Of a stretch of DNA of 64,000 bases, positions 1-64,000 are shown one piece after another (position 1 is the first letter of the stretch; the number at the start of each line of letters is the position of its first letter). Source of the DNA: Candidatus Accumulibacter cognatus (GTDB lineage Bacteria > Pseudomonadota > Gammaproteobacteria > Burkholderiales > Rhodocyclaceae); the NCBI GenBank assembly GCA_013414765.1, contig CP058708.1, forward strand, positions 4,211,553 through 4,275,552, in the 5' to 3' direction. Below the pieces are notes generated by a model that saw nothing but the letters and a program-made list of their open reading frames with translations, was not told the DNA's origin and ran no database searches. The translations under genes were made by a program, and so were the position numbers.

Positions 1-1
1 C

Positions 2-868
2 CTGCCCCGCCTTTCGCCGCCGCGAGCAGTCGTCCTCGCGGTGTTGATATCGGCGTTGGTAACGATCATCAACCTGGCAGCCTGGACAGGTGTGCAGCTG
101 GTATTGCCGATGGCAGCCATTCTCCTGTTGGTGGCGATGCTGCTTGCCCTGCACCTGTTCTTCGGCTATTTTGTCGAGCATCGTGCCAAGCGGCGCTTGA
201 CGACGCTTTTCGGCCAGTACGTTCCGCCCGAACTGGTCGATGAGATGAGCCGTGACCCCGAGCATTACACCATGGAAGGACGAAGTGCCGAACTGACGGT
301 GCTGTTCGCGGATGTGCGAGGGTTCACGGCCCTTGCCGAGACCCTGCCACCGGACGAACTGGCGCAACTGATGAACGACTATCTGTCGGCGATGACCGAC
401 GTCATTCGTGCTTATCGGGGGACGCTCGACAAGTATATCGGTGATGCCGTCGTCGCTTTCTGGGGAGCGCCGCTGGCCGATCCACAGCACGCCAGGCATG
501 CCGTAGAGGCCGCTCTCGCGATGCAGGCGGCTCTGTCCGGCGTCAATCAGCATTTTGCCAGCCGTGGCTGGCCAGCGTTGCAGGTAGGCATTGGCATCAA
601 CACCGGCATGATGGTGGTGGGCGACATGGGTTCCCGCCACCGGCGTGCCTACACCGTGCTCGGTGATGCAGTTAACCTGGCCTCGCGTATTCAGGGGCTG
701 TCGGCACAGTATGCCGCAGGCGTGATTATCGGCGATGCAACGCGTCAGGCCCTTGGTACTTGGCGTTGCCGACAGCTCGGCCATGCTGTGGTACGCGGCC
801 GGTCGGCGCCGGTAGCCATTTTTGAGCCGCTGGTCGAGGCGCAGGCGATTGCCCGGCAGGGACCTTGA
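2..868 (+). CDS. Adenylate/guanylate cyclase, class III (5' partial)
   Basis: C-terminal part of a membrane-bound class III nucleotidyl cyclase, which would make cAMP or a related cyclic nucleotide. The frame is open to the left window edge, so the gene starts outside; the GTG at 41 is only the first internal candidate. Two hydrophobic stretches (about the first 55 visible residues) precede a short linker and the cyclase domain, which shows LFADVRGFT (first metal-binding Asp) and DKYIGDAVVAFWGAP. The TM-then-cyclase layout is typical of CHASE2-cyclase proteins, but the CHASE2 part is not visible. It ends 119 bp before a chemoreceptor gene on the same strand. Confidence 0.88.
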   Translation: MPRLSPPRAVVLAVLISALVTIINLAAWTGVQLVLPMAAILLLVAMLLALHLFFGYFVEHRAKRRLTTLFGQYVPPELVDEMSRDPEHYTMEGRSAELTVLFADVRGFTALAETLPPDELAQLMNDYLSAMTDVIRAYRGTLDKYIGDAVVAFWGAPLADPQHARHAVEAALAMQAALSGVNQHFASRGWPALQVGIGINTGMMVVGDMGSRHRRAYTVLGDAVNLASRIQGLSAQYAAGVIIGDATRQALGTWRCRQLGHAVVRGRSAPVAIFEPLVEAQAIARQGP

Positions 869-918
869 CCCGCAGGGTTCATGGCGGGCGGCTAGCCAGA
901 CCAGAATGGCCAAATCGC

Positions 919-945
919 TAAAGCCGTTGCCATTAGTGCCGTTGA
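919..945 (+). promoter_or_regulatory. Candidate sigma28 (FliA) promoter of the chemoreceptor gene
   Basis: TAAAGCCG (919-926), an 11-bp spacer and GCCGTTGA (938-945) resemble the FliA consensus TAAAGTTT-N11-GCCGATAA (5/8 and 6/8 matches, exact spacer). It lies 42 bp before the ATG of a chemoreceptor, a usual FliA-regulon member, and fliA itself is in this window. Not tested. Confidence 0.45.
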
Positions 946-987
946 CCTGTCAATGGAATTCCGGTCGGCGATGATGAAAGGACAAGG

Positions 988-2685
988 ATGAGCGGAGTCG
1001 CATGGAAAATCCGTGCCGCCATGCTGCTGCAGATCGCTGCCACAGCATTGGCTGGCTGGTTGGGCCATTCCGTATTCGGGGGAGGCCTCTACGGTTGGCT
1101 GGGCGCTTTGGTATTGCTGCTGCTACTGGCTGGACTGATCAGTCTGCTGGTCGAGAGAAATCTGCTTGGCCGTCTCGCTGCGCTGCGTGCGGTACTGGCG
1201 AAGATGTACCTCGATGGTGATCTGACCAGACGCGTACCCGTTGCGGGGCGGGACGAAATCGCAGCAGTGGCGATCGATTTCAACCGACTGATGGAGAGCT
1301 TCGCAACGATTGTCGGCAAAGTGCTGTTCAATTCCGCCGAAGTCAGCAGTGCCTCAAAAAGACTGCTCAGCGAGGCTGGCCGTGTCGCTTCAGGATCAAG
1401 ACAGCAACATGATGCCGCCTTGGCAACCGCCGGCGAAATTGCCGAGCTGACCATAAACATGAATCAGGTCAGTCAAAATGCCAGCGAGACTGCGGGCATT
1501 TCAGAGACGTCGAATCGTCTGTCGACCGAGGGAATGGCGATTGTGCGCAGTGCCTCGGCAGAGATGGAGCAGATTGCCGCTTCGGTGGCACAGTCGGCGA
1601 AAGTGGTATCCGCCCTGGGTGAGCGTTCGCAAGCGATCAGTGGCATCGTCCAGACGATTCGCGAGATTGCCGACCAGACCAATCTTCTGGCCCTCAACGC
1701 AGCCATCGAGGCGGCGCGTGCTGGTGAACAGGGGAGGGGGTTTGCGGTGGTTGCTGACGAGGTGCGCAAACTCGCCGAAAGGACATCGCAGGCCACCGGT
1801 GAGATCAGCCAGATGATCGCTGCGATTCAGGACGAAACGCAGTCGGCGATCAGCAGCATCGACACCGGCAGCGGACAGGCCCGCAATGGCGCTGAACTCG
1901 CCCGGCAGGCGTCCCGCTCGCTGGAGTGCATCAATCAAGGCGCGCGCGAAACGATGGAGAAAGTCGAAGCCATCGCTACCGCCGTCGTCCAGCAGAGTCG
2001 TACTGGGCAGGGGATTGCCGAGCATGTGCGCAGTATCCGGGAAATGGCCGAGACGAATAACGCAGCCACCGCCGAGACCTTGCGAGCCGTCGACCATGTC
2101 GATTGCCTGGCCGAAAACCTTCGCGAGATCGGACATGTCTTCAAGCTCGGCAGTGCCGGCGAGCAGGCCGTCGCCACGCATGCCAGGATGCCGGCGATTG
2201 TCCAGGAGGCGGCGCGGCTGGCCAGCGAAATCCTCGAGAAAGCTCTGGATGCGGGCAGGATCAGGGTCGAGGATTTGTTCGATGATCGTTACCAGCCAAT
2301 CGCGAATACCCGGCCGCAAAAGTTCAAGACCCGTTTCGACGACTTCACCGATCAGGCCATGGTGCCGCTGCAGGAGGGTTTGCTGACCCAGCACAACTGG
2401 CTGATCTATGCGATCTGTTGCGACCGAAACAGCTATGTGCCAACGCACAACCGAAGGTTTTCGCAACCGCTGAGCGGTGATGAGAAGGTCGATTTCGTGA
2501 ACAACCGGACCAAACGAATCTTCGATGATCCGGTCGGCAAGCGCTGCGGCAGTCACCAACAACCTTTTCTCCTGCAGACTTACCGGCGTGATACCGGCGA
2601 ACTGATGCACGACATCTCGGCGCCGATTTACGTCAAGGGCCGGCACTGGGGCGGCTTCCGGATTGGCTACAAGACCGAGGTTTGA
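988..2685 (+). CDS. Methyl-accepting chemotaxis protein with C-terminal sensory extension
   Basis: Chemoreceptor of 565 aa. A short N-terminal membrane region (about residues 8-55) has almost no periplasmic loop, so sensing is probably not periplasmic. A HAMP-like segment follows (about 55-105), then the signalling coiled coil with the conserved tip around residues 225-255 ([17 protein letters not shown]). After the coiled coil there are about 165 further residues (400-565) with conserved aromatics and Cys ([25 protein letters not shown]), resembling the PAS/Cache-like C-terminal sensory module of some betaproteobacterial receptors. Start ATG 988 follows AAAGGACAAGG. A sigma28-like promoter lies upstream and cheV-cheA genes follow. 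Confidence 0.9.
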
Positions 2686-2788
2686 TCCGGTTTGGGACTT
2701 TTGCAGTGGGCAGGCATGACGTGGTAGCGCTTATTGGATTAAGATGTTCGTGATCATGCGTGCTGTGCTTTACGTGAGGGAATGAGGA

Positions 2789-3757
2789 ATGTCCGATCTG
2801 CTGAAAAACATCGATGCCCGCACCAAACTGGCCGGGACCAACAAGCTGGAGATCCTGTTGTTCTCGCTCGGCACCGATGCGCGCACTGGACGACGTGAAA
2901 CCTTCGGCATCAATGTCTTCAAGGTGCGTGAGGTGATGCGGACGCCGCCGATCACTTCAGCACCGGAAATGCCCTCTTCTGTCGAGGGGATGGTGAGTTT
3001 GCGGGGGGCACTGGTGCCGGTCGTCGATCTTGCCCGTTATGCCCGTATCGATACGGAGACGCCACGCTCGATCATGATCGTCACCGAATACGCAGGTCAT
3101 ACCCAGGGCTTTCTTGTCGAGGGGGTGGATACCATTCTTCGCCTCGACTGGAGCCAGATGCGGGTGCCGCCAGCGATGCTCACGGCCGAGATGGGTGGCC
3201 TGGTGACGGCGGTCACCGAATTGCCGGACGGTCGTCTGGTGATGATGATGGATGTCGAGAAAGTGCTCTCGGAAACGACCAACTACGACGACGACATCGT
3301 TTACCGCAATATCAAGCCGATCGACAATGCCACGCTCACGGTATTCTTTGCCGATGATTCGGCGGTGGCACGCAAGCAGATTCAGCGGACTCTCGAAGCG
3401 ATGGGTGTGAAATTCATCTCCGCGATCAATGGTCGAGAAGCCTGGGACGAACTGGAGAAAATGGCGGACTACGCGCAGGCCTCCGGCCAGCAGGTGACCG
3501 ACCTGATCAGCCTGGTATTGACCGATATCGAGATGCCCGAAATGGATGGTTACATCCTGACCAAGAAGATCAAGTCCGATCCACGGTTCGTTGGTGTGCC
3601 GGTGATCATGCATTCCTCGCTATCCGGAATGTCAAACCAGCAACTGGGCAGATCCGTTGGCGTCGATGAGTATGTGCCGAAATTGGAACCACAGCGCTTG
3701 TCGGAAACTTTGGCACGCAGGTTGCAAGATGCTCGTCCGGTAGTGCAGCTAAACTGA
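2789..3757 (+). CDS. cheV: Chemotaxis coupling protein CheV (CheW-receiver fusion), first copy
   Basis: Protein of 322 aa with an N-terminal CheW-like domain (about 25-165) that couples receptors to CheA, and a C-terminal receiver domain (about 183-315) with acidic pair FFADDS and predicted phospho-acceptor Asp246 (LVLTDIEMP). CheV proteins scaffold receptor arrays and may act as phosphate sinks. A second cheV starts 29 bp downstream. The two are clearly paralogous (shared starts such as NIDARTKLAGTNK / SVDARTRLAGSNR). No separate cheW is visible in the window. Confidence 0.93.
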   Translation: MSDLLKNIDARTKLAGTNKLEILLFSLGTDARTGRRETFGINVFKVREVMRTPPITSAPEMPSSVEGMVSLRGALVPVVDLARYARIDTETPRSIMIVTEYAGHTQGFLVEGVDTILRLDWSQMRVPPAMLTAEMGGLVTAVTELPDGRLVMMMDVEKVLSETTNYDDDIVYRNIKPIDNATLTVFFADDSAVARKQIQRTLEAMGVKFISAINGREAWDELEKMADYAQASGQQVTDLISLVLTDIEMPEMDGYILTKKIKSDPRFVGVPVIMHSSLSGMSNQQLGRSVGVDEYVPKLEPQRLSETLARRLQDARPVVQLN

Positions 3758-3786
3758 GACTGAGCGATCTTTCTGGAGCGATACAA

Positions 3787-4725
3787 ATGGATTTGGCGGA
3801 TAGGAAGAACCTGCTGGAGAGCGTTGACGCACGCACCCGGCTAGCCGGTTCCAACAGAATGGAGATCCTGTTGTTCTCCCTGGGGACGCGTGAGACTTTC
3901 GGGATCAACGTTTTCAAGGTGCGGGAAGTTGGGCGGACGCCGCACATTACCAAGACACCGAACATGCCGCGTGGGGTCGAAGGCCTGATCTCCCTGCGCG
4001 GCAACGTCATCCCGGTGCTGTCGCTGATCTCCTTTCTTGAGTACGAGGGCCAGCCTCGCGAGTATGGCAAGACCATGATGGTTGCCGAGTATTCCAAGAG
4101 GACACTGGGTTTCCTGGTCCATGAGGTGGATCGGATCATTCGTGTGGACTGGGAGAAGGTCAAGGCTCCCGAGAGCGTACTGTCGAGCAATCAGGGACTG
4201 ATTACCGCGGTGACCGAACTCGATGACGGTAAGTTGGTGTCCATTCTCGACGTCGAACAGATTCTTGCCAACGCTTTTGGCGAGGCGATCATCGTCGATA
4301 TCCCGCCAGCGAATGTTGATCAGGATGTCTGCATGTTTTTTGCTGATGATTCGCTGGTTGCCCGACGCAAGATCGTCGAGGTTCTCGACAAGCTTGGCGT
4401 CAAGCACAAGCATGCGACCAATGGTGCCGAAGCCTGGAGCCGACTGCAGGGGATTGCCGCACACGCGACACAAACGGGCCGGAGCGTTCGCGACGAGCTC
4501 CGCCTGATCCTGGTCGATGCCGAAATGCCCGAGATGGACGGCTACGTCCTCACCAAGAACATCAAGGGAGACCTACGTTTCACGGGTATCCCGGTGGTCA
4601 TGCATTCATCGCTGTCGTCGCAGGCCAATCACGCGATGGGCAAGGCCGTGGGGGTGGACGCCTACGTCGGCAAGTTCGACGCCGAGATCCTTGCCGATAC
4701 CCTGCGCCCGTTGCTCGAGCGCTGA
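3787..4725 (+). CDS. cheV: Chemotaxis coupling protein CheV, second copy
   Basis: Paralogue of the preceding gene, 312 aa, with the same CheW-like plus receiver architecture. Acidic pair FFADDS and predicted phospho-acceptor Asp244 (LILVDAEMP) are intact. The CheW part lacks a short insertion (TDARTGRR in copy one), which accounts for much of the length difference. Start ATG 3787 lies 29 bp after the first cheV stop; cheY follows after 32 bp. Retention of two intact receivers suggests both copies are used, perhaps with different receptors. Confidence 0.93.
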   Translation: MDLADRKNLLESVDARTRLAGSNRMEILLFSLGTRETFGINVFKVREVGRTPHITKTPNMPRGVEGLISLRGNVIPVLSLISFLEYEGQPREYGKTMMVAEYSKRTLGFLVHEVDRIIRVDWEKVKAPESVLSSNQGLITAVTELDDGKLVSILDVEQILANAFGEAIIVDIPPANVDQDVCMFFADDSLVARRKIVEVLDKLGVKHKHATNGAEAWSRLQGIAAHATQTGRSVRDELRLILVDAEMPEMDGYVLTKNIKGDLRFTGIPVVMHSSLSSQANHAMGKAVGVDAYVGKFDAEILADTLRPLLER

Positions 4726-4757
4726 GCAATCAGAAAGAAGTAACCTGGAGTTAAAGT

Positions 4758-5147
4758 ATGGCTGATCCGAAGATGAAAATTCTGGTGGTGGATGATTTTT
4801 CGACGATGAGACGCATCGTCAGAAATCTTCTCAAGGAATTGGGTTTCTCGAACGTAGACGAAGCAGAAGACGGTGCGGTGGCATTGCAGAGGCTGCAGAA
4901 TGGCGACTTCGAGTTTGTCGTCACCGACTGGAACATGCCCAACATGGATGGCCTGCAACTCCTCAAGTCGATTCGCAGCGCGCCAGCGCTCAAGCATCTG
5001 CCGGTACTGATGATCACCGCCGAGGCGAAGAAGGAAAACATCATCGCGGCTGCGCAGGCGGGGGCAAGCGGCTATATCGTCAAGCCTTTCACCGCCGCTA
5101 CGCTGGCCGAGAAACTGCAGAAAATCTTTGACAAAATGGGTGGCTGA
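4758..5147 (+). CDS. cheY: Chemotaxis response regulator CheY
   Basis: Single-domain receiver of 129 aa, the diffusible regulator that binds FliM at the flagellar switch when phosphorylated by CheA. All key residues fall at the E. coli CheY numbers: Asp12, Asp13, phospho-acceptor Asp57 (VVTDWNMPN), Thr87 and Lys109 (VKPF). A purine-rich AGTTAAAGT precedes the ATG. The stop is followed directly by the cheZ ATG at 5149, so the two are probably translationally coupled. Confidence 0.97.
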
Positions 5148-5148
5148 G

Positions 5149-6027
5149 ATGAGCGACGCGGATAGGTCTGGAGACTCGAGAGAACTCGAAGCGCTGTTCG
5201 ACAGCATTGCGGCCGGAGTAGCAGCGGACGCAACGCCAGCGCCGCCAGCATCTCGGGGGCCATCGTTGATGCAGCAGTTACGCGAGGGCGATGGGGCAGA
5301 TGACAGCGACGAGTTGCAGCTCCTCTTCGACTCGGTCGTCGCAGCGCAGAGCGCGGCAGCGGTCACTCCTAAAGCGGGAGGTACTCCTGAAGCGGCGGGC
5401 AGTGGTGAACGGTGGCAAGGTCAGGACCGGGTGTTTCAGCGCATCGGTCAGATGGCCCGGCAGTTGCACGACTCGCTTGGGGAACTGGGTTACCACGAAC
5501 TCATCGAGAATGCCGTCGCCGCCATCCCTGACACCAGAGACCGCCTCAACTATGTCGTCAACCTGACCGAGCAGGCCGCTTGCCGGGTGTTGAATGCGAC
5601 CGATTTGGCAAACCCCCTGCAGGAGGAACTCGAGACCGCTTCGGCCACGTTGGCGACGAAATGGGATGCTCTCTTTGCCAATCGCATGGGTGTCGAGGAG
5701 TTCAAGCGTCTGGCCGAGGAGACGCGTTCCTTCCTCAAGCAGGGACTGCCTCAGAAAACCGGGGCCACGAAAGCGCAACTACTCGAGATCATGATGGCGC
5801 AGGATTTCCAGGATCTGACCGGCCAGGTGATCAAGAAGATCATCAATGTGGCGCAGGAACTCGAGTCGCAGCTGATGGGGGTACTCATCGACACTCTGCC
5901 CGGCGAGCGTCGTACCGATTCGGTAATGAGCCTACTCAACGGGCCGGTGATCAATGCCGAAGGGCGCGGTGACGTGGTGGCTACACAGCAACAGGTTGAT
6001 GACCTGCTCGGCAGCCTGGGATTCTAG
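5149..6027 (+). CDS. cheZ: Protein phosphatase CheZ
   Basis: CheZ dephosphorylates CheY-P. At 292 aa it is longer than E. coli CheZ (214 aa), mainly through an N-terminal region of about 95 residues that carries two acidic, similar segments (ELEALFDSI and ELQLLFDSV). The catalytic helix motif AQDFQDLTGQ is at about 217-226, and the C-terminal CheY-binding peptide ends VDDLLGSLGF. ATG 5149 is chosen over the in-frame ATG at 5128, which lies inside cheY; it overlaps nothing and begins 1 bp after the cheY stop. Confidence 0.94.
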   Translation: MSDADRSGDSRELEALFDSIAAGVAADATPAPPASRGPSLMQQLREGDGADDSDELQLLFDSVVAAQSAAAVTPKAGGTPEAAGSGERWQGQDRVFQRIGQMARQLHDSLGELGYHELIENAVAAIPDTRDRLNYVVNLTEQAACRVLNATDLANPLQEELETASATLATKWDALFANRMGVEEFKRLAEETRSFLKQGLPQKTGATKAQLLEIMMAQDFQDLTGQVIKKIINVAQELESQLMGVLIDTLPGERRTDSVMSLLNGPVINAEGRGDVVATQQQVDDLLGSLGF

Positions 6028-6037
6028 GAGGTTCAGG

Positions 6038-7948
6038 ATGAGTGATTTTGCCGGGATGGAAGACCTTCTGCAGGATTTCCTGCAGGAGGCTGGAGACCTG
6101 CTGTCGGATGTCGACAACAAACTCGTCGATCTGGAGCGGAGCCCGGACGATCGTCGTTTGCTCAATGACATTTTCCGTGGGTTTCACACCATCAAGGGCG
6201 GCGCAGGTTTTCTCAATGCCACCGAACTGGTTACCCTCTGCCACTTGACCGAAAGCCTGTTCGACAAGCTCAGAAACGCTGAAATAAGGCTTACTGCCGG
6301 TCTGATGGATACCATCATGGCAGCGACCCAGAGTGTGCGCCATATGTTTGGCGAGATCGCCCAGGGTACGCAACCACATGCGGCTCCCGGCGAGGTCAGC
6401 GTCGCGCTGCGGGCCATTCTCGAAGGGCGTGTCGAAAGCCAGGCCGACACCGGGATGGCCGCTCCTGTCACTGTTGCAGACGAAGGTCCGGACTGGCACG
6501 CTCTGCACGCGGCCGTGAGTGGGCAGGATGTCGCGCTACCGGCAGTGGCCGCACGAAGCACGCCTGCCGCGGCGGCGAATGCGGCCGCGGCCGCGAATGC
6601 TGCAGTGGATCTTTCCAAGCTGAAACCGCATTTCCCGCCGGAAGGGCGCCGCAGTACCGACAAACCTGGCGCTGCGGTGAGCGGCGCTCCTTCCGGTCGC
6701 CGTGCCGACGAGCGGGCAGCTGCTCGCGAAGCGACCATTCGGGTCGATACCACACGCCTGGATCAGGTACTCAACCTGTCTGGCGAGATTGGTCTGACGA
6801 AGAACCGCCTGACCAGTCTGCGCGCTGATATCCTTGCCGGCAGAACCGATTCGGAAACCCTGCAGGCCCTCGATCAGGCAGTCAGCCAGCTTGATCTTCT
6901 GGTTTCGGATTTGCAGAACTCGGTGATGAAGACGCGGATGCAGCCGATCGGCCGGTTGTTCCAGAAGTACCCGCGGATTGCCCGCGACCTGGCGAGGCAG
7001 TTGGGCAAGGACGTCGAGCTGGCACTGATTGGCGAAGAAACCGAAGTCGATAAAACGATGATCGAGGATCTGGCCGATCCGCTCATTCATCTGATTCGCA
7101 ATGCTGTCGATCATGGCGTCGAGGGACCTGAGGAACGTCTTCTGGCCGGCAAGCCAGCGAAAAGCGTGGTCCGTCTCGAAGCGCGTCAGGAGGGCGATCA
7201 CATCGTCCTGATCATCGCCGATGACGGGCACGGGATCAGTCCTGAACGGATCAGGGCCAAAGCGGTCGAGAAGAACATCATCAGCGAAGAGGAGGCCAAC
7301 ACGCTCGATGACCGGCAAAGCCTGAACCTGATTTTCCTGCCCGGCTTCTCGACGATGGCGCAGGCATCGGCAGTATCCGGCCGCGGTGTCGGGATGGATG
7401 TGGTCAAGACCAACATCCAGAAACTCAATGGATCGATCGAGATCCGCTCCGAGCCTGGCAAGGGTTCGGTGTTCATCATTTCACTGCCGCTGACGCTGGC
7501 GATCCTTCCCGTTCTGCTCGTCCTGCTCGGTGATCAACCCTTTGCGCTGCCGTTATCGATGGTCAGAGAAATTCTGCCGATCGATCACCAGCGGATGCAG
7601 GAAGTGGGTGGCAAGGAAACCCTGGTGGTGCGTGGCGAAATCCTGCCGGTGATCGCGCTCTCGCGTCTGCTTGGCTGGCCACAGCTGCGGCAGCCTGAGT
7701 ACGGCGTGTTGATGCAGACTGCAGAGCGCAGTTTCATTCTGGCGGTGGACAACTTTGCTGGCCGGGATGACGCGGTGATCAAGGCGCTGGACGACTTCCG
7801 TCCACGCGGTGTTGCCGGCGTAACGACGCTCTCGAATGGTCAGATCGTTCTGATCCTGGACATGAAAGAACTGCTCGCCGATCTGGGCACGCAAGCCGAC
7901 CGCGACCTACGGAGCACGCCGGCGCGGGCTCTGGAGTTTTTCGCCTAG
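6038..7948 (+). CDS. cheA: Chemotaxis histidine kinase CheA
   Basis: CheA of 636 aa. The N-terminal HPt domain has phospho-acceptor His50 in HTIKGGAG. A long Ala/Pro-rich linker without an obvious P2 domain leads to the dimerisation helices (LSGEIGLTKNRL), the kinase core (LIRNAVDHG, DDGHGIS, GRGVGMDVVK) and a C-terminal CheW-like domain. Start ATG 6038 is preceded by a strong AGGAGG at 6026-6031 that overlaps the cheZ stop; the longer in-frame ATG at 5954 lies inside cheZ and is rejected. A hairpin terminator follows, so this probably ends the che transcription unit. Confidence 0.96.
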   Translation: MSDFAGMEDLLQDFLQEAGDLLSDVDNKLVDLERSPDDRRLLNDIFRGFHTIKGGAGFLNATELVTLCHLTESLFDKLRNAEIRLTAGLMDTIMAATQSVRHMFGEIAQGTQPHAAPGEVSVALRAILEGRVESQADTGMAAPVTVADEGPDWHALHAAVSGQDVALPAVAARSTPAAAANAAAAANAAVDLSKLKPHFPPEGRRSTDKPGAAVSGAPSGRRADERAAAREATIRVDTTRLDQVLNLSGEIGLTKNRLTSLRADILAGRTDSETLQALDQAVSQLDLLVSDLQNSVMKTRMQPIGRLFQKYPRIARDLARQLGKDVELALIGEETEVDKTMIEDLADPLIHLIRNAVDHGVEGPEERLLAGKPAKSVVRLEARQEGDHIVLIIADDGHGISPERIRAKAVEKNIISEEEANTLDDRQSLNLIFLPGFSTMAQASAVSGRGVGMDVVKTNIQKLNGSIEIRSEPGKGSVFIISLPLTLAILPVLLVLLGDQPFALPLSMVREILPIDHQRMQEVGGKETLVVRGEILPVIALSRLLGWPQLRQPEYGVLMQTAERSFILAVDNFAGRDDAVIKALDDFRPRGVAGVTTLSNGQIVLILDMKELLADLGTQADRDLRSTPARALEFFA

Positions 7949-7971
7949 ACACCGAGGGGAACTTGGCTGGC

Positions 7972-8002
7972 ACGGGGGCTGTGGCCCCCGTTTAGTTTTG
8001 TG
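7972..8002 (+). terminator. Rho-independent terminator after cheA
   Basis: Perfect 8-bp stem ACGGGGGC / GCCCCCGT with a TGTG loop (7972-7991), followed by a T-rich TTAGTTTTGT tail. It separates the che genes from the flagellar block. Confidence 0.75.
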
Positions 8003-8090
8003 TCTCCGCGACAACTGTTGTTCCTGCGCAACTATCTGGGAATTGGTCTAAATAAGCGCGCTTCCTGATCTCTTGTAACCTCGGTTTTTT

Positions 8091-8096
8091 TATAAT
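8091..8096 (+). promoter_or_regulatory. Candidate -10 element upstream of flhB
   Basis: A perfect TATAAT preceded by a T-run, 26 bp before the flhB ATG. No convincing -35 hexamer is at the standard distance, so an activator or extended contacts would be needed. It is the only promoter-like signal between the cheA terminator and flhB. Confidence 0.35.
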
Positions 8097-8122
8097 AGCC
8101 CGGAGTAAACAGGAAGATCCGA

Positions 8123-9262
8123 ATGGCTGAGGAAAGCGACCTCGAAAAAACAGAACCGGCGTCAGCAAGACGTCTGGAACAGGCGCGCGAGGAGGGTCAG
8201 GTCCCTCGGTCGCGCGAGGTTGGCGCGTTCGTGATCTTGATCGTCGCCGCGACTGCATTCTGGCTGATGGGTCCCTGGGTAATGCAACGCCTGGCGGAAA
8301 TTTTCCGACGTGGTATGTGGGTCGACTCACGCCTGGCACGCGAGCCGACGATGATGCTGGTTCGCCTGGCAGAGATCTCGCTCGATGCCTTGCTGATTTT
8401 TGTCCCATTGTTTGCCGCGCTGGTCGCAGCAACCCTGCTGTCGCCTTTTTTTCTCGGTAGCTGGAATTTCTCCATGAAGGCACTGCAACCTGAGCTGAGC
8501 CGTCTCGACCCGCTCAAGGGCATGGCTCGCCTAGTGTCCTGGTCCGGACTGGTGGAACTGGTCAAGGCCGTGGCCAAAGCTTCACTGCTTGGCGGCGTTG
8601 CGGTGTGGATTCTGTGGAGTGAGCGTGGCGATCTCCTGGCGATGTTTGCGCAGTCGCTTCCCGTTAGTCTGTCGAGCGCCGGCCACTTGCTCACCTTCAG
8701 CTTTTTCGCGATCGTTGCAGCGATGTTGCTAATTGTTGTGGTCGACGTGCCATTCCAGATCTGGCAGCATCACGACAAACTCAAGATGACTCGCGAGGAA
8801 CTCAAGCAGGAAGGCAAAGAACTCGAGGGTAACCCCGAGGTGAAGGGTCGTATTCGCCAATTGCAGCGAGAGGCGGCGCGCAAGCGGATGATGGCCGCCG
8901 TCCCGGCGGCTGACGTGATCGTGACCAACCCGACCCATTATGCGGTCGCGCTGGCCTACAAGAGCGGCATGGTCGCACCGAAAGTGCTGGCCAAGGGGGT
9001 GGGTGAGATCGCCCTCAAAATCCGTCAGGTTGGCGCCGAGAATTCGGTACCGATCATTGAGGCGGCACCCTTGGCGCGCGCGCTCTACCGCCATGTCGAT
9101 CTCGATCAGGAGATCCCGGCAACACTTTACGCGGCGGTCGCCGAGGTGCTAGCCTATATCTATCAGTTGAGCAACTGGCGTCAGACCGGCGGTAACTATC
9201 CGATGCCAACGCTGGCGATGACGGTTCCTGACGAACTCATCGGAGAAACGGCAAATGGCTGA
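8123..9262 (+). CDS. flhB: Flagellar export apparatus protein FlhB
   Basis: Inner-membrane gate protein of the flagellar type III secretion system that switches substrate specificity from hook to filament subunits. The 379-aa protein has a charged N-terminus, four predicted membrane segments and a cytoplasmic domain with the autocleavage site NPTH, where Asn is residue 269 as in Salmonella. Start ATG 8123 follows AGGAAG. The end overlaps flhA by 8 bp, indicating coupled translation. Confidence 0.97.
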   Translation: MAEESDLEKTEPASARRLEQAREEGQVPRSREVGAFVILIVAATAFWLMGPWVMQRLAEIFRRGMWVDSRLAREPTMMLVRLAEISLDALLIFVPLFAALVAATLLSPFFLGSWNFSMKALQPELSRLDPLKGMARLVSWSGLVELVKAVAKASLLGGVAVWILWSERGDLLAMFAQSLPVSLSSAGHLLTFSFFAIVAAMLLIVVVDVPFQIWQHHDKLKMTREELKQEGKELEGNPEVKGRIRQLQREAARKRMMAAVPAADVIVTNPTHYAVALAYKSGMVAPKVLAKGVGEIALKIRQVGAENSVPIIEAAPLARALYRHVDLDQEIPATLYAAVAEVLAYIYQLSNWRQTGGNYPMPTLAMTVPDELIGETANG

Positions 9263-11339
9263 TGCAAGCCTGGTCATGCGGGATTTCGTCGCTCGTTTCG
9301 GCCATCGACAAATGGCCGGTCCAGTGCTGATCATGCTGATTCTGGCGATGATGGTCCTGCCACTACCCGCTTTTATCCTGGATCTCTTCTTCACGTTCAA
9401 TATCGCAATTTCGGTGATCGTCATGCTTGTTGCCATGAGCGTGATCAAACCCCTGGATTTTTCCGTTTTTCCTTCCGTGTTGCTGGTCACGACGCTATTG
9501 CGCCTGTCCCTCAATGTCGCTTCGACCCGCGTCGTTCTGCTCGAAGGTCATACTGGGCCCGGTGCTGCCGGGCAGGTCATTGAAGCCTTCGGGCATTTCC
9601 TGGTTGGCGGCAACTACACTGTCGGAATTGTCGTGTTCACGATTCTTGTGGTCATCAATTTTGTGGTCATCACCAAAGGTGCCGGACGGGTTGCCGAAGT
9701 GGCCGCACGCTTCACGCTCGATGCCATGCCGGGCAAACAAATGGCGATCGATGCCGACCTCAACGCCGGACTGATCGCCGAAGATGAAGCACGTAAACGG
9801 CGTGCGACGATCGCCCAGGAGGCGGATTTTTTCGGGTCAATGGATGGTGCCTCGAAGTTTGTTCGCGGTGATGCGATTGCCGGTATCCTGATCATGCTGA
9901 TCAACGTGATTGGCGGCCTGATCGTCGGGGTGTTGCAGCACAGCATGGATTTTGGCGCCGCCGCCAAGACCTATACCCTGCTGGCTATTGGTGATGGTCT
10001 GGTGGCCCAGATCCCGGCACTGATCATTTCGATTGCTGCCGGCATGGTCGTGACACGCGTTGGCGACAACGAGGATGTTTCACAGCAATTCGTCTCGCAG
10101 CTTTTCAGAAATCCGAAGTTGCTGTATCTGACGGCTGCGATCGTCGGTTTTCTGGGTCTGATTCCCGGCATGCCCAATTTTGTTTTCCTGCTTCTGGCCA
10201 GCGCGATCGCAGCCATGGCTTGGCAGCTGGAGAAGCGTGAGCATGTCGCCGTGCCAGAGCCGATCGCTGTTGCACCGGCAGCGCCGCGCGAAGCCCAGGA
10301 AGCCAGTTGGAATGATGTCACGCCACTCGACGTGCTCGGTCTGGAGGTCGGCTATCGGCTGATTCCATTGGTCGACAAGTCACAGGATGGTGAGTTGCTG
10401 CGCCGGATACGCGGTATTCGCAAGAAATTTGCCCAGGAAGTGGGTTTCCTGGTATCTCCTGTTCATATCCGCGACAACCTGGAACTGAAACCCAATGCCT
10501 ACAAGATCTTGCTCAAAGGCGTCGAGATCGGTCAGGGAGAGGCTTTCCCAGGAAATCTGCTGGCGATCAATCCCGGTCGGGTTGCCGGACAGGTGCCTGG
10601 TACGGTGACCAAGGATCCAGCCTTCGGGTTGCCGGCGGTGTGGATTGATCCGGCGCTGCGCGAGCAGGCCCAGGCCTACGGTTACACCGTCGTCGATGCC
10701 AGTACGGTCACTGCCACGCACCTCAACCACCTGATTCTCGCGCACTCTGCTGAACTGCTGGGGCGGCAGGAGACACAGGCGCTGCTCGATCATCTGGCAA
10801 AAGAGATGCCCAAACTGGTTGAGGAACTGGTGCCCAAGGCCCTGTCACTCGGCGTAGTGCAGAAAGTCTTGCGTAATCTGCTGGAGGAGGGCGTGCCTCT
10901 TCGTGACATGCGCACGATCATTGAAACCCTTGCCGACATGGCTCCACGCTATCAGGATTCGGAGGTGCTGACCGCGCAGGTGCGTACAGCGCTGGGCCGT
11001 TCGATCGTTCAGGAGCTTTACCCGGGGGGGGCTGAAATGCAGATAATATCGCTGGATCCGCAACTCGAACGCCTTCTCATGCAGGCTGTCGGTGCTGGTG
11101 GCGATGGCTCCGGCATCGAACCGGGCCTTGCAGATACCTTGGTGCGTGAGGCCGTTGCTGCAGCGCAGCACCAGGAAGAGGTTGGTTTGCCAACGGTCCT
11201 GCTGGTTCCGGGGAATCTGCGCACGCTGCTGTCGCGCTTCCTGCGCCGCAGCATTCCCCAACTGAAGGTCCTGGCACACGCTGAAGTGCCTGAAAGCAGG
11301 GTCATCAAGGTGACCTCCATCATTGGACAGAGAGTATGA
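9255..11339 (+). CDS. flhA: Flagellar export apparatus protein FlhA
   Basis: Membrane component of the flagellar type III export gate and docking platform for chaperone-substrate complexes, 694 aa. About eight hydrophobic segments fill the first 330 residues, with the conserved loop signatures ARFTLDAMPGKQMAIDADL and RRATIAQEADFFGSMDGA-type sequence. A soluble C-terminal domain follows. It overlaps flhB (8 bp) and flhF (4 bp), giving a tight flhB-flhA-flhF-flhG operon. Confidence 0.97.
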   Translation: MADASLVMRDFVARFGHRQMAGPVLIMLILAMMVLPLPAFILDLFFTFNIAISVIVMLVAMSVIKPLDFSVFPSVLLVTTLLRLSLNVASTRVVLLEGHTGPGAAGQVIEAFGHFLVGGNYTVGIVVFTILVVINFVVITKGAGRVAEVAARFTLDAMPGKQMAIDADLNAGLIAEDEARKRRATIAQEADFFGSMDGASKFVRGDAIAGILIMLINVIGGLIVGVLQHSMDFGAAAKTYTLLAIGDGLVAQIPALIISIAAGMVVTRVGDNEDVSQQFVSQLFRNPKLLYLTAAIVGFLGLIPGMPNFVFLLLASAIAAMAWQLEKREHVAVPEPIAVAPAAPREAQEASWNDVTPLDVLGLEVGYRLIPLVDKSQDGELLRRIRGIRKKFAQEVGFLVSPVHIRDNLELKPNAYKILLKGVEIGQGEAFPGNLLAINPGRVAGQVPGTVTKDPAFGLPAVWIDPALREQAQAYGYTVVDASTVTATHLNHLILAHSAELLGRQETQALLDHLAKEMPKLVEELVPKALSLGVVQKVLRNLLEEGVPLRDMRTIIETLADMAPRYQDSEVLTAQVRTALGRSIVQELYPGGAEMQIISLDPQLERLLMQAVGAGGDGSGIEPGLADTLVREAVAAAQHQEEVGLPTVLLVPGNLRTLLSRFLRRSIPQLKVLAHAEVPESRVIKVTSIIGQRV

Positions 11340-12694
11340 ACGTCAGGAAATTCATTGCCGCAACGGCGCGTGACGCCTTGCGCAAGGTCAAGGAAACCCT
11401 CGGACCGGACGCGATCATTCTGTCCAATCGAGGGATTCCCGGAGGGGTCGAGATCATGGCGGTGGCTGCCCGCGACATGGAAATGATCGTACCGACGCCG
11501 GAGCGGGACGCACCTCGCAGCAAGGAATACACAGCCGCTGCACCACCCGCTCCGATGCCGGGACGAGTCACCGCAAGGGATCAGCCGCTGTTGCGCGGCA
11601 TGTCGCCAGCCCTGGGGCAAGCGAGTGCGCGTCCTAACTCTCGCCCGCCGCCAACACCTGCGGTGAGACCCCTGCCGCAGATGGAACTGGAGGTGCCGCA
11701 GTCGCTCCCGCACAGCGGTGCAAAACCAGAGGCGGAAGTGGTACCTGTCGCCGTAATGGAGGAAATTCGTACGCTGCGCCGGCTTGTCGAGCAACAGTTG
11801 GCCGGTTTCGCCTGGGGGGAGGCCGCGCGTGCAGAGCCTGTCAAGACAGAAATTCTTCGTCAGATGCTTGACGTCGGTTTCTCACCCCAGGCTGCGCGCG
11901 ATCTGCTTGCCGATCTCCCCAGCGAACTGGAGGCAGGGCAGGCTTTGTCCTGGGTCAAGGGGGCTGCCGAGCGTAGCCTGTTGACCATTAACAGCGAGAG
12001 TGACATTGTCGATCAGGGTGGCATCTATGCGCTGGTCGGCCCCACCGGAGTTGGGAAGACGACGACCACTGCCAAGCTGGCTGCACGCTGTGTGTTGAGA
12101 CACGGTGCCAGGAAACTCGCCTTGGTGACGACCGATGGATACCGGATCGGTGCCCACGAACAGTTGCGAATCTATGGCCGGATTTTGGGTGTTCCAGTGC
12201 ATCTTGCCAGGGATGCCAAAGACCTGCGCATCACGCTGCACGATCTGCAGCACACGCACATGGTGCTCATCGACACCATCGGAATGAGCCAGCGTGACCG
12301 GATGGTGAGCGAACAAGTGGCCATGTTCGGGGCCAGTAACGTCAAGTCGCTATTGCTCCTGTCGGCGACCAGCCGCGGCGATACGCTCGATGACGTCGTC
12401 AGATCGTACAGCCGGCTGGATCTGGCGGGGACTATTCTGACCAAGGTTGACGAAGCCGCGAGCTTGGCTTCGTCACTTGATGTGATCATCCGGCACGGTT
12501 TGCGGCTGTATTATGTGTCGAATGGGCAGCGGGTGCCGGAGGATCTGCATTTGCCTAATCGCCAGTACTTGCTGCATCGTGCTTTCAAGGACTTGCCCGA
12601 GAGTTCCCCGCATCACCTGAGCGGCCTGGAGCCCGGCTTGATGATGGCCAGTTCGGCGGTCGGTCTTCAGTCAGCCGGAGGCCAGCATGGCTGA
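11336..12694 (+). CDS. flhF: Flagellar biosynthesis GTPase FlhF
   Basis: SRP-type GTPase that sets the number and polar position of flagella together with FlhG, 452 aa. A variable basic/Pro-rich N-terminal half is followed by the NG domain, with G1 at residues 235-242 (GPTGVGKT) and TTDGYRIGA, DTIGMSQRD and TKVDEA as later G motifs. The ATG overlaps the flhA stop (ATGA) and the gene overlaps flhG by 8 bp. Its presence with flhG implies polar flagellation. Confidence 0.95.
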   Translation: MNVRKFIAATARDALRKVKETLGPDAIILSNRGIPGGVEIMAVAARDMEMIVPTPERDAPRSKEYTAAAPPAPMPGRVTARDQPLLRGMSPALGQASARPNSRPPPTPAVRPLPQMELEVPQSLPHSGAKPEAEVVPVAVMEEIRTLRRLVEQQLAGFAWGEAARAEPVKTEILRQMLDVGFSPQAARDLLADLPSELEAGQALSWVKGAAERSLLTINSESDIVDQGGIYALVGPTGVGKTTTTAKLAARCVLRHGARKLALVTTDGYRIGAHEQLRIYGRILGVPVHLARDAKDLRITLHDLQHTHMVLIDTIGMSQRDRMVSEQVAMFGASNVKSLLLLSATSRGDTLDDVVRSYSRLDLAGTILTKVDEAASLASSLDVIIRHGLRLYYVSNGQRVPEDLHLPNRQYLLHRAFKDLPESSPHHLSGLEPGLMMASSAVGLQSAGGQHG

Positions 12695-13571
12695 TTTCCG
12701 AGGCGATCAGGCGTCAGGCTTGAGACGCCTCCTGCAGCGCCCGCAATCGCGTATCGTGACCTTTTCTGCCGGCAGCGTGGGGGTGGGCAAGAGCGTTCTG
12801 GTGGCCAATTTGGCGGCCACACTAGCCGGCCAGGGCAGAGAGGTTCTGGTGGTGGACGAGAGTGTCAAGCACGGCGTTGCCACATTTTACGGCGCCTTTG
12901 CAGCCTACGATCTGCAGCAGGTGATCGATCGGGAAAGGTCGATCGCGGAAGTGATTCTTTCGGTAGCGCCGGGGATCCGAGTGCTGCCGGCGGCCAGAGT
13001 CGTCAAGCAACTCGCCAGGCTCACCGCTGCCGAGCAGCGCATCCTGCTTGACTGTCTTGGTGAAATCCGGCCGGCTGCCGATGTCGTTCTGGTCGATACC
13101 TCGCTCGACCATCCGCTTGGTTTTTCGCCGCTTGGCCTCGCCGCGCACGATACCGTGATTGTCGTGTTACCGAACAGCCGGTCGATTACCGAGGCCTACG
13201 CACTGATCAAGAAAGTCAGTCTGGGTTACGCGCGCAGGCACTTCCGAATCCTGGTGAATAAGGTACGAACCACCGTCGACGCGCATGCAATCCATGACAA
13301 TATTGCACAGGTGACCAGCAGTCGCCGATTGGCTCGCCTTGATTACGCGGGTTGCGTGCCTTTTGACGAACATTTGCAGCAGGCCTCCCGGTTGTGCCAA
13401 CCGGTTGCCAGCTTGTTTCCGAACTCGCCAGCAGCGAAGGCATATCGAATCGTGGCCAACGAACTGTTGAATTGGCCAGGAGCCGAAGACGATTTCGGAG
13501 GACTCGAAGATTTTGTGCAACAACTGCTACACTTGTGCCACCGCATCGATCCAGTTGCTATCTACGCCTGA
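12687..13571 (+). CDS. flhG: Flagellar number regulator FlhG (FleN/MinD-like ATPase)
   Basis: ParA/MinD-family ATPase that limits flagellar number by antagonising FlhF, 294 aa. It has the deviant Walker A motif GSVGVGKS (residues 29-36, Lys35), VVDESVKHG in the switch region and VLVDTSLDHPLG as Walker B-like strand. The usual first Asp of FleN (VVDxD) is read here as DES. The N-terminus MADFRGDQASGLRRLL resembles the DQA-motif region that stimulates FlhF. It lies between flhF (8-bp overlap) and fliA (18-bp gap). Confidence 0.93.
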   Translation: MADFRGDQASGLRRLLQRPQSRIVTFSAGSVGVGKSVLVANLAATLAGQGREVLVVDESVKHGVATFYGAFAAYDLQQVIDRERSIAEVILSVAPGIRVLPAARVVKQLARLTAAEQRILLDCLGEIRPAADVVLVDTSLDHPLGFSPLGLAAHDTVIVVLPNSRSITEAYALIKKVSLGYARRHFRILVNKVRTTVDAHAIHDNIAQVTSSRRLARLDYAGCVPFDEHLQQASRLCQPVASLFPNSPAAKAYRIVANELLNWPGAEDDFGGLEDFVQQLLHLCHRIDPVAIYA

Positions 13572-13589
13572 TAGCTTCTTCAATAACTC

Positions 13590-14336
13590 ATGTATAACGC
13601 TGCTGGTCAACTCAATAAGGATCAGCTGGTCGAGCGCTTCGCCCCGCTGGTCAAGCGCATCGCCTGTCACTTGATGGCTCGCCTGCCTGCCAGTGTGCTG
13701 GTGGAGGATCTGGTGCAGAACGGGATGCTCGGCCTGCTTGATGCCATTGGCCGTTTCCAGGCCGGCATGGGAGCTCAGTTCGAGGCCTATGCGGTACAGC
13801 GCGTGCGCGGCGCGATGCTCGACGGGCTGCGCGATAATGACTGGTTGCCGCGCAGCCTGCGCCGCAACTATCGGCGTATCGAAGTTACGATTGCCCGACT
13901 CGAACAGGAAAATGGCCGCGCACCGACAGAAAGGGAACTGGCTGATGCTCTGGAAATGCCTCTTGCCGACTACCAGAAAATGCTGCAGGAAGCACGAGGG
14001 CATCAACTGATCTACCTGGAGGATATGATTTCCGAAGGGGGTGAAGAATATCTCGAACATCATCTGGCAGATGCAGACGCCGATCCGTCCACGATTCTCG
14101 AAAACGAATATCTCCGTCGCGAACTCGCGCAGGCGATCGAAGGGCTACCGGAGCGTGAGAAGCTGATGATGGCGCTCTATTACGAACAGGATCTCAACCT
14201 GCGCGAGGTCGGCGAGGTGATGGAAGTCAGCGAGTCGCGCGTGTGTCAATTGCACAGTCAGGCGGTGATGCGATTGCGCGCTCGCTTGTTCGGCGCTGGC
14301 GGCAGGAAGCTGGGCAAAGCCGCAAGTCATGGATAG
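13590..14336 (+). CDS. fliA: RNA polymerase sigma factor FliA (sigma28)
   Basis: Flagellar sigma factor of 248 aa that transcribes late flagellar and chemotaxis genes. Region 2 includes EDLVQNGMLGLLDAIGRF and the RVRGAMLDGLR -10 recognition helix. Region 3 (APTERELADAL) and region 4 with a helix-turn-helix (LREVGEVMEVSESRVCQLHSQA) follow. It overlaps motC by 8 bp. A sigma28-like promoter was found upstream of the chemoreceptor at 988. Confidence 0.96.
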   Translation: MYNAAGQLNKDQLVERFAPLVKRIACHLMARLPASVLVEDLVQNGMLGLLDAIGRFQAGMGAQFEAYAVQRVRGAMLDGLRDNDWLPRSLRRNYRRIEVTIARLEQENGRAPTERELADALEMPLADYQKMLQEARGHQLIYLEDMISEGGEEYLEHHLADADADPSTILENEYLRRELAQAIEGLPEREKLMMALYYEQDLNLREVGEVMEVSESRVCQLHSQAVMRLRARLFGAGGRKLGKAASHG

Positions 14337-15069
14337 AACCAGTGTCCTCGGCTTGCTGATTGGTCTGATGGCGATCGTTGCCGGCCAGATTCTCGAGGGG
14401 GGGCATCTCGGATCGCTCTCGCAACCGACGGCGCTGATGATCGTTGTGGGCGGTACGCTGGGTGCGGTCATGTTGCAGAGTCCCTACACCACTTTCGTGC
14501 GCGGAATCCGCATGGTGAAATGGATGTGGTACCCTCCTGAGGTCAATCATCAGCAGGTGATCCAGCAGGTTTCGAACTGGAGCCAGGTGTCGAGGCGCGA
14601 GGGTCTGCTGGCACTTGACGCCATCCTCAACGAGTTGAAGGACGAGTTTACCCGAAAGGGTCTGCAACTGCTGGTTGATGGCGCTGAGCCGGAAAGACTG
14701 CGCGAGGTTCTTGAAGTCGAGATTGGCACCTTTGAACAGGAGATGAAACTTTCTGCAAGAATATGGGAGGCCGCAGGCGGTTATTCGCCGACCATCGGTA
14801 TTCTCGGTGCAGTGATGGGATTGATCCAGGTGATGGAGAATCTCTCCGACCCATCGAAACTCGGCGCCGGTATCGCCGTCGCTTTTGTCGCCACGATCTA
14901 CGGCGTTGGCCTGGCCAATCTGGTCTACCTACCGATGGCCAACAAACTCAAGGCGCATGTGAATCGCCTCATTGTGCAACGCGAAATGATCGTCGACGGG
15001 TTGGTGGGTATCGCCAACGGGGATAATCCACGGATCATCGAGAGCCGATTACGTGGTTATGTCTTTTAA
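14329..15069 (+). CDS. motC: Flagellar motor stator protein, MotA family (MotC)
   Basis: Stator subunit of 246 aa with four predicted membrane segments and the MotA/PomA-type start (LGLLIGLMAIVAGQI). The cytoplasmic loop between TM2 and TM3 carries charged residues for rotor contact, and the TM3-TM4 region holds GGYSPTIGILGAVMGLIQVM. Position directly after fliA and before a MotB-like gene matches the motCD arrangement of pseudomonads and betaproteobacteria. Whether the ion is H+ or Na+ cannot be read from this gene alone. Confidence 0.93.
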   Translation: MDRTSVLGLLIGLMAIVAGQILEGGHLGSLSQPTALMIVVGGTLGAVMLQSPYTTFVRGIRMVKWMWYPPEVNHQQVIQQVSNWSQVSRREGLLALDAILNELKDEFTRKGLQLLVDGAEPERLREVLEVEIGTFEQEMKLSARIWEAAGGYSPTIGILGAVMGLIQVMENLSDPSKLGAGIAVAFVATIYGVGLANLVYLPMANKLKAHVNRLIVQREMIVDGLVGIANGDNPRIIESRLRGYVF

Positions 15070-15072
15070 ACG

Positions 15073-15849
15073 ATGGCACGGCGAAAACACGAGGACGAAC
15101 ACGACAACCACGAACGCTGGCTAGTATCGTACGCTGATTTCATTACCCTGCTTTTTGCCTTCTTTGTGGTGATGTACGCGCTCTCCTCGGTAAATGAGGG
15201 AAAGTACCGTATTCTGAGCAATTCGATGATCAGCGCCTTTCGCAATGTCCCTGTCAACAGCACTGGACAAACACCGATGGTTCTGCCACCGTCTGCACCG
15301 GTGGTACAGAAACCGGACCTGGTAAACAAGACGCAGGAAGCCGTCAAACAGCAACAGCGCGAGAAAATGCGAAACGTTGCCAAGGAGATCCTTGAGGTGA
15401 TGGCACCGCTGATTGCTCAGGGAAAGGTGCGTGTGCTCGAAAGCAGCCGTGGTGTGAGCATAGAAATCAACGATAGCATCCTGTTTGCTCCCGGCCAGGC
15501 ACTGCTGCAACCACCCATGGCCAGAGCCATGCAGTCGGTTGCCGATGTGCTGGTTGCCTCGGAGTTTCCGATCATCATTGAGGGGCACACCGACAATATT
15601 CCGATCAAGAATGTGCAATTCCCCTCGAACTGGGAGCTTTCCGCCGTGCGTGCGACTACCGTCCTGCGCCTGTTCGCCGACGCTGGTATCGCCGCTGAGC
15701 GCCTGACCGCGATTGGTTATGCCGATACGCGTCCGGTCGAGCCAAATGTGCTGGCTGATGGGCGGGCGCGAAATCGCCGGGTGACGATCCAGATCGAATC
15801 GGAGATTCCCGAAAAGGGTACGGACATCACGCCGGCAGGCCGTAATTGA
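15073..15849 (+). CDS. motD: Flagellar motor stator protein, MotB family (MotD)
   Basis: Stator partner of MotC, 258 aa. The single TM segment contains the ion-binding Asp in VSYADFITLLFAFFVVMYAL, preceded by the plug-proximal basic region. The C-terminal OmpA-like peptidoglycan-binding domain has EGHTDNIPI and SNWELSAVRA. It begins 3 bp after the motC stop. The TM contains Ala-Phe rather than the extra polar residues of typical Na+ PomB, which slightly favours H+ coupling (inference). Confidence 0.93.
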   Translation: MARRKHEDEHDNHERWLVSYADFITLLFAFFVVMYALSSVNEGKYRILSNSMISAFRNVPVNSTGQTPMVLPPSAPVVQKPDLVNKTQEAVKQQQREKMRNVAKEILEVMAPLIAQGKVRVLESSRGVSIEINDSILFAPGQALLQPPMARAMQSVADVLVASEFPIIIEGHTDNIPIKNVQFPSNWELSAVRATTVLRLFADAGIAAERLTAIGYADTRPVEPNVLADGRARNRRVTIQIESEIPEKGTDITPAGRN

Positions 15850-15856
15850 AACTGAT

Positions 15857-16690
15857 TCAGCAAATACGGTTGTGTATGCCGACAGGACTCCGGATCTGTC
15901 CCAGTGCAACCCGGAAACCGCTGCTGCGTGGACGGTAGGCAGGTTCGATGCGACTACGGTTGGCAGAACGTGCGTAGCGGGCGGGGTCGCTCCATGTACC
16001 GCCGCGCAGGACGCGCATCTTGCCGATGATTGGGCCACTTGGGTCGAACTGCGGTGCAGCCGGGTATTCACCATACCAGTCGGCGCACCATTCCCAGACG
16101 TTGCCATGCATCTCGTACAGGCCCCAGGGGTTTGCCGGCAAAGAAGCGACGGGCACGGTGCGCTGCCGATAAATACCTTTGTCGCCACCGATGCAGGGAT
16201 AGTGACCGTGAAAGTTGACCTGCTCAACAGTGACCTGATTACCGAAAGAGAAAGGTGTCGTTGTCGTAGCCCGGCAGGCATACTCCCATTCGGCCTCGCT
16301 CGGCAGGCGGGCGTACAGTCCCGGAAAGCGTCTGTTCAACTCGGCGATAAAACCCTGAGCATCGTGCCAACTGACATTCTCGACGGGATTCTGCGGGTGA
16401 TCCTGGAAATGGCTGGGATTCACCGGCCATACTGCCAGCCAGAAGGCCTGCGTGCAGGCTGTGTCGGCGAGCCAGTAGCCGTTGCTAAGCGTTACCTCGT
16501 GCTGCAACTCAGCACTGCCTCGCTCGCTCTCGTCAGCTTGTGTGCCCATCAGAAAGTGCCCCGGTCTAATCCAGCGAAATAGCTGCTGGGCATTGCCAAC
16601 GCGCAGTATCACCGATAGTCCGAAGCGATCCTCTACAACATTGCTCACCCAGGGTGGCGGGATAGGCCTGGGAGGGATGATCTCTGACAT
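15857..16690 (-). CDS. FGE-sulfatase (SUMF1) fold protein, probably not a formylglycine enzyme
   Basis: Protein of 277 aa with a formylglycine-generating-enzyme fold: FLMGTQADESERG near the start, NPVENVSWHDAQGFIAELN, RLPSEAEWEYACRA, GLYEMHGNVWEWCADWYG and a C-terminal VLRGGTWSDPARYARSANR. In true FGE the C-terminal region carries two catalytic Cys; none is present after RGGTW here, so the active site is absent. No sulfatase gene is nearby. It converges on motD with a 7-bp gap. The function is unknown; related proteins act in many contexts, including as enzyme cofactors, NirV-like and C-type-lectin-like roles. Confidence 0.8.
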   Translation of the reverse strand: MSEIIPPRPIPPPWVSNVVEDRFGLSVILRVGNAQQLFRWIRPGHFLMGTQADESERGSAELQHEVTLSNGYWLADTACTQAFWLAVWPVNPSHFQDHPQNPVENVSWHDAQGFIAELNRRFPGLYARLPSEAEWEYACRATTTTPFSFGNQVTVEQVNFHGHYPCIGGDKGIYRQRTVPVASLPANPWGLYEMHGNVWEWCADWYGEYPAAPQFDPSGPIIGKMRVLRGGTWSDPARYARSANRSRIEPAYRPRSSGFRVALGQIRSPVGIHNRIC

Positions 16691-17058
16691 AATTGGCTTT
16701 CGTGGCGGCGTAACCGGAAATTGTCTGTTTGATTCATGCTAATGACAAGCCGGAGGTAGGCACTCAGGCGTTCCTCGGGATTCCACTATGGGCTGCTGCC
16801 GGATAGAGCGCACCATTCGATCGGGTCATGGCGTTCCTCGACCCAGGATTTGATCGGCTGGCTGTGATGCTCCCGATGATCGTCCAGGTTCCGTGTTCAT
16901 GCGCACATCCATTAGGGCAAATACTCGTCATTCAAGAGTTATTCAGGCCTAATCTATAGAAAAAATCTTTCATCAGATCTCCCGGAATTCGCTTGCAAGC
17001 ACTTAGTGTTTTAGACAGGAGGTGGGTGAGGCACAGCATTATACAGGAGAGTTGCCGA
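16691..17058. other. Intergenic region without a recognised gene
   Basis: About 370 bp between the FGE-like gene and the first IS element. AT-richer than its surroundings towards the right. No ORF of note, tRNA or hairpin terminator was recognised. The last 9 bp (17050-17058) are the left copy of the IS target duplication. Confidence 0.5.
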
Positions 17059-18263
17059 GGCGTTGGTGTAGTATATTAGCATACCTCCTGTAATTTATCC
17101 CATAGCCATGTATTCTTGGTTCTGGGCAAGACCTCCCTCTTTTTGCGCCCTTTTTCATGCAGCAGGCGCGATTTGCCCTACCCGGACAGATGCCGGCATC
17201 CCGAGATAGGTAAAGGTGTTGAGGATCGCGGCCGGGACATGAGCTTCGGTGACTTGCCGCTCGAAGGTCCGGGAGTACGGTCGGTCGCCCAGTGGCTTCA
17301 GCCGGTACATCCTGTTCTCGGCGATGCTGCGCCGGTGGTAGCCGCTCTCGTTCTTCCAGCCACGGCTTCCCTTGGCTTCGATCTCCTGGAGGATCGCATC
17401 ACGGGGATGATCGTTTCCCCAAGCGACGGCGCATTCCCGAGGGGGGAAGGGTGGCACGAGCGCTCCGCTCGGCGATGGCCGCGTGGCAGCCGTAGCTGTC
17501 GTAGGCGCCATCGGCCGATACCTGGGCGATCTCGCCTTCGATCTAGTCGAGCAGACCGGGCAGGATCTCGCTGTCGCCCCACTCGGCCGTGGTCACTTCA
17601 ATGCAGATGAGGTCCTTGGCAGTTTCGTCTACGGCCAAGTGGATCTTGCGCCAGGTGCGCCGCTTGCCCACCCCGTGCTGGCGCACCGTCCCACGGTCGG
17701 CTTTGCACAGCCGACCGGCTGCAGCGGCGTGAAGCGGTGCTTCACGAAACCCCGCTTCCGCCCATTCGCCTTCACCGACAATCTTCAGCCCGGTCGAATC
17801 AATCACCACATGCGTCGGTCCCGGGCGCGGCCGGCGCGGAATCTGTACCGAAAGCTCTGCTGCCCGTCGCGACATATAGCTGTGGTCCGGTACCGGCAAA
17901 TCCAGGTGGCACAGGCGCATCAGCGACCTCACCAAGCCTTCCGTCGCCCGGTAAGGCAACTGGAACAGTCCCTTGATCGTCAGGCACGTCTGGAGGGCGA
18001 TCTCCGAGTACCGCCCAGGGGTGCCGCGCCCCACCGGCGGCGGAGGCGTCCAGCTGTCCCGAAGGCTTTCATCGTCGAACCAGATCGTCAGATTGCCGCG
18101 ATTGACCAGCGCTCGGTCGTACTCCGACCAATTCGTCACCCGATACCGCTGCTTCAGCCCCACCTCGCCCGTGTCCGGATTCACTCGCATAACCATCTCA
18201 CACACTCCTGTTGCCGCAAAACCCTGCAACTTAGGGATCATGTCAATATACTACACCAACGCC
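17059..18263 (-). mobile_element. IS5 family, IS903-type insertion sequence (1205 bp)
   Basis: Complete element with perfect 19-bp terminal inverted repeats (17059-17077 and 18245-18263, outer end GGCGTTGGTGTAGTATATT). It is flanked by a perfect 9-bp target duplication, AGTTGCCGA, at 17050-17058 and 18264-18272. End sequence, duplication length and transposase all fit the IS903 group. The only gene, on the minus strand, is disrupted. Confidence 0.92.
17155..18241 (-). pseudogene. IS903-type transposase, disrupted
   Basis: The reading frame from 18241 resembles IS903 transposase (WFDDESL, HVVIDSTGLKI with the first catalytic Asp, RRTWRKIHLAVD). It meets an in-frame TAG at 17543-17545 where Gln is expected (after GLLD). 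The homologous frame resumes (IEGEIAQVSADGAYDSYG) and then shifts by one base in a C/G homopolymer near 17450-17455, continuing as PPRECAVAWGN and ending RRSIAENRMYRLKPL. The stop plus the shift should abolish activity unless one or both are sequencing errors. The element's ends are perfect, so inactivation is recent. Confidence 0.85.
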
Positions 18264-19126
18264 AGTTGCCGACCTCGATGCGCAGCCATTTACCCTGCTG
18301 ACCACTTAGGGAGACGCTGATTGATTGACTGGAGTGTCGAGTGTTGGACTCGCAGCGCATTTCCAGTCCACAATACGTCTCCGTTTTATGAGGATTGCAT
18401 CCTATTTTGCCGATTAACGCATCATCTTTGCCTCTTTCTGCCCTTTTCGGGCCATTTGGGATTCATCAGGACGCACCTTGGGCGCGAAGGGCAAATATAC
18501 GCCGCTTGGCAATCACCAGATTGGCCAGTCCGAACAGGGTGTACAGTTGGGCGGTGTTCTTGGCCAGCCCCTTGTAGCGCGACTTCGTGAAGTGGAACAG
18601 GTTCTTCACCCCGTGAAAAGGATGTTCCACCTTGGCCCGAATCCGGGCCTTGAGTGTCTCGCACTGGCGCAACAAGCGGCCGAGTGGGCGGTCCTCGGAA
18701 ATTTGCCTAATTTTGCTCGGCTTCTCGGCGACGACCCACTCGATGTCCCGGTCCTTCAGTTCTTCCCGCTTCTCGACGCCGGTATAGCCCGCATCCAGGA
18801 AGACGATCTTTTCTTCTCCGTGCAACACTTCCCCGGTCTGCGTGATGTCCGCCACGTTCGCGGCCGTCCCGACCACCGTGTGGACCAGGCCGCTGTCGGC
18901 ACCCAAGCCCATGTGCGCCTTCATCCCGATGGACCTCGGGTTGCCCTTCCTGGTCTGGTGCATGTCCGGATCCCGTGCCTTGGCCTGGTTTTTCACCGAA
19001 GGCGGCGCAGCAATAATCGTCGCATCGGCGATCGTTCCTTCGCGCATCGTCAAACCTTGCGCCGACAGCGTACGGTTGATGGTCTCAAACCGCGCCTTGG
19101 TGAGTTTAGGTGATCTCCGCAAATCC

Positions 19127-20367
19127 TTATACCAAGCAAGCCGGTCGGATCAAGATGTCCCACTTGGGTAGAAGCGGGTTTCGTTCCAGTCTGGATTCGA
19201 CAGCTTGCATGGCGTCTTTGCCGAGGGAAACTCCTTTCTGATAGGCTGTGCGGCTCAACTCGACGATGGGATGAAGCCCTTTCCAGGTCATGCTCTTGGC
19301 CCATTCGAGCATCGTTTGCGTATCGGTCAGTTTGGCGCCGTTCCAGTGCTTTTCGAGGATTCCCCAGCAACGCTCGACGGGATTGTATTTGCTGTGGTAG
19401 GGCGGATAGTACAGAAGGTGGATGGACTTGCCGGTGTGATCGGCAAACTCGACCATTCGCTTGAGGAATTGGGTGCGTCGGCCGCTGCTCTCCGGCCCGT
19501 TATCGGTCTTGATCTGCAGGTCCGTGACACGAGCCTGCTCCTCCGGCGATTGACACTTCCACCAGGCGTAGAGGCTGTCGACGAGGAAATCGCTGGTCTT
19601 GGCCGAGCTTCCGAAGGACAGGTGCAGTTGTCCGCTGTCTTCGTTGACCACGCCAAACGGGGGGTGTTTTTCCTCGCATCCCATATCGTGGTCGGCCGCT
19701 TTAGGGTCGCCCCGCGTCTGGCCGCCTCGCGAGTACTCGCCAATCTTCACCGTCGCCTTGCAGTCGATGCTCAAGCGCATCACGGCTTTGCCTTCGCAAG
19801 CCCGGTCCTGTCGCTGGATGTTGGTAAAGATGGCGTCGGTTTCGGGGACTTTTTTTGGGGTTTGGCCTTGATCACCGGACGCAGCCGGTACCCATTACGG
19901 TTCAACACTTCCGACATGCAGCTCCTGGAGGGCAGCACGTCCTCGGCAAATCCTTGCGCCCGCAACTGCTTGATCGCTTCCTCGGCCGTCAAGCGGGTGA
20001 ACGACAGCGTCGGGCGAAAGGTCGGATCCTGTTGGGAATGGCTGCGTGCCACTGCCCAGAGGGCCTGTGCCACCTCCGGGTGCTTCTCTTCCCACAATTT
20101 GGCTCCGCAGCAGAACTGGTGATGCCCCAAACAAACCATCCCGCTACGCTTCTCGTGCAAGCCAAGCTGCGCCGCCTTCCGGCTCCATCCGAAGACGTCC
20201 TCCGCGCGTCGAGGATTGCCGCCACAGTACTTCAACGCCATCTCCGCCTGAAACGCCCGGCGGTCCGCACCCGTCATCTTGCTCGAAGCAAGTTGGATAT
20301 CTTCCAGGTGACTGGCCTCGAGACGAACGTGACTTCCTTCATCAGTACCGAGCTTCATCCCTAACAT
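19127..20367 (-). CDS. ISAzo13-type transposase in two frames, possible -1 frameshift
   Basis: The upstream frame (20367-19780) gives the N-terminal part (MLGMKLGTDEGSHV, AEMALKYCGGNPRRAEDVFGW, RSCMSEVLNRNGYRLRPVIKA). The downstream frame (ending 19127) gives the DDE-like C-terminal part (LSIDCKATVKIG, TDNGPESSGRRTQFLKRM, YYPPYHSKYNPVERCWGILEKHW). Homology passes from the first to the second frame at an A-run at 19849-19856, where a -1 shift turns QKKSPKP into QKKVPETDAI. The run contains the heptamer A-AAA-AAG in the correct register, so programmed frameshifting is plausible; a one-base deletion or sequencing error is the alternative. Confidence 0.8.
19849..19855 (-). other. Candidate slippery heptamer A-AAA-AAG for -1 frameshifting
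   Basis: On the minus strand the codons are CAA AAA AAG. The last A of CAA with AAA AAG makes the classic slippery heptamer used by IS3-type elements and dnaX. A -1 slip places GTC next (Val), joining the two transposase halves exactly where the homology switches frame. I did not identify a stimulatory structure. Confidence 0.5.
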
Positions 20368-20679
20368 CCCTCCACTCAGAATCTACTCTAAGTATCGCAC
20401 ACAAAGGTATAGAAAAATGAGGAAATCACCTTATGCTGTTCGAGCAGGTGCCGGAACTGCAGCAGCGTCGTGGCATCCGGCGCACTCTCCCGCACCAGGT
20501 CAATCCCCATGAATGCCTGCACCGCCAGACTGTCGGTTACCGTGTCTTCCGTCCCTTCGTCCGACAGGCCGAACCACTGTTGCACGCAATACATCCGCAG
20601 CATCCGTTCCAGCGCGATCGGGGGACGACCACGCTCGCCCTTCGGGTAGTGCGGTTCGACCGCTTTGATCAGATCGGAC

Positions 20680-22451
20680 GTAAGCGTTTAGCCCCCCTAC
20701 GACACCTACCCAGCAGGTTGGCGCGGAGTTGAGCAATTGAGCACAGCGCTTGCCAGCGCAGGACGGTCTGGGTATCTTATAGCGGCAGTGAGGGTGTGAT
20801 CGTATCCCGTGGAGCCAATAAGTGTACCTGAGCGACTTTGATCTTCAGCAACTGGATGAGCAGAAGCTGAAGGAGTTAGCAGCGAAGCAGAAAGATAGCT
20901 TGCTGGTGAAGTTGCTGTGGGATTTGAAAGAGGCGCGGGAACGGCTCAAAGCGAACTCGCAGACCAGTTCTCGGCCGCCGCGCAGTGACCCCCCGTGGCA
21001 CGGAGCAGTCTCCCGGGAGGCAGACTCGGAAGCCTCTGGGAACGCAGATAATCCAGAGGATCCCGATGCAGACGAGGATCGTGCGGCAAGCGCGGTGAAG
21101 AATACCGAGCCGAAGGGCCTTGCCACCCCGGCGGAGGCAGACCTGCCGGGCGGCGCGGCGGCAGCCCCGACCAAGAAAGCGGGGCGACAGCCCGGGGCCG
21201 CGGGCCATAGCCGGCCGGTGACCTTGCCGATCAACGACACCGTGATCCACGCTCCGGAATCCTGCGTGCGCTGCGGTGAGGCTTTGGATGCGGCCGGGTT
21301 TGTCGCGCACGGCGGGCGGTACGTCCTGGATCTCGAGACCGACCTGAATGCGGAGCTCCCCGGCTTGCGGATGTGCCATGACAAACATCTCTACGGGGAA
21401 ATTTTCTGTGGCCAATGTGGGCATGTCAATCGCAGCGAGCCCGGCCGCTGCCAAGCCGAGCCCGGGTGGAGCGTCGGCCTGAGCGAATGGCACCTGGTCG
21501 GGCCGATGCTGGTCAGCCTGCTGGTGTGTTTCTCCCACCGCATGCACCTGTCGCGTCGGCGGACGCAGGAATTTCTGCGAGACTGGCTGGGCGTTGCGCT
21601 CTCCACCAGCACGATTAACCAGTGTATCCACGAAGCCGGTCGGGCGGTCGAGCCGATTGAAGAGCAGTTGGTCGAAGAACTGCAGCAGGAAGCGTTGACC
21701 CATGCCGATGAAACGCCGTGGAAGGAATGGGGCCAGTTACTGTGGCTGTGGGTGCTCGTCACGCCGACGATCTGCCTGTACTTTATTGGCTACCGCAGCA
21801 AGGAAATCCTGGAGAACGTCCTGGGCGAAGGGTTTGTCGGCTGGCTGATGAGCGATGGCTACCCAGTCTATCGCCGGTTCCAGAAGCGGCTGCGCTGTTG
21901 GGCGCACCTGTTGCGCAAGGCCGAGGGACTCAAAGAAAGCCTGAGCACCGAGGCGCGGGCCTTTGGACAGGCCACCCACGACCTCCTCAACGAGCTGATG
22001 ATCGCGATTTATGAAGCGCGGGAAGGTCCGCCGGTGGATCTCACTCCCCGCTTCCACGAGCGCTTGGAGTCCTTCCGTGAGCTTTGCGAAAAGCACCAGG
22101 ATTCGGTCCATAAAAAGACCCGCGCACTGGCGCGCGAACTTCTCAATGACTGGGAAGCCTTCTGGATCGTCGTCGTCCATCCCCATCTGCCGCTGACCCA
22201 TAACGAAGCGGAACGTGCCTTGCGGCACTGGGTGATTGCCCGGCTCCTCAGCCAGGGGACTCGTACCGGGCAGGGCACCCGTGCCTTTGCTCTGCTGGCC
22301 AGTGTCATCGACACCTGCCGCCGTCGCCACATCCTGCCCTGGCCCTACCTGGCGAAGGTGATCACCGAGCGGCGCAAAGGCAACTCAGCACCCCCGCTAC
22401 CGGCCGCCGCCTGATTGGGGGGCTCGCAATCGGTGGGGGCTAAACGCATAC
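20680..22451 (+). mobile_element. IS66 family insertion sequence, tnpC-only type (1772 bp)
   Basis: Ends are GTAAGCGTTTAGCCCCC at 20680 and GTATGCGTTTAGCCCCC reading inward from 22451 (16/17 identical), with the GTAAGCG start typical of IS66. It is flanked by a perfect 8-bp duplication GATCGGAC (20672-20679 and 22452-22459), the usual IS66 length. It lies within the N-terminal part of the IS5-type transposase gene. There is no tnpA or tnpB, so it belongs to the single-gene subgroup. Confidence 0.95.
20822..22414 (+). CDS. tnpC: IS66 family transposase TnpC
   Basis: Intact 530-aa DDE transposase. The N-terminus has a leucine-rich helical segment (LDEQKLKELAAKQKDSLL) and a low-complexity acidic linker. 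A zinc-finger-like region follows with CVRCGE and CGQCGH (about 148-202), then the DDE core with ALTHADETPWKEWGQLLWLWV and LMSDGYPVYRRF, and the C-terminal HNEAERALRHWVIARLLSQG with the catalytic Glu. GTG start at 20822 follows GTGGAG. It is the only transposase in the island that appears fully functional in a single frame. Confidence 0.92.
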   Translation: MYLSDFDLQQLDEQKLKELAAKQKDSLLVKLLWDLKEARERLKANSQTSSRPPRSDPPWHGAVSREADSEASGNADNPEDPDADEDRAASAVKNTEPKGLATPAEADLPGGAAAAPTKKAGRQPGAAGHSRPVTLPINDTVIHAPESCVRCGEALDAAGFVAHGGRYVLDLETDLNAELPGLRMCHDKHLYGEIFCGQCGHVNRSEPGRCQAEPGWSVGLSEWHLVGPMLVSLLVCFSHRMHLSRRRTQEFLRDWLGVALSTSTINQCIHEAGRAVEPIEEQLVEELQQEALTHADETPWKEWGQLLWLWVLVTPTICLYFIGYRSKEILENVLGEGFVGWLMSDGYPVYRRFQKRLRCWAHLLRKAEGLKESLSTEARAFGQATHDLLNELMIAIYEAREGPPVDLTPRFHERLESFRELCEKHQDSVHKKTRALARELLNDWEAFWIVVVHPHLPLTHNEAERALRHWVIARLLSQGTRTGQGTRAFALLASVIDTCRRRHILPWPYLAKVITERRKGNSAPPLPAAA

Positions 22452-22761
22452 GATCGGACCAGGGCATCAGTTAGTCCATCTCTATCAGGAAGTGCTCTCG
22501 TCGCGTGATCCGCTTCCTGCTTTCACTTTCCACCGGGGAAGAAGTCATCGGCTTCACCGGGGTGCTCACCAAGGGGGGATAGCCAACTATACCAGATCAG
22601 TATCTGGTGATTAAATCAGCGCCTCCATAGCAAACCTGGCAACAAATCGTTCCCTACGGTAACATCATGTCCAGTGATCGCTTCTCTCCTTTGGTCGATC
22701 AAAGCCTTGACAAAGTGATTTTGGCGAACTGAAGCGCTTGCTCACTATCAATATGTTTTAA

Positions 22762-22860
22762 GGAAACACCAATTTAATCGTTATTTCACGGCAAGTAATC
22801 ATGCAACAAATTGATTTTATTGATGAAAAAATCTCGTTTACCGATTAAATCAGCGCTTCC
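22762..22860. mobile_element. MITE-like element related to the IS5-type element (99 bp)
   Basis: Inverted ends GGAAACACCAATTTAATCG (22762-22780) and GGAAGCGCTGATTTAATCG (reading inward from 22860) match at 15 of 19 positions. They are flanked by a TTAA duplication (22758-22761 and 22861-22864). The better end closely resembles the right end of the neighbouring IS5-type element (GGAGGCGCTGATTTAATCA). The 60-bp AT-rich interior has no ORF. Size, ends and duplication fit a non-autonomous element that an IS5-type transposase could mobilise. Confidence 0.65.
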
Positions 22861-22967
22861 TTAATGAGTCGGCCGCTCAGCGCCCCGGTTTGAATGTCTA
22901 CGGATCCTGGTCAGAAAATCAATTGAAGTGGCGAACACCTCCGTTATCGAGCATAAACTCATTGTAG

Positions 22968-24179
22968 ATGGACATCACCATGTCAAAACTGCTGTCAATC
23001 ACGGAACCTGGCCTGCAACAAGACGCATCGAATGCAAAATTTGCGCTCTGGGCTCTGGGTTTTCGACCGTTCTACTTACTTGCCAGTATTTTCGCAGCCT
23101 TGTCGATCCCGCTTTGGGTTGCCCAATACACGGGATACTTGCCGGTCAGTTTGATGCACGGCTCGACTTGGCACGGTCATGAGATGCTGTTCGGGTATAC
23201 GCTGGCGGTAGTCGCCGGGTTCCTCTTCACGGCTGGCCGTAACTGGACCGGACAGCCGACGCCGACTGGTGGCGTGCTATTTGTCTTTGCCTTGCTCTGG
23301 ATCGCCGGACGGGTCCTGGTGCTGACGCCTTACGCAACCGCTGCAGCCCTGGTGAACGTCGCATTTCCGATAGTGGTCGGGATTGGACTGGCAATCCCTT
23401 TGGTGAAGAGCCATAATCGACGCAACTACTTCTTCGTCGCGCTGCTGATACTTCTTGGTGCAGTCGTTCTGGCCATGCATCTTTCCTGGCTCGGAATGCT
23501 GGCCTGGCCTGAACGGGTGAGTTTGCAGGTTGGGCTCGATGTCGTCCTGTTCATTATCGCGGTGATGGGTGGACGGGTGATTCCCATGTTTACCAACAAC
23601 GGTATCCCGGGTACACAAGCCATACGCCATCCACTCATTGAAAAGATCGCACTCGGATGTGTCCTGGTTTTGCTGGGTGCCGATATTCTGTCGGCGACAG
23701 CAACTATGATCGCAACCATTGCGCTGGCTGCCGCCGTGGTGCACGCGGCCCGGCTCTACCTCTGGCAGCCTTGGCGAACCTTTGCTACGCCGCTGGTATG
23801 GGTGCTGCATGTGGCCTACGGCTGGGTTATCATCTCTCTCGTGCTGCGAGCACTGGCGGTGCTCGGCCTAGTTGCCGAGCCACTCGCGATACACGCCCTG
23901 ACGATCGGGGCCATTGGCGGCATGACGATCGGTATGATGACACGCACCGCGCGCGGCCATACCGGCCGTCCGCTCCTTGCCGATGGCTTCGAGCTTGCCT
24001 GTTTCGTCCTCGTCCAAGCTGCAGCGGTGATCCGGGTCTTCGGGGGCATGATCGTTCCCTATGCCTACCTGGGCACGGTCATAGGGTCAGGGATTTGCTG
24101 GTCTCTGGCGTTTGCCTTGTATGCAATTCGGTATTGGCCAGTGTTGTCGCGGGAGCGGATTGACGGCAAGCCTGGGTAA
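22968..24179 (+). CDS. nnrS: NnrS family membrane protein
   Basis: Polytopic inner-membrane protein of 403 aa with about twelve hydrophobic segments and the NnrS landmarks FALWALGFRPFYLLASIFA, WHGHEMLFGYTLAVVAGFLFTA, GRVIPMFTNNGIPG and GGMTIGMMTRTARGHTGR. NnrS is a haem- and copper-containing protein linked to nitric oxide stress and denitrification. The His residues in the WHGHEM segment are likely ligands. A second in-frame ATG at 22980 is an equally possible start; neither has a strong ribosome binding site. No clear FNR/Dnr box was found upstream. The region just upstream is IS-derived, so its native promoter may be displaced. Confidence 0.9.
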   Translation: MDITMSKLLSITEPGLQQDASNAKFALWALGFRPFYLLASIFAALSIPLWVAQYTGYLPVSLMHGSTWHGHEMLFGYTLAVVAGFLFTAGRNWTGQPTPTGGVLFVFALLWIAGRVLVLTPYATAAALVNVAFPIVVGIGLAIPLVKSHNRRNYFFVALLILLGAVVLAMHLSWLGMLAWPERVSLQVGLDVVLFIIAVMGGRVIPMFTNNGIPGTQAIRHPLIEKIALGCVLVLLGADILSATATMIATIALAAAVVHAARLYLWQPWRTFATPLVWVLHVAYGWVIISLVLRALAVLGLVAEPLAIHALTIGAIGGMTIGMMTRTARGHTGRPLLADGFELACFVLVQAAAVIRVFGGMIVPYAYLGTVIGSGICWSLAFALYAIRYWPVLSRERIDGKPG

Positions 24180-24293
24180 ACCCCTCTTGCACATCCTTCG
24201 ACTTTGTGCTCTACCCGGTTGCAACGAGGAACCGGTATCAAGCAGTCTGACGGCAGAGGGTAAAATGGCGGTTTACCTTGCCAGGAGTCTTCC

Positions 24294-24818
24294 ATGAACG
24301 TTTCAATTGTTCTGACCGTGATCGGCGATGACCATCCAGGTCTTGTCGAACAGCTTGCCACCACCATCAGTCAGCACCAGGGAAACTGGCTGGAGTCGTC
24401 AATGTCCAATTTATCCGGCAAGTTTGCCGGGATTGTCTGCGTTAGCGTCGCAGAGGCACAACTTGCTGCTCTTTCGAAAGCGCTTGCCGCTTTACCCGGC
24501 CTGCGTATCATTTCCGAGGTTTCCCGCTTGCCCACCGGTGAGGCCGGCCAGCGACGGTTGAAGCTTTCGCTGGTGGGTCATGACCGTATCGGCATCGTTC
24601 GCGAAGTCTCGCAGGTGCTTGCCCGGCATGCGCTCAATGTCGAGGATCTCAGCACCTACACAGCAAGTGCGCCAATGTCGGCAGGAATGCTCTTCCACGC
24701 CAGCATCGAGTTGACTGCAGCATCAAAACTCGACGCGAGTGAACTGACCCGTGAGCTGGAGAGCCTGTCGAACGACCTGATGGTCGATATCACGCTCGAC
24801 GAAGCCGATCGCAACTGA
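24294..24818 (+). CDS. GcvR-like protein with two ACT domains
   Basis: Protein of 174 aa built from two ACT domains (about 3-75 and 87-165). The first begins VLTVIGDDHPGLVEQLATTI, the second KLSLVGHDRIGIVREVSQVL; both have the small-molecule binding turn (DHPG, DRIG). This is the layout of GcvR, the glycine-responsive repressor partner of GcvA in the glycine cleavage system. No gcv genes are adjacent, so the target is an inference from family only. Confidence 0.85.
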   Translation: MNVSIVLTVIGDDHPGLVEQLATTISQHQGNWLESSMSNLSGKFAGIVCVSVAEAQLAALSKALAALPGLRIISEVSRLPTGEAGQRRLKLSLVGHDRIGIVREVSQVLARHALNVEDLSTYTASAPMSAGMLFHASIELTAASKLDASELTRELESLSNDLMVDITLDEADRN

Positions 24819-24867
24819 GCGGTCTCGCTGCCTTGAGGCCACGCAGGCACGATGGGCACAATGACGA

Positions 24868-25380
24868 CTACTTCTTCTTTTCCATTTCTCGTGCCGCCCT
24901 GATCATGTCAGCATCAAGCACGGCCGTATTGGTTCCATAGCAGCTGAACATTTCGATTTCCTCGACGACGACCGGCGGCTCAGGGTGGTATTCGCCGGCT
25001 CCGGCAGTCTTCGCGCTGTATTGCTGACCTCTCAAGCGTGCGATCATCATCTCCTGTTCGGACAGCCCAGTCTGCATACCCGGCGGAACCTTCGCCCCCA
25101 GCTCGATCAATGCCTTGACGACCTCTTTGCGGTTGCCGCGAACGGCCATCGACAAAGGCGAGGTGGGTTGGGAATTATCCGGGGTGTTGACTTTCGCGCC
25201 ACGGCTGACCAGCTCGCGGACGATGTCGGCGTATCCCATGAAACACGCGACACCGAGCGGCAAGCCGGGGTCGCCCCGACCGTCAAGTAACTCAGCTGAT
25301 GCGCCAGCGTCAAGTACCGCCCTGACATCGTGAAGACGCCCTGAGCGAATGGCCTTAAGCAAGTCTATGCCAACGTTCAC
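24868..25380 (-). CDS. Ankyrin repeat protein
   Basis: Small soluble protein of 170 aa. Ankyrin-type helices occupy about residues 1-100 in three repeats (LLKAIRSGRLHDVRAVLDAG, LGVACFMGYADIVRELVSRG, LSMAVRGNRKEVVKALIELG). A polar tail of about 65 residues follows. No signal peptide. Likely a protein-interaction module; partner unknown. It lies 28 bp downstream of the rraA-like gene on the same strand and may be co-transcribed with clpS-clpA-rraA. Confidence 0.85.
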   Translation of the reverse strand: MNVGIDLLKAIRSGRLHDVRAVLDAGASAELLDGRGDPGLPLGVACFMGYADIVRELVSRGAKVNTPDNSQPTSPLSMAVRGNRKEVVKALIELGAKVPPGMQTGLSEQEMMIARLRGQQYSAKTAGAGEYHPEPPVVVEEIEMFSCYGTNTAVLDADMIRAAREMEKKK

Positions 25381-25408
25381 GCTTGATCTCCGATCCTGTG
25401 GCCTGGTT

Positions 25409-25903
25409 TCAGCCTAATGGCTGCTCACTGACGACTATTCCATCGCCGTCAACATAAATCCACTCACCCGGCCTGAAAGTGACGCCACCGAAACTGACAG
25501 CCAGATCGCGGTCGCCGACGCCTTTCTTGATGCTCTTCAGGGGGTGCGTATCAAGCGCGCGCAGGCCGAGGTCGATACGACTGATGTCTTCGGAATCGCG
25601 GATGCAGCCGTACACCACAATTCCTTCCCAGGCATTTCTGTGAGCCAGAATTGCCAACTGGTCACCGACCAGCGCGCAACGCATCGAGCCACCTCCGTCA
25701 ATCACCAGAACCTTGTCCCTGCCATCTTCAGCAAGAACTTCACGTACCAGCGAGTTGTCCTCGAACAGCTTTAGCGTGACGACCTTGCCAGAGAAAGCGG
25801 AGCGGCCCCCATAATGGCGAAACATGGGTGCGACGATACGGACGCTGCCAGCCTGAATTCCGGCCTCGTTGTTGTCCAGTAAGTCGGGGGTCTTGAAACG
25901 CAT
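25409..25903 (-). CDS. rraA: RraA family protein
   Basis: Protein of 164 aa matching RraA/HMG-CoA-aldolase-like proteins: FRHYGGRSAFSGKVVTLKLF, VLVIDGGGSMRCALVGDQLA, WEGIVVYGCIRDSEDI and SIKKGVGDRDLAVSFGGV. In E. coli RraA inhibits RNase E; homologues in other bacteria are class II aldolases acting on 4-hydroxy-4-methyl-2-oxoglutarate or have oxaloacetate decarboxylase activity. The Gly-Asp and Arg-Asp (CIRD) active-site pattern is present, so an enzymatic role cannot be excluded. It follows clpA on the minus strand with a 63-bp gap. Confidence 0.88.
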   Translation of the reverse strand: MRFKTPDLLDNNEAGIQAGSVRIVAPMFRHYGGRSAFSGKVVTLKLFEDNSLVREVLAEDGRDKVLVIDGGGSMRCALVGDQLAILAHRNAWEGIVVYGCIRDSEDISRIDLGLRALDTHPLKSIKKGVGDRDLAVSFGGVTFRPGEWIYVDGDGIVVSEQPLG

Positions 25904-25966
25904 GCGGCTGGCCTTGGTGATTGTGGTTCAAGAAATGCGCATTGCTCGTGGCATGGTCATGGCTGT

Positions 25967-28225
25967 TCAGGCCAGTACCGCGTGCTCTTCTTCGAAAGTC
26001 AGCTTCACTTTCTTGTTTTCGTCGATGTCGACGGTCACGTGGCCGCCGGAGGCCAGTCGCCCGAACAGCAACTCATCGGCCAGCGAAGCGCGGATGGTAT
26101 CCTGAATGAGGCGAGCCATCGGGCGGGCACCCATCAGCGGATCGAATCCTTTTGCGGCGAGATCCTCTTTCAGTGCCGTGGTGAACACCGCCTCCACCTT
26201 TTTTTCATGCAGTTGTGCCTCGAGCTGCATCAGGAACTTGTCTACAACCCGCAGGATGACGGCGTGGTCAAGCGCTCCGAACGAGATGGTGGCGTCGATT
26301 CGGTTGCGGAATTCTGGGGTAAAAATCCGCTTGATCTCGGCCATCTCGTCGCCAGCCTTCGGGGATGGGTTGAAACCCATCGTTGCTTTCTGGATGGCTT
26401 CCTGGCCAGCATTGGTGGTCATGATGATTACCACATTGCGGAAGTCTGCCTTACGTCCGTTGTTATCGGTCAGTGTACCGTGGTCCATGACCTGCAGGAG
26501 GATATTGTAGATGTCAGGATGCGCTTTCTCAATCTCGTCGAGCAATAAGACACTGTACGGTTTCTTGGTGATCGCCTCGGTCAGCAATCCGCCCTGGTCG
26601 AAGCCGACGTAGCCCGGTGGCGCACCGATCAGGCGCGAGACAGCGTGCCGTTCCATGTACTCCGACATGTCGAATCGCACCAGTTCATTACCAAGACAAT
26701 AAGCCAGTTGCTTGGCGACCTCCGTCTTGCCGACTCCGGTTGGTCCCGAAAAAAGGAAGCTGCCAATCGGCCTGGTGGGATTACCGAGGCCGGAACGGGC
26801 CATTTTGATTGCTCTGGCAAGCGCATCGATGGCTGCATCCTGGCCAAAAACCACGGCTTTCAGGTCACGGTCAAGATTCCTCAGGTTGTTGCGGTCGTCG
26901 GACGAGACGTGGGTCGAGGGGATACGTGCAATCTTCGCGACGATTTCCTCGATGTCGATCTTGCCAATCAGTTTCTTCTGTCTCGATTTGGGAAGGATCC
27001 TCTGTGCGGCGCCCGCTTCGTCAATGACATCAATTGCCTTGTCAGGCAGGTGGCGGTCGGTAATGTAACGTACCGAGAGTTCGACGGCCGAGGTCAATGC
27101 CGCAGCCGAGTACTTGATGCCATGATGAGATTCGAAGCGTGACTTGAGTCCCTTGAGGATCTCGACCGCTTCGGCGCTTGACGGCTCGTTGACGTCGATT
27201 TTCTGAAAGCGCCGTGAAAGCGCGTGGTCCTTTTCAAAAATGCCGCGATATTCGGTGTAGGTCGTCGCGCCGATGCACTTCAACTGACCAGTGGACAGCG
27301 CGGGCTTGAGCAGGTTCGACGCATCGAGGGTGCCGCCTGAAGCCGATCCTGCGCCGATCAGGGTGTGAATTTCGTCAATGAACAGAATCGCTTGCGGATT
27401 GTCGCTGAGTTGCTTCAAGACTCCCTTTAGCCTCTGTTCGAAATCACCGCGATACTTGGTGCCGGCCAGAAGAGATCCCATATCAAGACAGTAGACATTG
27501 GCTTTGGCGAGAATCTCGGGAATCTCACATTCGACGATCCGGCGTGCCAGCCCTTCGGCAATTGCAGTTTTTCCGACACCCGCCTCGCCGACCAGCAGTG
27601 GATTGTTCTTGCGGCGGCGGCAGAGCGTCTGGATAACCCGCTCAAGCTCACGGTCACGGCCAATCAGCGGGTCAATCTTGCCCTGGAGAGCCAAGGCGTT
27701 GAGATTGATGGTATAGCTCTCGAGTGGGCCAGCAGCGCTTGGCTGTTCGCTTTCCGCCTCGACTTCCGGTTCGTTGCGCGGCGCGCTCTGCGGCACCTTG
27801 CTGATTCCGTGCGAGATGAAGTTGACTACATCAAGGCGACTGACCCCCTGTTTCTGCAGGTAATAGACCGCATGCGAATCCTTTTCTCCAAAGATCGCGA
27901 CCAGAACATTGGCGCCGTTGACTTCCTTCCTGCCGGAAGACTGAACGTGCAGGATGGCGCGCTGAATAACGCGCTGAAAACCCAGGGTCGGTTGCGTATC
28001 GATCTCGTCATCACCAGCGACAGTTGGCGTGTGCTCACTGATGAAGCGGGTCAGATCCCGGCGGAGTTGCTCAATACCTGTTCCGCAGGCGCGCAGGGTT
28101 TCGGCAGCCGATGGGTTGTCGAGTAGTGCCAGCAGCAGGTGTTCGACAGTGATGAATTCATGGCGTTTCTGCCGTGCCTCGACAAATGCCATGTGCAAGC
28201 TGACTTCAAGTTCCTGCGCAATCAT
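25967..28225 (-). CDS. clpA: ATP-dependent Clp protease ATP-binding subunit ClpA
   Basis: AAA+ unfoldase of 752 aa that feeds substrates, including N-degron proteins brought by ClpS, to ClpP. An N-domain of about 145 residues ([20 protein letters not shown]) precedes two AAA+ modules. The first has [13 protein letters not shown] and [12 protein letters not shown], the second [14 protein letters not shown] and [11 protein letters not shown]. The ClpP-contact loop region is in the C-terminal module. The ATG at 28225 abuts the clpS stop, and a GGAGGA at the end of clpS serves as its ribosome binding site. Confidence 0.96.
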
Positions 28226-28534
28226 TTAATTTTCCTCCATTACGCACGCCAGGGGATGCTGGTTACTGCGTGCGAAGGTTGTGACCTGTTGAACCTTCGT
28301 GGCGGCGACGTCGCGCGGAAAGATTCCACAGACTCCACGGCCCTCGGTATGAACTTTGAGCATGATACGGGTTGCGTGTTCTCGATCAAGGCCAAAAAAT
28401 TTTTGCAGAACGATGATCACGAAATCCATCGGGGTAAAATCGTCATTCAGCAACAGGACCTTGTACAGGGGCGGAGGCGCAAGTTGCGTGCGTTTCGCTT
28501 CGAGCAGGGAACTGTCTTGATGCTTTGTGGCCAT
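28226..28534 (-). CDS. clpS: ATP-dependent Clp protease adaptor ClpS
   Basis: N-end-rule adaptor of 102 aa that binds destabilising N-terminal residues and delivers them to ClpA. Core motif [20 protein letters not shown] gives the hydrophobic-pocket Asn-Asp-Asp, and [19 protein letters not shown] the second half of the fold. The usual flexible acidic/Gln N-terminal tail is present (about 20 residues). Its TAA is immediately followed by the clpA ATG. Confidence 0.96.
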
Positions 28535-28631
28535 GAGTTAATTCTAACCAGTCTTTGCGGATGCGCAATACCAGTCTTGCCCTTTTTCGGGATCGTCAGA
28601 CGGTGCTGCCAGCAACCGACATTGAAAACGC

Positions 28632-28661
28632 TTGACGCCGCTGCCCGATCTAGCGTAAAAC
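28632..28661 (+). promoter_or_regulatory. Candidate sigma70 promoter for the cold-shock gene
   Basis: TTGACG at 28632-28637 and TAAAAC at 28656-28661 are separated by 18 bp. Transcripts starting near 28668 would have a 5' leader of about 125 nt, the kind of long leader seen in cold-shock mRNAs. An inverted repeat AGCGTAAAACGCT overlaps the -10. Based on visual match only. Confidence 0.3.
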
Positions 28662-28794
28662 GCTAAAATGCTCTTAGTACAGGCGGCTGGTCGGTGTTTA
28701 TCTAGGTCTGAGATCGCTGATCGGTTGGTGTTGAATGAGAAGCATGCAAGTCGGGCGATACCCGGGTTTAGTCTTTTTTCAAGGAAGTGGCAAG

Positions 28795-28998
28795 ATGGCA
28801 ACAGGTACAGTGAAGTGGTTCAATGACGCTAAAGGTTTCGGCTTCATTACTCCGGACGATGGTAGTGAAGATCTATTCGCCCATTTCTCCGCGATTACCA
28901 TGGGCGGTTTCAAGACCCTCAAAGAGGGCGAGAAGGTTTCCTTCGACGTGACGCAGGGCCCGAAGGGCAAGCAAGCCTCGAATATTTCGCGCGCCTGA
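28795..28998 (+). CDS. Cold-shock domain protein (CspA family)
   Basis: Single cold-shock domain of 67 aa that binds single-stranded RNA and DNA. RNP1 (KGFGFITP) and RNP2-like (DLFAHFSAI) motifs are present. ATG 28795 is chosen because it follows AAGGAAG at a good distance and gives the family's usual start [10 protein letters not shown]; the longer frame from 28735 adds residues foreign to the family. It is divergent from clpS and followed by a strong terminator. Confidence 0.95.
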
Positions 28999-29019
28999 TT
29001 CTTTGGGTGTGCAATAGGG

Positions 29020-29043
29020 ACCCGCCTTCGGCGGGTTTTTTTT
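29020..29043 (+). terminator. Rho-independent terminator after the cold-shock gene
   Basis: Perfect 7-bp stem ACCCGCC / GGCGGGT with a TTC loop, followed by a run of T residues ending at 29043. Confidence 0.88.
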
Positions 29044-29116
29044 CGCATCACGCCTGGATCTCTATCGCTTGCCGCCTGCTTTCGTACCGGGATGTGAATG
29101 GTGCGGCCTCGTCATC

Positions 29117-29599
29117 TCAGTTCCCTGTCCAGTGTCCTGACTTGCCGCCGCTTTTCTCGAGCAGGCGCACCCCTTCGATGCGCATCCCGCGATCAACAGC
29201 CTTGCACATGTCGTAGATCGTCAGCAAACCGATACTGGCGGCGCAAAGCGCCTCCATCTCGACACCGGTGCGGCCGAAACATTCGGCGCGCGCTGTGCAA
29301 TGCACGCGGTTGGTTTCTTTGTCGATGGCAAAGTCGACCGATACCTTGGTCAAGACGATCGGGTGACACAAGGGGATCAGGTCGGCAGTGCGTTTGGCGC
29401 CTTGAATCCCGGCAATTCGCGCGATGCCAAGGACGTCGCCCTTGCTGGTCGAACCTTCCAGAATGTGAGCCAGCGTTTCCGGCCGCATCAGGATGCTGCC
29501 GGTGGCCATCGCCTGTCGATGGGTCTCGGTCTTTTCGCCGACGTCGACCATCTGCGCCTGACCTTGTGGGTTGAAGTGGGTAAGGGGGGTAGTGGGCAT
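29117..29599 (-). CDS. moaC: Cyclic pyranopterin monophosphate synthase MoaC
   Basis: Molybdenum cofactor enzyme that, after MoaA, forms cyclic pyranopterin monophosphate from GTP. The 160-aa version from ATG 29599 matches the family length and begins at [18 protein letters not shown]; the in-frame ATG at 29707 adds 36 unrelated residues. Conserved segments are [26 protein letters not shown] and [11 protein letters not shown] plus [13 protein letters not shown]. No other moa gene is adjacent. It diverges from bepA. Confidence 0.95.
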
Positions 29600-29743
29600 G
29601 ATCGTCAGTGAAGTACGCAGGTTGTCGCCAATGGAGGTACCCGAAATGGAGCCGCTGGCACTTGGTAACGCTTGGTAACAATCTTGCGGCTGGGCATTAG
29701 TTATCATAGCACCATCGCTATTCGCCGATGCCCGGGAGCTGAG

Positions 29744-31201
29744 TTGATCAGAATCGCTTGTGCCGCCGTATTCCTGACCCTAACGGTCGTGTCGGGGAAC
29801 TTCCCGCTGCGGGCAGACGAGCTTCCCGACTTGGGGGAGGCGGCGCATGCCGAACTCCCGCTGCAGATTGAACGGAAGATCGGCGAACGCATCATGAATG
29901 AAATCCGCCTGCGTGAACCGAGCTACGTTGACGACGCGGAGCTTTCCGACTACCTCAATCGTCTCGGCAGCCGCCTGGTTGCTGCCAGTTCGAATCCGTC
30001 ACGCGATTGTCAGTTCTTCTTTGTTCGCGATAACACGGTCAATGCATTTGCGATGTTCGGCGGTTTCATCGGCGTGAACACCGGCACCTTGCTGACGGCG
30101 CAATCGGAGTCTGAACTGGCTGGCGTGCTCGCACATGAAATCTCGCATGTGATGCAGAATCACCTGGCCCGGCAGATTGCCCGCGAGAAACAGAATTCGA
30201 TCGCCAGCATGATTGCGATGGCCGTCGGGGTACTGGCTGCCCGCTCCAACTCGCAGGTCGCCAGTGCTGCGATCGCGTCGGCACAGGCTGGCTCGATTCA
30301 GGCACAACTGGCCTATAGTCGTGATTATGAACGAGAAGCTGATCGCCTGGGTTTTCAGATGATGACTCAGGCGGGTTACGACGTGCGCGGCATGGGCGAC
30401 TTCTTTGGTCGCTTGCAGCAGGCCGGGCGGGTATACGAAAACAACGCACCAGTCTATATGCGCTCGCATCCGCTGACCCTGGAACGGATCTCCGACATGC
30501 AGAACCGGGCGCAGGATGCTCCCTATCGGCAGGTGGCCGACAGCCTGGACTTCCATCTTGTGCGCGCCAAGTTGCGCGCGCAGATGGGCACACCGCGCGA
30601 GGCGGTCAACGAGTTTGGCAAGCAGTTGCGGGACAAGAAGCATGTTTCGGAAGCAGCCACCCGCTACGGGCTGGTGTACTCGCTGTTGAAGTCAAAGGAA
30701 GTGGCTGCCGCGCAGCGGGAACTCGAGGCGCTGATTGCTCTCAAGCTGTCTTCGCCGATGATTGCCGGTCTCGCGGCCGAGATCAGGATGGCGGCCAATG
30801 ACCTGGCCGGAGCACTGGCGATCTATCGCGATGCCTTACAGCGCTATCCGCAGTCCAGGGCGCTGGTCTATGGTTACGCCGAAGCACTGCTGGCAGCGGG
30901 GCAATACGAACAGGGCCAGCGCTTTCTGGACTCGCAATTGCAGGTCTACAGTTCGGACTACAAGCTGTATGGCCTGCAGGCCAGAACCTTCTCGGCGGCG
31001 GGCAGGCGCCTCCAGCAACATCGGGCGCAGGCCGAGTTCTATCTGCTGCAGGGACAGCTGGGGCCGGCGGTTGAACAACTTCAGTTTGCGCAAAAGGCTG
31101 CCGACGGCACTTTTTTCGAACAGTCTGCGGTAGACGCACGTCTGCGTGAATTGCGCAAACTACAGCTGGAAGAGGCGAAGGAGAAGCGGAATGGCGGGTA
31201 A
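29744..31201 (+). CDS. bepA: M48 family metalloprotease, BepA-like
   Basis: Periplasmic zinc protease/chaperone related to BepA (YfgC), which maintains outer-membrane assembly proteins such as LptD and BamA. A TTG start at 29744, after CGGGAG, gives a clean signal peptide ([16 protein letters not shown]) and 485 aa; the longer frame from 29672 lacks one. The HEISH zinc motif is at residues 131-135, the downstream Glu ligand is in [13 protein letters not shown], and the C-terminal half is TPR-like. It leads a likely operon with tusA and pabBC. Confidence 0.92.
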
Positions 31202-31229
31202 AATACGCCTTTCGTTGGGGGGGCGGGCC

Positions 31230-31457
31230 ATGCATTTTGATCGAGAATTAGATGTCAAGGGGCTGAATTGCCCGTTACCGATTCTGCGTACCAAGAAGAC
31301 TCTGTCCGAAATGTCTCAAGGAGAAGTGCTGCACGTACTGGCCACCGATCCGGGTTCTCTCAAGGATTTCGAGGCCTTCGCCCGGCAGACTGGTAATGAA
31401 CTGCTGTCGAGCACTGAGTCGAACCGGGTCTTCGAGTATTACCTAAAGCGCAAGTAA
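31230..31457 (+). CDS. tusA: Sulfurtransferase TusA family protein
   Basis: Small sulfur carrier of 75 aa. The active-site motif is NCPLPILRTKK (Cys about residue 13), and the fold ends in the usual amphipathic strand. TusA relays sulfur for tRNA 2-thiouridine and other pathways. ATG 31230 gives the canonical length; the longer frame overlaps bepA. It is 28 bp after bepA. Confidence 0.93.
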   Translation: MHFDRELDVKGLNCPLPILRTKKTLSEMSQGEVLHVLATDPGSLKDFEAFARQTGNELLSSTESNRVFEYYLKRK

Positions 31458-31513
31458 GGAATTGCCTGGCGGACGGGCCCTTGCTGCGGTGTTCCTTGCC
31501 AGAGCGCAGATTG

Positions 31514-33286
31514 ATGCCTGCCTGCTTCGCCTTATTTGACGGTGACGGTGGAAGTGCACTGCTGCTGAGCGAGGGGTGTCGATCTATCGTGCTCGACACC
31601 GCAGCCGATCCTGTACGGGTTTTTGATGTGGTCGAGAGGACGCTTGCGGCCGGAAACTGGGTGGCACTGGCGGCCGATTATGCACTCGGTGCAAGCCTCG
31701 AACCGATCCTGGCCAAGCCACCACCGGGGCGGACCCTGCTCCGGGCCTGGGTATTTGAGCAGGCAGAGTGGCTTGACCCGCCGATGGTCCACACGTTTCT
31801 TGCCGAACAAGTGGCAGGGCTCCCCGAGTATCAACGGCTGGCCGGAATCGCCGAACTGTCACCTGGCGTCGATGCGGCCAAGCATGCCGAGCAGGTCAGG
31901 CAGATTGGCCACTGGATCGCAGACGGCGACTGCTACCAGATCAATCTGACTTTTCCGCTGACTTTCCGGATCTACGGTCATCCGCTGGCGCTATATACGC
32001 GCTTGCGCGAGCGGCAGCCTGTTCGCTATGGGGGCTACATCGGCTGTGGCCAGGAAGCGATTCTTTCCTTCTCGCCGGAGCTGTTTTTCGAACGCTCGGG
32101 CAGCCGCGTCGTGACGCGTCCGATGAAAGGCACGGCGCCGCGCGGCGGCACGCCGCGGGCCGATCAGGAGTGGCGGGCGGCGCTGCTCAGCTCGGCGAAG
32201 GAGCGCGCAGAGAACATCATGATCGTCGATCTGCTGCGCAATGACCTGGGACGACTGGCGCAGCCGGGCAAGGTGCGTGTCGAAGCCCTGTGCGAGGCCG
32301 AAGCCTATCCAACGCTCTGGCAGATGGTGTCTACGGTGGCTGCAGACCTGCCGGCAACGCCCCTGATCGAGCTGTTCGGCTCGCTGTTTCCCTGCGGGTC
32401 GATCACCGGCGCACCGAAGATACGCGCCATGCAGCGCATTGCCGAACTGGAAGAATCACCACGTGGCCTGTACACTGGCGCTCTGGGCTGGTTGGCGCCG
32501 ACTGGCGACTGCCGTTTCAATGTCGCCATTCGCACCATCGAAATGGGAACCGACCAGCGGGCGCGCATGGGGGTGGGTAGCGGCATCGTCGCCGATGCGG
32601 ATCCGGCGTCCGAGTATGCGGAATGTCTGCTGAAAGGGAGTTTTTTGACCGCTTTCGATCCGGGATTCGAGTTGTTCGAAACCTTGCGCCTCGAAGACGG
32701 AGAGTATTCCTGGCTGCCTCTGCACCTGGATCGCTTGCAGGCTTCTGCTCGCGGCCTCGGTTTCGCCTGTGCGCTGCCGACGGTGTCCGCGGTGCTGGCT
32801 GCAGAAGCTGCTGGTCGACCGCGCGGGGTCTTTCGCGTTCGTCTGACGCTCGCGCATGATGGCAGTTGCCGCGTCACCGCGTCGCCTTTCATGGACGAAC
32901 CCGGCCGCCAGTGGAAAGCACGCCTGGCGGCTGAAGCGCTGCCCGACGACGACTACCTGCTGCGCCACAAGACCACGGCGCGCATCCGCTATGAGCGCGC
33001 GCTGGCGGTGCTGACGGCATGCCCCGCGGTCTTCGACACGATCTTTCTCAACACGCGCGGCGAGGTTTGCGAAGGCGCACGCAGCAACGTCTTCGTCGAG
33101 CGCGACGGGGTGCTGCTGACGCCACCTCTGCACTGCGGCCTGCTGCCCGGCGTGCTGCGCCGCCAACTGCTCGAATCGGGGCGCGCGCGTGAACAGGTGC
33201 TACGGCTCGAAGACCTGCGCGGGGCTTCCCGACTGTATCTGGGCAACGCTCTGCGCGGTCTCTTGCCGGTGTTGCTCGAACAGTGA
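31514..33286 (+). CDS. pabB-pabC: Aminodeoxychorismate synthase component I fused to 4-amino-4-deoxychorismate lyase
   Basis: Bifunctional folate-pathway protein of 590 aa. The N-terminal chorismate-binding PabB domain (to about residue 380) has DGDCYQINLTFP, RPMKGTAPRGG with the catalytic Lys205, and GSITGAPKIRAMQ. The C-terminal PLP fold-type IV PabC domain has the probable Schiff-base Lys486 in LRHKTTARIRYE and GEVCEGARSNVFVERDG. Start ATG 31514 is preferred over 31481, which adds unrelated residues. A separate PabA glutaminase must be supplied from elsewhere. Confidence 0.93.
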   Translation: MPACFALFDGDGGSALLLSEGCRSIVLDTAADPVRVFDVVERTLAAGNWVALAADYALGASLEPILAKPPPGRTLLRAWVFEQAEWLDPPMVHTFLAEQVAGLPEYQRLAGIAELSPGVDAAKHAEQVRQIGHWIADGDCYQINLTFPLTFRIYGHPLALYTRLRERQPVRYGGYIGCGQEAILSFSPELFFERSGSRVVTRPMKGTAPRGGTPRADQEWRAALLSSAKERAENIMIVDLLRNDLGRLAQPGKVRVEALCEAEAYPTLWQMVSTVAADLPATPLIELFGSLFPCGSITGAPKIRAMQRIAELEESPRGLYTGALGWLAPTGDCRFNVAIRTIEMGTDQRARMGVGSGIVADADPASEYAECLLKGSFLTAFDPGFELFETLRLEDGEYSWLPLHLDRLQASARGLGFACALPTVSAVLAAEAAGRPRGVFRVRLTLAHDGSCRVTASPFMDEPGRQWKARLAAEALPDDDYLLRHKTTARIRYERALAVLTACPAVFDTIFLNTRGEVCEGARSNVFVERDGVLLTPPLHCGLLPGVLRRQLLESGRAREQVLRLEDLRGASRLYLGNALRGLLPVLLEQ

Positions 33287-33448
33287 CCGCGGGGGCCGTT
33301 CCTGGCATTACGACGTTCAGGTGTCCCGGTCTCTGAGTGGCATGCCCCCTCGGCTTGCTGACGGGGAACAAAGTTTTAACGCCGGGATAAACGGAGCGCG
33401 AGCGCGCTCGACTGGCTGAATGACTTCAATTCTATGGAGGGAATGAAC

Positions 33449-33520
33449 ATGGCGACGATCAACGGTACTGCGAACGAGGAGATCCTGAATGGACTTGTTG
33501 GAAATGGCCAGGATACCTGA
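33449..33520 (+). pseudogene. 23-codon ORF resembling the start of an RTX (hemolysin-type Ca-binding) protein
   Basis: ATG 33449 follows a strong GGAGGG and encodes MATINGTANEEILNGLVGNG, strikingly like the N-terminus of hemolysin-type calcium-binding repeat proteins, then stops at TGA 33518-33520. No further GGxGxDxLx repeats follow in any frame, so this would be a severely truncated remnant. It overlaps, in another frame, the start of the next ORF. A chance resemblance is possible over so few residues. Confidence 0.3.
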
Positions 33521-33800
33521 TGCCATGATGATGTTCTGGTTTTTGATCGTCATGCTGGCCGCAGCATGGGGAATTGTCGGCCATCTTCAGGAAAACCTTG
33601 CGAAGATGCCCCGGCCAGCACCTGCTCAGATCGTGCTGCCATCCGTACCGACGGGTGCTCCAGCGTTACCCCAGCTAAATTCTGCTGACGATGACGCGGT
33701 CAAGCATGCAAGCGCGGATGGGGATTCAAGGCCTTTGGACAAGGCATCCTCTACCGAGACACCCAGACAAGGAGATCAGTGCTTTGGCAAATGCGAGTGA
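33489..33800 (+). CDS. Small hypothetical membrane protein
   Basis: ORF of 103 aa, not recognised. ATG 33489 lies 8 bp after GAGGAG. One clear membrane segment (about residues 12-30, MMMFWFLIVMLAAAWGIVG) is followed by a Pro/Ala-rich, then acidic, soluble tail. The end overlaps the 3' end of oadG on the opposite strand by 25 bp. It may be a real single-pass protein or a by-product of the decayed RTX-like start that overlaps it. Confidence 0.45.
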   Translation: MDLLEMARIPDAMMMFWFLIVMLAAAWGIVGHLQENLAKMPRPAPAQIVLPSVPTGAPALPQLNSADDDAVKHASADGDSRPLDKASSTETPRQGDQCFGKCE

Positions 33801-34135
33801 TGATGCGCGACCCGGCCGGCCGTGCTCCACTCAGCGCTGTGCGGCTCGATGTGCAGAATACGATGATCTCCGACCATGGCAGCTATCGCGGTAGCGATGG
33901 AGACGACATCCTCGATCGGAATCTCATGGTCGGCAATGGGCGCCTGAGCCGGCACTTTCTTCGTCGGTACGGGGGCGGACGGGCGCTTGTGCGACACCCA
34001 GGTGCCGACGCGGTTGAGTAGCGGGAACCATGAGAGTACCAGGCCGATGAACGAGATCACTACGAAGCTCAGGAAGAAGTCGATCAGGCTGAGGAGCAAC
34101 GCGCCTTCAAGGGTGTCGGGAATGAGGGAACTCAT
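33776..34135 (-). CDS. oadG: Sodium-pump decarboxylase gamma subunit (OadG-like)
   Basis: Small membrane subunit of 119 aa. One TM segment (LLLSLIDFFLSFVVISFIGLV) is followed by a soluble tail. The later part (DVVSIATAIAAMVGDHRILH) ends with a His-rich tract (HHHSHLPKH), a feature of OadG subunits that bind Zn2+. ATG 34135 is chosen; upstream in frame there is only a TTG at 34150. It lies directly downstream of the beta subunit on the same strand. Confidence 0.85.
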   Translation of the reverse strand: MSSLIPDTLEGALLLSLIDFFLSFVVISFIGLVLSWFPLLNRVGTWVSHKRPSAPVPTKKVPAQAPIADHEIPIEDVVSIATAIAAMVGDHRILHIEPHSAEWSTAGRVAHHHSHLPKH

Positions 34136-34180
34136 GTTCGCAGTTCTCAATGTGCAAAGGGTAGAGTCAGCATGGCGTGC

Positions 34181-35350
34181 TTAGCCGACACCGATCAGCG
34201 CGAGCATGATGCCGCCGGAAATGGCTGTGCCGAAGACGCCGGCGAGGTTCGGACCCATCGCGTGGTAGATGAGGAGGTTTTTCGGGTTCTCTTGGTACGC
34301 CACGATGTGCGAAACGCGCGCCGCGATCGGAACCGAAGCGATTCCGGCCGAGCCGATCAGCGGGTTGATCTTGGTCTTCATGAACAGGTTCATGATCTTT
34401 GCCGTCACCACGCCAGAACCGGTGCCGAACAGAAAGGCGATTAAACCGAGACCCACAATTTCCAGTGTCTGCAGCGTCAGGAACTTTTCCGCCGCCATGG
34501 TGGAGCCAATGGCCACAGTCAGGATCATGATGATCACATTCATCAGGCCACCCGCAGCGGTCTTGGCCAGGCGATCGACGACCCCGGTTTCCTTGAACAG
34601 ATTGCCGAGCATCAGCATGGTGATCAGCGGTGCGACCGGCGGAAAAAACAGATTGACGATGATCGCGATCACGATCGGGAAGGCGATTTTCTCCAGCTTG
34701 CTCACCTTGCGCGATTGTTCCATGCTGATCTGGCGTTCGGCCTGGGTAGTCAGCAGCCGCATCACCGGCGGCTGGATCATCGGCATCAGCGCCATGTACG
34801 AATAGGCGGCCACCGAGACCGGGCCAAGTAGATGTGGCGCCAGCTTGACGGTGACGAAGATCGCCATCGGGCCGTCGGCGCCACCGATGATACCGATGGC
34901 GCCGGCCTCAGCCAGGCTGAAGCCGAGCAGTTTGGCGAGAATCAGGGCAACGAAGATTCCCAGGTGAGCCCCGGCGCCGAGAATGACCAGTTTGGGATTG
35001 GCGATCATCGGTCCGAAGTCGGTCATGGCGCCGACACCGAGGAAGATCAGCGGCGGAATGATCAGCAAGGCCACGCCCTGGTAGGCGTAGTGGAAGAGCC
35101 CACCTTCCTTGACGACATAGAGCAGTGCCGAAATCGCCTGTCCACCCGGTACATCATCTGGTGGGCCGGGAACGTTGGCGACGATGCACGAGAATCCGAT
35201 GCCGATCAGCAGCAGCGGTTCGTAATGCTTGGTGATGGCCAGATAGATCATCGTACAACCGATGATGACCATCACCAGGTTACCGAACGAGAAATGCACC
35301 GCCCCGGTCTGATCGAGCAAGGCCTGGAGAAAAACCAGGATTTGATCCAC
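34181..35350 (-). CDS. oadB: Sodium ion-translocating decarboxylase beta subunit
   Basis: Integral membrane subunit of 389 aa that couples decarboxylation of a carboxybiotin carrier to Na+ export. A GTG start at 35350 is supported by a perfect AGGAGG 5 bp upstream; the frame extends to 35419 but without family similarity. Signatures include NPKLVILGAGAHLGIF, IGIIGGADGPMAIFVTVKLA and PMIQPPVMRLLTT. The biotin-carrying alpha subunit is not in this window, so the substrate (oxaloacetate, malonyl- or methylmalonyl-CoA) cannot be named. Confidence 0.93.
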   Translation of the reverse strand: MDQILVFLQALLDQTGAVHFSFGNLVMVIIGCTMIYLAITKHYEPLLLIGIGFSCIVANVPGPPDDVPGGQAISALLYVVKEGGLFHYAYQGVALLIIPPLIFLGVGAMTDFGPMIANPKLVILGAGAHLGIFVALILAKLLGFSLAEAGAIGIIGGADGPMAIFVTVKLAPHLLGPVSVAAYSYMALMPMIQPPVMRLLTTQAERQISMEQSRKVSKLEKIAFPIVIAIIVNLFFPPVAPLITMLMLGNLFKETGVVDRLAKTAAGGLMNVIIMILTVAIGSTMAAEKFLTLQTLEIVGLGLIAFLFGTGSGVVTAKIMNLFMKTKINPLIGSAGIASVPIAARVSHIVAYQENPKNLLIYHAMGPNLAGVFGTAISGGIMLALIGVG

Positions 35351-35552
35351 TGCCACCTCCTGTATCCGGGAAGAATGGCAGGATGACCCGCCACTCACCG
35401 CTGCGCCGGGAATCGCCAACGGTGATGATTTGGAGTATAAGTATCGCCGACGAGCGTCCTAACTAGGGTTGGCACTAGATCTTGCCGCCAGTCTTGCCAA
35501 TGACTTGCCCATGCACTGACCGGTCTCAAGCAGTGACACCCACCATTTCGCG

Positions 35553-37007
35553 GTGCTCGCCGTGAATCGCCCGATGACCTTGCTGCCGCCGGGATTGTCG
35601 GGTGGTGCCCGGATCGCGCATGCAGGCACCGGCAGGTGGCTCGCCTTGGCGCTGCTGCTCACTACATGGATCGGCGCTCTCGACTACTTCAGTGGCTACG
35701 AACTGCGACTCGGCAGCCTTTACCTGCTGCCGATTGCTCTCGCCACCTGGAAAGCAGGACGCCATGCGGGGCTTTCGATCGCCGCCGCCGCCTGCCTGTG
35801 CTGGCTGTTCAGCTTCAGCTCGTCGCACGGCTACGCGCGGCCGGAACTGTTCTATTGGGATGGCCTCGTGATGGTGGGGGTCTTCGTCGTCTTCGTCATC
35901 CTGCTGACCCGGCTGCGTTTGGCGCTACATCGCGCCGACGAGCGTTTCGTGCGCGTTCTCGACGAAATGCACGCGGCTGTCTATGTGGTGGACCCGCACA
36001 GCGGACGGATCCTGTACGCAAATCGACGCCTGGCGGAGATGATCGGCGCGGAGCCGAATATGCTGGGTGCTGCCGACCTCCCGCAATACCTGACCGTTGG
36101 CGATGGCCATGATCGCCGCGGCGCGCCGTACCCCTCGCAGGGCTTCAGCTCCGAAGAACGTCGCGACCCAGCGAGCGGTCGCTGGTATCTCGTGCAATTC
36201 GGCCCGATACCCTGGCAGGACACCAGCGCAGTGACCCTGATCGTCGTCACCGACATCTCGGATCGACGCCACGCGCAGTTTCTGCGGCGCGAGAACCGGG
36301 ACATGCTGTACCGTACGTCGCGCCTTTCCGCGCTCACCGAAGCGACTTCTGCACTGGCACACGAGATCAACCAGCCGCTGATGGCGATCGCCAGCTACAA
36401 CGACGCCTGTCTGCGCCTGTTGGCCAGCGAAACAATGGACCGCGCGGAACTGGTACACGCGATCAAGAAGTCACACGGCCAGGCCATACGCGCCGGCAAC
36501 ATTGTCACGCGGATGCGCGACTTCGTTCGCAGCAAACACCCCCAGCCGGTATTGTGCGAACTGAACGCCATCGTTCGCGAGGCGATAGAGCTGATGGAAG
36601 CGCGCATCGAGGACCACTGCGTCGTCGTCAACGTCGTTCTGGGCGAGGACCTGCCGCCGATACTCGCCGATCGTTTCCTGCTCGAACAGGTGGTGGTGAA
36701 TCTGCTCGAGAATGCGGTCGATGCGATGCGGCCGCTTGTCCAGGCGCGTCGCCGGCTCACCGTCTCGACCGGGCGGCAGCCCGCGGGCGTGATCACCGTA
36801 TCGATCAGCGATAATGGCGAAGGAATACCCGCGGCGATCGACAAGCATCTGTACACGCCATTTCGCTCCACAAAACCACAAGGGCTCGGGCTCGGTCTGT
36901 CGATCTGCCGCTCGGTGGTCGAAGCACACGGCGGGCACCTGTGGCATGACCCGAATCCAGGCGGGGGCACGATTTTCCACTTCACGATCGCAGCGGAGGA
37001 TGAGTGA
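35553..37007 (+). CDS. PAS-containing membrane sensor histidine kinase
   Basis: Sensor kinase of 484 aa. Three or four N-terminal membrane helices (about 28-120; GYELRLGSLYLLPIALATWKA) precede a PAS domain (about 125-235), then HisKA with phospho-acceptor His270 (HEINQPLMAI) and an HATPase domain (NLLENAVDAM, SDNGEGIP, GLGLGLSIC). The His box places it with FixL/DctB/TodS-type kinases. It overlaps the downstream FixJ-type regulator by 4 bp (GTGA), so the two form a two-component pair. The signal is unknown. Confidence 0.9.
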   Translation: MLAVNRPMTLLPPGLSGGARIAHAGTGRWLALALLLTTWIGALDYFSGYELRLGSLYLLPIALATWKAGRHAGLSIAAAACLCWLFSFSSSHGYARPELFYWDGLVMVGVFVVFVILLTRLRLALHRADERFVRVLDEMHAAVYVVDPHSGRILYANRRLAEMIGAEPNMLGAADLPQYLTVGDGHDRRGAPYPSQGFSSEERRDPASGRWYLVQFGPIPWQDTSAVTLIVVTDISDRRHAQFLRRENRDMLYRTSRLSALTEATSALAHEINQPLMAIASYNDACLRLLASETMDRAELVHAIKKSHGQAIRAGNIVTRMRDFVRSKHPQPVLCELNAIVREAIELMEARIEDHCVVVNVVLGEDLPPILADRFLLEQVVVNLLENAVDAMRPLVQARRRLTVSTGRQPAGVITVSISDNGEGIPAAIDKHLYTPFRSTKPQGLGLGLSICRSVVEAHGGHLWHDPNPGGGTIFHFTIAAEDE

Positions 37008-37687
37008 GCGACAGTCCGGCAATCGAACAGACGGTATTCGTGATCGACGATGACGAGGCGGTACGCGACTCGCTGGGAATGCTGTTGCGCACGGCTGGCC
37101 TGCAAGTGCAGCTTTTCAAGTCGGCGCGGGCCTTCCTCAAGCGCTTCAGCCGGGAGTGCTCGGGCTGTCTGATCCTCGACATCCGCATGCCGGTGATGAG
37201 CGGTCTCGACCTGCAGGACGAGCTTTACAAGCGGCGATGTCGCATCCCGATCGTCTTTCTTACCGGGCACGGCGACATCCCGATGGCCGTACGCGCGTTG
37301 AAAAAGGGCGCATTCGACTTCATCGAAAAGCCGCACGACGGGCAGCGCCTGGTGCTGGCAACCTGCCATGCGCTGCGCGCCGATGCCGAGCAACGCTACG
37401 GCATGGCTGCCTCCCTGCATTCACCGCCGGACCTGGCGGAGCGCCTGGCGCTGCTGTCAGTCCGCGAGCGCGAGGTGCTCGCGCACATCCTCAAGGGCCG
37501 GCAGACGCGCGCCATCGCCGAGGAACTCTGCGTCAGCGTCAAAACGGTCGAATTCCATCGCAGCCGTATTCGGGAAAAGTTGCACGTCGGCTCGCTTGCC
37601 GAGTTATTCCGGCTGTTCATGACGAACGGCGTGCAGGGCCTGCGGCGCGATGAGTACCCTCCTGTAGTGGCATCCGAAGAAGAATAA
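37004..37687 (+). CDS. Two-component response regulator, FixJ/NarL type
   Basis: Regulator of 227 aa with an N-terminal receiver (acidic pair IDDDEA, phospho-acceptor Asp59 in LILDIRMP, Lys in EKPHD) and a C-terminal LuxR-type HTH (LSVREREVLAHILKGRQTRA, SVKTVEFHRSRIREKL). The GTG start overlaps the kinase stop and follows GGAGG. Cognate of the preceding PAS kinase. Its target genes are not evident; downstream is a dead IS element. Confidence 0.92.
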   Translation: MSDSPAIEQTVFVIDDDEAVRDSLGMLLRTAGLQVQLFKSARAFLKRFSRECSGCLILDIRMPVMSGLDLQDELYKRRCRIPIVFLTGHGDIPMAVRALKKGAFDFIEKPHDGQRLVLATCHALRADAEQRYGMAASLHSPPDLAERLALLSVREREVLAHILKGRQTRAIAEELCVSVKTVEFHRSRIREKLHVGSLAELFRLFMTNGVQGLRRDEYPPVVASEEE

Positions 37688-37753
37688 CGCGATGTGCAAC
37701 TTTCAATGAGGTTGCACTGACCTGCCGGTTTTCACCAACCGGAGCCGGCAATG

Positions 37754-38940
37754 CTTACAAGTGTAGGTTTTTATCGAGCATTGGTTCTGTGGCAGAGTTG
37801 GCCAAGGTTCCGGGACGGCGTGCGCGACGGGAATCATTTGATGGCCGAGCAAAGCGGCGATCATCAAATTCCAGCCTTGGCGGAAGATCCCAACCAAACG
37901 CCAACCGTTGTTCTGCCGCCGAGCGGCTCCGGGAACGGTCGGCAAGGTGGCGACCGGCAAGGCCGCTTCGGCTTAGCCGCCGACGGACAGCAGCCACCCG
38001 GTGGCCAAGGCGATCGCGAGCCACCGCCGTTGCGCGCGCGTGATCGTCCATACGGGTGTATGGCCATATGGCCAGCCACCCCGTTTCAGACGTTTGAATC
38101 CTGGCTCGATCCATGCCCGCAACCCATACCAGCAGACCTCCGCGGCCTGTGGCGACAGATCGGTCAGCACCCGCCACGCTTCTTGATGACCGGCGTCCCA
38201 GCGGCCCAGCAACGTGCACTCCAGTCGAGCCTCCTTGCCGTGGAAGGCCGTGCCTTGGCTCGCCAAGGAGCGGCCCACGGCGGCTACCCGTTGGGTCAAG
38301 GGTACCCCGCGTGATACCAACCCCGAGGTCGAAACGTGCCCTGTTGATTGATGCGCAGCAGCAGGTGCCAGCCCAGTGCCTGAATCGCCTGGAAAAGTCA
38401 TTTGGCGTGCAAGTCACGATCGGCGAGGACCATCACGCTCCAGCCGGGCGGCACAACTTGGCTGAAGTGTTTCCACAAGGCCAGCCATTCGGGCTGCCAC
38501 GGAGGCTTCTCGGTGGCGGGCAGAATTTTCCAGGCGACCGGGACAGCACAGCCCCGATAGAGCACACTGATCACGAGCGCCACAAAGCGTTGGCCCAGAG
38601 TCGTCGCATCGAGGGCAATCGCCACTTGCTGGCCGGACCAGCCTTCAAGCACCCAGGCCCACCACGGTGCCCAGCACCCGGTCACATCGAGCTCGGCCCG
38701 GTGCGTCCCCGCTTTCGCGCTCGCTTCGCGATACCTGTCTCGCAGGCGTTCGCGCACCGTGTGGAACGATTGACCCCGCAGCGGTGCCAGCAAGCCGGCC
38801 ACCGCACTCAATGCGCAAGACCGCGCGAGCATCATGCCCAGGCTCCACCACGCCAGGCCCGCCGCAAGCGGTTTGCTCAAACCCGGAAAATGCTTGGAAA
38901 CAGTGGCCATCCAGGAAGAAAATTCGGGATAGCGAAACAT
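37754..38940 (-). pseudogene. IS4-like transposase, disrupted
   Basis: From ATG 38940 the frame reads MFRYPEFSSWMATVSKHF, then VAIALDATTLGQRF (first Asp) and VMVLADRDLHAK (second Asp), where a TGA replaces an expected Trp (next residues LFQAIQALGW). After a one-base loss near 38300 (GYP / LTQRV) homology continues, including YGLRAWIEPGFKRLK, an exact Y-(2)-R-(3)-E-(6)-K signature of IS4-like transposases. A second in-frame stop follows WLLSVGG. At least three lesions make this clearly dead. Confidence 0.85.
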
Positions 38941-39051
38941 GATTCACCTCCGGCAAAAAGCTTCGTTCTAACCTCTTTCCATCGATATGGGGACATCTTG
39001 TCTCGCTACCAGCGGTCCACCCACAGCCGCAAAAACACCTACACTTGTAAG
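37754..39051 (-). mobile_element. IS4-like insertion sequence, inactivated (1298 bp)
   Basis: Inverted ends CTTACAAGTGTAGGTTTTTA (from 37754) and CTTACAAGTGTAGGTGTTTT (reading inward from 39051) match over the first 15 bases. No target duplication is visible in the flanks, which suggests a rearrangement after insertion or mis-set ends. The single transposase on the minus strand is disrupted. Confidence 0.78.
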
Positions 39052-39228
39052 GGGGCTTCCACCTGGACGCTCTTTTTTGTCGGAGAGCAGTTGTTCGGGA
39101 TCGAGGTTCCAGTCGCTCCCCGCGCCAGGTCTGGATCACCGTCGATCGTGGCGACGGCGCCGTCCTTTTCAGGGATAGTCCATGCGGCGGCAGCTTCGAT
39201 GAGCACTCAACCATTGGCGGGAGTTTGA

Positions 39229-40266
39229 ATGGATCCTCTGACCCATGCACTGCTCGGTGCGACGGCTGCGCAGGCTGCCCTTGGCCCGCGTCTGGGGCGC
39301 CAGGCGTGGCTGGTCGGCGGCCTCGGCGGTGTGTTGCCTGACCTCGACATCCTGATCAGGAGCTCGGCCGACCCCTTGCTGGCGATCGAGTACCACCGCC
39401 ACTTCACGCACGCGCTGGCCTTCATTCCGGTTGGCGGCATCATCGCCGCCTCGCCGTGGCTGCTGCGGCAGCGCCATCGCCCCGACTGGCGGGCACTCCT
39501 CGTGGCCGGCACCCTTGGCTATGCATCGCATGGGGTGCTCGACGCCTGCACCAACTACGGGACGCATCTGCTGTGGCCGTTCTCACCGTTGCGCGTGGCC
39601 TGGCACTGGATCACCACCATCGGCCCCTTGCTGACGTTGATCCTCCTCTTTGGACTGGTGTTTGCCGTGCGTCGGCGGTCCCGGAGTCCGGCGCTGCTGG
39701 CCCTGCTGCTCGGTCTTGGCTACGTCAGCCTGGCGGCCTGGCAGCGTGAGCGCGCGCTGGACATGCAGGCGCAGATCGCCGCAGCCCGCGGGCACCCGGT
39801 AACGCGCGCCGAGATGTTTCCGACGGTGGGTAATCCGGTACTCTGGCGATCGGTCTACCAGTCGGGCGAGACGCTGTACACCGATCGTCTGCGTCTCCTC
39901 GGAGCCGAAATGACCCTCTGGAAGGAGGGCAGCCACGTCGATCTGCTGCTGGAGAAGGATCTCTCGCCGCAGGCCAGAGCCGACCAGCGCGTGCGCCGTG
40001 ACTTTGCCCGCTTCAGCTATTTCTCGGCCGGCTGGACAGCGCATGCCGCCAGTGATCCGACGGTGATCGGTGATGCCCGCTATTCGCTGCGCACCGATGC
40101 CTTCGAGCCGATCTGGGGAGTCCGCTTCCATCCCGGCACAGCAGTGCCCACTGAGTGGGTCGACTTCACGACCCGGAATCGCGTACCGATCAGCGAACTG
40201 TGGCGCGAGATCAGCGGTACGGCTTCAGGTTACCGCAGCATGCCGTCGCCTGGCAACTCCAGGTAG
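39229..40266 (+). CDS. Membrane-bound metal-dependent hydrolase, YdjM family
   Basis: Inner-membrane protein of 345 aa. The N-terminus MDPLTHALLGATAA is the family hallmark (His6 as metal ligand), with GGVLPDLDILI and YHRHFTHALAFI supplying more Asp/His ligands and HGVLDACTNYGTHLLWPF the last. Four to five membrane segments occupy the first 190 residues; the rest is probably periplasmic or cytoplasmic soluble domain. ATG follows GGGAG. The physiological substrate is unknown (E. coli YdjM is LexA-regulated). Confidence 0.88.
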   Translation: MDPLTHALLGATAAQAALGPRLGRQAWLVGGLGGVLPDLDILIRSSADPLLAIEYHRHFTHALAFIPVGGIIAASPWLLRQRHRPDWRALLVAGTLGYASHGVLDACTNYGTHLLWPFSPLRVAWHWITTIGPLLTLILLFGLVFAVRRRSRSPALLALLLGLGYVSLAAWQRERALDMQAQIAAARGHPVTRAEMFPTVGNPVLWRSVYQSGETLYTDRLRLLGAEMTLWKEGSHVDLLLEKDLSPQARADQRVRRDFARFSYFSAGWTAHAASDPTVIGDARYSLRTDAFEPIWGVRFHPGTAVPTEWVDFTTRNRVPISELWREISGTASGYRSMPSPGNSR

Positions 40267-40791
40267 TTCGACGCCCGGCCATTCGATTCCTGCGCGCATG
40301 CGGCAGCTTCTGGTTCTGCGCCAGAGCATGCGTCGAAGCTGGCCTTGCGTAGCCTGTTCGGGCTCCCTCGTCGACCATCAGGCAGACTTTCCCATTCGAA
40401 TAGCCACGACGTCTTGAACTCATTGCGCGAACCAGCCAGGGAGCTGGGCTCGCAATCGCTGGAACGCCTGGTCGGTGCAGTGTTGAAGACTGAAGCGTCT
40501 CGTGATGCCCTCTCTCTTAGATGGCCGAAGACCGAGGCCCCTTTCGCACGCGGCAAACGGCTTCCATAGCCTCCTTCGGCTGCAGCGGCTTACCGTTGGG
40601 CATCGAACTTGAACCCGCGGTGGCACAGCCCAGGGCACCCTGCAGAGCAAACTGCATGTTCTTGTCGGCAACCAGCACCAGCAGGTCCTTCTGCCTGTGC
40701 GCAAGGCCAGATCAGTTTGTCGAAACTTGCGCTGCCTGACAGGATGAATTCTATGGAAACCCATGCCGGTTCCGCCCTACGCCCGCTCTTC
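40267..40791 (-). other. Intergenic region with a possible DUF4276-like gene remnant
   Basis: About 525 bp with no intact gene. On the minus strand around 40690-40610 one frame reads KDLLVLVADKNMQFALQGAL, reminiscent of the start of DUF4276-type proteins, but it lacks a usable start and loses similarity after about 40 codons. Nothing else was recognised. Confidence 0.3.
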
Positions 40792-43125
40792 TCAGGCTGC
40801 GTGCTCCATCGTCAGGCGGGCCTGGTCCTCGAGATCCTTCTTGCGCTGCGCTACCCGCCGCAGGTAGCTGGCCTGGTTCTTCGTACACACCAGCGCATAG
40901 GGGCGGCCGCGGCGGTCGGTTTCCAGATTCAGGTCGCAGTCATGGTTGCGAATCGAACTCTCGACATGGCTGCGGTGAACTTCAGCGGCCTTGAATGTCC
41001 AGACCTTGCGCACCGGGTCGGCGAGGAAAGCGGAGAGTTCGGCACAAGGGTTGCACTGGCAGGCGATCCGGCTCGGACGGGAGAAATCCGTCGGCGCTGC
41101 CAGCGGCTCGGCGATACGCTGGTCAAGGTGGTTAAGGCAGGCAGCAGCGAGACGCCGGGTCGGCGGCCAGTCGGGCGCATCGCCACCCTGTTCAACCAGC
41201 CGCAGGGCGGCGGGAACGAGGATAGCATCGATCGCGAAGGTGTCGGGCCACGCCAGCAGGTGGTCGACGGCGCGCTCGGCCAGCGCAAGTGCGCCGAGAT
41301 GCCGCAGTGCGGTCAGCAGATCGACGACCAGCGCCGGGGTCACCGCGAAAGGTCGTGACCAGGTTTCCGGTTTACGTGGCAGCGCCGGGTCGCCCGGCAA
41401 GGCCGCGAGCAGCGCCGTCGCCGCGGGTTCCAGCAGCCTGTCGCAGCGACCGGCCGTCGGACCTGCCGAAAATTGCGCAGCGATCCGCTCGAGCAGTTCC
41501 GCGCAAGCGCTCGGCTGATTGGGCGCGTTCCTGGCGATGATGCGCTCGATCAGCTCGGCCGCCTGCGCGCGCGGCAGTAAGTCCGCGGCATTGGCCAGGG
41601 CCTCGTTGTCGAGGCTGTCGTAATAGCCTTGGGCGGTCAAGCTGGCCAACAACAAGGCGATGTTTTCGGTGTCCTGCAAGCGGTTCAAGGTGGCCAGCAG
41701 GGTGGCCGACCTGCCGGTGCTGCTGGTCGATGGCCAGCTCGGGATAGGCCAGTTGACAGCGTTTTCGATCACCAGGCGGGCGAGGTGGTGGGCCTGTTGC
41801 CACTCGATCGCCGCCGGATCGTCGCCGCTCTCGGCCCAGCGCCGGGCCAGTCCTGCCAGGTAGGGCAGGAACACTGCGCAACCCGCGGCGGCGATGACCC
41901 CGAGTTTCCCAACATGCGGCCACACGACGAGGGCAGCGCGGTGATAAGTGCGTTCGAAGCTCGCGCCGGCGTTCCCCGTGGCTTCGAAGAACTGTTGATC
42001 ATCGGGCTCTTCGTCGTCGAGCGCGTCGGGTGGGCAGAGTTCCTCTTCGCTGAACGGCAGGTCGGCGAGTTCCGGCCGGCTGCCGTCGGGCGTCTGCCAT
42101 TCCGAGAGCGTCAGCGAGCGATCGTCGATCTCGCCGATCTCGAAGTCGTCGTCGTCCGGTTCCGAATAACGGCCACGCCGCGAGCCCGAATACGAGTATT
42201 CGGCGCTACCGCTCTCCTCGATCGTCAGGCGGGCGAGATGGAGTTCGCAATTCGCTCGCCGGGCAGCAGCGACGAGCACCGTCGCGACGGCTGCGTCAGC
42301 GTTCTTCAGCGATGAAAAACCGATCTCCGCCGGGGTATAGGCATGCTCCAGGGGATAGATCAGCTTGTCGGGGCAGTCGCGGGGCGTGTCGGGCATTGTC
42401 GCAGCGAGTTCGCTGGCCCAGCGGCCGAGCAAGTCGGTCACCCGATCTTCCTCGGCGTCGTAAGCAGGCGGTTCGGGCAGCTTCCCCGGCCCCTGGCGGA
42501 TCAGGTTGTAGATCAGCACCAGACGGTAGCCGGAGCTGATCGGCCGCACTTCGTGCCAGCAGTCGGCGTAGAAAGCGGCGAAAGCGACCTCCGAAGCGTC
42601 TTCGCAGGCGAGGTCGAGGCACACCTCGCGGTCCCGATGGCGAATGAGCAGCTCGCCGCCAGTGTGCAGCGACGGCAGGACAAGGACCAGGGTGGCAAAC
42701 ATCCCAGGCGCCTTCTCCGTGTCGCGATGCCTGACGAAAAAACTGCCGGCATCGTAGATCAGCATCTTGTACAGCTCTGCCGCGACGGGCTCCGACACGC
42801 CGAGACCGCTGGCGCTGCGGGCAACGATCGTCGCCAGGCTCTGCGCCCAGTGGCGGCCGCCGATGCGCACGCGATCGGCGCCAATCTGCCAGGTCCGCCG
42901 GACACGGGTGTCGATCAGGGTGTCGGCACCGCGTCCGTAGGGGGCGTGCTCGGCAACGGCGACCAGTTGCTCGGCCTGCGCCGGCAGGAGCGGTAGCGCA
43001 ACCGGCCCGACGCCCGTCACTTCGAGCTGCGGCGTGAAAATGTCGATTCGGCCGGTGGCATGGAAATCGCCGGGGCGCAGGACGGACTGGAGGATGCAGG
43101 CCAGGGCCAGCGAGAGGTCTGACAT
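40792..43125 (-). CDS. Large protein with N-terminal 2OG-Fe(II) oxygenase domain
   Basis: Protein of 777 aa. An N-terminal dioxygenase-like domain (about 95-205) carries the iron triad His133, Asp135 (RHRDTEK) and His191 (CWHEVRP), with the 2-oxoglutarate-binding Arg201 (SGYRLVLIYNL). The prolyl-4-hydroxylase-like part is followed by about 560 residues without a named domain: an acidic segment (YSEPDDDDFEIGEIDD) and long alpha-helical stretches rich in Leu/Ala. Near the C-terminus CQCNPCAEL and KAAEVHRSHVE are conserved-looking. The substrate is unknown. It is divergent from nothing obvious and stands alone. Confidence 0.82.
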   Translation of the reverse strand: MSDLSLALACILQSVLRPGDFHATGRIDIFTPQLEVTGVGPVALPLLPAQAEQLVAVAEHAPYGRGADTLIDTRVRRTWQIGADRVRIGGRHWAQSLATIVARSASGLGVSEPVAAELYKMLIYDAGSFFVRHRDTEKAPGMFATLVLVLPSLHTGGELLIRHRDREVCLDLACEDASEVAFAAFYADCWHEVRPISSGYRLVLIYNLIRQGPGKLPEPPAYDAEEDRVTDLLGRWASELAATMPDTPRDCPDKLIYPLEHAYTPAEIGFSSLKNADAAVATVLVAAARRANCELHLARLTIEESGSAEYSYSGSRRGRYSEPDDDDFEIGEIDDRSLTLSEWQTPDGSRPELADLPFSEEELCPPDALDDEEPDDQQFFEATGNAGASFERTYHRAALVVWPHVGKLGVIAAAGCAVFLPYLAGLARRWAESGDDPAAIEWQQAHHLARLVIENAVNWPIPSWPSTSSTGRSATLLATLNRLQDTENIALLLASLTAQGYYDSLDNEALANAADLLPRAQAAELIERIIARNAPNQPSACAELLERIAAQFSAGPTAGRCDRLLEPAATALLAALPGDPALPRKPETWSRPFAVTPALVVDLLTALRHLGALALAERAVDHLLAWPDTFAIDAILVPAALRLVEQGGDAPDWPPTRRLAAACLNHLDQRIAEPLAAPTDFSRPSRIACQCNPCAELSAFLADPVRKVWTFKAAEVHRSHVESSIRNHDCDLNLETDRRGRPYALVCTKNQASYLRRVAQRKKDLEDQARLTMEHAA

Positions 43126-43291
43126 CGGATTCGGTCTCCGTTCGAGGGGGGCAGAAGGTGGATCGGGTGGCTTGCAGGAGACTTCCGGAGCCTGCGACCT
43201 GAGTACTCAATGATAAGGCAGGCTGAAGCCTGAAATCAGCCTTGATGGAAACCATCGCATGATTAACGACCACCAGGCACGCCCGAGGCAG

Positions 43292-43915
43292 TCAGACTTG
43301 GCCGCTGTCCCGATTCTGCAGACTCAGTCGAACGAGATCGGCGATGCTGTTGACGCGCAACTTGGCCAGCAGTCTCGCCTTGTGAACCTCGACGGTCCGC
43401 GGGCTGATGTCGAGTGCGCGCGCAATGTCGCGGTTGTGCCGGCCAGCAACGACTTTGTCCATCACTTCCCGTTCGCGGGGGGTCAAGGTCGCCAGCAGGC
43501 GCGTGGTTTCAGTCTGCCGATCGCGGTGTTCCTGCGACGCGCTCTGACGGCTGAAAGCCTCGTCGATCGCCCGCAGGAGTTTGTCGTGGTCGATCGGCTT
43601 TTCGAGGAAGTCGACTGCCTGCGTGCGAAACGCCTGCCGCGCCGATTCGACGTCCCCGTGGCCGGTCATCACGATCACCGGCAGCGAGCACCCACTTTCC
43701 AGGAGACGCTTCTGCAGCGTCAGTCCATCCATCCCCGGCATGCGGATGTCGATCAGCAGACAACCGGACCAGTCGCTTCGTCGGGCGGCGAGGAAGCCCT
43801 CCGCGTCGGCAAACAGCACGACCGAAAAACCCTGCAGACCGAGAAGAAGTCCCAGCGCATCGCGTACCGACTGATCGTCCTCGACGATGAAGACAGTATT
43901 CAGGCTAGTTCCCAT
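43292..43915 (-). CDS. Two-component response regulator, FixJ/NarL type
   Basis: Regulator of 207 aa. The receiver has the acidic pair VEDDQS, phospho-acceptor Asp56 (LLIDIRMPGMDG) and Lys in EKPID. The C-terminal LuxR-type HTH reads LTPREREVMDKVVAGRHNRD and SPRTVEVHKARLLAKL. ATG 43915 overlaps the end of the kinase gene by 11 bp; the longer open frame to 44428 is an artefact of the opposite codon phase in the kinase. It pairs with the MASE1 kinase. Confidence 0.93.
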   Translation of the reverse strand: MGTSLNTVFIVEDDQSVRDALGLLLGLQGFSVVLFADAEGFLAARRSDWSGCLLIDIRMPGMDGLTLQKRLLESGCSLPVIVMTGHGDVESARQAFRTQAVDFLEKPIDHDKLLRAIDEAFSRQSASQEHRDRQTETTRLLATLTPREREVMDKVVAGRHNRDIARALDISPRTVEVHKARLLAKLRVNSIADLVRLSLQNRDSGQV

Positions 43916-45488
43916 CAGCAGCTTTCTCCTCCAGGGGAAGAACCAGTTTGAACACGCCGTGATCGGCCACCTCTGCCCACAGGTTGCCGCCGTGCGCCTC
44001 GATGATCGCCCGGCTGATGGCGAGGCCAAGGCCAAGACCGCTGGCCTTTGATGAATGAAACGCTTCGAACAAATGCTCAACCATTTCCTCGGAGACGCCG
44101 GGACCGCTGTCTTCGACCATGACACAGACGCGTCCGGAACCTTCCTGATAGGCCGAAACGCGTACCTGACGCTCCCCCTGGGGGCGTTCGGCAGCGGCCT
44201 CGAAAGCATTGGCAAGCAGGTTGCGCAAGACCACTTCGAACTGCAGCCGATCGACCCATAAGGCACAAGGGGGTGCCGGGTGGAGCACCAGTTCGATCTC
44301 CTGCAGCTTTGCCTGCTCGGAGAAACGCACCGCCACCGAGGACAGGATCGCACGCAGCCAGATTCGCTCGAGTCGCGTCGTGCCGGTACGAAAGAAGTCG
44401 CGCAGGCGACTGACCACATCGGCCGCACGCTGCGATTCGGCGACGATGCGGTCGATCACCTCGCGTAAGCGCTCGCCGCTTTCGCCCTGGGCGAGCAACT
44501 GCTGGCACGCCCGGGTGTATGCCAGCAGGGCCGTCAACGGCTGATGCAGTTCGTGTGACAGTGCGCCGGCCATTTCGCCAGCAGCGGCGAGGCGCAGCGT
44601 CTGCTGCAGTTCAGCGGTCAGCCGCTGTTTTTCGTCAACCACGACGCCAATGAAAAATCCCGACAGCGCGAGGACCAGAACCAGCACTTCAAGCTCAAGC
44701 AGGGTGGGGGCGGAAAGACCAAGCAGGCGGCTGGCGACGATGACTCCTAGCTGGGTCAGTCCGATGGTCAGCACGGCGCCCGCCAGGCCTTGCCTGGCGG
44801 CTGCCCAGGCGATCGGCAGAAAAAGCACCGAAAAGTACTTGAACTCGGTCATCTTGCCGGCAACGAAGACCAGCGCCAGGACGCTGCCGGTGCTCACCAG
44901 GCTCAACGATTCCCGCCCCAGCAGCAGCCGGCGCAAGCGGGTCCGCGCGCGCGTGTCGAGCAGCATCGAAAGGAGCGGCATCGAAACCAGGATGCCGACG
45001 ACGTCGCCCAGCCAGTAGTGCAGGAAAGCTTCGACAACTGTTGCCGGCGGCAGGAAACCGGTCAGGGCCAGAGCAGCAATGAACAGCAGGCTGTTGAACA
45101 GAATGCCAATGACCGTTATCGTTACCCAGTCGATCAGGCCGCGCCGATCGGCAAACATCCCCTTGCTGCCCAGCCGCCGCCGCAGAATCGACGCGATCAG
45201 CCAATAGCCGGCGCTGAGCAGCAATGCAAGGCCGCAGGCCAGGAGCCAGGGCATGGGCAGGTCGCGCGCCCAGGCATCGGCGGCGAGAATCGCCAGCGCC
45301 AGCGGTAACACGGCCCTGCCGCCGTAGCGCATGAGAAAAAGCAGGCCAAGCGCCGGCGCCGGACTCCATGGGGTGACATCGAGGCCGTGCAGGGGATGGA
45401 TATGACTCACCCAGTCGAGCGCGACATAGCCGGCAACGAGCAGCCATGTGTCGCGCCAACCGAGTTGCCGGCTTGCCAACTTCGGCAT
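43905..45488 (-). CDS. MASE1-type membrane sensor histidine kinase
   Basis: Sensor kinase of 527 aa. The N-terminal half (about 1-290) is a MASE1-like block of eight hydrophobic segments (TPWSPAPALGLLFLMRYGG, YWLGDVVGILVSMPLL) with no extracytoplasmic domain. A short coiled linker leads to HisKA with His312 (SHELHQPLTALLAY) and HATPase (NLLANAFEAAAE, EDSGPGVSEE, GLGLGLAI). ATG 45488 (MPKLASRQLG) is chosen over 45560. It is divergent from pstS, 278 bp away, so a link to phosphate regulation is possible but unproven; a PhoB/PhoR pair is not seen. Confidence 0.9.
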   Translation of the reverse strand: MPKLASRQLGWRDTWLLVAGYVALDWVSHIHPLHGLDVTPWSPAPALGLLFLMRYGGRAVLPLALAILAADAWARDLPMPWLLACGLALLLSAGYWLIASILRRRLGSKGMFADRRGLIDWVTITVIGILFNSLLFIAALALTGFLPPATVVEAFLHYWLGDVVGILVSMPLLSMLLDTRARTRLRRLLLGRESLSLVSTGSVLALVFVAGKMTEFKYFSVLFLPIAWAAARQGLAGAVLTIGLTQLGVIVASRLLGLSAPTLLELEVLVLVLALSGFFIGVVVDEKQRLTAELQQTLRLAAAGEMAGALSHELHQPLTALLAYTRACQQLLAQGESGERLREVIDRIVAESQRAADVVSRLRDFFRTGTTRLERIWLRAILSSVAVRFSEQAKLQEIELVLHPAPPCALWVDRLQFEVVLRNLLANAFEAAAERPQGERQVRVSAYQEGSGRVCVMVEDSGPGVSEEMVEHLFEAFHSSKASGLGLGLAISRAIIEAHGGNLWAEVADHGVFKLVLPLEEKAADGN

Positions 45489-45766
45489 ATGGGGTTGCCT
45501 CAGGTAGATCGGACCCTCATTGTGCCCGTGCCCGGGTGGTTTGGGTATTGCCAGAATCACGTACGGGTTTCCCTTATTTTCGTGCCAAGCGCTGACCGAT
45601 AGAGCGGCCGATGAGCTCGTCCCATACCCAAGCCGCTAGCGGTATCCCGTACGGTGCAGCCCGAATTTTCAGGCATCCAAGAGTTTTCTATGATGCCCCA
45701 TCGTGTCATCGGCAGGCGACCAATGACCTACGACAACCACCAAACTGAAATCACTTGGAGAATCTC
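45489..45766. other. Divergent intergenic region between the MASE1 kinase and pstS
   Basis: 278 bp holding the promoters of both directions. I looked for a Pho box (two CTGTCAT-type repeats 11 bp apart) and found only one half-like site, TGTCATCGGC, near 45706, without a convincing partner. A small dyad, GCCGCTAGCGG, lies near 45641. No ORF. Confidence 0.4.
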
Positions 45767-46642
45767 ATGACCTCTCGCTCAATGTTGCGCAAGCTGGCTG
45801 TACTCATGGTCGGTGCGCTGGCGGCCGCCGGCGCATCCGCCAGAACCGAGATCCAGAACAAGGGCTCGGACACCCTGGTCAATGCGGCCCAGTCGCTGGC
45901 CGAACAGTACGGCAAGGTCAACCCCAAGGTGGCGGTCGCGGTATCCGGCGGCGGCTCCGGCACCGGCATTGCGGCGATGATCAACGGTACGGTCGACATC
46001 GCCAACTCCAGCCGCAAGATGTCGGAGAAGGAAATCAAGGAGGCGCAGGCCAAGGGCCGGCAACCGGTCGAGCACATCATCGGTTACGACGCGCTCGCGA
46101 TCTTCGTGCACAAGAACTTCCCAGGCGACTCGATCAGCATCTCCGACCTGGCGAAGATCTACGGCCGGGACGGTGGCGCCAGCAAGTGGAGCGATCTCGG
46201 CATCACCATTCCCGGTTGCAAGGGTGAGATCGTCGTCGTCAGCCGGCAGAACAATTCCGGCACCTACGCCTATTTCAAGGAAGCAGTGCTCGGCGAAAAA
46301 GGCAAGTTCCGCCAGGGGACGCTCGACATGCACGGGTCCAAGGATGTCGCCGACCTCGTCGAGAAAACTCCCTGCGCGATCGGCTACAGCGGGCTGGCCT
46401 ACGTCACCGACCACATGAAGGCGCTCTGCGTTGCCCCGACAGCCGGCAAGCCCTGTGTCAAGCCGACCGAGCAGACGGCTTTCGACGGTACCTATCCGAT
46501 CGCCCGGCCGCTGTTCATGTATACCAACGGTGAGCCGGCCGGCGAGGTCAAGAAGTATCTGGACTGGATCAAGAGCAACACCGGCCAGTGCATCATCGAG
46601 AAGGAAGGCTACGCGCCGATGAAGAAGGTCAGTTGCAAGTAA
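45767..46642 (+). CDS. pstS: Phosphate ABC transporter substrate-binding protein PstS
   Basis: Periplasmic phosphate-binding protein of 291 aa. A signal peptide (MLRKLAVLMVGALAAAGASA) is followed by the mature protein with IQNKGSDTLVNAAQ, VSGGGSGTGIAAMINGTVDI (phosphate loop) and SRQNNSGTYAYF. ATG 45767 follows GGAG by 6 bp; an upstream TTG at 45755 is less likely. First gene of the pst operon; phoU is second, an order different from the E. coli pstSCAB-phoU arrangement. Confidence 0.95.
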   Translation: MTSRSMLRKLAVLMVGALAAAGASARTEIQNKGSDTLVNAAQSLAEQYGKVNPKVAVAVSGGGSGTGIAAMINGTVDIANSSRKMSEKEIKEAQAKGRQPVEHIIGYDALAIFVHKNFPGDSISISDLAKIYGRDGGASKWSDLGITIPGCKGEIVVVSRQNNSGTYAYFKEAVLGEKGKFRQGTLDMHGSKDVADLVEKTPCAIGYSGLAYVTDHMKALCVAPTAGKPCVKPTEQTAFDGTYPIARPLFMYTNGEPAGEVKKYLDWIKSNTGQCIIEKEGYAPMKKVSCK

Positions 46643-46721
46643 GCGTCTCTCACAGGGCACCAGTACACCACCGGTGCCCTTGCCCCAGCCCATGTTCCAA
46701 TGCTTGAGGAAGCAGCCAGCG

Positions 46722-47783
46722 ATGAGTCATTACGAAGAACGTATCGAGAAGGATCTATTCAAGATCAGGCAGCAGGTAGCGCTCCTTGCCGGACTCGTCG
46801 AGAAGGCACTCGGCGACGCCGTGCACGCTCTGCTGGCCGACGATGACCCCTTGGCCTACGCCACGATTCTGGCCGACAACCGGGTCAATGCCGCCAGTAA
46901 CGAGCTGGACCGGATGTGCAATGCGTTCATCGGGGTACACCTGCCGAGCGGCGGACACCTTCGTCTGATGTCGGCGGTCATCCACACCAACGTCGCGCTC
47001 GAGCGCGTCGGTGACTACGCCGTCACGATCTGCCGCGAGGCGGTGCGACTGGCCTGCCCGAAGGGTCTGATGGCACGCGAGATCGAACTGATGGCAAGCG
47101 ATTCTCGGCAGATGCTGAAGCAGGCCGTCGACGCTTTCGTCGAGGGCAATGCCGAGAAGGCGAAGGCAACGATGGGTATCGCTGATCAGGTCGAACGAAC
47201 CTTCGACCTGGCTTTCGGCGAACTGCTCGGAGAAGGTGAGCGCTTCAACATCAAGGATCTGTTTGCTTACCTGACCGTGTTCAATTCGCTGGAGAGGGTT
47301 TCCGACCAGGCAAAGAACATCTGCGAGGACGCGGTGTTCGCGGTCACTGGCGAGGGCAGGGGGCCGAAGTTCCATCGCATCTTGTTCCTCGACGACGACA
47401 ACAGCCTGCTCGGCCCGCTCGCCGAGGCGATTGCGCGCAAGAACTTTCCGGACGCTGGCGAATATCACAGTCGCGGCCGGATCGCCGGTGTGACGGACCC
47501 CCAGTCGATCGCTCTGCTGCAGGCACTCGGGGTCGACCTCGACCACCACCGGCCGCAGGCTCTCTCCAGCCATCACCAGGAACTCGCCGCGTATCAGATC
47601 ATTGTCAGCCTGCAGGGGCCGGTCAGCGCTTACGTCGAGCAGATCCCCTTTCATACGGTGGCGCTCGAGTGGCCAACCAGGCAGCCTGCCGGCGGGCAGG
47701 CGGACCTGCGGCTCCTCAGCCGCGAGATCGCCGTGCTGGTCAGCCAGCTGATGAACACCCTGCGCGGTCAGGAGAGCGACTGA
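46722..47783 (+). CDS. phoU: PhoU fused to a degenerate LMW-phosphatase/ArsC-like domain
   Basis: Phosphate signalling protein of 353 aa. Residues 1-212 are a two-repeat PhoU with the metal-cluster motifs ERVGDYAVTICRE and ERVSDQAKNICED. From about 216 to the end the chain follows the low-molecular-weight tyrosine phosphatase/arsenate reductase pattern: RILFLDDDNSLLGPLAEAI aligns with the VLFxCxGNxCRSxxAEA loop, and VTDPQSIALLQALGVDLDHH with the following helix. The catalytic Cys is Asp224 and the loop Arg is Leu230, so no phosphatase activity is expected; phosphate or anion sensing is possible. It ends 1 bp before pstC. Confidence 0.88.
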   Translation: MSHYEERIEKDLFKIRQQVALLAGLVEKALGDAVHALLADDDPLAYATILADNRVNAASNELDRMCNAFIGVHLPSGGHLRLMSAVIHTNVALERVGDYAVTICREAVRLACPKGLMAREIELMASDSRQMLKQAVDAFVEGNAEKAKATMGIADQVERTFDLAFGELLGEGERFNIKDLFAYLTVFNSLERVSDQAKNICEDAVFAVTGEGRGPKFHRILFLDDDNSLLGPLAEAIARKNFPDAGEYHSRGRIAGVTDPQSIALLQALGVDLDHHRPQALSSHHQELAAYQIIVSLQGPVSAYVEQIPFHTVALEWPTRQPAGGQADLRLLSREIAVLVSQLMNTLRGQESD

Positions 47784-47784
47784 A

Positions 47785-48735
47785 ATGGCAAGCAACATAC
47801 AGGCGCTCGACAACAGCGCCACCGACAATCGCCTCGGCGATGATTTCGACCGCCGCAACCTCGACTGGTACATCGACAAGATCATTGCCTGCGTCGTTTT
47901 CATCTGCGGCATCTCGGCCATCCTCTTCGTTCTCGGGATCTTCTTCTTCGTCACCAAGGAGGGAATCGGATTCGTTTTCGAGAAGATGGATTTTCGCGAG
48001 TTCTTCCTCACCCCCTACTGGTCACCGAGCGATGCCGAGGACCCCGAGTACGGCATCCTTGCGCTGATGGCCGGAACGGCGAGCGTCACCGGGCTGGCGA
48101 TGCTGGTCTCGGTGCCGTTCTCGCTCGGAGCCGCCATCTACATCGCCGAATTCGCCAGCGGCAAGACGCGCGAGGCACTCAAGGTGCTGGTCGAACTGCT
48201 GGCGGCAATTCCCTCTGTCGTCTGGGGATTCATCGGCCTGGTGATCATGAACCCGCTGCTGATCAAGTGGTTCGACATTCCGGTCGGCCTCTGCGTCCTC
48301 AACGCCGGCATCATCCTTGGCCTGATGGCCGCGCCGATCATGACCTCGATCGCCGAAGACGCTCTCAAGGCGGTCCCCGACCGCTACCGCGAGGCGGCCG
48401 AGGCCATGGGCGCGACCCGCTGGCAGGTGATCTACAAGGTGGTGCTGCCGGCAGCGAAGAACGGTCTGCTCGGCGGCGTCCTGCTCGGTGTCGGTCGTGG
48501 CTTCGGGGAAACCATGGCGGTGCTGATGGCCACCGGTCACGCGGTGAACATCCCGGACAGCCTCTTCGACTCGGTGCGTGCGCTCACCGCGACGATCGCC
48601 GCCGAACTCGGCGAAGCGGTCGTCGGCGGCGAGCACTACCAGGTGCTGTTCACCATCGGCATCTTCCTCTTCCTGGTGACCTTCATCATCAACCTCAGCG
48701 CCGATCTGATCGTGCGCGGCATCCGCAAGGGCTAA
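47785..48735 (+). CDS. pstC: Phosphate ABC transporter permease PstC
   Basis: Inner-membrane permease of 316 aa. Six predicted helices; the N-terminal 35 residues are cytoplasmic and polar. The coupling-helix (EAA) loop reads VPDRYREAAEAMGATRWQVI, with VVLPAAKNGLLGGVLLGVGRG and a conserved FGETMAVLMATGH. The PstC periplasmic loop between TM1 and TM2 is short. It starts 1 bp after phoU and is followed after 5 bp by pstA. Confidence 0.94.
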   Translation: MASNIQALDNSATDNRLGDDFDRRNLDWYIDKIIACVVFICGISAILFVLGIFFFVTKEGIGFVFEKMDFREFFLTPYWSPSDAEDPEYGILALMAGTASVTGLAMLVSVPFSLGAAIYIAEFASGKTREALKVLVELLAAIPSVVWGFIGLVIMNPLLIKWFDIPVGLCVLNAGIILGLMAAPIMTSIAEDALKAVPDRYREAAEAMGATRWQVIYKVVLPAAKNGLLGGVLLGVGRGFGETMAVLMATGHAVNIPDSLFDSVRALTATIAAELGEAVVGGEHYQVLFTIGIFLFLVTFIINLSADLIVRGIRKG

Positions 48736-48740
48736 GCACA

Positions 48741-49631
48741 ATGAACACCGCCAATCCCGCGCTATTTCAGGCCAGCGACCTGAATCAGCGCAACGCACGC
48801 GTGCAGCAACGCTACCGCCTGCTCTTCGGGCTCATGACCCTGCTCCTGATCACGCCGGTGCTGCTGATCCTCGGTACCCTGGTGGTGAAGGGGGGGAGCG
48901 CGATTTCCTGGGAGTTCCTGTTTACCGCGCCGACCGACGGCATGCGCAGCGGCGGAGTATTCCCGGCGCTGCTGGGCACCGTCTGGCTGGTCACCGTCGC
49001 CTTGCTGCTGTCGGTGCCGATTGGCGTCTTCGCGGCGATCTATCTCAGCGAGTATGCCGGCGACAACTGGTTCACGCGGGTGATCAATCTGGCGATCATC
49101 AATCTCGCCGGCGTTCCCTCGATCGTTCATGCCCTGTTCGGCCTGGGTGCCTTCGTCCTCTTCTTCAAGTTCGGCACCAGCATCCTCGCTGCCAGCCTGA
49201 CGCTGGCGGTGATGACCATGCCGGTGGTCATCGTCGCCACCCGCGAATCGCTGCAGGCGGTACCGCAGGCCTTTCGCGAGGCGTGCTGGAACATGGGCGC
49301 GACGCGCTGGCAAACGATCCGCCGCGTCGTTCTTCCGAACTCGATCACCGGCATCCTGACCGGCGTTATTCTCGAAGTCTCGCGCACCGCCGGGGAGACG
49401 GCACCCATCATGTTCACCGGCGCGGTATTCTTCACGCCATTCCTGCCGCAAAGTGTCTTTGACCAGACCATGGCGCTGTCCCTGCACCTCTTCGTGGCTG
49501 CAACGCAGGTGCCGGGGATCTCCGAGGAGGTCCCCTTTGGCGTCGCGCTGGTCCTGATCGCTCTCGTGTTGACCATGAACAGTGTCTCGATCGCCTTCCG
49601 CATGTGGCTGAGAGGGAAAAAGAAATGGTAG
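48741..49631 (+). CDS. pstA: Phosphate ABC transporter permease PstA
   Basis: Second permease, 296 aa, with six predicted helices. The EAA loop is VPQAFREACWNMGATRWQTI, then RRVVLPNSITGILTGVIL and SRTAGETAPIMFTGAVFF. ATG 48741 is chosen; the open frame to 48267 lies within pstC in another phase. The stop overlaps the start of the first pstB-like gene. Confidence 0.94.
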   Translation: MNTANPALFQASDLNQRNARVQQRYRLLFGLMTLLLITPVLLILGTLVVKGGSAISWEFLFTAPTDGMRSGGVFPALLGTVWLVTVALLLSVPIGVFAAIYLSEYAGDNWFTRVINLAIINLAGVPSIVHALFGLGAFVLFFKFGTSILAASLTLAVMTMPVVIVATRESLQAVPQAFREACWNMGATRWQTIRRVVLPNSITGILTGVILEVSRTAGETAPIMFTGAVFFTPFLPQSVFDQTMALSLHLFVAATQVPGISEEVPFGVALVLIALVLTMNSVSIAFRMWLRGKKKW

Positions 49632-50443
49632 GGCTTGTGGCCACTCCTGCACCGGTAGCCGGTGCGACCACGGCGGCGGTCGCCGCGCTTCCGAACAAGC
49701 TCGAAGTGAGCAGTCTGACGATCCGCTACGGCAGTGCCGTGGCGCTGCGCGACGTCAGCCTGTCCATTCGGGAACACGAGATCTTCGGCATCATCGGCCC
49801 TGCCAACGCCGGCAAGACCTCGTTTCTCAAGGCGATCAACCGCATGGACGTGTTCACCAGTGGCATGCGGGTGGATGGCGAGATCCGTTTCAACGGTCGC
49901 GACACGCGCCGCCTGAACAACGACTATGCGCTGCGAAGTCGCATTGGGGTCGTCTTTCCGCTACCCGTCGGTCTGCCGATGACGGTGTACGAGAACGTCG
50001 CCTTGTCGCCGCGCCTGCGCGGGATCAAGGAAAGTGCCGAACTCGACGTCATCGTCCAGCGTTGTCTGACGCGCGCCGCGCTCTGGGATGAAGTCAAGGA
50101 CCGCCTGCACGCGCTCGGCAGCCTGCTCTCGGGCGGCCAGCAACAGCGCCTGACGATCGCCCGTGCGCTGTCGCAGGACCCCGACCTGCTGATGCTCGAC
50201 GAGTTTTCGATTGCCGTCGACCCGGTGACGACGATGCGCATCGAAGAAGTGCTCAAGGAGTTGCGCAAGGAAGTGACGATCATCCTGGTGACCAACCTCG
50301 TGCAGCAGGCGCGGCGGCTGGCCGACCGGACGGCATTCTTCCTTGGCGGCGAGTGCGTCGAGATCGGGGTGACCGAAGACCTCTTCACCGGCGAAGTCAA
50401 GGACCAGCGCACGCGCGACTATGTCGAGGGCAGGTTCGGCTAA
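49625..50443 (+). CDS. pstB: PstB-like ATPase 1: intact signature, lost Q-loop Gln and switch His
   Basis: Nucleotide-binding subunit of 272 aa. It has Walker A GPANAGKT (58-65), the ABC signature LSGGQ (168-172) and Walker B LLMLDE (188-193). It departs from canonical PstB in three places: the Q-loop Gln is Pro112 (VVFPLPVGLP), the D-loop region reads EFSIAVDP instead of EPCSALDP, and the switch His is Asn224 (LVTNLVQQ versus VTHNM). Such a subunit could lend its signature to a partner's site but should hydrolyse poorly at its own Walker A. ATG 49625 overlaps pstA. Confidence 0.92.
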   Translation: MVGLVATPAPVAGATTAAVAALPNKLEVSSLTIRYGSAVALRDVSLSIREHEIFGIIGPANAGKTSFLKAINRMDVFTSGMRVDGEIRFNGRDTRRLNNDYALRSRIGVVFPLPVGLPMTVYENVALSPRLRGIKESAELDVIVQRCLTRAALWDEVKDRLHALGSLLSGGQQQRLTIARALSQDPDLLMLDEFSIAVDPVTTMRIEEVLKELRKEVTIILVTNLVQQARRLADRTAFFLGGECVEIGVTEDLFTGEVKDQRTRDYVEGRFG

Positions 50444-50531
50444 CCGTCGGACGCCCTACGTCGGAAGTGGCCCACAACAGGCGTCGAATAGCCGGCGATC
50501 CCGGCATTGTCAACGAAGGATAGGATCCAGG

Positions 50532-51338
50532 ATGAACATCGAACAGACGGCTGCGCTCCTGCAGCCGACTCCGCAGTATGCGATCGACAGCCAGCGACTC
50601 AACCTCTGGTACGGGACTTTTCAGGCCCTCTTCGATGTTGATCTGCGTATTCGCCAGGGGATCATCACCGCGATGATCGGGCCTTCGGGATGCGGCAAGA
50701 GCACCTTCCTGCGCAGCGTGAACCGGATCAACGAACGGCTGGGCTACGTGCGCATCGAGGGTAGCATCCGGGTCATGAACGAAAACATCTACGACCCTGG
50801 GGTCGAACTCGTGCAGGTGCGCAAGCAGGTCGGGATGGTTTTTCAGCGCCCGAATCCGCTTCCCATCTCGATCCGTGACAACATTCTGTTCAGTCACCGG
50901 CTGCACGCCGAGGGCGGTGGCGAGGTGGAGCAGGGGACGCCCGACGAGATCGTCGAAAAATCGCTGCGCCAGGTGCTGCTCTGGGACAAGGTCAAGGACC
51001 GCCTGAAGCGCAAGGCCACCGAACTTTCGCTCGAAGAACAGCAGAAGCTGTGCATCGCCCGCTTGCTGCCGGTGAAACCGAAGGTTCTGCTGATGGACGA
51101 ACCGTGCTCGGCGCTCGATCCCAAGGGGACCGAAGCGGTCGAGGAACTGCTCTGGGATCTGCGTGGCGAATATACGATCCTCATCGTCACCCACAACATG
51201 GCGCAGGCGCGGCGCGCCAGCGAGGAGTGCGTGTTCATGCTGATGGGCAAGGTAGTCGAACATTCAAGGACCGACGTGTTGTTCGTCACACCTGCCCACA
51301 AAGAAACCGCGGACTACATCGAAGGGCGCTACGGATAG
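50532..51338 (+). CDS. pstB: PstB-like ATPase 2: intact Walker motifs, degenerate signature
   Basis: Nucleotide-binding subunit of 268 aa. Walker A GPSGCGKS (50-57), Q-loop Gln105 (VFQRPNP), Walker B VLLMDEP (Glu190), D-loop SALDP and switch His221 (VTHNM) are all canonical. The ABC signature LSGGQQQRL is replaced by LSLEEQQKL (165-173), losing both Gly. It is the complement of the preceding gene. ATG 50532 follows AGGATCCAGG; the longer frame from 50421 runs back into the first pstB. Last gene of the pst operon. Confidence 0.93.
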   Translation: MNIEQTAALLQPTPQYAIDSQRLNLWYGTFQALFDVDLRIRQGIITAMIGPSGCGKSTFLRSVNRINERLGYVRIEGSIRVMNENIYDPGVELVQVRKQVGMVFQRPNPLPISIRDNILFSHRLHAEGGGEVEQGTPDEIVEKSLRQVLLWDKVKDRLKRKATELSLEEQQKLCIARLLPVKPKVLLMDEPCSALDPKGTEAVEELLWDLRGEYTILIVTHNMAQARRASEECVFMLMGKVVEHSRTDVLFVTPAHKETADYIEGRYG

Positions 51339-51571
51339 CCGATCGTGGGACCCGGTGTCTCCTCGGGCGGCAGCGCCCGTGACGGGCACCACGCATCGAG
51401 GGCATTTCGGCTGGTAAGGATCAGGCGTCTGGTCAGCGCGCGCAGCAGACGGCGGCGGACCCTGGACTGCGCTTCGTCCAGCAGCAGGGGCGCAGCGTGC
51501 TGCGCCCCTACCATGCGTTACAGTGCGGCCCAGGGCGGTCAAGACACAGCCAGGTTCGCCAGCGAATACCC
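51339..51571. other. Intergenic region after the pst operon
   Basis: About 230 bp without a gene. It contains a short GC dyad (CGGGCG / CGCCCG near 51370) that could end pst transcripts, but no T-run follows. The duplicated SNF2 region begins at 51572. Confidence 0.4.
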
Positions 51572-52262
51572 GCCCGATGTCGGAGTCCCGGCGGCTGGTC
51601 GGTTGGGGTGAGGCATGCACCCCAACGGTGACGGGAGGGGATCGGTGTTAAGCTTGGCGCCATGGAAATCGACTTGACTTGCCGAGCTGCCGTTGAGGGG
51701 ATATCAGCGTGCGGGATTCTGGATTGCCTGGGTCGCCGCATGCCATGACGGGAATGGCTCTTGAACTGGCGGTATCGCCGGACGGCCATTTCTATCTCGA
51801 GACCGTAGCGTGCGAGTTCGACCTGCCGGATGCCGCCGTCGCCCGGCGTATCCGCAAAAGCTTCGCAGCGGGTAGTGCGGCCGGTCTGCTCGATCTGGGG
51901 GCGATCGAACTCGCCAGTTCCTTACCCCCTTCGCTCGCCTACGGGCGCGGCCTGGCCCATTTCTTCATGGCACGGCTATGTGCGATTCCCGACCTCGAGA
52001 GCCAGTGGGCGAGAGCCGAGTTGCCCGCCCCTCGCGACGATCTGGCGCGCCTGGCAGCGGCGGCGCCACCGCTCACCGGCGCCGAATACCTTGATCTCGA
52101 GCAACTGGAAGTGCTATGGGCGGATCTGCGAACCGTCGCGCGGGAAAAAAATTGCCGCTGCCGGTGGCAGTCCGCACACCTGGTTGAAGGAGGCGCACCC
52201 GAGCTGGAACCTGGTGGGCCGGGTGTGTTTTCATCTGGCCGAGAACAGGAACGACGAGCGCG
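51572..52262 (+). repeat. Direct repeat A, copy 1 (691 bp)
   Basis: Near-identical to 54675-55364: upstream region and first part of a SNF2 helicase gene. Only scattered substitutions were seen plus one extra A (seven A at 52144-52150 versus six in copy 2). Both copies include the hairpin GTTGGGGTG / CACCCCAAC upstream of the gene (about 51599-51623 and 54702-54726). Confidence 0.9.
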
Positions 52263-53264
52263 ATGAGGACGGCAGGCAGCCACCGGCAGGAAAGCCCCGG
52301 TCAGGGAGCAGCAGATCCTGCGGGCACAGCTCCTCAATCGATTCGAAGAGCCTCTGTCATCCGTTACCACTGCCCATCTGCAACGGGACGCTGAGAAACC
52401 GTTCGATTCCCGGCAAGTAAAGGCCAAACGCCACGCCACTGACGATCGAACGTATCCCCTTCTTCAGCATCGTCAGCTGAACCGTCGTGCCATCGCCGGC
52501 AACCACCCGCAGCCCCTGCCATCGAGGAATCGAAATCTCCTTCTCCACGAGGGCGATCAACTCCCGGTTCACCTCGTCGAAGACCCGCGAACTGATCTTG
52601 TAGCGCGCGGCGGAAAAGGCTTGTGCGCTCACTTTCCGGATCGACTCCGCCCGATTCCAGAGGTCGGCAAAGAACGTATTCCACTCCGACTGGACGGCGC
52701 CCTGTACACCCGAGAGCAGAAAGCTTAGGATCACGGGGAAGGTGAGCATGCGGTCGCGGGTAAAATGCCGGGGATCGAGACGGGATTTCTCCATTAGCTC
52801 CTGGGAGGACAGATAGCGGGCGAGTGCATTAATTACATTTGAATACTTCAGGGTCAGTGATGGCATCATTTCTCTCTTCTTATCAGCTTGTTGGAGAGAC
52901 GCTATGCTATATGGACTAGGCGGACAAAGGGATCTCCGACGAATTATGCCTTCGTGCTAAATTGGGAGGATTGGCCGTCGACGGGCTGATGCGCCTGAAG
53001 GGCCGCTGGGTGGAAGTCGATCGCGAGGCGCAGGCAATCAAGAATCCGGGCACGCGGCAGACCCGGGCGGTCAAACGGCTGCCCAGCCGTGTGCGCCTGG
53101 CGCTCACCGGCACGCCCGTGGAGAATCGGCTCGGTGACCTGTGGTCGCTGTTCGATTTGATCTGTCCGGGACTGCTCGGCTCAGCGCAGGCGTTCAGCCG
53201 ATTCGCGCGCCGCCTCGCAGAGGACGAGCACGCCGGTTACGCGCCGCTGCGCAAGCTCGTGTAG
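51709..53264 (+). pseudogene. Decayed partial duplicate of the SNF2 helicase gene
   Basis: The first part (51709-52262) matches the start of the intact helicase at 54812, with a frameshift from an extra A near 52150 (EKNCRCRW instead of EKIAAAGG). The reading is then replaced by a transposase fragment on the other strand (52263-52869 or slightly beyond). Helicase sequence returns at 52983 (GLMRLKGRWVEVDRE), jumps in frame from the equivalent of 55867 to 56507 (639 bp missing, CGAG shared at both edges), and ends at a TAG (53262-53264) shortly after RLAEDEHAGYAPLRKLV. ATPase motif I and the whole C-terminal lobe are absent. Confidence 0.88.
52263..52869 (-). pseudogene. IS4 family transposase fragment
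   Basis: From ATG 52869 the frame reads MPSLTLKYSNVINALARYLS, FPVILSFLLSGVQGAVQ, LRVVAGDGTTVQL (first catalytic Asp) and FGLYLPGIERFLS, then a TGA at 52357. In-frame similarity continues as LFESIEELCPQDLLLPDRGFP (second Asp) and is cut off at the junction with the helicase copy at 52262. The C-terminal half with the catalytic Glu is missing. Confidence 0.75.
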
Positions 53265-53335
53265 CTCAGGAAGCGGATGAGTGCAACAAAACCATTTGCC
53301 ATTGACAAAAGAATGGCCGGTGCGTTTGCTTGATG

Positions 53336-53481
53336 GGAGAAGTGTGAATCGAGAGGTTCACGCACCGTTCTGTGCGCGGCTGGAGGTGAAATTCCCCCGC
53401 CGACTCGCCAGCAGTGTACGGGAAAATCGCATGAACGGTTTGATGAGGGTGGGCAGGCGAAAGCCTGTCCTCTACTCTACC
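53336..53481 (+). ncRNA. Possible group II intron 3'-end remnants (domain V/VI-like)
   Basis: 53344-53361 forms a 7-bp stem GTGAATC / GGTTCAC closed by a GAGA (GNRA) loop in the context GAGAAGT...GCACCGTTCTG, as in group II intron domain V, followed by GGTGAAATTCCCCCG and CCGACTCGCC. A second unit at 53413-53481 has ACGGTTTGATGAGGG, an 8-bp GGGCAGGC / GCCTGTCC stem with GAAA loop and the ending TCTACTCTACC. No reverse transcriptase is nearby, so only 3' ends would remain. This is pattern recognition without folding. Confidence 0.4.
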
Positions 53482-53587
53482 CGGTTTCGCGGGCGGGATT
53501 GGCGCATCGTTGGCATTGTCATCCCTAACGCGGGCTTGGTATGATGCCCGTTCCTCCCGTATTGCCGCACAGCCTCAGGAGACTGTC

Positions 53588-53812
53588 ATGGGTCTGATGG
53601 AACGACTGCAAGAGATTGCCAAGGTGCTTCCCGAAAATGAACTCGCGGAGGTAATTGGCTTTGCCGAGGCGCTCAAGGCTAGGCGCGGTGCCACCAGAAT
53701 CGCTGCGCCAGATGCAGCGATCGATGTCGAGCTGATGCATGCGGTGCGCTCGCGCTGCGAAGGCGGCTTTACCTGGCGACGCGAGGAGTTGTATGACCGC
53801 GGTATTCGTTGA
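53588..53812 (+). CDS. Putative antitoxin of a PIN-type toxin pair
   Basis: Small protein of 74 aa (MGLMERLQEIAKVLPENELAE at the start), helical, with a basic segment and the C-terminal WRREELYDRG typical of short VapB-like/DUF2281-like antitoxins. ATG 53588 follows AGGAG. Its end overlaps the toxin gene by 20 bp, the usual antitoxin-first coupling. The specific antitoxin family is uncertain. Confidence 0.75.
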   Translation: MGLMERLQEIAKVLPENELAEVIGFAEALKARRGATRIAAPDAAIDVELMHAVRSRCEGGFTWRREELYDRGIR

Positions 53813-54203
53813 CACCAATATCGTCGTTTACGCCTACGCCAACGATCCTCTGAAGTCTTCGGTGGCCGAGGCCATCGTTAGCGCGACCCCGGTGCTGAGC
53901 ACCCAGGTTATCAACGAGTTCCTGAACGTGGCTCGAATCAAGATGCGCCTTGATCTGGCTACTCGCCACAAGATTGCTCACAATCTGCTGCACGCTTGCA
54001 CTGTCGTATCCCTGGATGTGCAAGTCGTCGCGCAAGCCATGGCGGTCGAGGCGACCTATCAGGTTTCCTACTGGGATGCCTTGGTGATTTCTGCCGCGCT
54101 TGCCGCCGGATGTGACACGCTTTATTCGGAGGACATGCAGAACGGTCAAGTTTTCGAGAATTGCTTGACCGTGAGGAATCCGTTCGTTAGGAGGTCGGGT
54201 TAG
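53793..54203 (+). CDS. PIN domain toxin (VapC-like)
   Basis: Predicted PIN-fold ribonuclease of 136 aa. Acidic active-site positions are visible: Asp7 in VFVDTNIVVYAY, Glu in TQVINEFLNV, Asp in SYWDALVISAAL and the terminal LYSEDM. ATG 53793 follows GAGGAG and lies inside the antitoxin end. Likely cleaves tRNA or mRNA when the antitoxin is lost. Confidence 0.88.
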   Translation: MTAVFVDTNIVVYAYANDPLKSSVAEAIVSATPVLSTQVINEFLNVARIKMRLDLATRHKIAHNLLHACTVVSLDVQVVAQAMAVEATYQVSYWDALVISAALAAGCDTLYSEDMQNGQVFENCLTVRNPFVRRSG

Positions 54204-54359
54204 CCCGCCCGACAGGCATATCCACATTGCTCGGCCGATGCAACGTAACCACCCAACGGCATAACCGATTGCCATGCGAAATGAGTGCATTGCCGGCATA
54301 TCGACTTCGGAAATCGTGGTCTATCCCCGGTTTCTCTGTCCCCGGTTTCTCCGGTTTCT

Positions 54360-54559
54360 CCCGGTTTCTCTGCGACAGTTGGGCGACCCTGCGCGACACC
54401 CTCTCGGTGCAGCGCCGGGTGACCGCGACCTTCAATCAGCGTGACGGCCGCTCCCTGCATGTGCGAAAGGCCACCGTTGCCGAACCCGATCTCATGGCCA
54501 TTTATCGCGCGCTGGGTATCACCGCTGCACCAGGAGGGACCAGAAAACTGACCATCTGA
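54360..54559 (+). pseudogene. Transposase C-terminal remnant (IS1634-like)
   Basis: One frame reads RDTLSVQRRVTATFNQRDG, LHVRKATVAEPDLMAIYRAL and GGTRKLTI, resembling the C-terminus of IS1634-type transposases (HLRKATxPEPxxxxIYxxLG). The N-terminal bulk is missing. Just upstream (54328-54371) the motif CCGGTTTCTC occurs four times at irregular spacing, a simple repeat. The rest of 54204-54674 holds nothing recognised. Confidence 0.4.
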
Positions 54560-54674
54560 ATCTGCAATTATCGGCTTGTAGTGCCACTCGATATTTTTTT
54601 GCATCTAAGTAATTGATTAAAAGAGATGTTTTCTAGATATGTGAAACATCGGCTGGGTTCACCCAGATTCGCCA

Positions 54675-55364
54675 GCCCGATGTCGGAGTCCCGGCGGCTG
54701 GTCGGTTGGGGTGAGGCATGCACCCCAACGGTGGCGGGAGGGGATCGGTGTTAAGCTTGGCGCCATGGAAATCGACTTGACTTGCCGAGCTGCCGTTGAG
54801 GGGATATCAGCGTGCGGGATTCTGGATTGCCTGGGTCGCCGCATGCCATGACGGGAATGGCTCTTGAACTGGCGGTATCGCCGGACGGCCATTTCTATCT
54901 CGAGACCGTAGCGTGCGAGTTCGACCTGCCGGATGCCGCCGTCGCCCGGCGTATCCGCAAAAGCTTCGCAGCGGGTGGTGCGGCCGGTCTGCTCGATCTG
55001 GGGGCGATCGAACTCGCCAGTTCCTTACCCCCTTCGCTCGCCTACGGGCGCGGCCTGGCCCATTTCTTCATGGCACGGCTATGTGCGATTCCCGACCTCG
55101 AGAGCCAGTGGGCGAGAGCCGAGTTGCCCGCCCCTCGCGACGATCTGGCGCGCCTGGCAGCGGCGGCGCCACCGCTCACCGGCGCCGAATACCTTGATCT
55201 CGAGCGGCTGGAAGTGCTATGGGCGGATCTGCGAACCGTCGCGCGGGAAAAAATTGCCGCTGCCGGTGGCAGTCCGCACACCTGGTTGAAGGAGGCGCAC
55301 CCGAGCTGGAACCTGGTGGGCCGGGTGTGTTTTCATCTGGCCGAGAACAAGAATGACGAGCGCG
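54675..55364 (+). repeat. Direct repeat A, copy 2 (690 bp)
   Basis: Upstream region and first 184 codons of the intact SNF2 gene, near-identical to 51572-52262. The two copies lie 3.1 kb apart in the same orientation, so recombination between them could remove the intervening toxin-antitoxin genes. Confidence 0.9.
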
Positions 55365-57553
55365 CACCGTTCGCTTTCCTCGCCACCTATGCCGCGCGCT
55401 TGTCCCGGCAGGCCACAGTGCAGCATCGGCCGCTCGCTGGTGCGCTGCAGGAATACGCCGGCGCCGGCGAGCGCAACGCCCTGCTCGGGTTGCTGCTGCC
55501 GATCCAGAAGGCTGCCGAGCACAGCCCATGGCTCAAGTCGCTGGTCGATTCGGGCGCCATTTTTCATCCGCTGGCCTGGACTCCGGCCGAAGCTTACCGC
55601 TTCCTGCAGGATGTTCCGGCCTTCGAGGCCAGCGGCGTGGTGGTGCGCATCCCGGACTGGTGGCGGCCGCGCCTGCCGCCGCGCCCGCAGATCGACATCC
55701 GTCTGGGTCACCAGGTCGCCGGGCTGGGCCTCGCTGCGATGATGGACTTCCGGGTCGATCTGACGCTCGACGGCGAAGCCCTCTCGGACGAGGAATGGCA
55801 GCAGGTGCTGGCCCCCGGTGAAGGGCTGATGCGCCTGAAGGGCCGCTGGGTGGAAGTCGATCGCGAGAAGTTGCAGTCGGTGCTCGAACACTGGCAGGAG
55901 GTGCGGCGATCGGCGGGCGAGGGCATTTCCTTCCTCCAGGGCATGCGCTTGCTGGCTGGCGCCACCCTCGACGGTGACGCGGCGGACGACTTGCCCGCGG
56001 GCACCGCCGAGTGGTCGAAAGTGATCCCCGGCGAATGGATGAGGGGCGTTCTGGAGGGGCTGCGCGGCACACAAGCGGGGGCTGACCCCGGCCCCGAGCT
56101 GAAGGCGCAATTGCGTCCCTACCAGCAGGCTGGCGTGCATTGGCTGTGGTGGCTCAATCGCCTCGGGCTCGGCGGCTGTCTGGCGGATGACATGGGGCTT
56201 GGCAAGACGGTGCAGGTGCTCGGCCTGCTGCTGCTCCTGAAGCGCGAAGGCGATCCGGGACCGCATCTGCTGGTGCTGCCCGCTTCGCTGATCGCCAACT
56301 GGCAAGCCGAGATCGAACGCTTTGCGCCGACCCTGCGGACGCTCATCGCGCACGCTTCAGCGTTGCCCGCCGGCGCACTGGCGACACTATCCGCCGCGCA
56401 GTTCGGCGGCGAAGGTGGCGTCGACCTGGTCATCACCAGCTACGGGACGCTGGCACGCACCAACTGGATGGCCGAAGTCTGCTGGTCGCTGGTCGTGCTC
56501 GACGAGGCACAGGCGATCAAGAATCCGGGCACGCGGCAGACCCGGGCGGTCAAACGGCTGCCCAGCCGCGTGCGCCTGGCGCTCACCGGCACGCCGGTGG
56601 AGAACCGGCTCGGTGACCTGTGGTCGCTGTTCGATTTCATCTGTCCGGGACTGCTCGGCTCAGCGCAGGCGTTCAGCCGATTCGCGCGCCGCCTCGCAGA
56701 AGACGAGCAGGCCGGTTACGCGCCACTGCGCAAGCTTGTGCAGCCCTACATCCTGCGACGTCTGAAGAGCGACCGGCAGATCATCGCTGATCTGCCCGAC
56801 AAGACCGAACTCAAGGCCTATTGCCCGCTGACCCAGGTGCAGGCCGCCCTCTACCAGGAGTCGGTGGCGACGCTGGTGCAGCAGATCGAAACACTCGACG
56901 GCATCCAGCGACGCGGCGTGGTGCTCGCCTTCCTGATGCGCTTCAAGCAGATCTGCAACCACCCCTCGCAATGGCTCGGTGACGGCGCCTACTTGCCCGG
57001 CGACAGCGGCAAGTTCTCGCGCCTGCGTGAATTGGCCGAAGCCATCGCGGCGCGCCAGGAGAAAGTCCTGGTGTTCACCCAGTTCCAGGAGATGACCGGG
57101 CCGCTGGCAGGATTCCTGCGGGAGATCTTTGGCCGACCAGGCCTGGTGCTGCATGGCGGAACGCCGGTGAAGGCGCGCCAGTCGCTGGTCGAAGCCTTCC
57201 AGCGTGAGTTTGGTCCGCCGTTCTTCGTCCTCTCGCTGAAGGCGGGTGGCACGGGTCTCAACCTCACTGCCGCCGCGCATGTCATTCATTTCGACCGTTG
57301 GTGGAACCCGGCGGTGGAAAATCAGGCGACCGACCGCGCCTACCGCATCGGGCAGAAGAAGAATGTCCTGGTGCACAAATTCATCTGCCGTGGTACGGTG
57401 GAAGAGAAGATCGATGCCCTGATCGAAACAAAACTGGGGCTGTCGAACGAGATCGTCGAGGGCGGCGCCGAAACGCTGCTGACCGAAATGAGCAGCGACG
57501 ACCTGTTGCGGCTGGTGTCGCTCGACCTGGAGAGAGCCATCGACGAGATTTGA
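54812..57553 (+). CDS. SNF2 family DEAD/DEAH-like helicase
   Basis: Intact 913-aa protein. An N-terminal region of about 430 residues (bacterial SNF2-associated) precedes the SNF2 ATPase: motif I DDMGLGKT with Lys465, motif Ia LLVLPASLIANW, motif II DEAQ at 564-567, LTGTPVENRLGDLWSLF, and helicase C-terminal lobe with KVLVFTQFQEM, LKAGGTGLNLTAA and HFDRWWNPAVENQATDRAYR. These proteins are DNA translocases; some act in phage defence, others in transcription or repair. The GTG start at 54812 follows AGGGG; ATG 54848 is an alternative. A SWIM-domain gene follows 42 bp downstream. Confidence 0.93.
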   Translation: MRDSGLPGSPHAMTGMALELAVSPDGHFYLETVACEFDLPDAAVARRIRKSFAAGGAAGLLDLGAIELASSLPPSLAYGRGLAHFFMARLCAIPDLESQWARAELPAPRDDLARLAAAAPPLTGAEYLDLERLEVLWADLRTVAREKIAAAGGSPHTWLKEAHPSWNLVGRVCFHLAENKNDERAPFAFLATYAARLSRQATVQHRPLAGALQEYAGAGERNALLGLLLPIQKAAEHSPWLKSLVDSGAIFHPLAWTPAEAYRFLQDVPAFEASGVVVRIPDWWRPRLPPRPQIDIRLGHQVAGLGLAAMMDFRVDLTLDGEALSDEEWQQVLAPGEGLMRLKGRWVEVDREKLQSVLEHWQEVRRSAGEGISFLQGMRLLAGATLDGDAADDLPAGTAEWSKVIPGEWMRGVLEGLRGTQAGADPGPELKAQLRPYQQAGVHWLWWLNRLGLGGCLADDMGLGKTVQVLGLLLLLKREGDPGPHLLVLPASLIANWQAEIERFAPTLRTLIAHASALPAGALATLSAAQFGGEGGVDLVITSYGTLARTNWMAEVCWSLVVLDEAQAIKNPGTRQTRAVKRLPSRVRLALTGTPVENRLGDLWSLFDFICPGLLGSAQAFSRFARRLAEDEQAGYAPLRKLVQPYILRRLKSDRQIIADLPDKTELKAYCPLTQVQAALYQESVATLVQQIETLDGIQRRGVVLAFLMRFKQICNHPSQWLGDGAYLPGDSGKFSRLRELAEAIAARQEKVLVFTQFQEMTGPLAGFLREIFGRPGLVLHGGTPVKARQSLVEAFQREFGPPFFVLSLKAGGTGLNLTAAAHVIHFDRWWNPAVENQATDRAYRIGQKKNVLVHKFICRGTVEEKIDALIETKLGLSNEIVEGGAETLLTEMSSDDLLRLVSLDLERAIDEI

Positions 57554-57595
57554 GCGGACCGACCGCACTGACACCAACGCATTGGAAGAGGCCAC

Positions 57596-58672
57596 ATGGG
57601 ACGTTATTCGAATGGCGGCTGGGCACCCTATGTCCCGGTTGCCGAACGGCGGCGCCAAGCCGCCCGAAAAACCAAACAGTTGAGCAATCAGGGTCACCTC
57701 TGCCAGCCCGTCACGATCCAGGGCCGCACGATTGCGCGCAGCTTCTGGGCCAAAGCCTGGTGCGACAACCTGGAGGCCTATAGTGACTACGAGAACCGCC
57801 TGCCGCGCGGACGTACCTATGTGCGCAACGGCTCGGTGGTCGATCTGAGGATCGCGCCGGGCAGGGTCAGCGCGCTGGTCTCGGGCTCCGAGATCTATAC
57901 CGTCGAAATCACGGTGCGGCCGCTGGAAGCGGCGCTCTGGCAGGCGATCATCAAGGAATGCGCCGGCCAGATCGGCTCGCTGGTGGAACTGCTGCAGGGC
58001 AGGCTCTCGGACGCCGTGATGGCGGTTGTCACCCGCGCTGGCAGCGGGCTGTTTCCCACACCGAAGCAGATTGCCTTCGACTGTTCCTGTCCGGACGGTG
58101 CTTACCTGTGCAAGCACGTCGCCGCCACACTCTACGGGGTCGGCGCTCGCCTCGATCAGCAACCGGAGTTGCTTTTTCTGCTGCGCCACATGGACCCGCA
58201 GGAACTGATCCTGCAGGCGGGTAGCGTGCCGGTGGCGCCGTCCGGACTGGAGCAGGGACAGCGGCTCGATAGCCCGGATCTCGGAAGCCTGTTCGGCATC
58301 GAACTGGACGAGGCGCCGCTGTCGGGTGAACTCTCCTCGGCACACGAATCGGCCGCACCAGGAACGGAAGAGACCGCTGCCAGGCCCAGCATTCGAACCT
58401 GCGCGCCGGCGAAGCCCGATTCGCGGCCGTCCGTCCTGAAGGCTCCGACTGTGCCAGCCAGCAAGAAGCCCGCCATGGAGACCGTGACGATGTCACGCAA
58501 CAGCGTCAAACGGGTCACTGCGCGTCAGTTGACCGCGCGTGGCATCCCACACTACATGCTGCAGAACTGGCTGACTGCTGGCGTGCTGGAGCGCACCTCG
58601 GTGCGCGGCGAGTACCAGACCACGGCGCAGACGGAAGAGCGTATCGCGCGTTACCTCAATCGCTCGAAGTGA
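57596..58672 (+). CDS. SWIM zinc-finger protein
   Basis: Protein of 358 aa. The N-terminal part (SFWAKAWCDNLEAYSDYENR) matches the conserved head of bacterial SWIM proteins. The SWIM motif C-x-C-x6-C-x-H is formed by Cys163, Cys165, Cys172 and His174 (DCSCPDGAYLCKH). A Pro/Ala-rich linker (about 220-300) leads to a C-terminal helix-turn-helix-like segment (VTARQLTARGIPHYMLQNWL). Bacterial SWIM proteins are regularly encoded next to SNF2 helicases, as here, and probably act with them on nucleic acid. Confidence 0.9.
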   Translation: MGRYSNGGWAPYVPVAERRRQAARKTKQLSNQGHLCQPVTIQGRTIARSFWAKAWCDNLEAYSDYENRLPRGRTYVRNGSVVDLRIAPGRVSALVSGSEIYTVEITVRPLEAALWQAIIKECAGQIGSLVELLQGRLSDAVMAVVTRAGSGLFPTPKQIAFDCSCPDGAYLCKHVAATLYGVGARLDQQPELLFLLRHMDPQELILQAGSVPVAPSGLEQGQRLDSPDLGSLFGIELDEAPLSGELSSAHESAAPGTEETAARPSIRTCAPAKPDSRPSVLKAPTVPASKKPAMETVTMSRNSVKRVTARQLTARGIPHYMLQNWLTAGVLERTSVRGEYQTTAQTEERIARYLNRSK

Positions 58673-58676
58673 TCAA

Positions 58677-58883
58677 GTTGTTGTCGTAATGACGGCTGGT
58701 TCCAGCGTCCAAGGCGACGAGTTGGAGTCCGTCCACCATGCGGGCGAGGCGTGCGGCGTTTTTCTCTCGATGCCGGCTTTTTTCCACGCCTTGCCCCAGT
58801 TCACCCAATACTACGGGCGAGAGTATGAGTTCGGACAGAGGCGTTTTTTCCAGTTTGTTGCGTATCTGTTCCACGCCCTTCAT
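58677..58883 (-). pseudogene. VapC-like PIN toxin remnant
   Basis: The minus-strand frame reads SELILSPVVLGELGQGVEKS and GLQLVALDAGTSRHY, the central part of a VapC toxin. The N-terminal DTN active-site segment and the C-terminal half with the remaining acidic residues are missing. It is cut at the end of the SWIM gene, into which the open frame runs. Confidence 0.55.
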
Positions 58884-58927
58884 GCCGGCGATAATAAGAG
58901 GAGGCGTTCCAGCGTCGCGCTGCCCGA

Positions 58928-59200
58928 TACGCCTGGGCGCTGCGTCTCGCGCGGATCGAGGAGGTCTTTCCGATCGTCTGCCCACGCTGCGGCGGCGAGA
59001 GGCGAATCATCGCCTTCCTCACCAACGCCGGCGCCATGCGCGACATCCTGACCCCTATCGGCGAGCCCACATCGCCACCAGGCCTGATGCCCGCCCGTGC
59101 GCTACCGCTCTGGGAGAGGCTCGACGCCACCCTGGGCGAAGACGACCCGCAGGCTCAACCGGCGCCGGAGTACGAATTTGACCGGCGTATCGCCTGGTAG
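58928..59200 (+). pseudogene. IS91 family transposase C-terminal fragment
   Basis: 91 codons reading YAWALRLARIEEVFPIVCPR, CGGERRIIAFLTNAGAMRDI, PIGEPTSPPGLMPARALPLW and a final PEYEFDRRIAW, the typical C-terminus of IS91/IS801-type transposases with the CPRCG zinc-like pair. No start or catalytic Tyr part is present upstream; the preceding sequence belongs to the VapC remnant. Probably a one-ended transposition leftover. Confidence 0.65.
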
Positions 59201-59391
59201 GTGCGGGAAGGGAGTCGCCATGCGCAAAGGTCCAGACTGAAGCGAGACGAGCCGTCATCGCCCGTCGTGGGACGACTTCTGCCTTGCAAATATAGAGATT
59301 GACGCTCCTTGATGGAGACTCATACACTCTCGTCGGTGCCGTCGGATTTCCTATCCTTTGGCTTGTTCTTCTGGTCCTGGAGGTCGTCGTG

Positions 59392-60285
59392 ATGCGTCCG
59401 TTGCTGCGTGTGTTTCGTGTATGGTTTCTCGTCGCCGTGGCGGCATTCTGGCCGTCGGCACACGCCGCTTTGGGGGATGTCAGCTACGACCCGCACCCCG
59501 CCTTGATCGATGAGGACGAGGTTGCCCAGTTCGATGCGTTCAATTTCCTTGCGGAGGCTGTCGTCACATCCAGTGGCGGCGCGTCGGCTCGCCAGGACTT
59601 CGAGCGTGGTTTCGCCAACGCTCAGGTGCTCACGGACTGGGTGCGGCTGGGCGACAACCGGGTGCGCTTGGGTTTTGGCGACAGCCTGGCGCGGATCGAC
59701 TGGCACAGCCGAATCGGCCAGATCGATCCCGGCGCCACAGCGTTCGGGCTATTCCATCCGCACGGCACCTACGGCAATGCGCCGGGCGTGGCCGGCGACC
59801 CGCGCAACTTTATTGCCGACCACTACTTCCTGACCGCCGATGCCGTTCCGGGTGAAGCGAAACCCTATTTCGTGATGCAGTTCGAGCGGCCGATCGTCTT
59901 TGTCGCGCTGTCGGTCAGCGACTACACCAGTGGCGTCGGCGGCAGCCGCCGTTTCGATCTGCTGGTTGGCGACGACCTGGCAAGCGCCGTGGCGCTGCCG
60001 GAATACGGTCACAGGCGGGATTTCACCTTTCCGTCGGACGAGCTCATCGACGGGGGCTTCTTCCACGTGGTCGGCAACGGCAAAGGGGTTTGGTCGCCCA
60101 GCGTTTCCAACCGCTATCCCCGCTTCAATTTCGCCGTCCTGCGTCTTGATCCGGCCGACGCAACGGTCGGTTTCGACAACCTGATAGTGGTCAATGCGGT
60201 TCCCCAGCCAGGCGTTCTGGCGCTGCTGCTTGCCGGACTTGGAGCGTTGGCCGCGACCTGGCGTCGGCCAGCGGCAAGGACATAG
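59392..60285 (+). CDS. PEP-CTERM sorting domain protein
   Basis: Exported protein of 297 aa. Signal peptide MRPLLRVFRVWFLVAVAAFW ends near SAHA; ATG 59392 follows GGAGG and is chosen over 59299. The body is rich in beta-strand-like sequence with no recognised enzyme domain. The C-terminus has the sorting signal VPQP, a TM helix (GVLALLLAGLGALAATW) and an Arg-rich tail, so it should be processed by an EpsH/XrtA-type exosortase and placed at the cell surface or in extracellular polymer. The exosortase is not in the window. Confidence 0.88.
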   Translation: MRPLLRVFRVWFLVAVAAFWPSAHAALGDVSYDPHPALIDEDEVAQFDAFNFLAEAVVTSSGGASARQDFERGFANAQVLTDWVRLGDNRVRLGFGDSLARIDWHSRIGQIDPGATAFGLFHPHGTYGNAPGVAGDPRNFIADHYFLTADAVPGEAKPYFVMQFERPIVFVALSVSDYTSGVGGSRRFDLLVGDDLASAVALPEYGHRRDFTFPSDELIDGGFFHVVGNGKGVWSPSVSNRYPRFNFAVLRLDPADATVGFDNLIVVNAVPQPGVLALLLAGLGALAATWRRPAART

Positions 60286-60695
60286 ACCAAGTCGGGCGCG
60301 CGCTGACGACGCTGCGGGTGGCGGCGCATCACGATTGCTTCTGGCAGGCTGAGAGGCTAGCTTTTGGCAAGGGCGTAGCGACCGTCGCTTACCTGTCACA
60401 GGTGCTGTCGGGGCGCGATTCGAGGCCTTGTTCCTGCACCTCCGGATGCCAATTCCTCGTTTGACCGGGGCTGTCGGCGCCACAAGATATACTCGCGGTC
60501 GTTCTCATGCTGACCTCGATGTCGAAATGACGCTGGCGCCGTGAAGCGGCGCGTACGATTCGAGCCCTTCCCGGGTCCGCCGATGTTCCGGAGGGGTAGG
60601 GGGATGCGCGCACTTCAACGTCACCCTGCAGGGCGGTGCCGGGCTGCGAATGATTGCAAGATCTGACCACCCCCTGACTCTGCCCCTGTGCCCCG
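60286..60695. other. Intergenic region, no gene recognised
   Basis: About 410 bp between the PEP-CTERM gene and the broken TPR gene. ORFs here are in the wrong phase or unsupported. No terminator or tRNA was recognised. Confidence 0.5.
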
Positions 60696-63282
60696 TCATC
60701 CGCTCCGTGTCCGGCGGCGGCGCGGTGCTTCGGCCGGTTCCGGCAGGTCGCGGAGGCGCCGCACCCAGAGCGCGATGTCCGGGTCCATCCGTGCCAGGAC
60801 CGCTTGCGGGTTCCTGGCTTCGTCCACTTGCGCCAGCGTCCGCAGCAGGGTTGCTTGCTGCGGCGCTTCGGCAGCCAGTTCCGGAGTCAGCAGCCCCGCG
60901 ACGTCGCGCAGCAGCCCTGGGTCCTGGCAATCCCGAGCGAACGCTGCGATGATCCCCGAAAGCGCGGAATCCGGAGCGCTGTCGGCGCCAGGCGCGGCAG
61001 GCAGGCGAAGCACGCGCGGCAAGATGCCGCGCGCCGCCGCGAAACCTGCCGCCCGACCTTCCGCCGCCGCCACCCGTGCGACGGCCGCACCGATGGCGCC
61101 GTCGTCGAAGAAGTGGGAACCAGCCAGACGGTCCGCATGAGCAGCCAGCAGTGCATCCAGCCCTTCCCAGGCACGCGCACGGGTCGCGGCCGCGAACAGC
61201 TCTCCGAGCCAGAGCGTCCACACGGGCCTCTGATCTTTTTGCGGCGTTTTCTCGTGCCTGTCCACCCAACTGGCAAAAGCCTGGATGGCTTCGGGTGAGG
61301 ACACGTGCGCGGCCGACTCGATCGCGGCAAATGCCGCATATTGCATCGCCCAGCCATCCGATATCGATTGCGCCAAGGCGAACGACCGCAGGGCCTCGGA
61401 CACCGCCTCTCAGTGCCGACCCAAGGCGCCGAGCGAACGGGCGGCAAGTCGCAGGGCTACGGCCTGTTCGCCGACCTCTCCCGCACGCGCGGCCCATCTC
61501 GGCGGCCTCGCGCGCTGTCGCGATGGCCTCCTCGTGCCGACCCGACTCGCCGAGCGAAAAGGCAGCATGCCGCAGGGTTTCGGCCTGTCCGCCGACCTCC
61601 CCCGCCCGGGCGGCCAGCTCGGCGGCCTCGCGTGCCGTCGCGATGGCCTCCTCATGCCGACCCGACTGGCCGAGCGAAAAGGCGGCACACCGCAGGGCTA
61701 CGGCCTGTCCGCCGACCTCCCCCGCCCGCGCGGCCAGCTCGGCGGCCTTGCGCGCCGTCGCGATGGCCTCCTCGTGCCGACCCGACTGGCCGAGAACCCA
61801 GGCACGACAGCGGAGCGCCAATGCTCGCAAGGATTCGGGCAGTTCGGCCGGGAGGGCCGCAGCGGCCGTCGCCCAGCAGCGAATCGCGCCGGTCCTGTCG
61901 CCGCTCAGATGGAACAGGAGAACACCCCGTTCGACGTGCAGCAGAAGCTGTGCCGCCGAATCCACATTTGCCGCGATCTCTTGGGCCAGCCGCTCGTCTG
62001 CTTCCGCCACCAACTCGAGGCGCACTAGCGCCTGGGCGGCGATGATCGCGCCGGCGGCCCGGGCGATGGGGGTTTCCGGCTTCCAGCGGTCGATCTGGTG
62101 GGCAATGTCTTCGGGGCGATCCTCCAGATCGCGCAGTATCCGCTCGATCGGCACCGGCATCGCTTCGCCGCAGCAGCGTGCGAGCCGTTGCAGGCGCGCG
62201 CCGAAACGCAGCACGCAGGCGTTGAACGCCGTACCCGGTGCGCCGCTGCCGCGCGCTAGGTCGGCGAAGATTCGCGCTTCGGCGGGCCGGCCCGCGTTCA
62301 GGTGTTGCATGGCCTGCGCCTTCTGTTCCGCGCGCGAGTAGAAGGCGAGCATGAAGTCGAGGATGGTGGCGAGCGGCGTTTTCAGCGCGAGCTGGTAACC
62401 CTGGCGCAGGCGGTAGAAATGCACGAACACGCGGTCGGTGACGCGGTACAGCGTTTCACGGCCGTCCAGCGCGGGCAGGCCGCGAATGATGTCGGCGCGC
62501 TGCAAGCCCTGCATCACCCGGGCGATGTCGGATCCCCCCCGCGCCGACGCGCTGGGCCAGTTCGGTCTGCGACGCCGGCTCGCCGCCCCGGACGAGCGCG
62601 TCGAGCAAGCCCTGGGCCAGGCCGGGCAAGTCGTCGATGCGGCGCCGGTAGTAGTCGGCCAGCTTGTCGGCCAGCGCGTTCATGGTGCCGGCCACCGACA
62701 GCGCATCCTGCGTTTCCAGCACGTCGGCGAGCAGTTGCGCCAGGCGCGGGTTGCCGCCGATGAAGTCGGCCTCGGCGCGCGCCTTGGCCTCCGCCGCCGC
62801 GTCGAGCGGCACCACCTCCTCGGCCTTGCGGTCACGGTTGAGGTAGCGGTTGAAGTAGACGATGCAGGTTCCTGCTCGGGGTCGGGCCACTGGAACATGG
62901 CCCCCGACCAGCTTTGATCCTGGCCGGTGCGCAGGTCGGCGATCCGCTGGGCGATATAGGCCGGCAGCGCGTGCGGATTGCGCGTCAGGTTATGCTGCTC
63001 CTCTGGCAGGAGCACGAAGGGGATCGGCATGCCCCGCGCGGCGGCGAGCTGCGCGGTCTCGATCTGCACCAGACGCACCACGAAGGACTTGCCGAAACCG
63101 CGCGGGCCGTAAATCACGACGTGCTGCAAGGCGCCGGGCGCGGTGGCGAGACTGCGCCGAACGGCGTCCATCACCCGGCCCGTTTCCTTCTCGCGACCCG
63201 TGGCGAGCATCCGGATGGCCTCGTCGCTCATCCGATGGGTCATGAAAGTCTGCACGAGCGGGGATGCAGGCGAGTCCATCAT
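60696..63282 (-). pseudogene. ATPase-TPR protein, broken by three frameshifts and a stop
   Basis: About 860 codons from ATG 63282. The N-terminal ATPase reads HVVIYGPRGFGKSFVVRLVQ (Walker A) and PIPFVLLPEEQHNL. After a shift near 62868 it continues TCIVYFNRYLNRD and IGGNPRLAQLLADVLETQD, and after a one-base gain in a G7 run near 62532 as SDIARVMQGLQRADIIRGLP. A helical and TPR region follows (LGQSGRHEEAIATAR repeats). Another one-base gain near 61496 and a TGA near 61409 precede the C-terminal 235 codons. All three shifts are single-base, two in homopolymers, so sequencing error is possible for some. It starts within the stop of the upstream ATPase gene. Confidence 0.75.
61427..61787 (-). repeat. 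Three near-identical 120-bp tandem repeats encoding TPR units
   Basis: Three consecutive units of about 120 bp (40 aa each; 61427-61547, 61548-61667, 61668-61787) encode near-identical TPR-like segments (GRHEEAIATAREAAELAARA, GEVGGQAVALRCAAFSLGQS). The copy with the one-base gain is 121 bp. Nucleotide identity this high points to recent expansion. Confidence 0.8.
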
Positions 63283-64000
63283 GCCAGTCGCGACCGTTTC
63301 CACCACAGCCTGGCCAGACGCGAGGCGGGCCGCCAGGTCCGGTTGGCGTCGGCGTCTTCGCTGAAGTGGATGAAGCCGTCTTCGACCAGCATGTCCAGAA
63401 ATCCGGCGAGACCGATACGGGAGTAGCCCTCGGCCAGTTCGAGGTCGTCCAGCGGGGTTCAGTCCGCCGCCTCCATGATCCGTTTCAGGACCGGAACCAC
63501 CAGCTTTCACTGACCATCCTTGTCGATCTCGCCGTAGAACTTGAATCGCTTGTTGAACTGGTTATAGAAATCGTCGTGCAGAACCGGGCGCACGTAGTGG
63601 GCAAACATCCCGGCGAAGTCTCCTGGTGGCGGCGGCGACTGGATGCCGATCTCCAGCAGGCCCTTGACCAGAAAACTCGGATAGAGCACGCCACATTCCT
63701 CGATGAATTTGCCCGTGTGCTCGTCTCTCCAGCGGCCTTGCGACAGTTTTTCCGCCGCCTGGCGGATGAACTCCCGCGCTTCGTCGTCGCTGAGTTCGGG
63801 TACGTCGAAGGGCTGCGAGTCATTGAGATGGTCGCCGGTGAGCTGATAGCGGCGCGACAGGGCGGTGACGCCGATCGAGCCGGTCAGCAGCATCTTCATG
63901 CCGGCAGCGCGCCATTCGCGCATGGCGGCGAGCAGTTGATCGATTTCGTCCCGCCCTTCCGGGGTTCGTTCCAGAATGTTCTTCAAAAACAGCGAAAATT
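63279..64000 (-). pseudogene. ATPase-like protein, C-terminal part with two in-frame stops (partial)
   Basis: Open to the right window edge, where the frame reads FSLFLKNILERTPEGRDEID. It contains LLTGSIGVTALSRRYQL and FDVPELSDDEAREFI, the sensor and lid-like region of an archaeal-type/AAA ATPase; the Walker A lies outside. The frame meets TGA at about 63508 and again at about 63460, yet coherent sequence continues between and after them (KLVVPVLKRIMEAA, TPLDDLELAEGYSRIGLAGF, EDGFIHFSEDADANRTWRPA) to a TGA at 63279 that overlaps the next gene's start (ATGA). The two premature stops suggest decay. Confidence 0.65.

What the first reader, a model, noticed from the sequence alone, without database searches (positions are those of the whole stretch)
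49625..51338. Two adjacent PstB-like ATPases with complementary motif losses: an asymmetric phosphate-transporter engine
Seen: ATPase 1 keeps Walker A, Walker B and LSGGQ (168-172) but has Pro112 for the Q-loop Gln and Asn224 for the switch His. ATPase 2 keeps Walker A, Gln105, Walker B and His221 but has LSLEEQ instead of LSGGQ. Known: in an ABC dimer each ATP site uses one subunit's Walker A/B, Q-loop and His with the other subunit's signature. Combining them gives one canonical site (Walkers of 2, signature of 1) and one degenerate site. This is the heterodimer logic of exporters such as TM287/288, but Pst importers are normally PstB homodimers. Inference: the pair is an obligate heterodimer, possibly giving altered coupling or phosphate-regulated cycling.
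Basis: partly seen in the sequence, partly recalled or inferred. Interest (0 to 1): 0.88.

Follow-up and report, generated by a model that had tools for sequence, protein, structure and literature searches.

The report
Two-faced ATPase pair drives phosphate importer
A phosphate-uptake pump in this Accumulibacter-like bacterium, and in many unrelated bacteria, is encoded with two different, complementary motor proteins that together look able to make one working ATP-burning site and one altered site, whereas the E. coli pump uses two identical motors.

Summary
ATPase 1 (49625-50443) has Pro112 for the Q-loop Gln and Asn224 for the switch His, with LSGGQ intact. ATPase 2 (50532-51338) keeps Gln105 and His221 but has LSLEEQ for LSGGQ. 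This is not an oddity of one genome. Of 73 distinct ATPase-1 sequences fetched, 73 have Pro, Asn and LSGGQ. Of 67 ATPase-2 sequences, none has LSGGQ, 67 have Gln, 66 have His. All 59 ordinary PstBs compared are intact. The genes lie together, ATPase 1 first, in Accumulibacter, Planctomycetota, Acidobacteriota, Verrucomicrobiota and others. In surveys with both profiles (28, 199, 247 genomes) no orphan was found; every mismatch was a contig end or one frame-broken partner. Sixteen of 27 genomes with ATPase 1 show no ordinary PstB at E 1e-65. Best reading: an obligate PstB1-PstB2 heterodimer with one canonical site (Walkers of 2, signature of 1) and one conserved degenerate site, in a distinct Pst subfamily. 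The degenerate site keeps the Walker-B glutamate, unlike most exporters'. Heterodimer, ATP cycle and substrate are inferred; nothing was assayed. Ten full-text searches found no report of such a Pst. A new variant of a known kind.

The parts
45767..46642 (+). pstS, phosphate-binding protein (PstS family TIGR02136)
   Evidence: NCBIfam TIGR02136 234 bits, cut-off 206.6; start by inspection
46722..47783 (+). phoU with a C-terminal extension that weakly resembles LMW-phosphatase/arsenate reductase
   Evidence: Pfam PhoU; TIGR02135 126.6 bits, just under its cut-off of 130.25; C-terminal PF01451 E 0.014 here (under cut-off), above Pfam cut-off in L013, L016, L027; start by inspection
47785..48735 (+). 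pstC, permease
   Evidence: TIGR02138 279 bits, cut-off 196.45; R..GET motif kept
48741..49631 (+). pstA, permease
   Evidence: TIGR00974 262 bits, cut-off 193.45; start by inspection; REACW in the coupling-helix region of 18 of 21 family members and none of the 19 ordinary PstA compared
49625..50443 (+). ATPase 1 (PstB1): LSGGQ intact, Q-loop Gln to Pro112, switch His to Asn224
   Evidence: TIGR00972 273 bits against cut-off 343.2
50532..51338 (+). ATPase 2 (PstB2): Q-loop Gln105 and His221 intact, LSLEEQ in place of LSGGQ
   Evidence: TIGR00972 315 bits against cut-off 343.2

Best explanation
The operon encodes a phosphate (Pst) ABC importer whose motor is an obligate heterodimer, PstB1-PstB2, instead of the usual PstB homodimer. 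ATP site A is built from the Walker A/B, Q-loop Gln and switch His of PstB2 plus the LSGGQ of PstB1; it is fully canonical and hydrolyses ATP to drive transport. Site B is built from PstB1's A-loop Tyr, Walker A Lys and Walker B Asp-Glu (kept), its Pro (for Gln) and Asn (for His), and PstB2's L-x-L-E signature. It can plausibly bind MgATP but should hydrolyse it poorly, so it would act as a long-lived clamp or regulatory hub, and roughly one ATP would be spent per cycle. Shown: the sequences, their complementarity, its conservation, the constant pairing and the operon context. Inferred: the heterodimer, the ATP cycle, that the cargo is phosphate, and any regulatory role.
For: Motif states are complementary throughout: 73 of 73 PstB1; 67 of 67 PstB2 for signature and Gln, 66 of 67 for His (66 genes after collapsing one pair of stretches that differ only at their ends). 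Pairing: of 27 loci from one scan, 22 have a full PstB2 downstream of PstB1, 2 have it cut by the contig end, and in 3 the contig ends at or inside PstB1. PstB1/PstB2 counts are 19/18 of 28 genomes in the genus, 19/17 of 199 in the phylum of G192 and 28/27 of 247 in the phylum of G205. The mismatches are contig ends with part of the partner visible (G435, G310, G399, G549, G423) and one frame-broken PstB2 (G416). Sixteen of 27 genomes with PstB1, and 4 of 19 in the genus (one rated 100% complete), show no other PstB at E 1e-65. Each protein is one clade (SH-aLRT PstB1 100, PstB2 93). Their pairwise distances correlate (r 0.87; PstC-PstA 0.89). Both models match E. coli PstB best (TM by query length 0.83-0.87). 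The solved E. coli complex holds two copies of one PstB.
Against: No complex was predicted or assayed. Distance correlation partly reflects shared ancestry. An ordinary PstB exists in the window's own genome and in 11 of the 27 genomes, so mixed dimers are not excluded there. One PstB2 (L138) has Tyr for the switch His. All 27 loci come from metagenome-assembled genomes by their titles, and a divergent PstB could lie under the 1e-65 cut, so absences are soft.
Confidence: 0.85

Rival explanations
1. Two separate homodimers: each protein serves the same permease, or different permeases, as PstB1-PstB1 or PstB2-PstB2, as tandem canonical PstBs might.
For: Tandem PstB genes with all motifs intact in both copies exist (L045, L063, L073, L082). 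In E. faecalis overexpressed PstB2 replaces PstB1 (PMC12096839, abstract and passages seen).
Against: A PstB2 homodimer would have no LSGGQ in either site; a PstB1 homodimer would lack Gln and His in both. Only one pstC-pstA pair lies in the operon. The losses are conserved across phyla.
Confidence: 0.05
2. PstB2 (or PstB1) is a regulatory or signalling subunit, for instance with PhoU, and the other partner pairs with an ordinary PstB encoded elsewhere.
For: The window's genome has an ordinary PstB at G000:C1:3723984 (388 bits, over the family cut-off), as do 11 of the 27 genomes. phoU lies in the cluster in 20 of 27 loci.
Against: 16 of 27 genomes with PstB1 show no ordinary PstB at E 1e-65, and G420 (100% complete) shows none either. 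No orphan partner was found.
Confidence: 0.06
3. The pair is a decaying duplicate: motif losses are pseudogene-like drift.
For: A broken second copy of ATPase 2, plus a fragment resembling ATPase 1, lies just outside the window (L089).
Against: The replacement residues are themselves invariant in the alignments (Pro112, Asn224, Leu167), the frames are open, and the same states occur in many phyla.
Confidence: 0.01
4. The transporter is a Pst relative that carries another oxyanion, not phosphate, with the asymmetric motor as an adaptation to it.
For: Both ATPases fall under the PstB equivalog cut-off. Substrate was not tested.
Against: PstS, PstC and PstA pass their NCBIfam cut-offs; phoU lies in the cluster in 20 of 27 loci; the R..GET motif is kept in PstC and PstA of 21 of 21 family loci aligned. 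In 16 of 27 genomes no other PstB is seen.
Confidence: 0.1

Closest known systems
Canonical PstSCAB phosphate importer (E. coli; PDB 9k3s, 9k3x)
   Same: Operon content, PstS/PstC/PstA families, PstB fold (46% identity for ATPase 2 and 41-42% for ATPase 1 in the structure alignments).
   Different: The solved complex has two copies of one PstB. Here two divergent ATPases, 36% identical to each other and each closer to the eight ordinary PstBs compared (41-53%), with complementary motif losses. phoU lies between pstS and pstC in 14 of 27 loci; the E. coli order pstSCAB-phoU is recalled.
Tandem PstB pairs (E. faecalis PstB1/PstB2, B. subtilis PstBA/PstBB)
   Same: Two adjacent pstB genes; B. subtilis PstBA-PstBB was modelled in one complex (PMC11466899, passages seen).
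   Different: Both copies keep the motifs: stated for E. faecalis (PMC12096839, passages seen) and seen in L045 and L063 (Bacillota), L073 (Gemmatimonadota) and L082 (Actinomycetota). None of these copies falls in the PstB1 or PstB2 clade.
Heterodimeric ABC exporters with one degenerate site (TM287/288, TmrAB, BmrCD, TAP)
   Same: One consensus and one degenerate composite site made by two different NBDs; degenerate site conserved (PMC7756269, passages seen).
   Different: Importer. The degenerate site keeps the Walker-B Glu and loses the Q-loop Gln, switch His and signature, whereas lack of the Glu is called the hallmark in exporters (PMC7544095, abstract start in a listing).
Importers with a degenerate site (RbsA/NupO fused NBDs)
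   Same: Importer NBD pair with one degenerate site (PMC11466899, passages seen).
   Different: Fused in one polypeptide; second Walker A Lys lost in both, and Walker B acids lost in NupO. Mycobacterial OppD/DppD were also considered (degenerate site recalled; their structures appear).

Membership tests
Pst phosphate ABC importer | PstS, PstC and PstA of the right families in one operon | tested here: met
   TIGR02136, TIGR02138, TIGR00974 over their cut-offs
Pst phosphate ABC importer | high-affinity phosphate transport | not testable with these tools
   needs binding and uptake assays
PstB equivalog (TIGR00972) | score over the curated cut-off of 343.2 bits | tested here: not met
   ATPase 1 273 bits, ATPase 2 315 bits; best family for both, but below the cut-off; the genome's other PstB scores 388
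PstB equivalog (TIGR00972) | all ABC motifs intact in one polypeptide | tested here: not met
   0 of 73 PstB1 and 0 of 67 PstB2 have all of Gln, LSGGQ and His, against 59 of 59 ordinary PstBs with Gln, [LM]SGGQ and His
Heterodimeric ABC transporter with one degenerate site | two different NBDs whose motifs make one complete and one incomplete composite site | tested here: met
   by sequence only:
Heterodimeric ABC transporter with one degenerate site | loss of the Walker-B catalytic Glu in the degenerate site (usual in exporters) | tested here: not met
   Asp-Glu kept in 73 of 73 PstB1
Heterodimeric ABC transporter with one degenerate site | physical heterodimer with asymmetric hydrolysis | not testable with these tools
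   no complex prediction or assay was available
Tandem PstB of the Firmicutes type | both copies keep all motifs | tested here: not met
   tree

The most novel reading that the evidence does not exclude
A separate class of phosphate importer, spread over many bacterial phyla and often the only Pst of its host, runs on one hydrolysed ATP per cycle. The second site holds a non-exchanging ATP (catalytic Glu kept, but Gln, His and signature gone) as a structural clamp or energy/phosphate sensor. PstA and PstC are each committed to one particular ATPase, and the phosphatase-like tail of the operon's PhoU is part of the readout.
Probability: 0.25. Interest if true: 0.78.

Novelty: new variant of a known kind. 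Interest (0 to 1): 0.64.

Why it matters
PstB is usually treated as a homodimeric motor, and what degenerate ATP sites do is argued mostly from exporters. A conserved, separable two-gene motor on an ordinary nutrient importer lets that question be asked with a small, well-defined substrate: does one ATP suffice per phosphate, and what does the silent site do? It also means that gene counts based on the standard PstB cut-off could misjudge phosphate uptake in Accumulibacter (the polyphosphate-accumulating organism of wastewater treatment), Planctomycetota and Acidobacteriota, because both genes of the window fall under that cut-off.

Tried and rejected
Chance or sequencing error was rejected by conservation. 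Pseudogene drift was rejected for the same reason. Adjacency alone as evidence of asymmetry was rejected: adjacent PstB pairs in L045, L063, L073 and L082, and two PstBs about 5 kb apart in L040, are intact in both copies. A Pho box upstream of pstS was looked for by eye; only one half-site-like TGTCAT was seen, so no claim is made. Promoter and terminator scans were at chance level. Orphan search: G416 first looked like a PstB1 without partner, but its PstB2 is there in two frames; G423 looked like a PstB2 without partner, but the last 83 residues of PstB1 lie at the contig start. A third, degenerate ATPase follows the pair in L024 and L025; its place in the tree is unsure (long branches). 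Mirror-tree correlations are weak evidence because shared ancestry was not removed. The tree is the quick kind, without bootstrap. The profiles include the motif columns; among the loci scored by script no complete sequence lay between 317 and 407 bits, but the genome surveys were cut at E 1e-105 and 1e-112 and would not show weaker intermediates. Rows dropped before the counts (listed): pieces too short or in separate frames, from L008/L089 (broken copy), L009, L014, L093, L144 and L146. Literature: ten full-text searches listed no paper on an asymmetric Pst that I could recognise from titles and abstract starts; three of them were on degenerate sites at large. Subscription papers and preprints are mostly not held, and the paper behind 9k3s/9k3x was not found.

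Full report
What is there. The window lies in a 5.17-Mb single-contig genome whose nearest named relatives at this locus are Candidatus Accumulibacter (may leave out the very nearest records). On the plus strand a cluster reads pstS, phoU, pstC, pstA, ATPase 1, ATPase 2. PstS, PstC and PstA pass their NCBIfam cut-offs; PhoU falls just under its own (126.6 against 130.25). Both ATPases match PstB best but fall below its cut-off (273 and 315 against 343.2 bits), while the genome's other PstB, at a distant locus, scores 388. ATPase 1 starts inside the last codons of pstA; ATPase 2 follows after 88 bases.

The observation. ATPase 1 keeps the A-loop Tyr, Walker A Lys, Walker B Asp-Glu and LSGGQ, but has Pro112 for the Q-loop Gln and Asn224 for the switch His. 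ATPase 2 keeps Gln105, His221 and both Walkers, but has LSLEEQ for LSGGQ.

Conservation. A profile of the family separates the groups: 439 bits or more for complete PstB1 in those loci and 407 or more after later searches, against 317 or less for ordinary PstBs. Counted on one alignment of all fetched loci, with identical matched stretches counted once, 73 of 73 PstB1 have Pro, LSGGQ, Asp-Glu and Asn (72 show the Walker Lys; one is cut before it). For PstB2, 67 of 67 have Lys, Gln and Asp-Glu, none has LSGGQ (forms LSLEE 27, LQLEQ 18 plus one more in L138, LSLEQ 15, and six single forms), and 66 have His; L138 has Tyr. Two of the 67 stretches are one gene cut differently. Of 64 others, 59 are ordinary PstBs with all motifs intact (54 LSGGQ, 5 MSGGQ), 4 are cut or broken members of the pair family and 1 is the third ATPase of L024; that of L025 was set apart. 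The replacement residues are therefore conserved, not decaying.

Pairing. Of the 27 loci, 22 carry a complete PstB2 downstream of PstB1 (in L027 after a gap of about 0.7 kb), in 2 it is cut by the contig end, and in 3 the contig ends at or inside PstB1. Whole-genome surveys: in the genus, PstB1 in 19 and PstB2 in 18 of 28 genomes. In the phylum of L016 (Planctomycetota by its title), 19 and 17 of 199. In the phylum of L029 (Acidobacteria by title), 28 and 27 of 247. Every mismatch was followed: in G435, G310, G399 and G549 a cut PstB2 lies beside PstB1 at the contig end, in G423 the last 83 residues of PstB1 lie before PstB2 at the contig start, and in G416 PstB2 is present in two reading frames. 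PstB1 alone was surveyed in the window's class (2 of 185) and in the phylum of L027 (Verrucomicrobiota by name; 4 of 194); the 4 all show PstB2 downstream. The pair is wide but patchy, and rare in the window's own class.

Is it the working motor? At E 1e-65, 11 of the 27 genomes also hold an ordinary PstB and 16 do not (in G200 the further match is the third ATPase). In the genus, 4 of the 19 with PstB1 show no other PstB: G415, G417, G420 and G422, rated 97, 90, 100 and 83% complete. Assembly gaps and the score cut soften this, but it makes a role only beside another PstB unlikely as the general rule. The R..GET motif is kept in PstC and PstA of 21 of 21 family loci aligned; its role in phosphate transport is recalled, from no call.

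Ancestry. In a 77-row tree PstB1 is one clade (SH-aLRT 100) and PstB2 another (93), each needing one origin; none of the tandem copies of L045, L063, L073 and L082 falls in either (quick method, no bootstrap). PstB1 and PstB2 of the window are 36% identical, less than either is to any of eight ordinary PstBs compared (41-53%). Pairwise distances of PstB1 and PstB2 over 21 loci correlate at 0.87, near PstC-PstA (0.89), above PstB1 or PstB2 with PstC or PstA (0.75-0.80) and with PstS (0.53, 0.63); shared descent was not removed.

Mechanism. Established ABC biochemistry holds that each site takes the Walkers, Gln and His of one subunit and the signature of the other. The pair therefore gives one complete site (PstB2 with PstB1's signature) and one site without Gln, His and signature glycines but with A-loop Tyr, Walker A Lys, Asp and Glu. 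I infer an obligate heterodimer, hydrolysis mainly at the first site, and stable ATP binding at the second, in line with what a review proposes for exporters (PMC7756269, passages). That the Glu stays is unlike the usual exporter site (PMC7544095, abstract start). AlphaFold models of the chains (mean pLDDT 86 for ATPase 1, 90 for ATPase 2) match E. coli PstB best; no complex was modelled. The E. coli entries hold two chains of one PstB each.

Known or new. Degenerate sites are common in exporters and known in fused importer NBDs (PMC11466899, passages). Tandem pstB genes are known; in E. faecalis both copies keep their motifs, and the authors state that no study of the relative contributions of tandem pstB paralogs had been published (PMC12096839, abstract and passages). 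The passages seen in two Accumulibacter papers speak of Pst as one system (PMC12604563, PMC11131965). Ten searches of the open library listed no description of complementary PstBs. I file this as a new variant of a known kind: a Pst importer subfamily with an asymmetric, probably heterodimeric motor.

Limits. Substrate, stoichiometry, dimer composition and regulation were not tested. Phylum names come from record titles. All 27 loci of the first scan are from metagenome assemblies.

Noticed in passing
window 47379-47783: The operon's PhoU has a C-terminal extension resembling LMW phosphatase/arsenate reductase. Of 7 proteins tested (window and 6 relatives), PF01451 is above its cut-off in 3 (L013, L016, L027), weak in 2 (window, L010) and not listed in 2 (L012, L022). 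A PhoU-phosphatase-like fusion inside pst operons may be a signalling part of its own.
   Followed up: partly
L024 9489-10286; L025 7612-8496 (also L132): A third, degenerate PstB-like ATPase about 1 kb after the pair (L024) or right after it (L025): Arg or Thr for the Gln, altered signature, Asn for the His.
   Followed up: partly
G000:C1:4276027-4276161 and 4280170-4280914 (just past the window's end; L089): A fragment resembling ATPase 1 and a broken second copy of ATPase 2 in the same genome, so part of the operon may have been duplicated.
   Followed up: partly
window 51709-52266 and 54812-57553: The start of a SNF2-type helicase gene occurs twice with nearly the same protein sequence; the first copy, just after the operon, is truncated.
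   Followed up: no
window 43905-45560 (-): A MASE1 sensor histidine kinase gene is divergent from pstS and could sense for this operon.
   Followed up: no
window 46722-49631; L009-L034, L047: Gene order varies: phoU lies between pstS and pstC in 14 of 27 loci (and the window), before pstC with no pstS seen in L014, before pstS in 5 (L023, L027, L028, L029, L031), elsewhere in L024 and L025, and was not seen in 5 (L020, L021, L026, L030, L032).
   Followed up: partly
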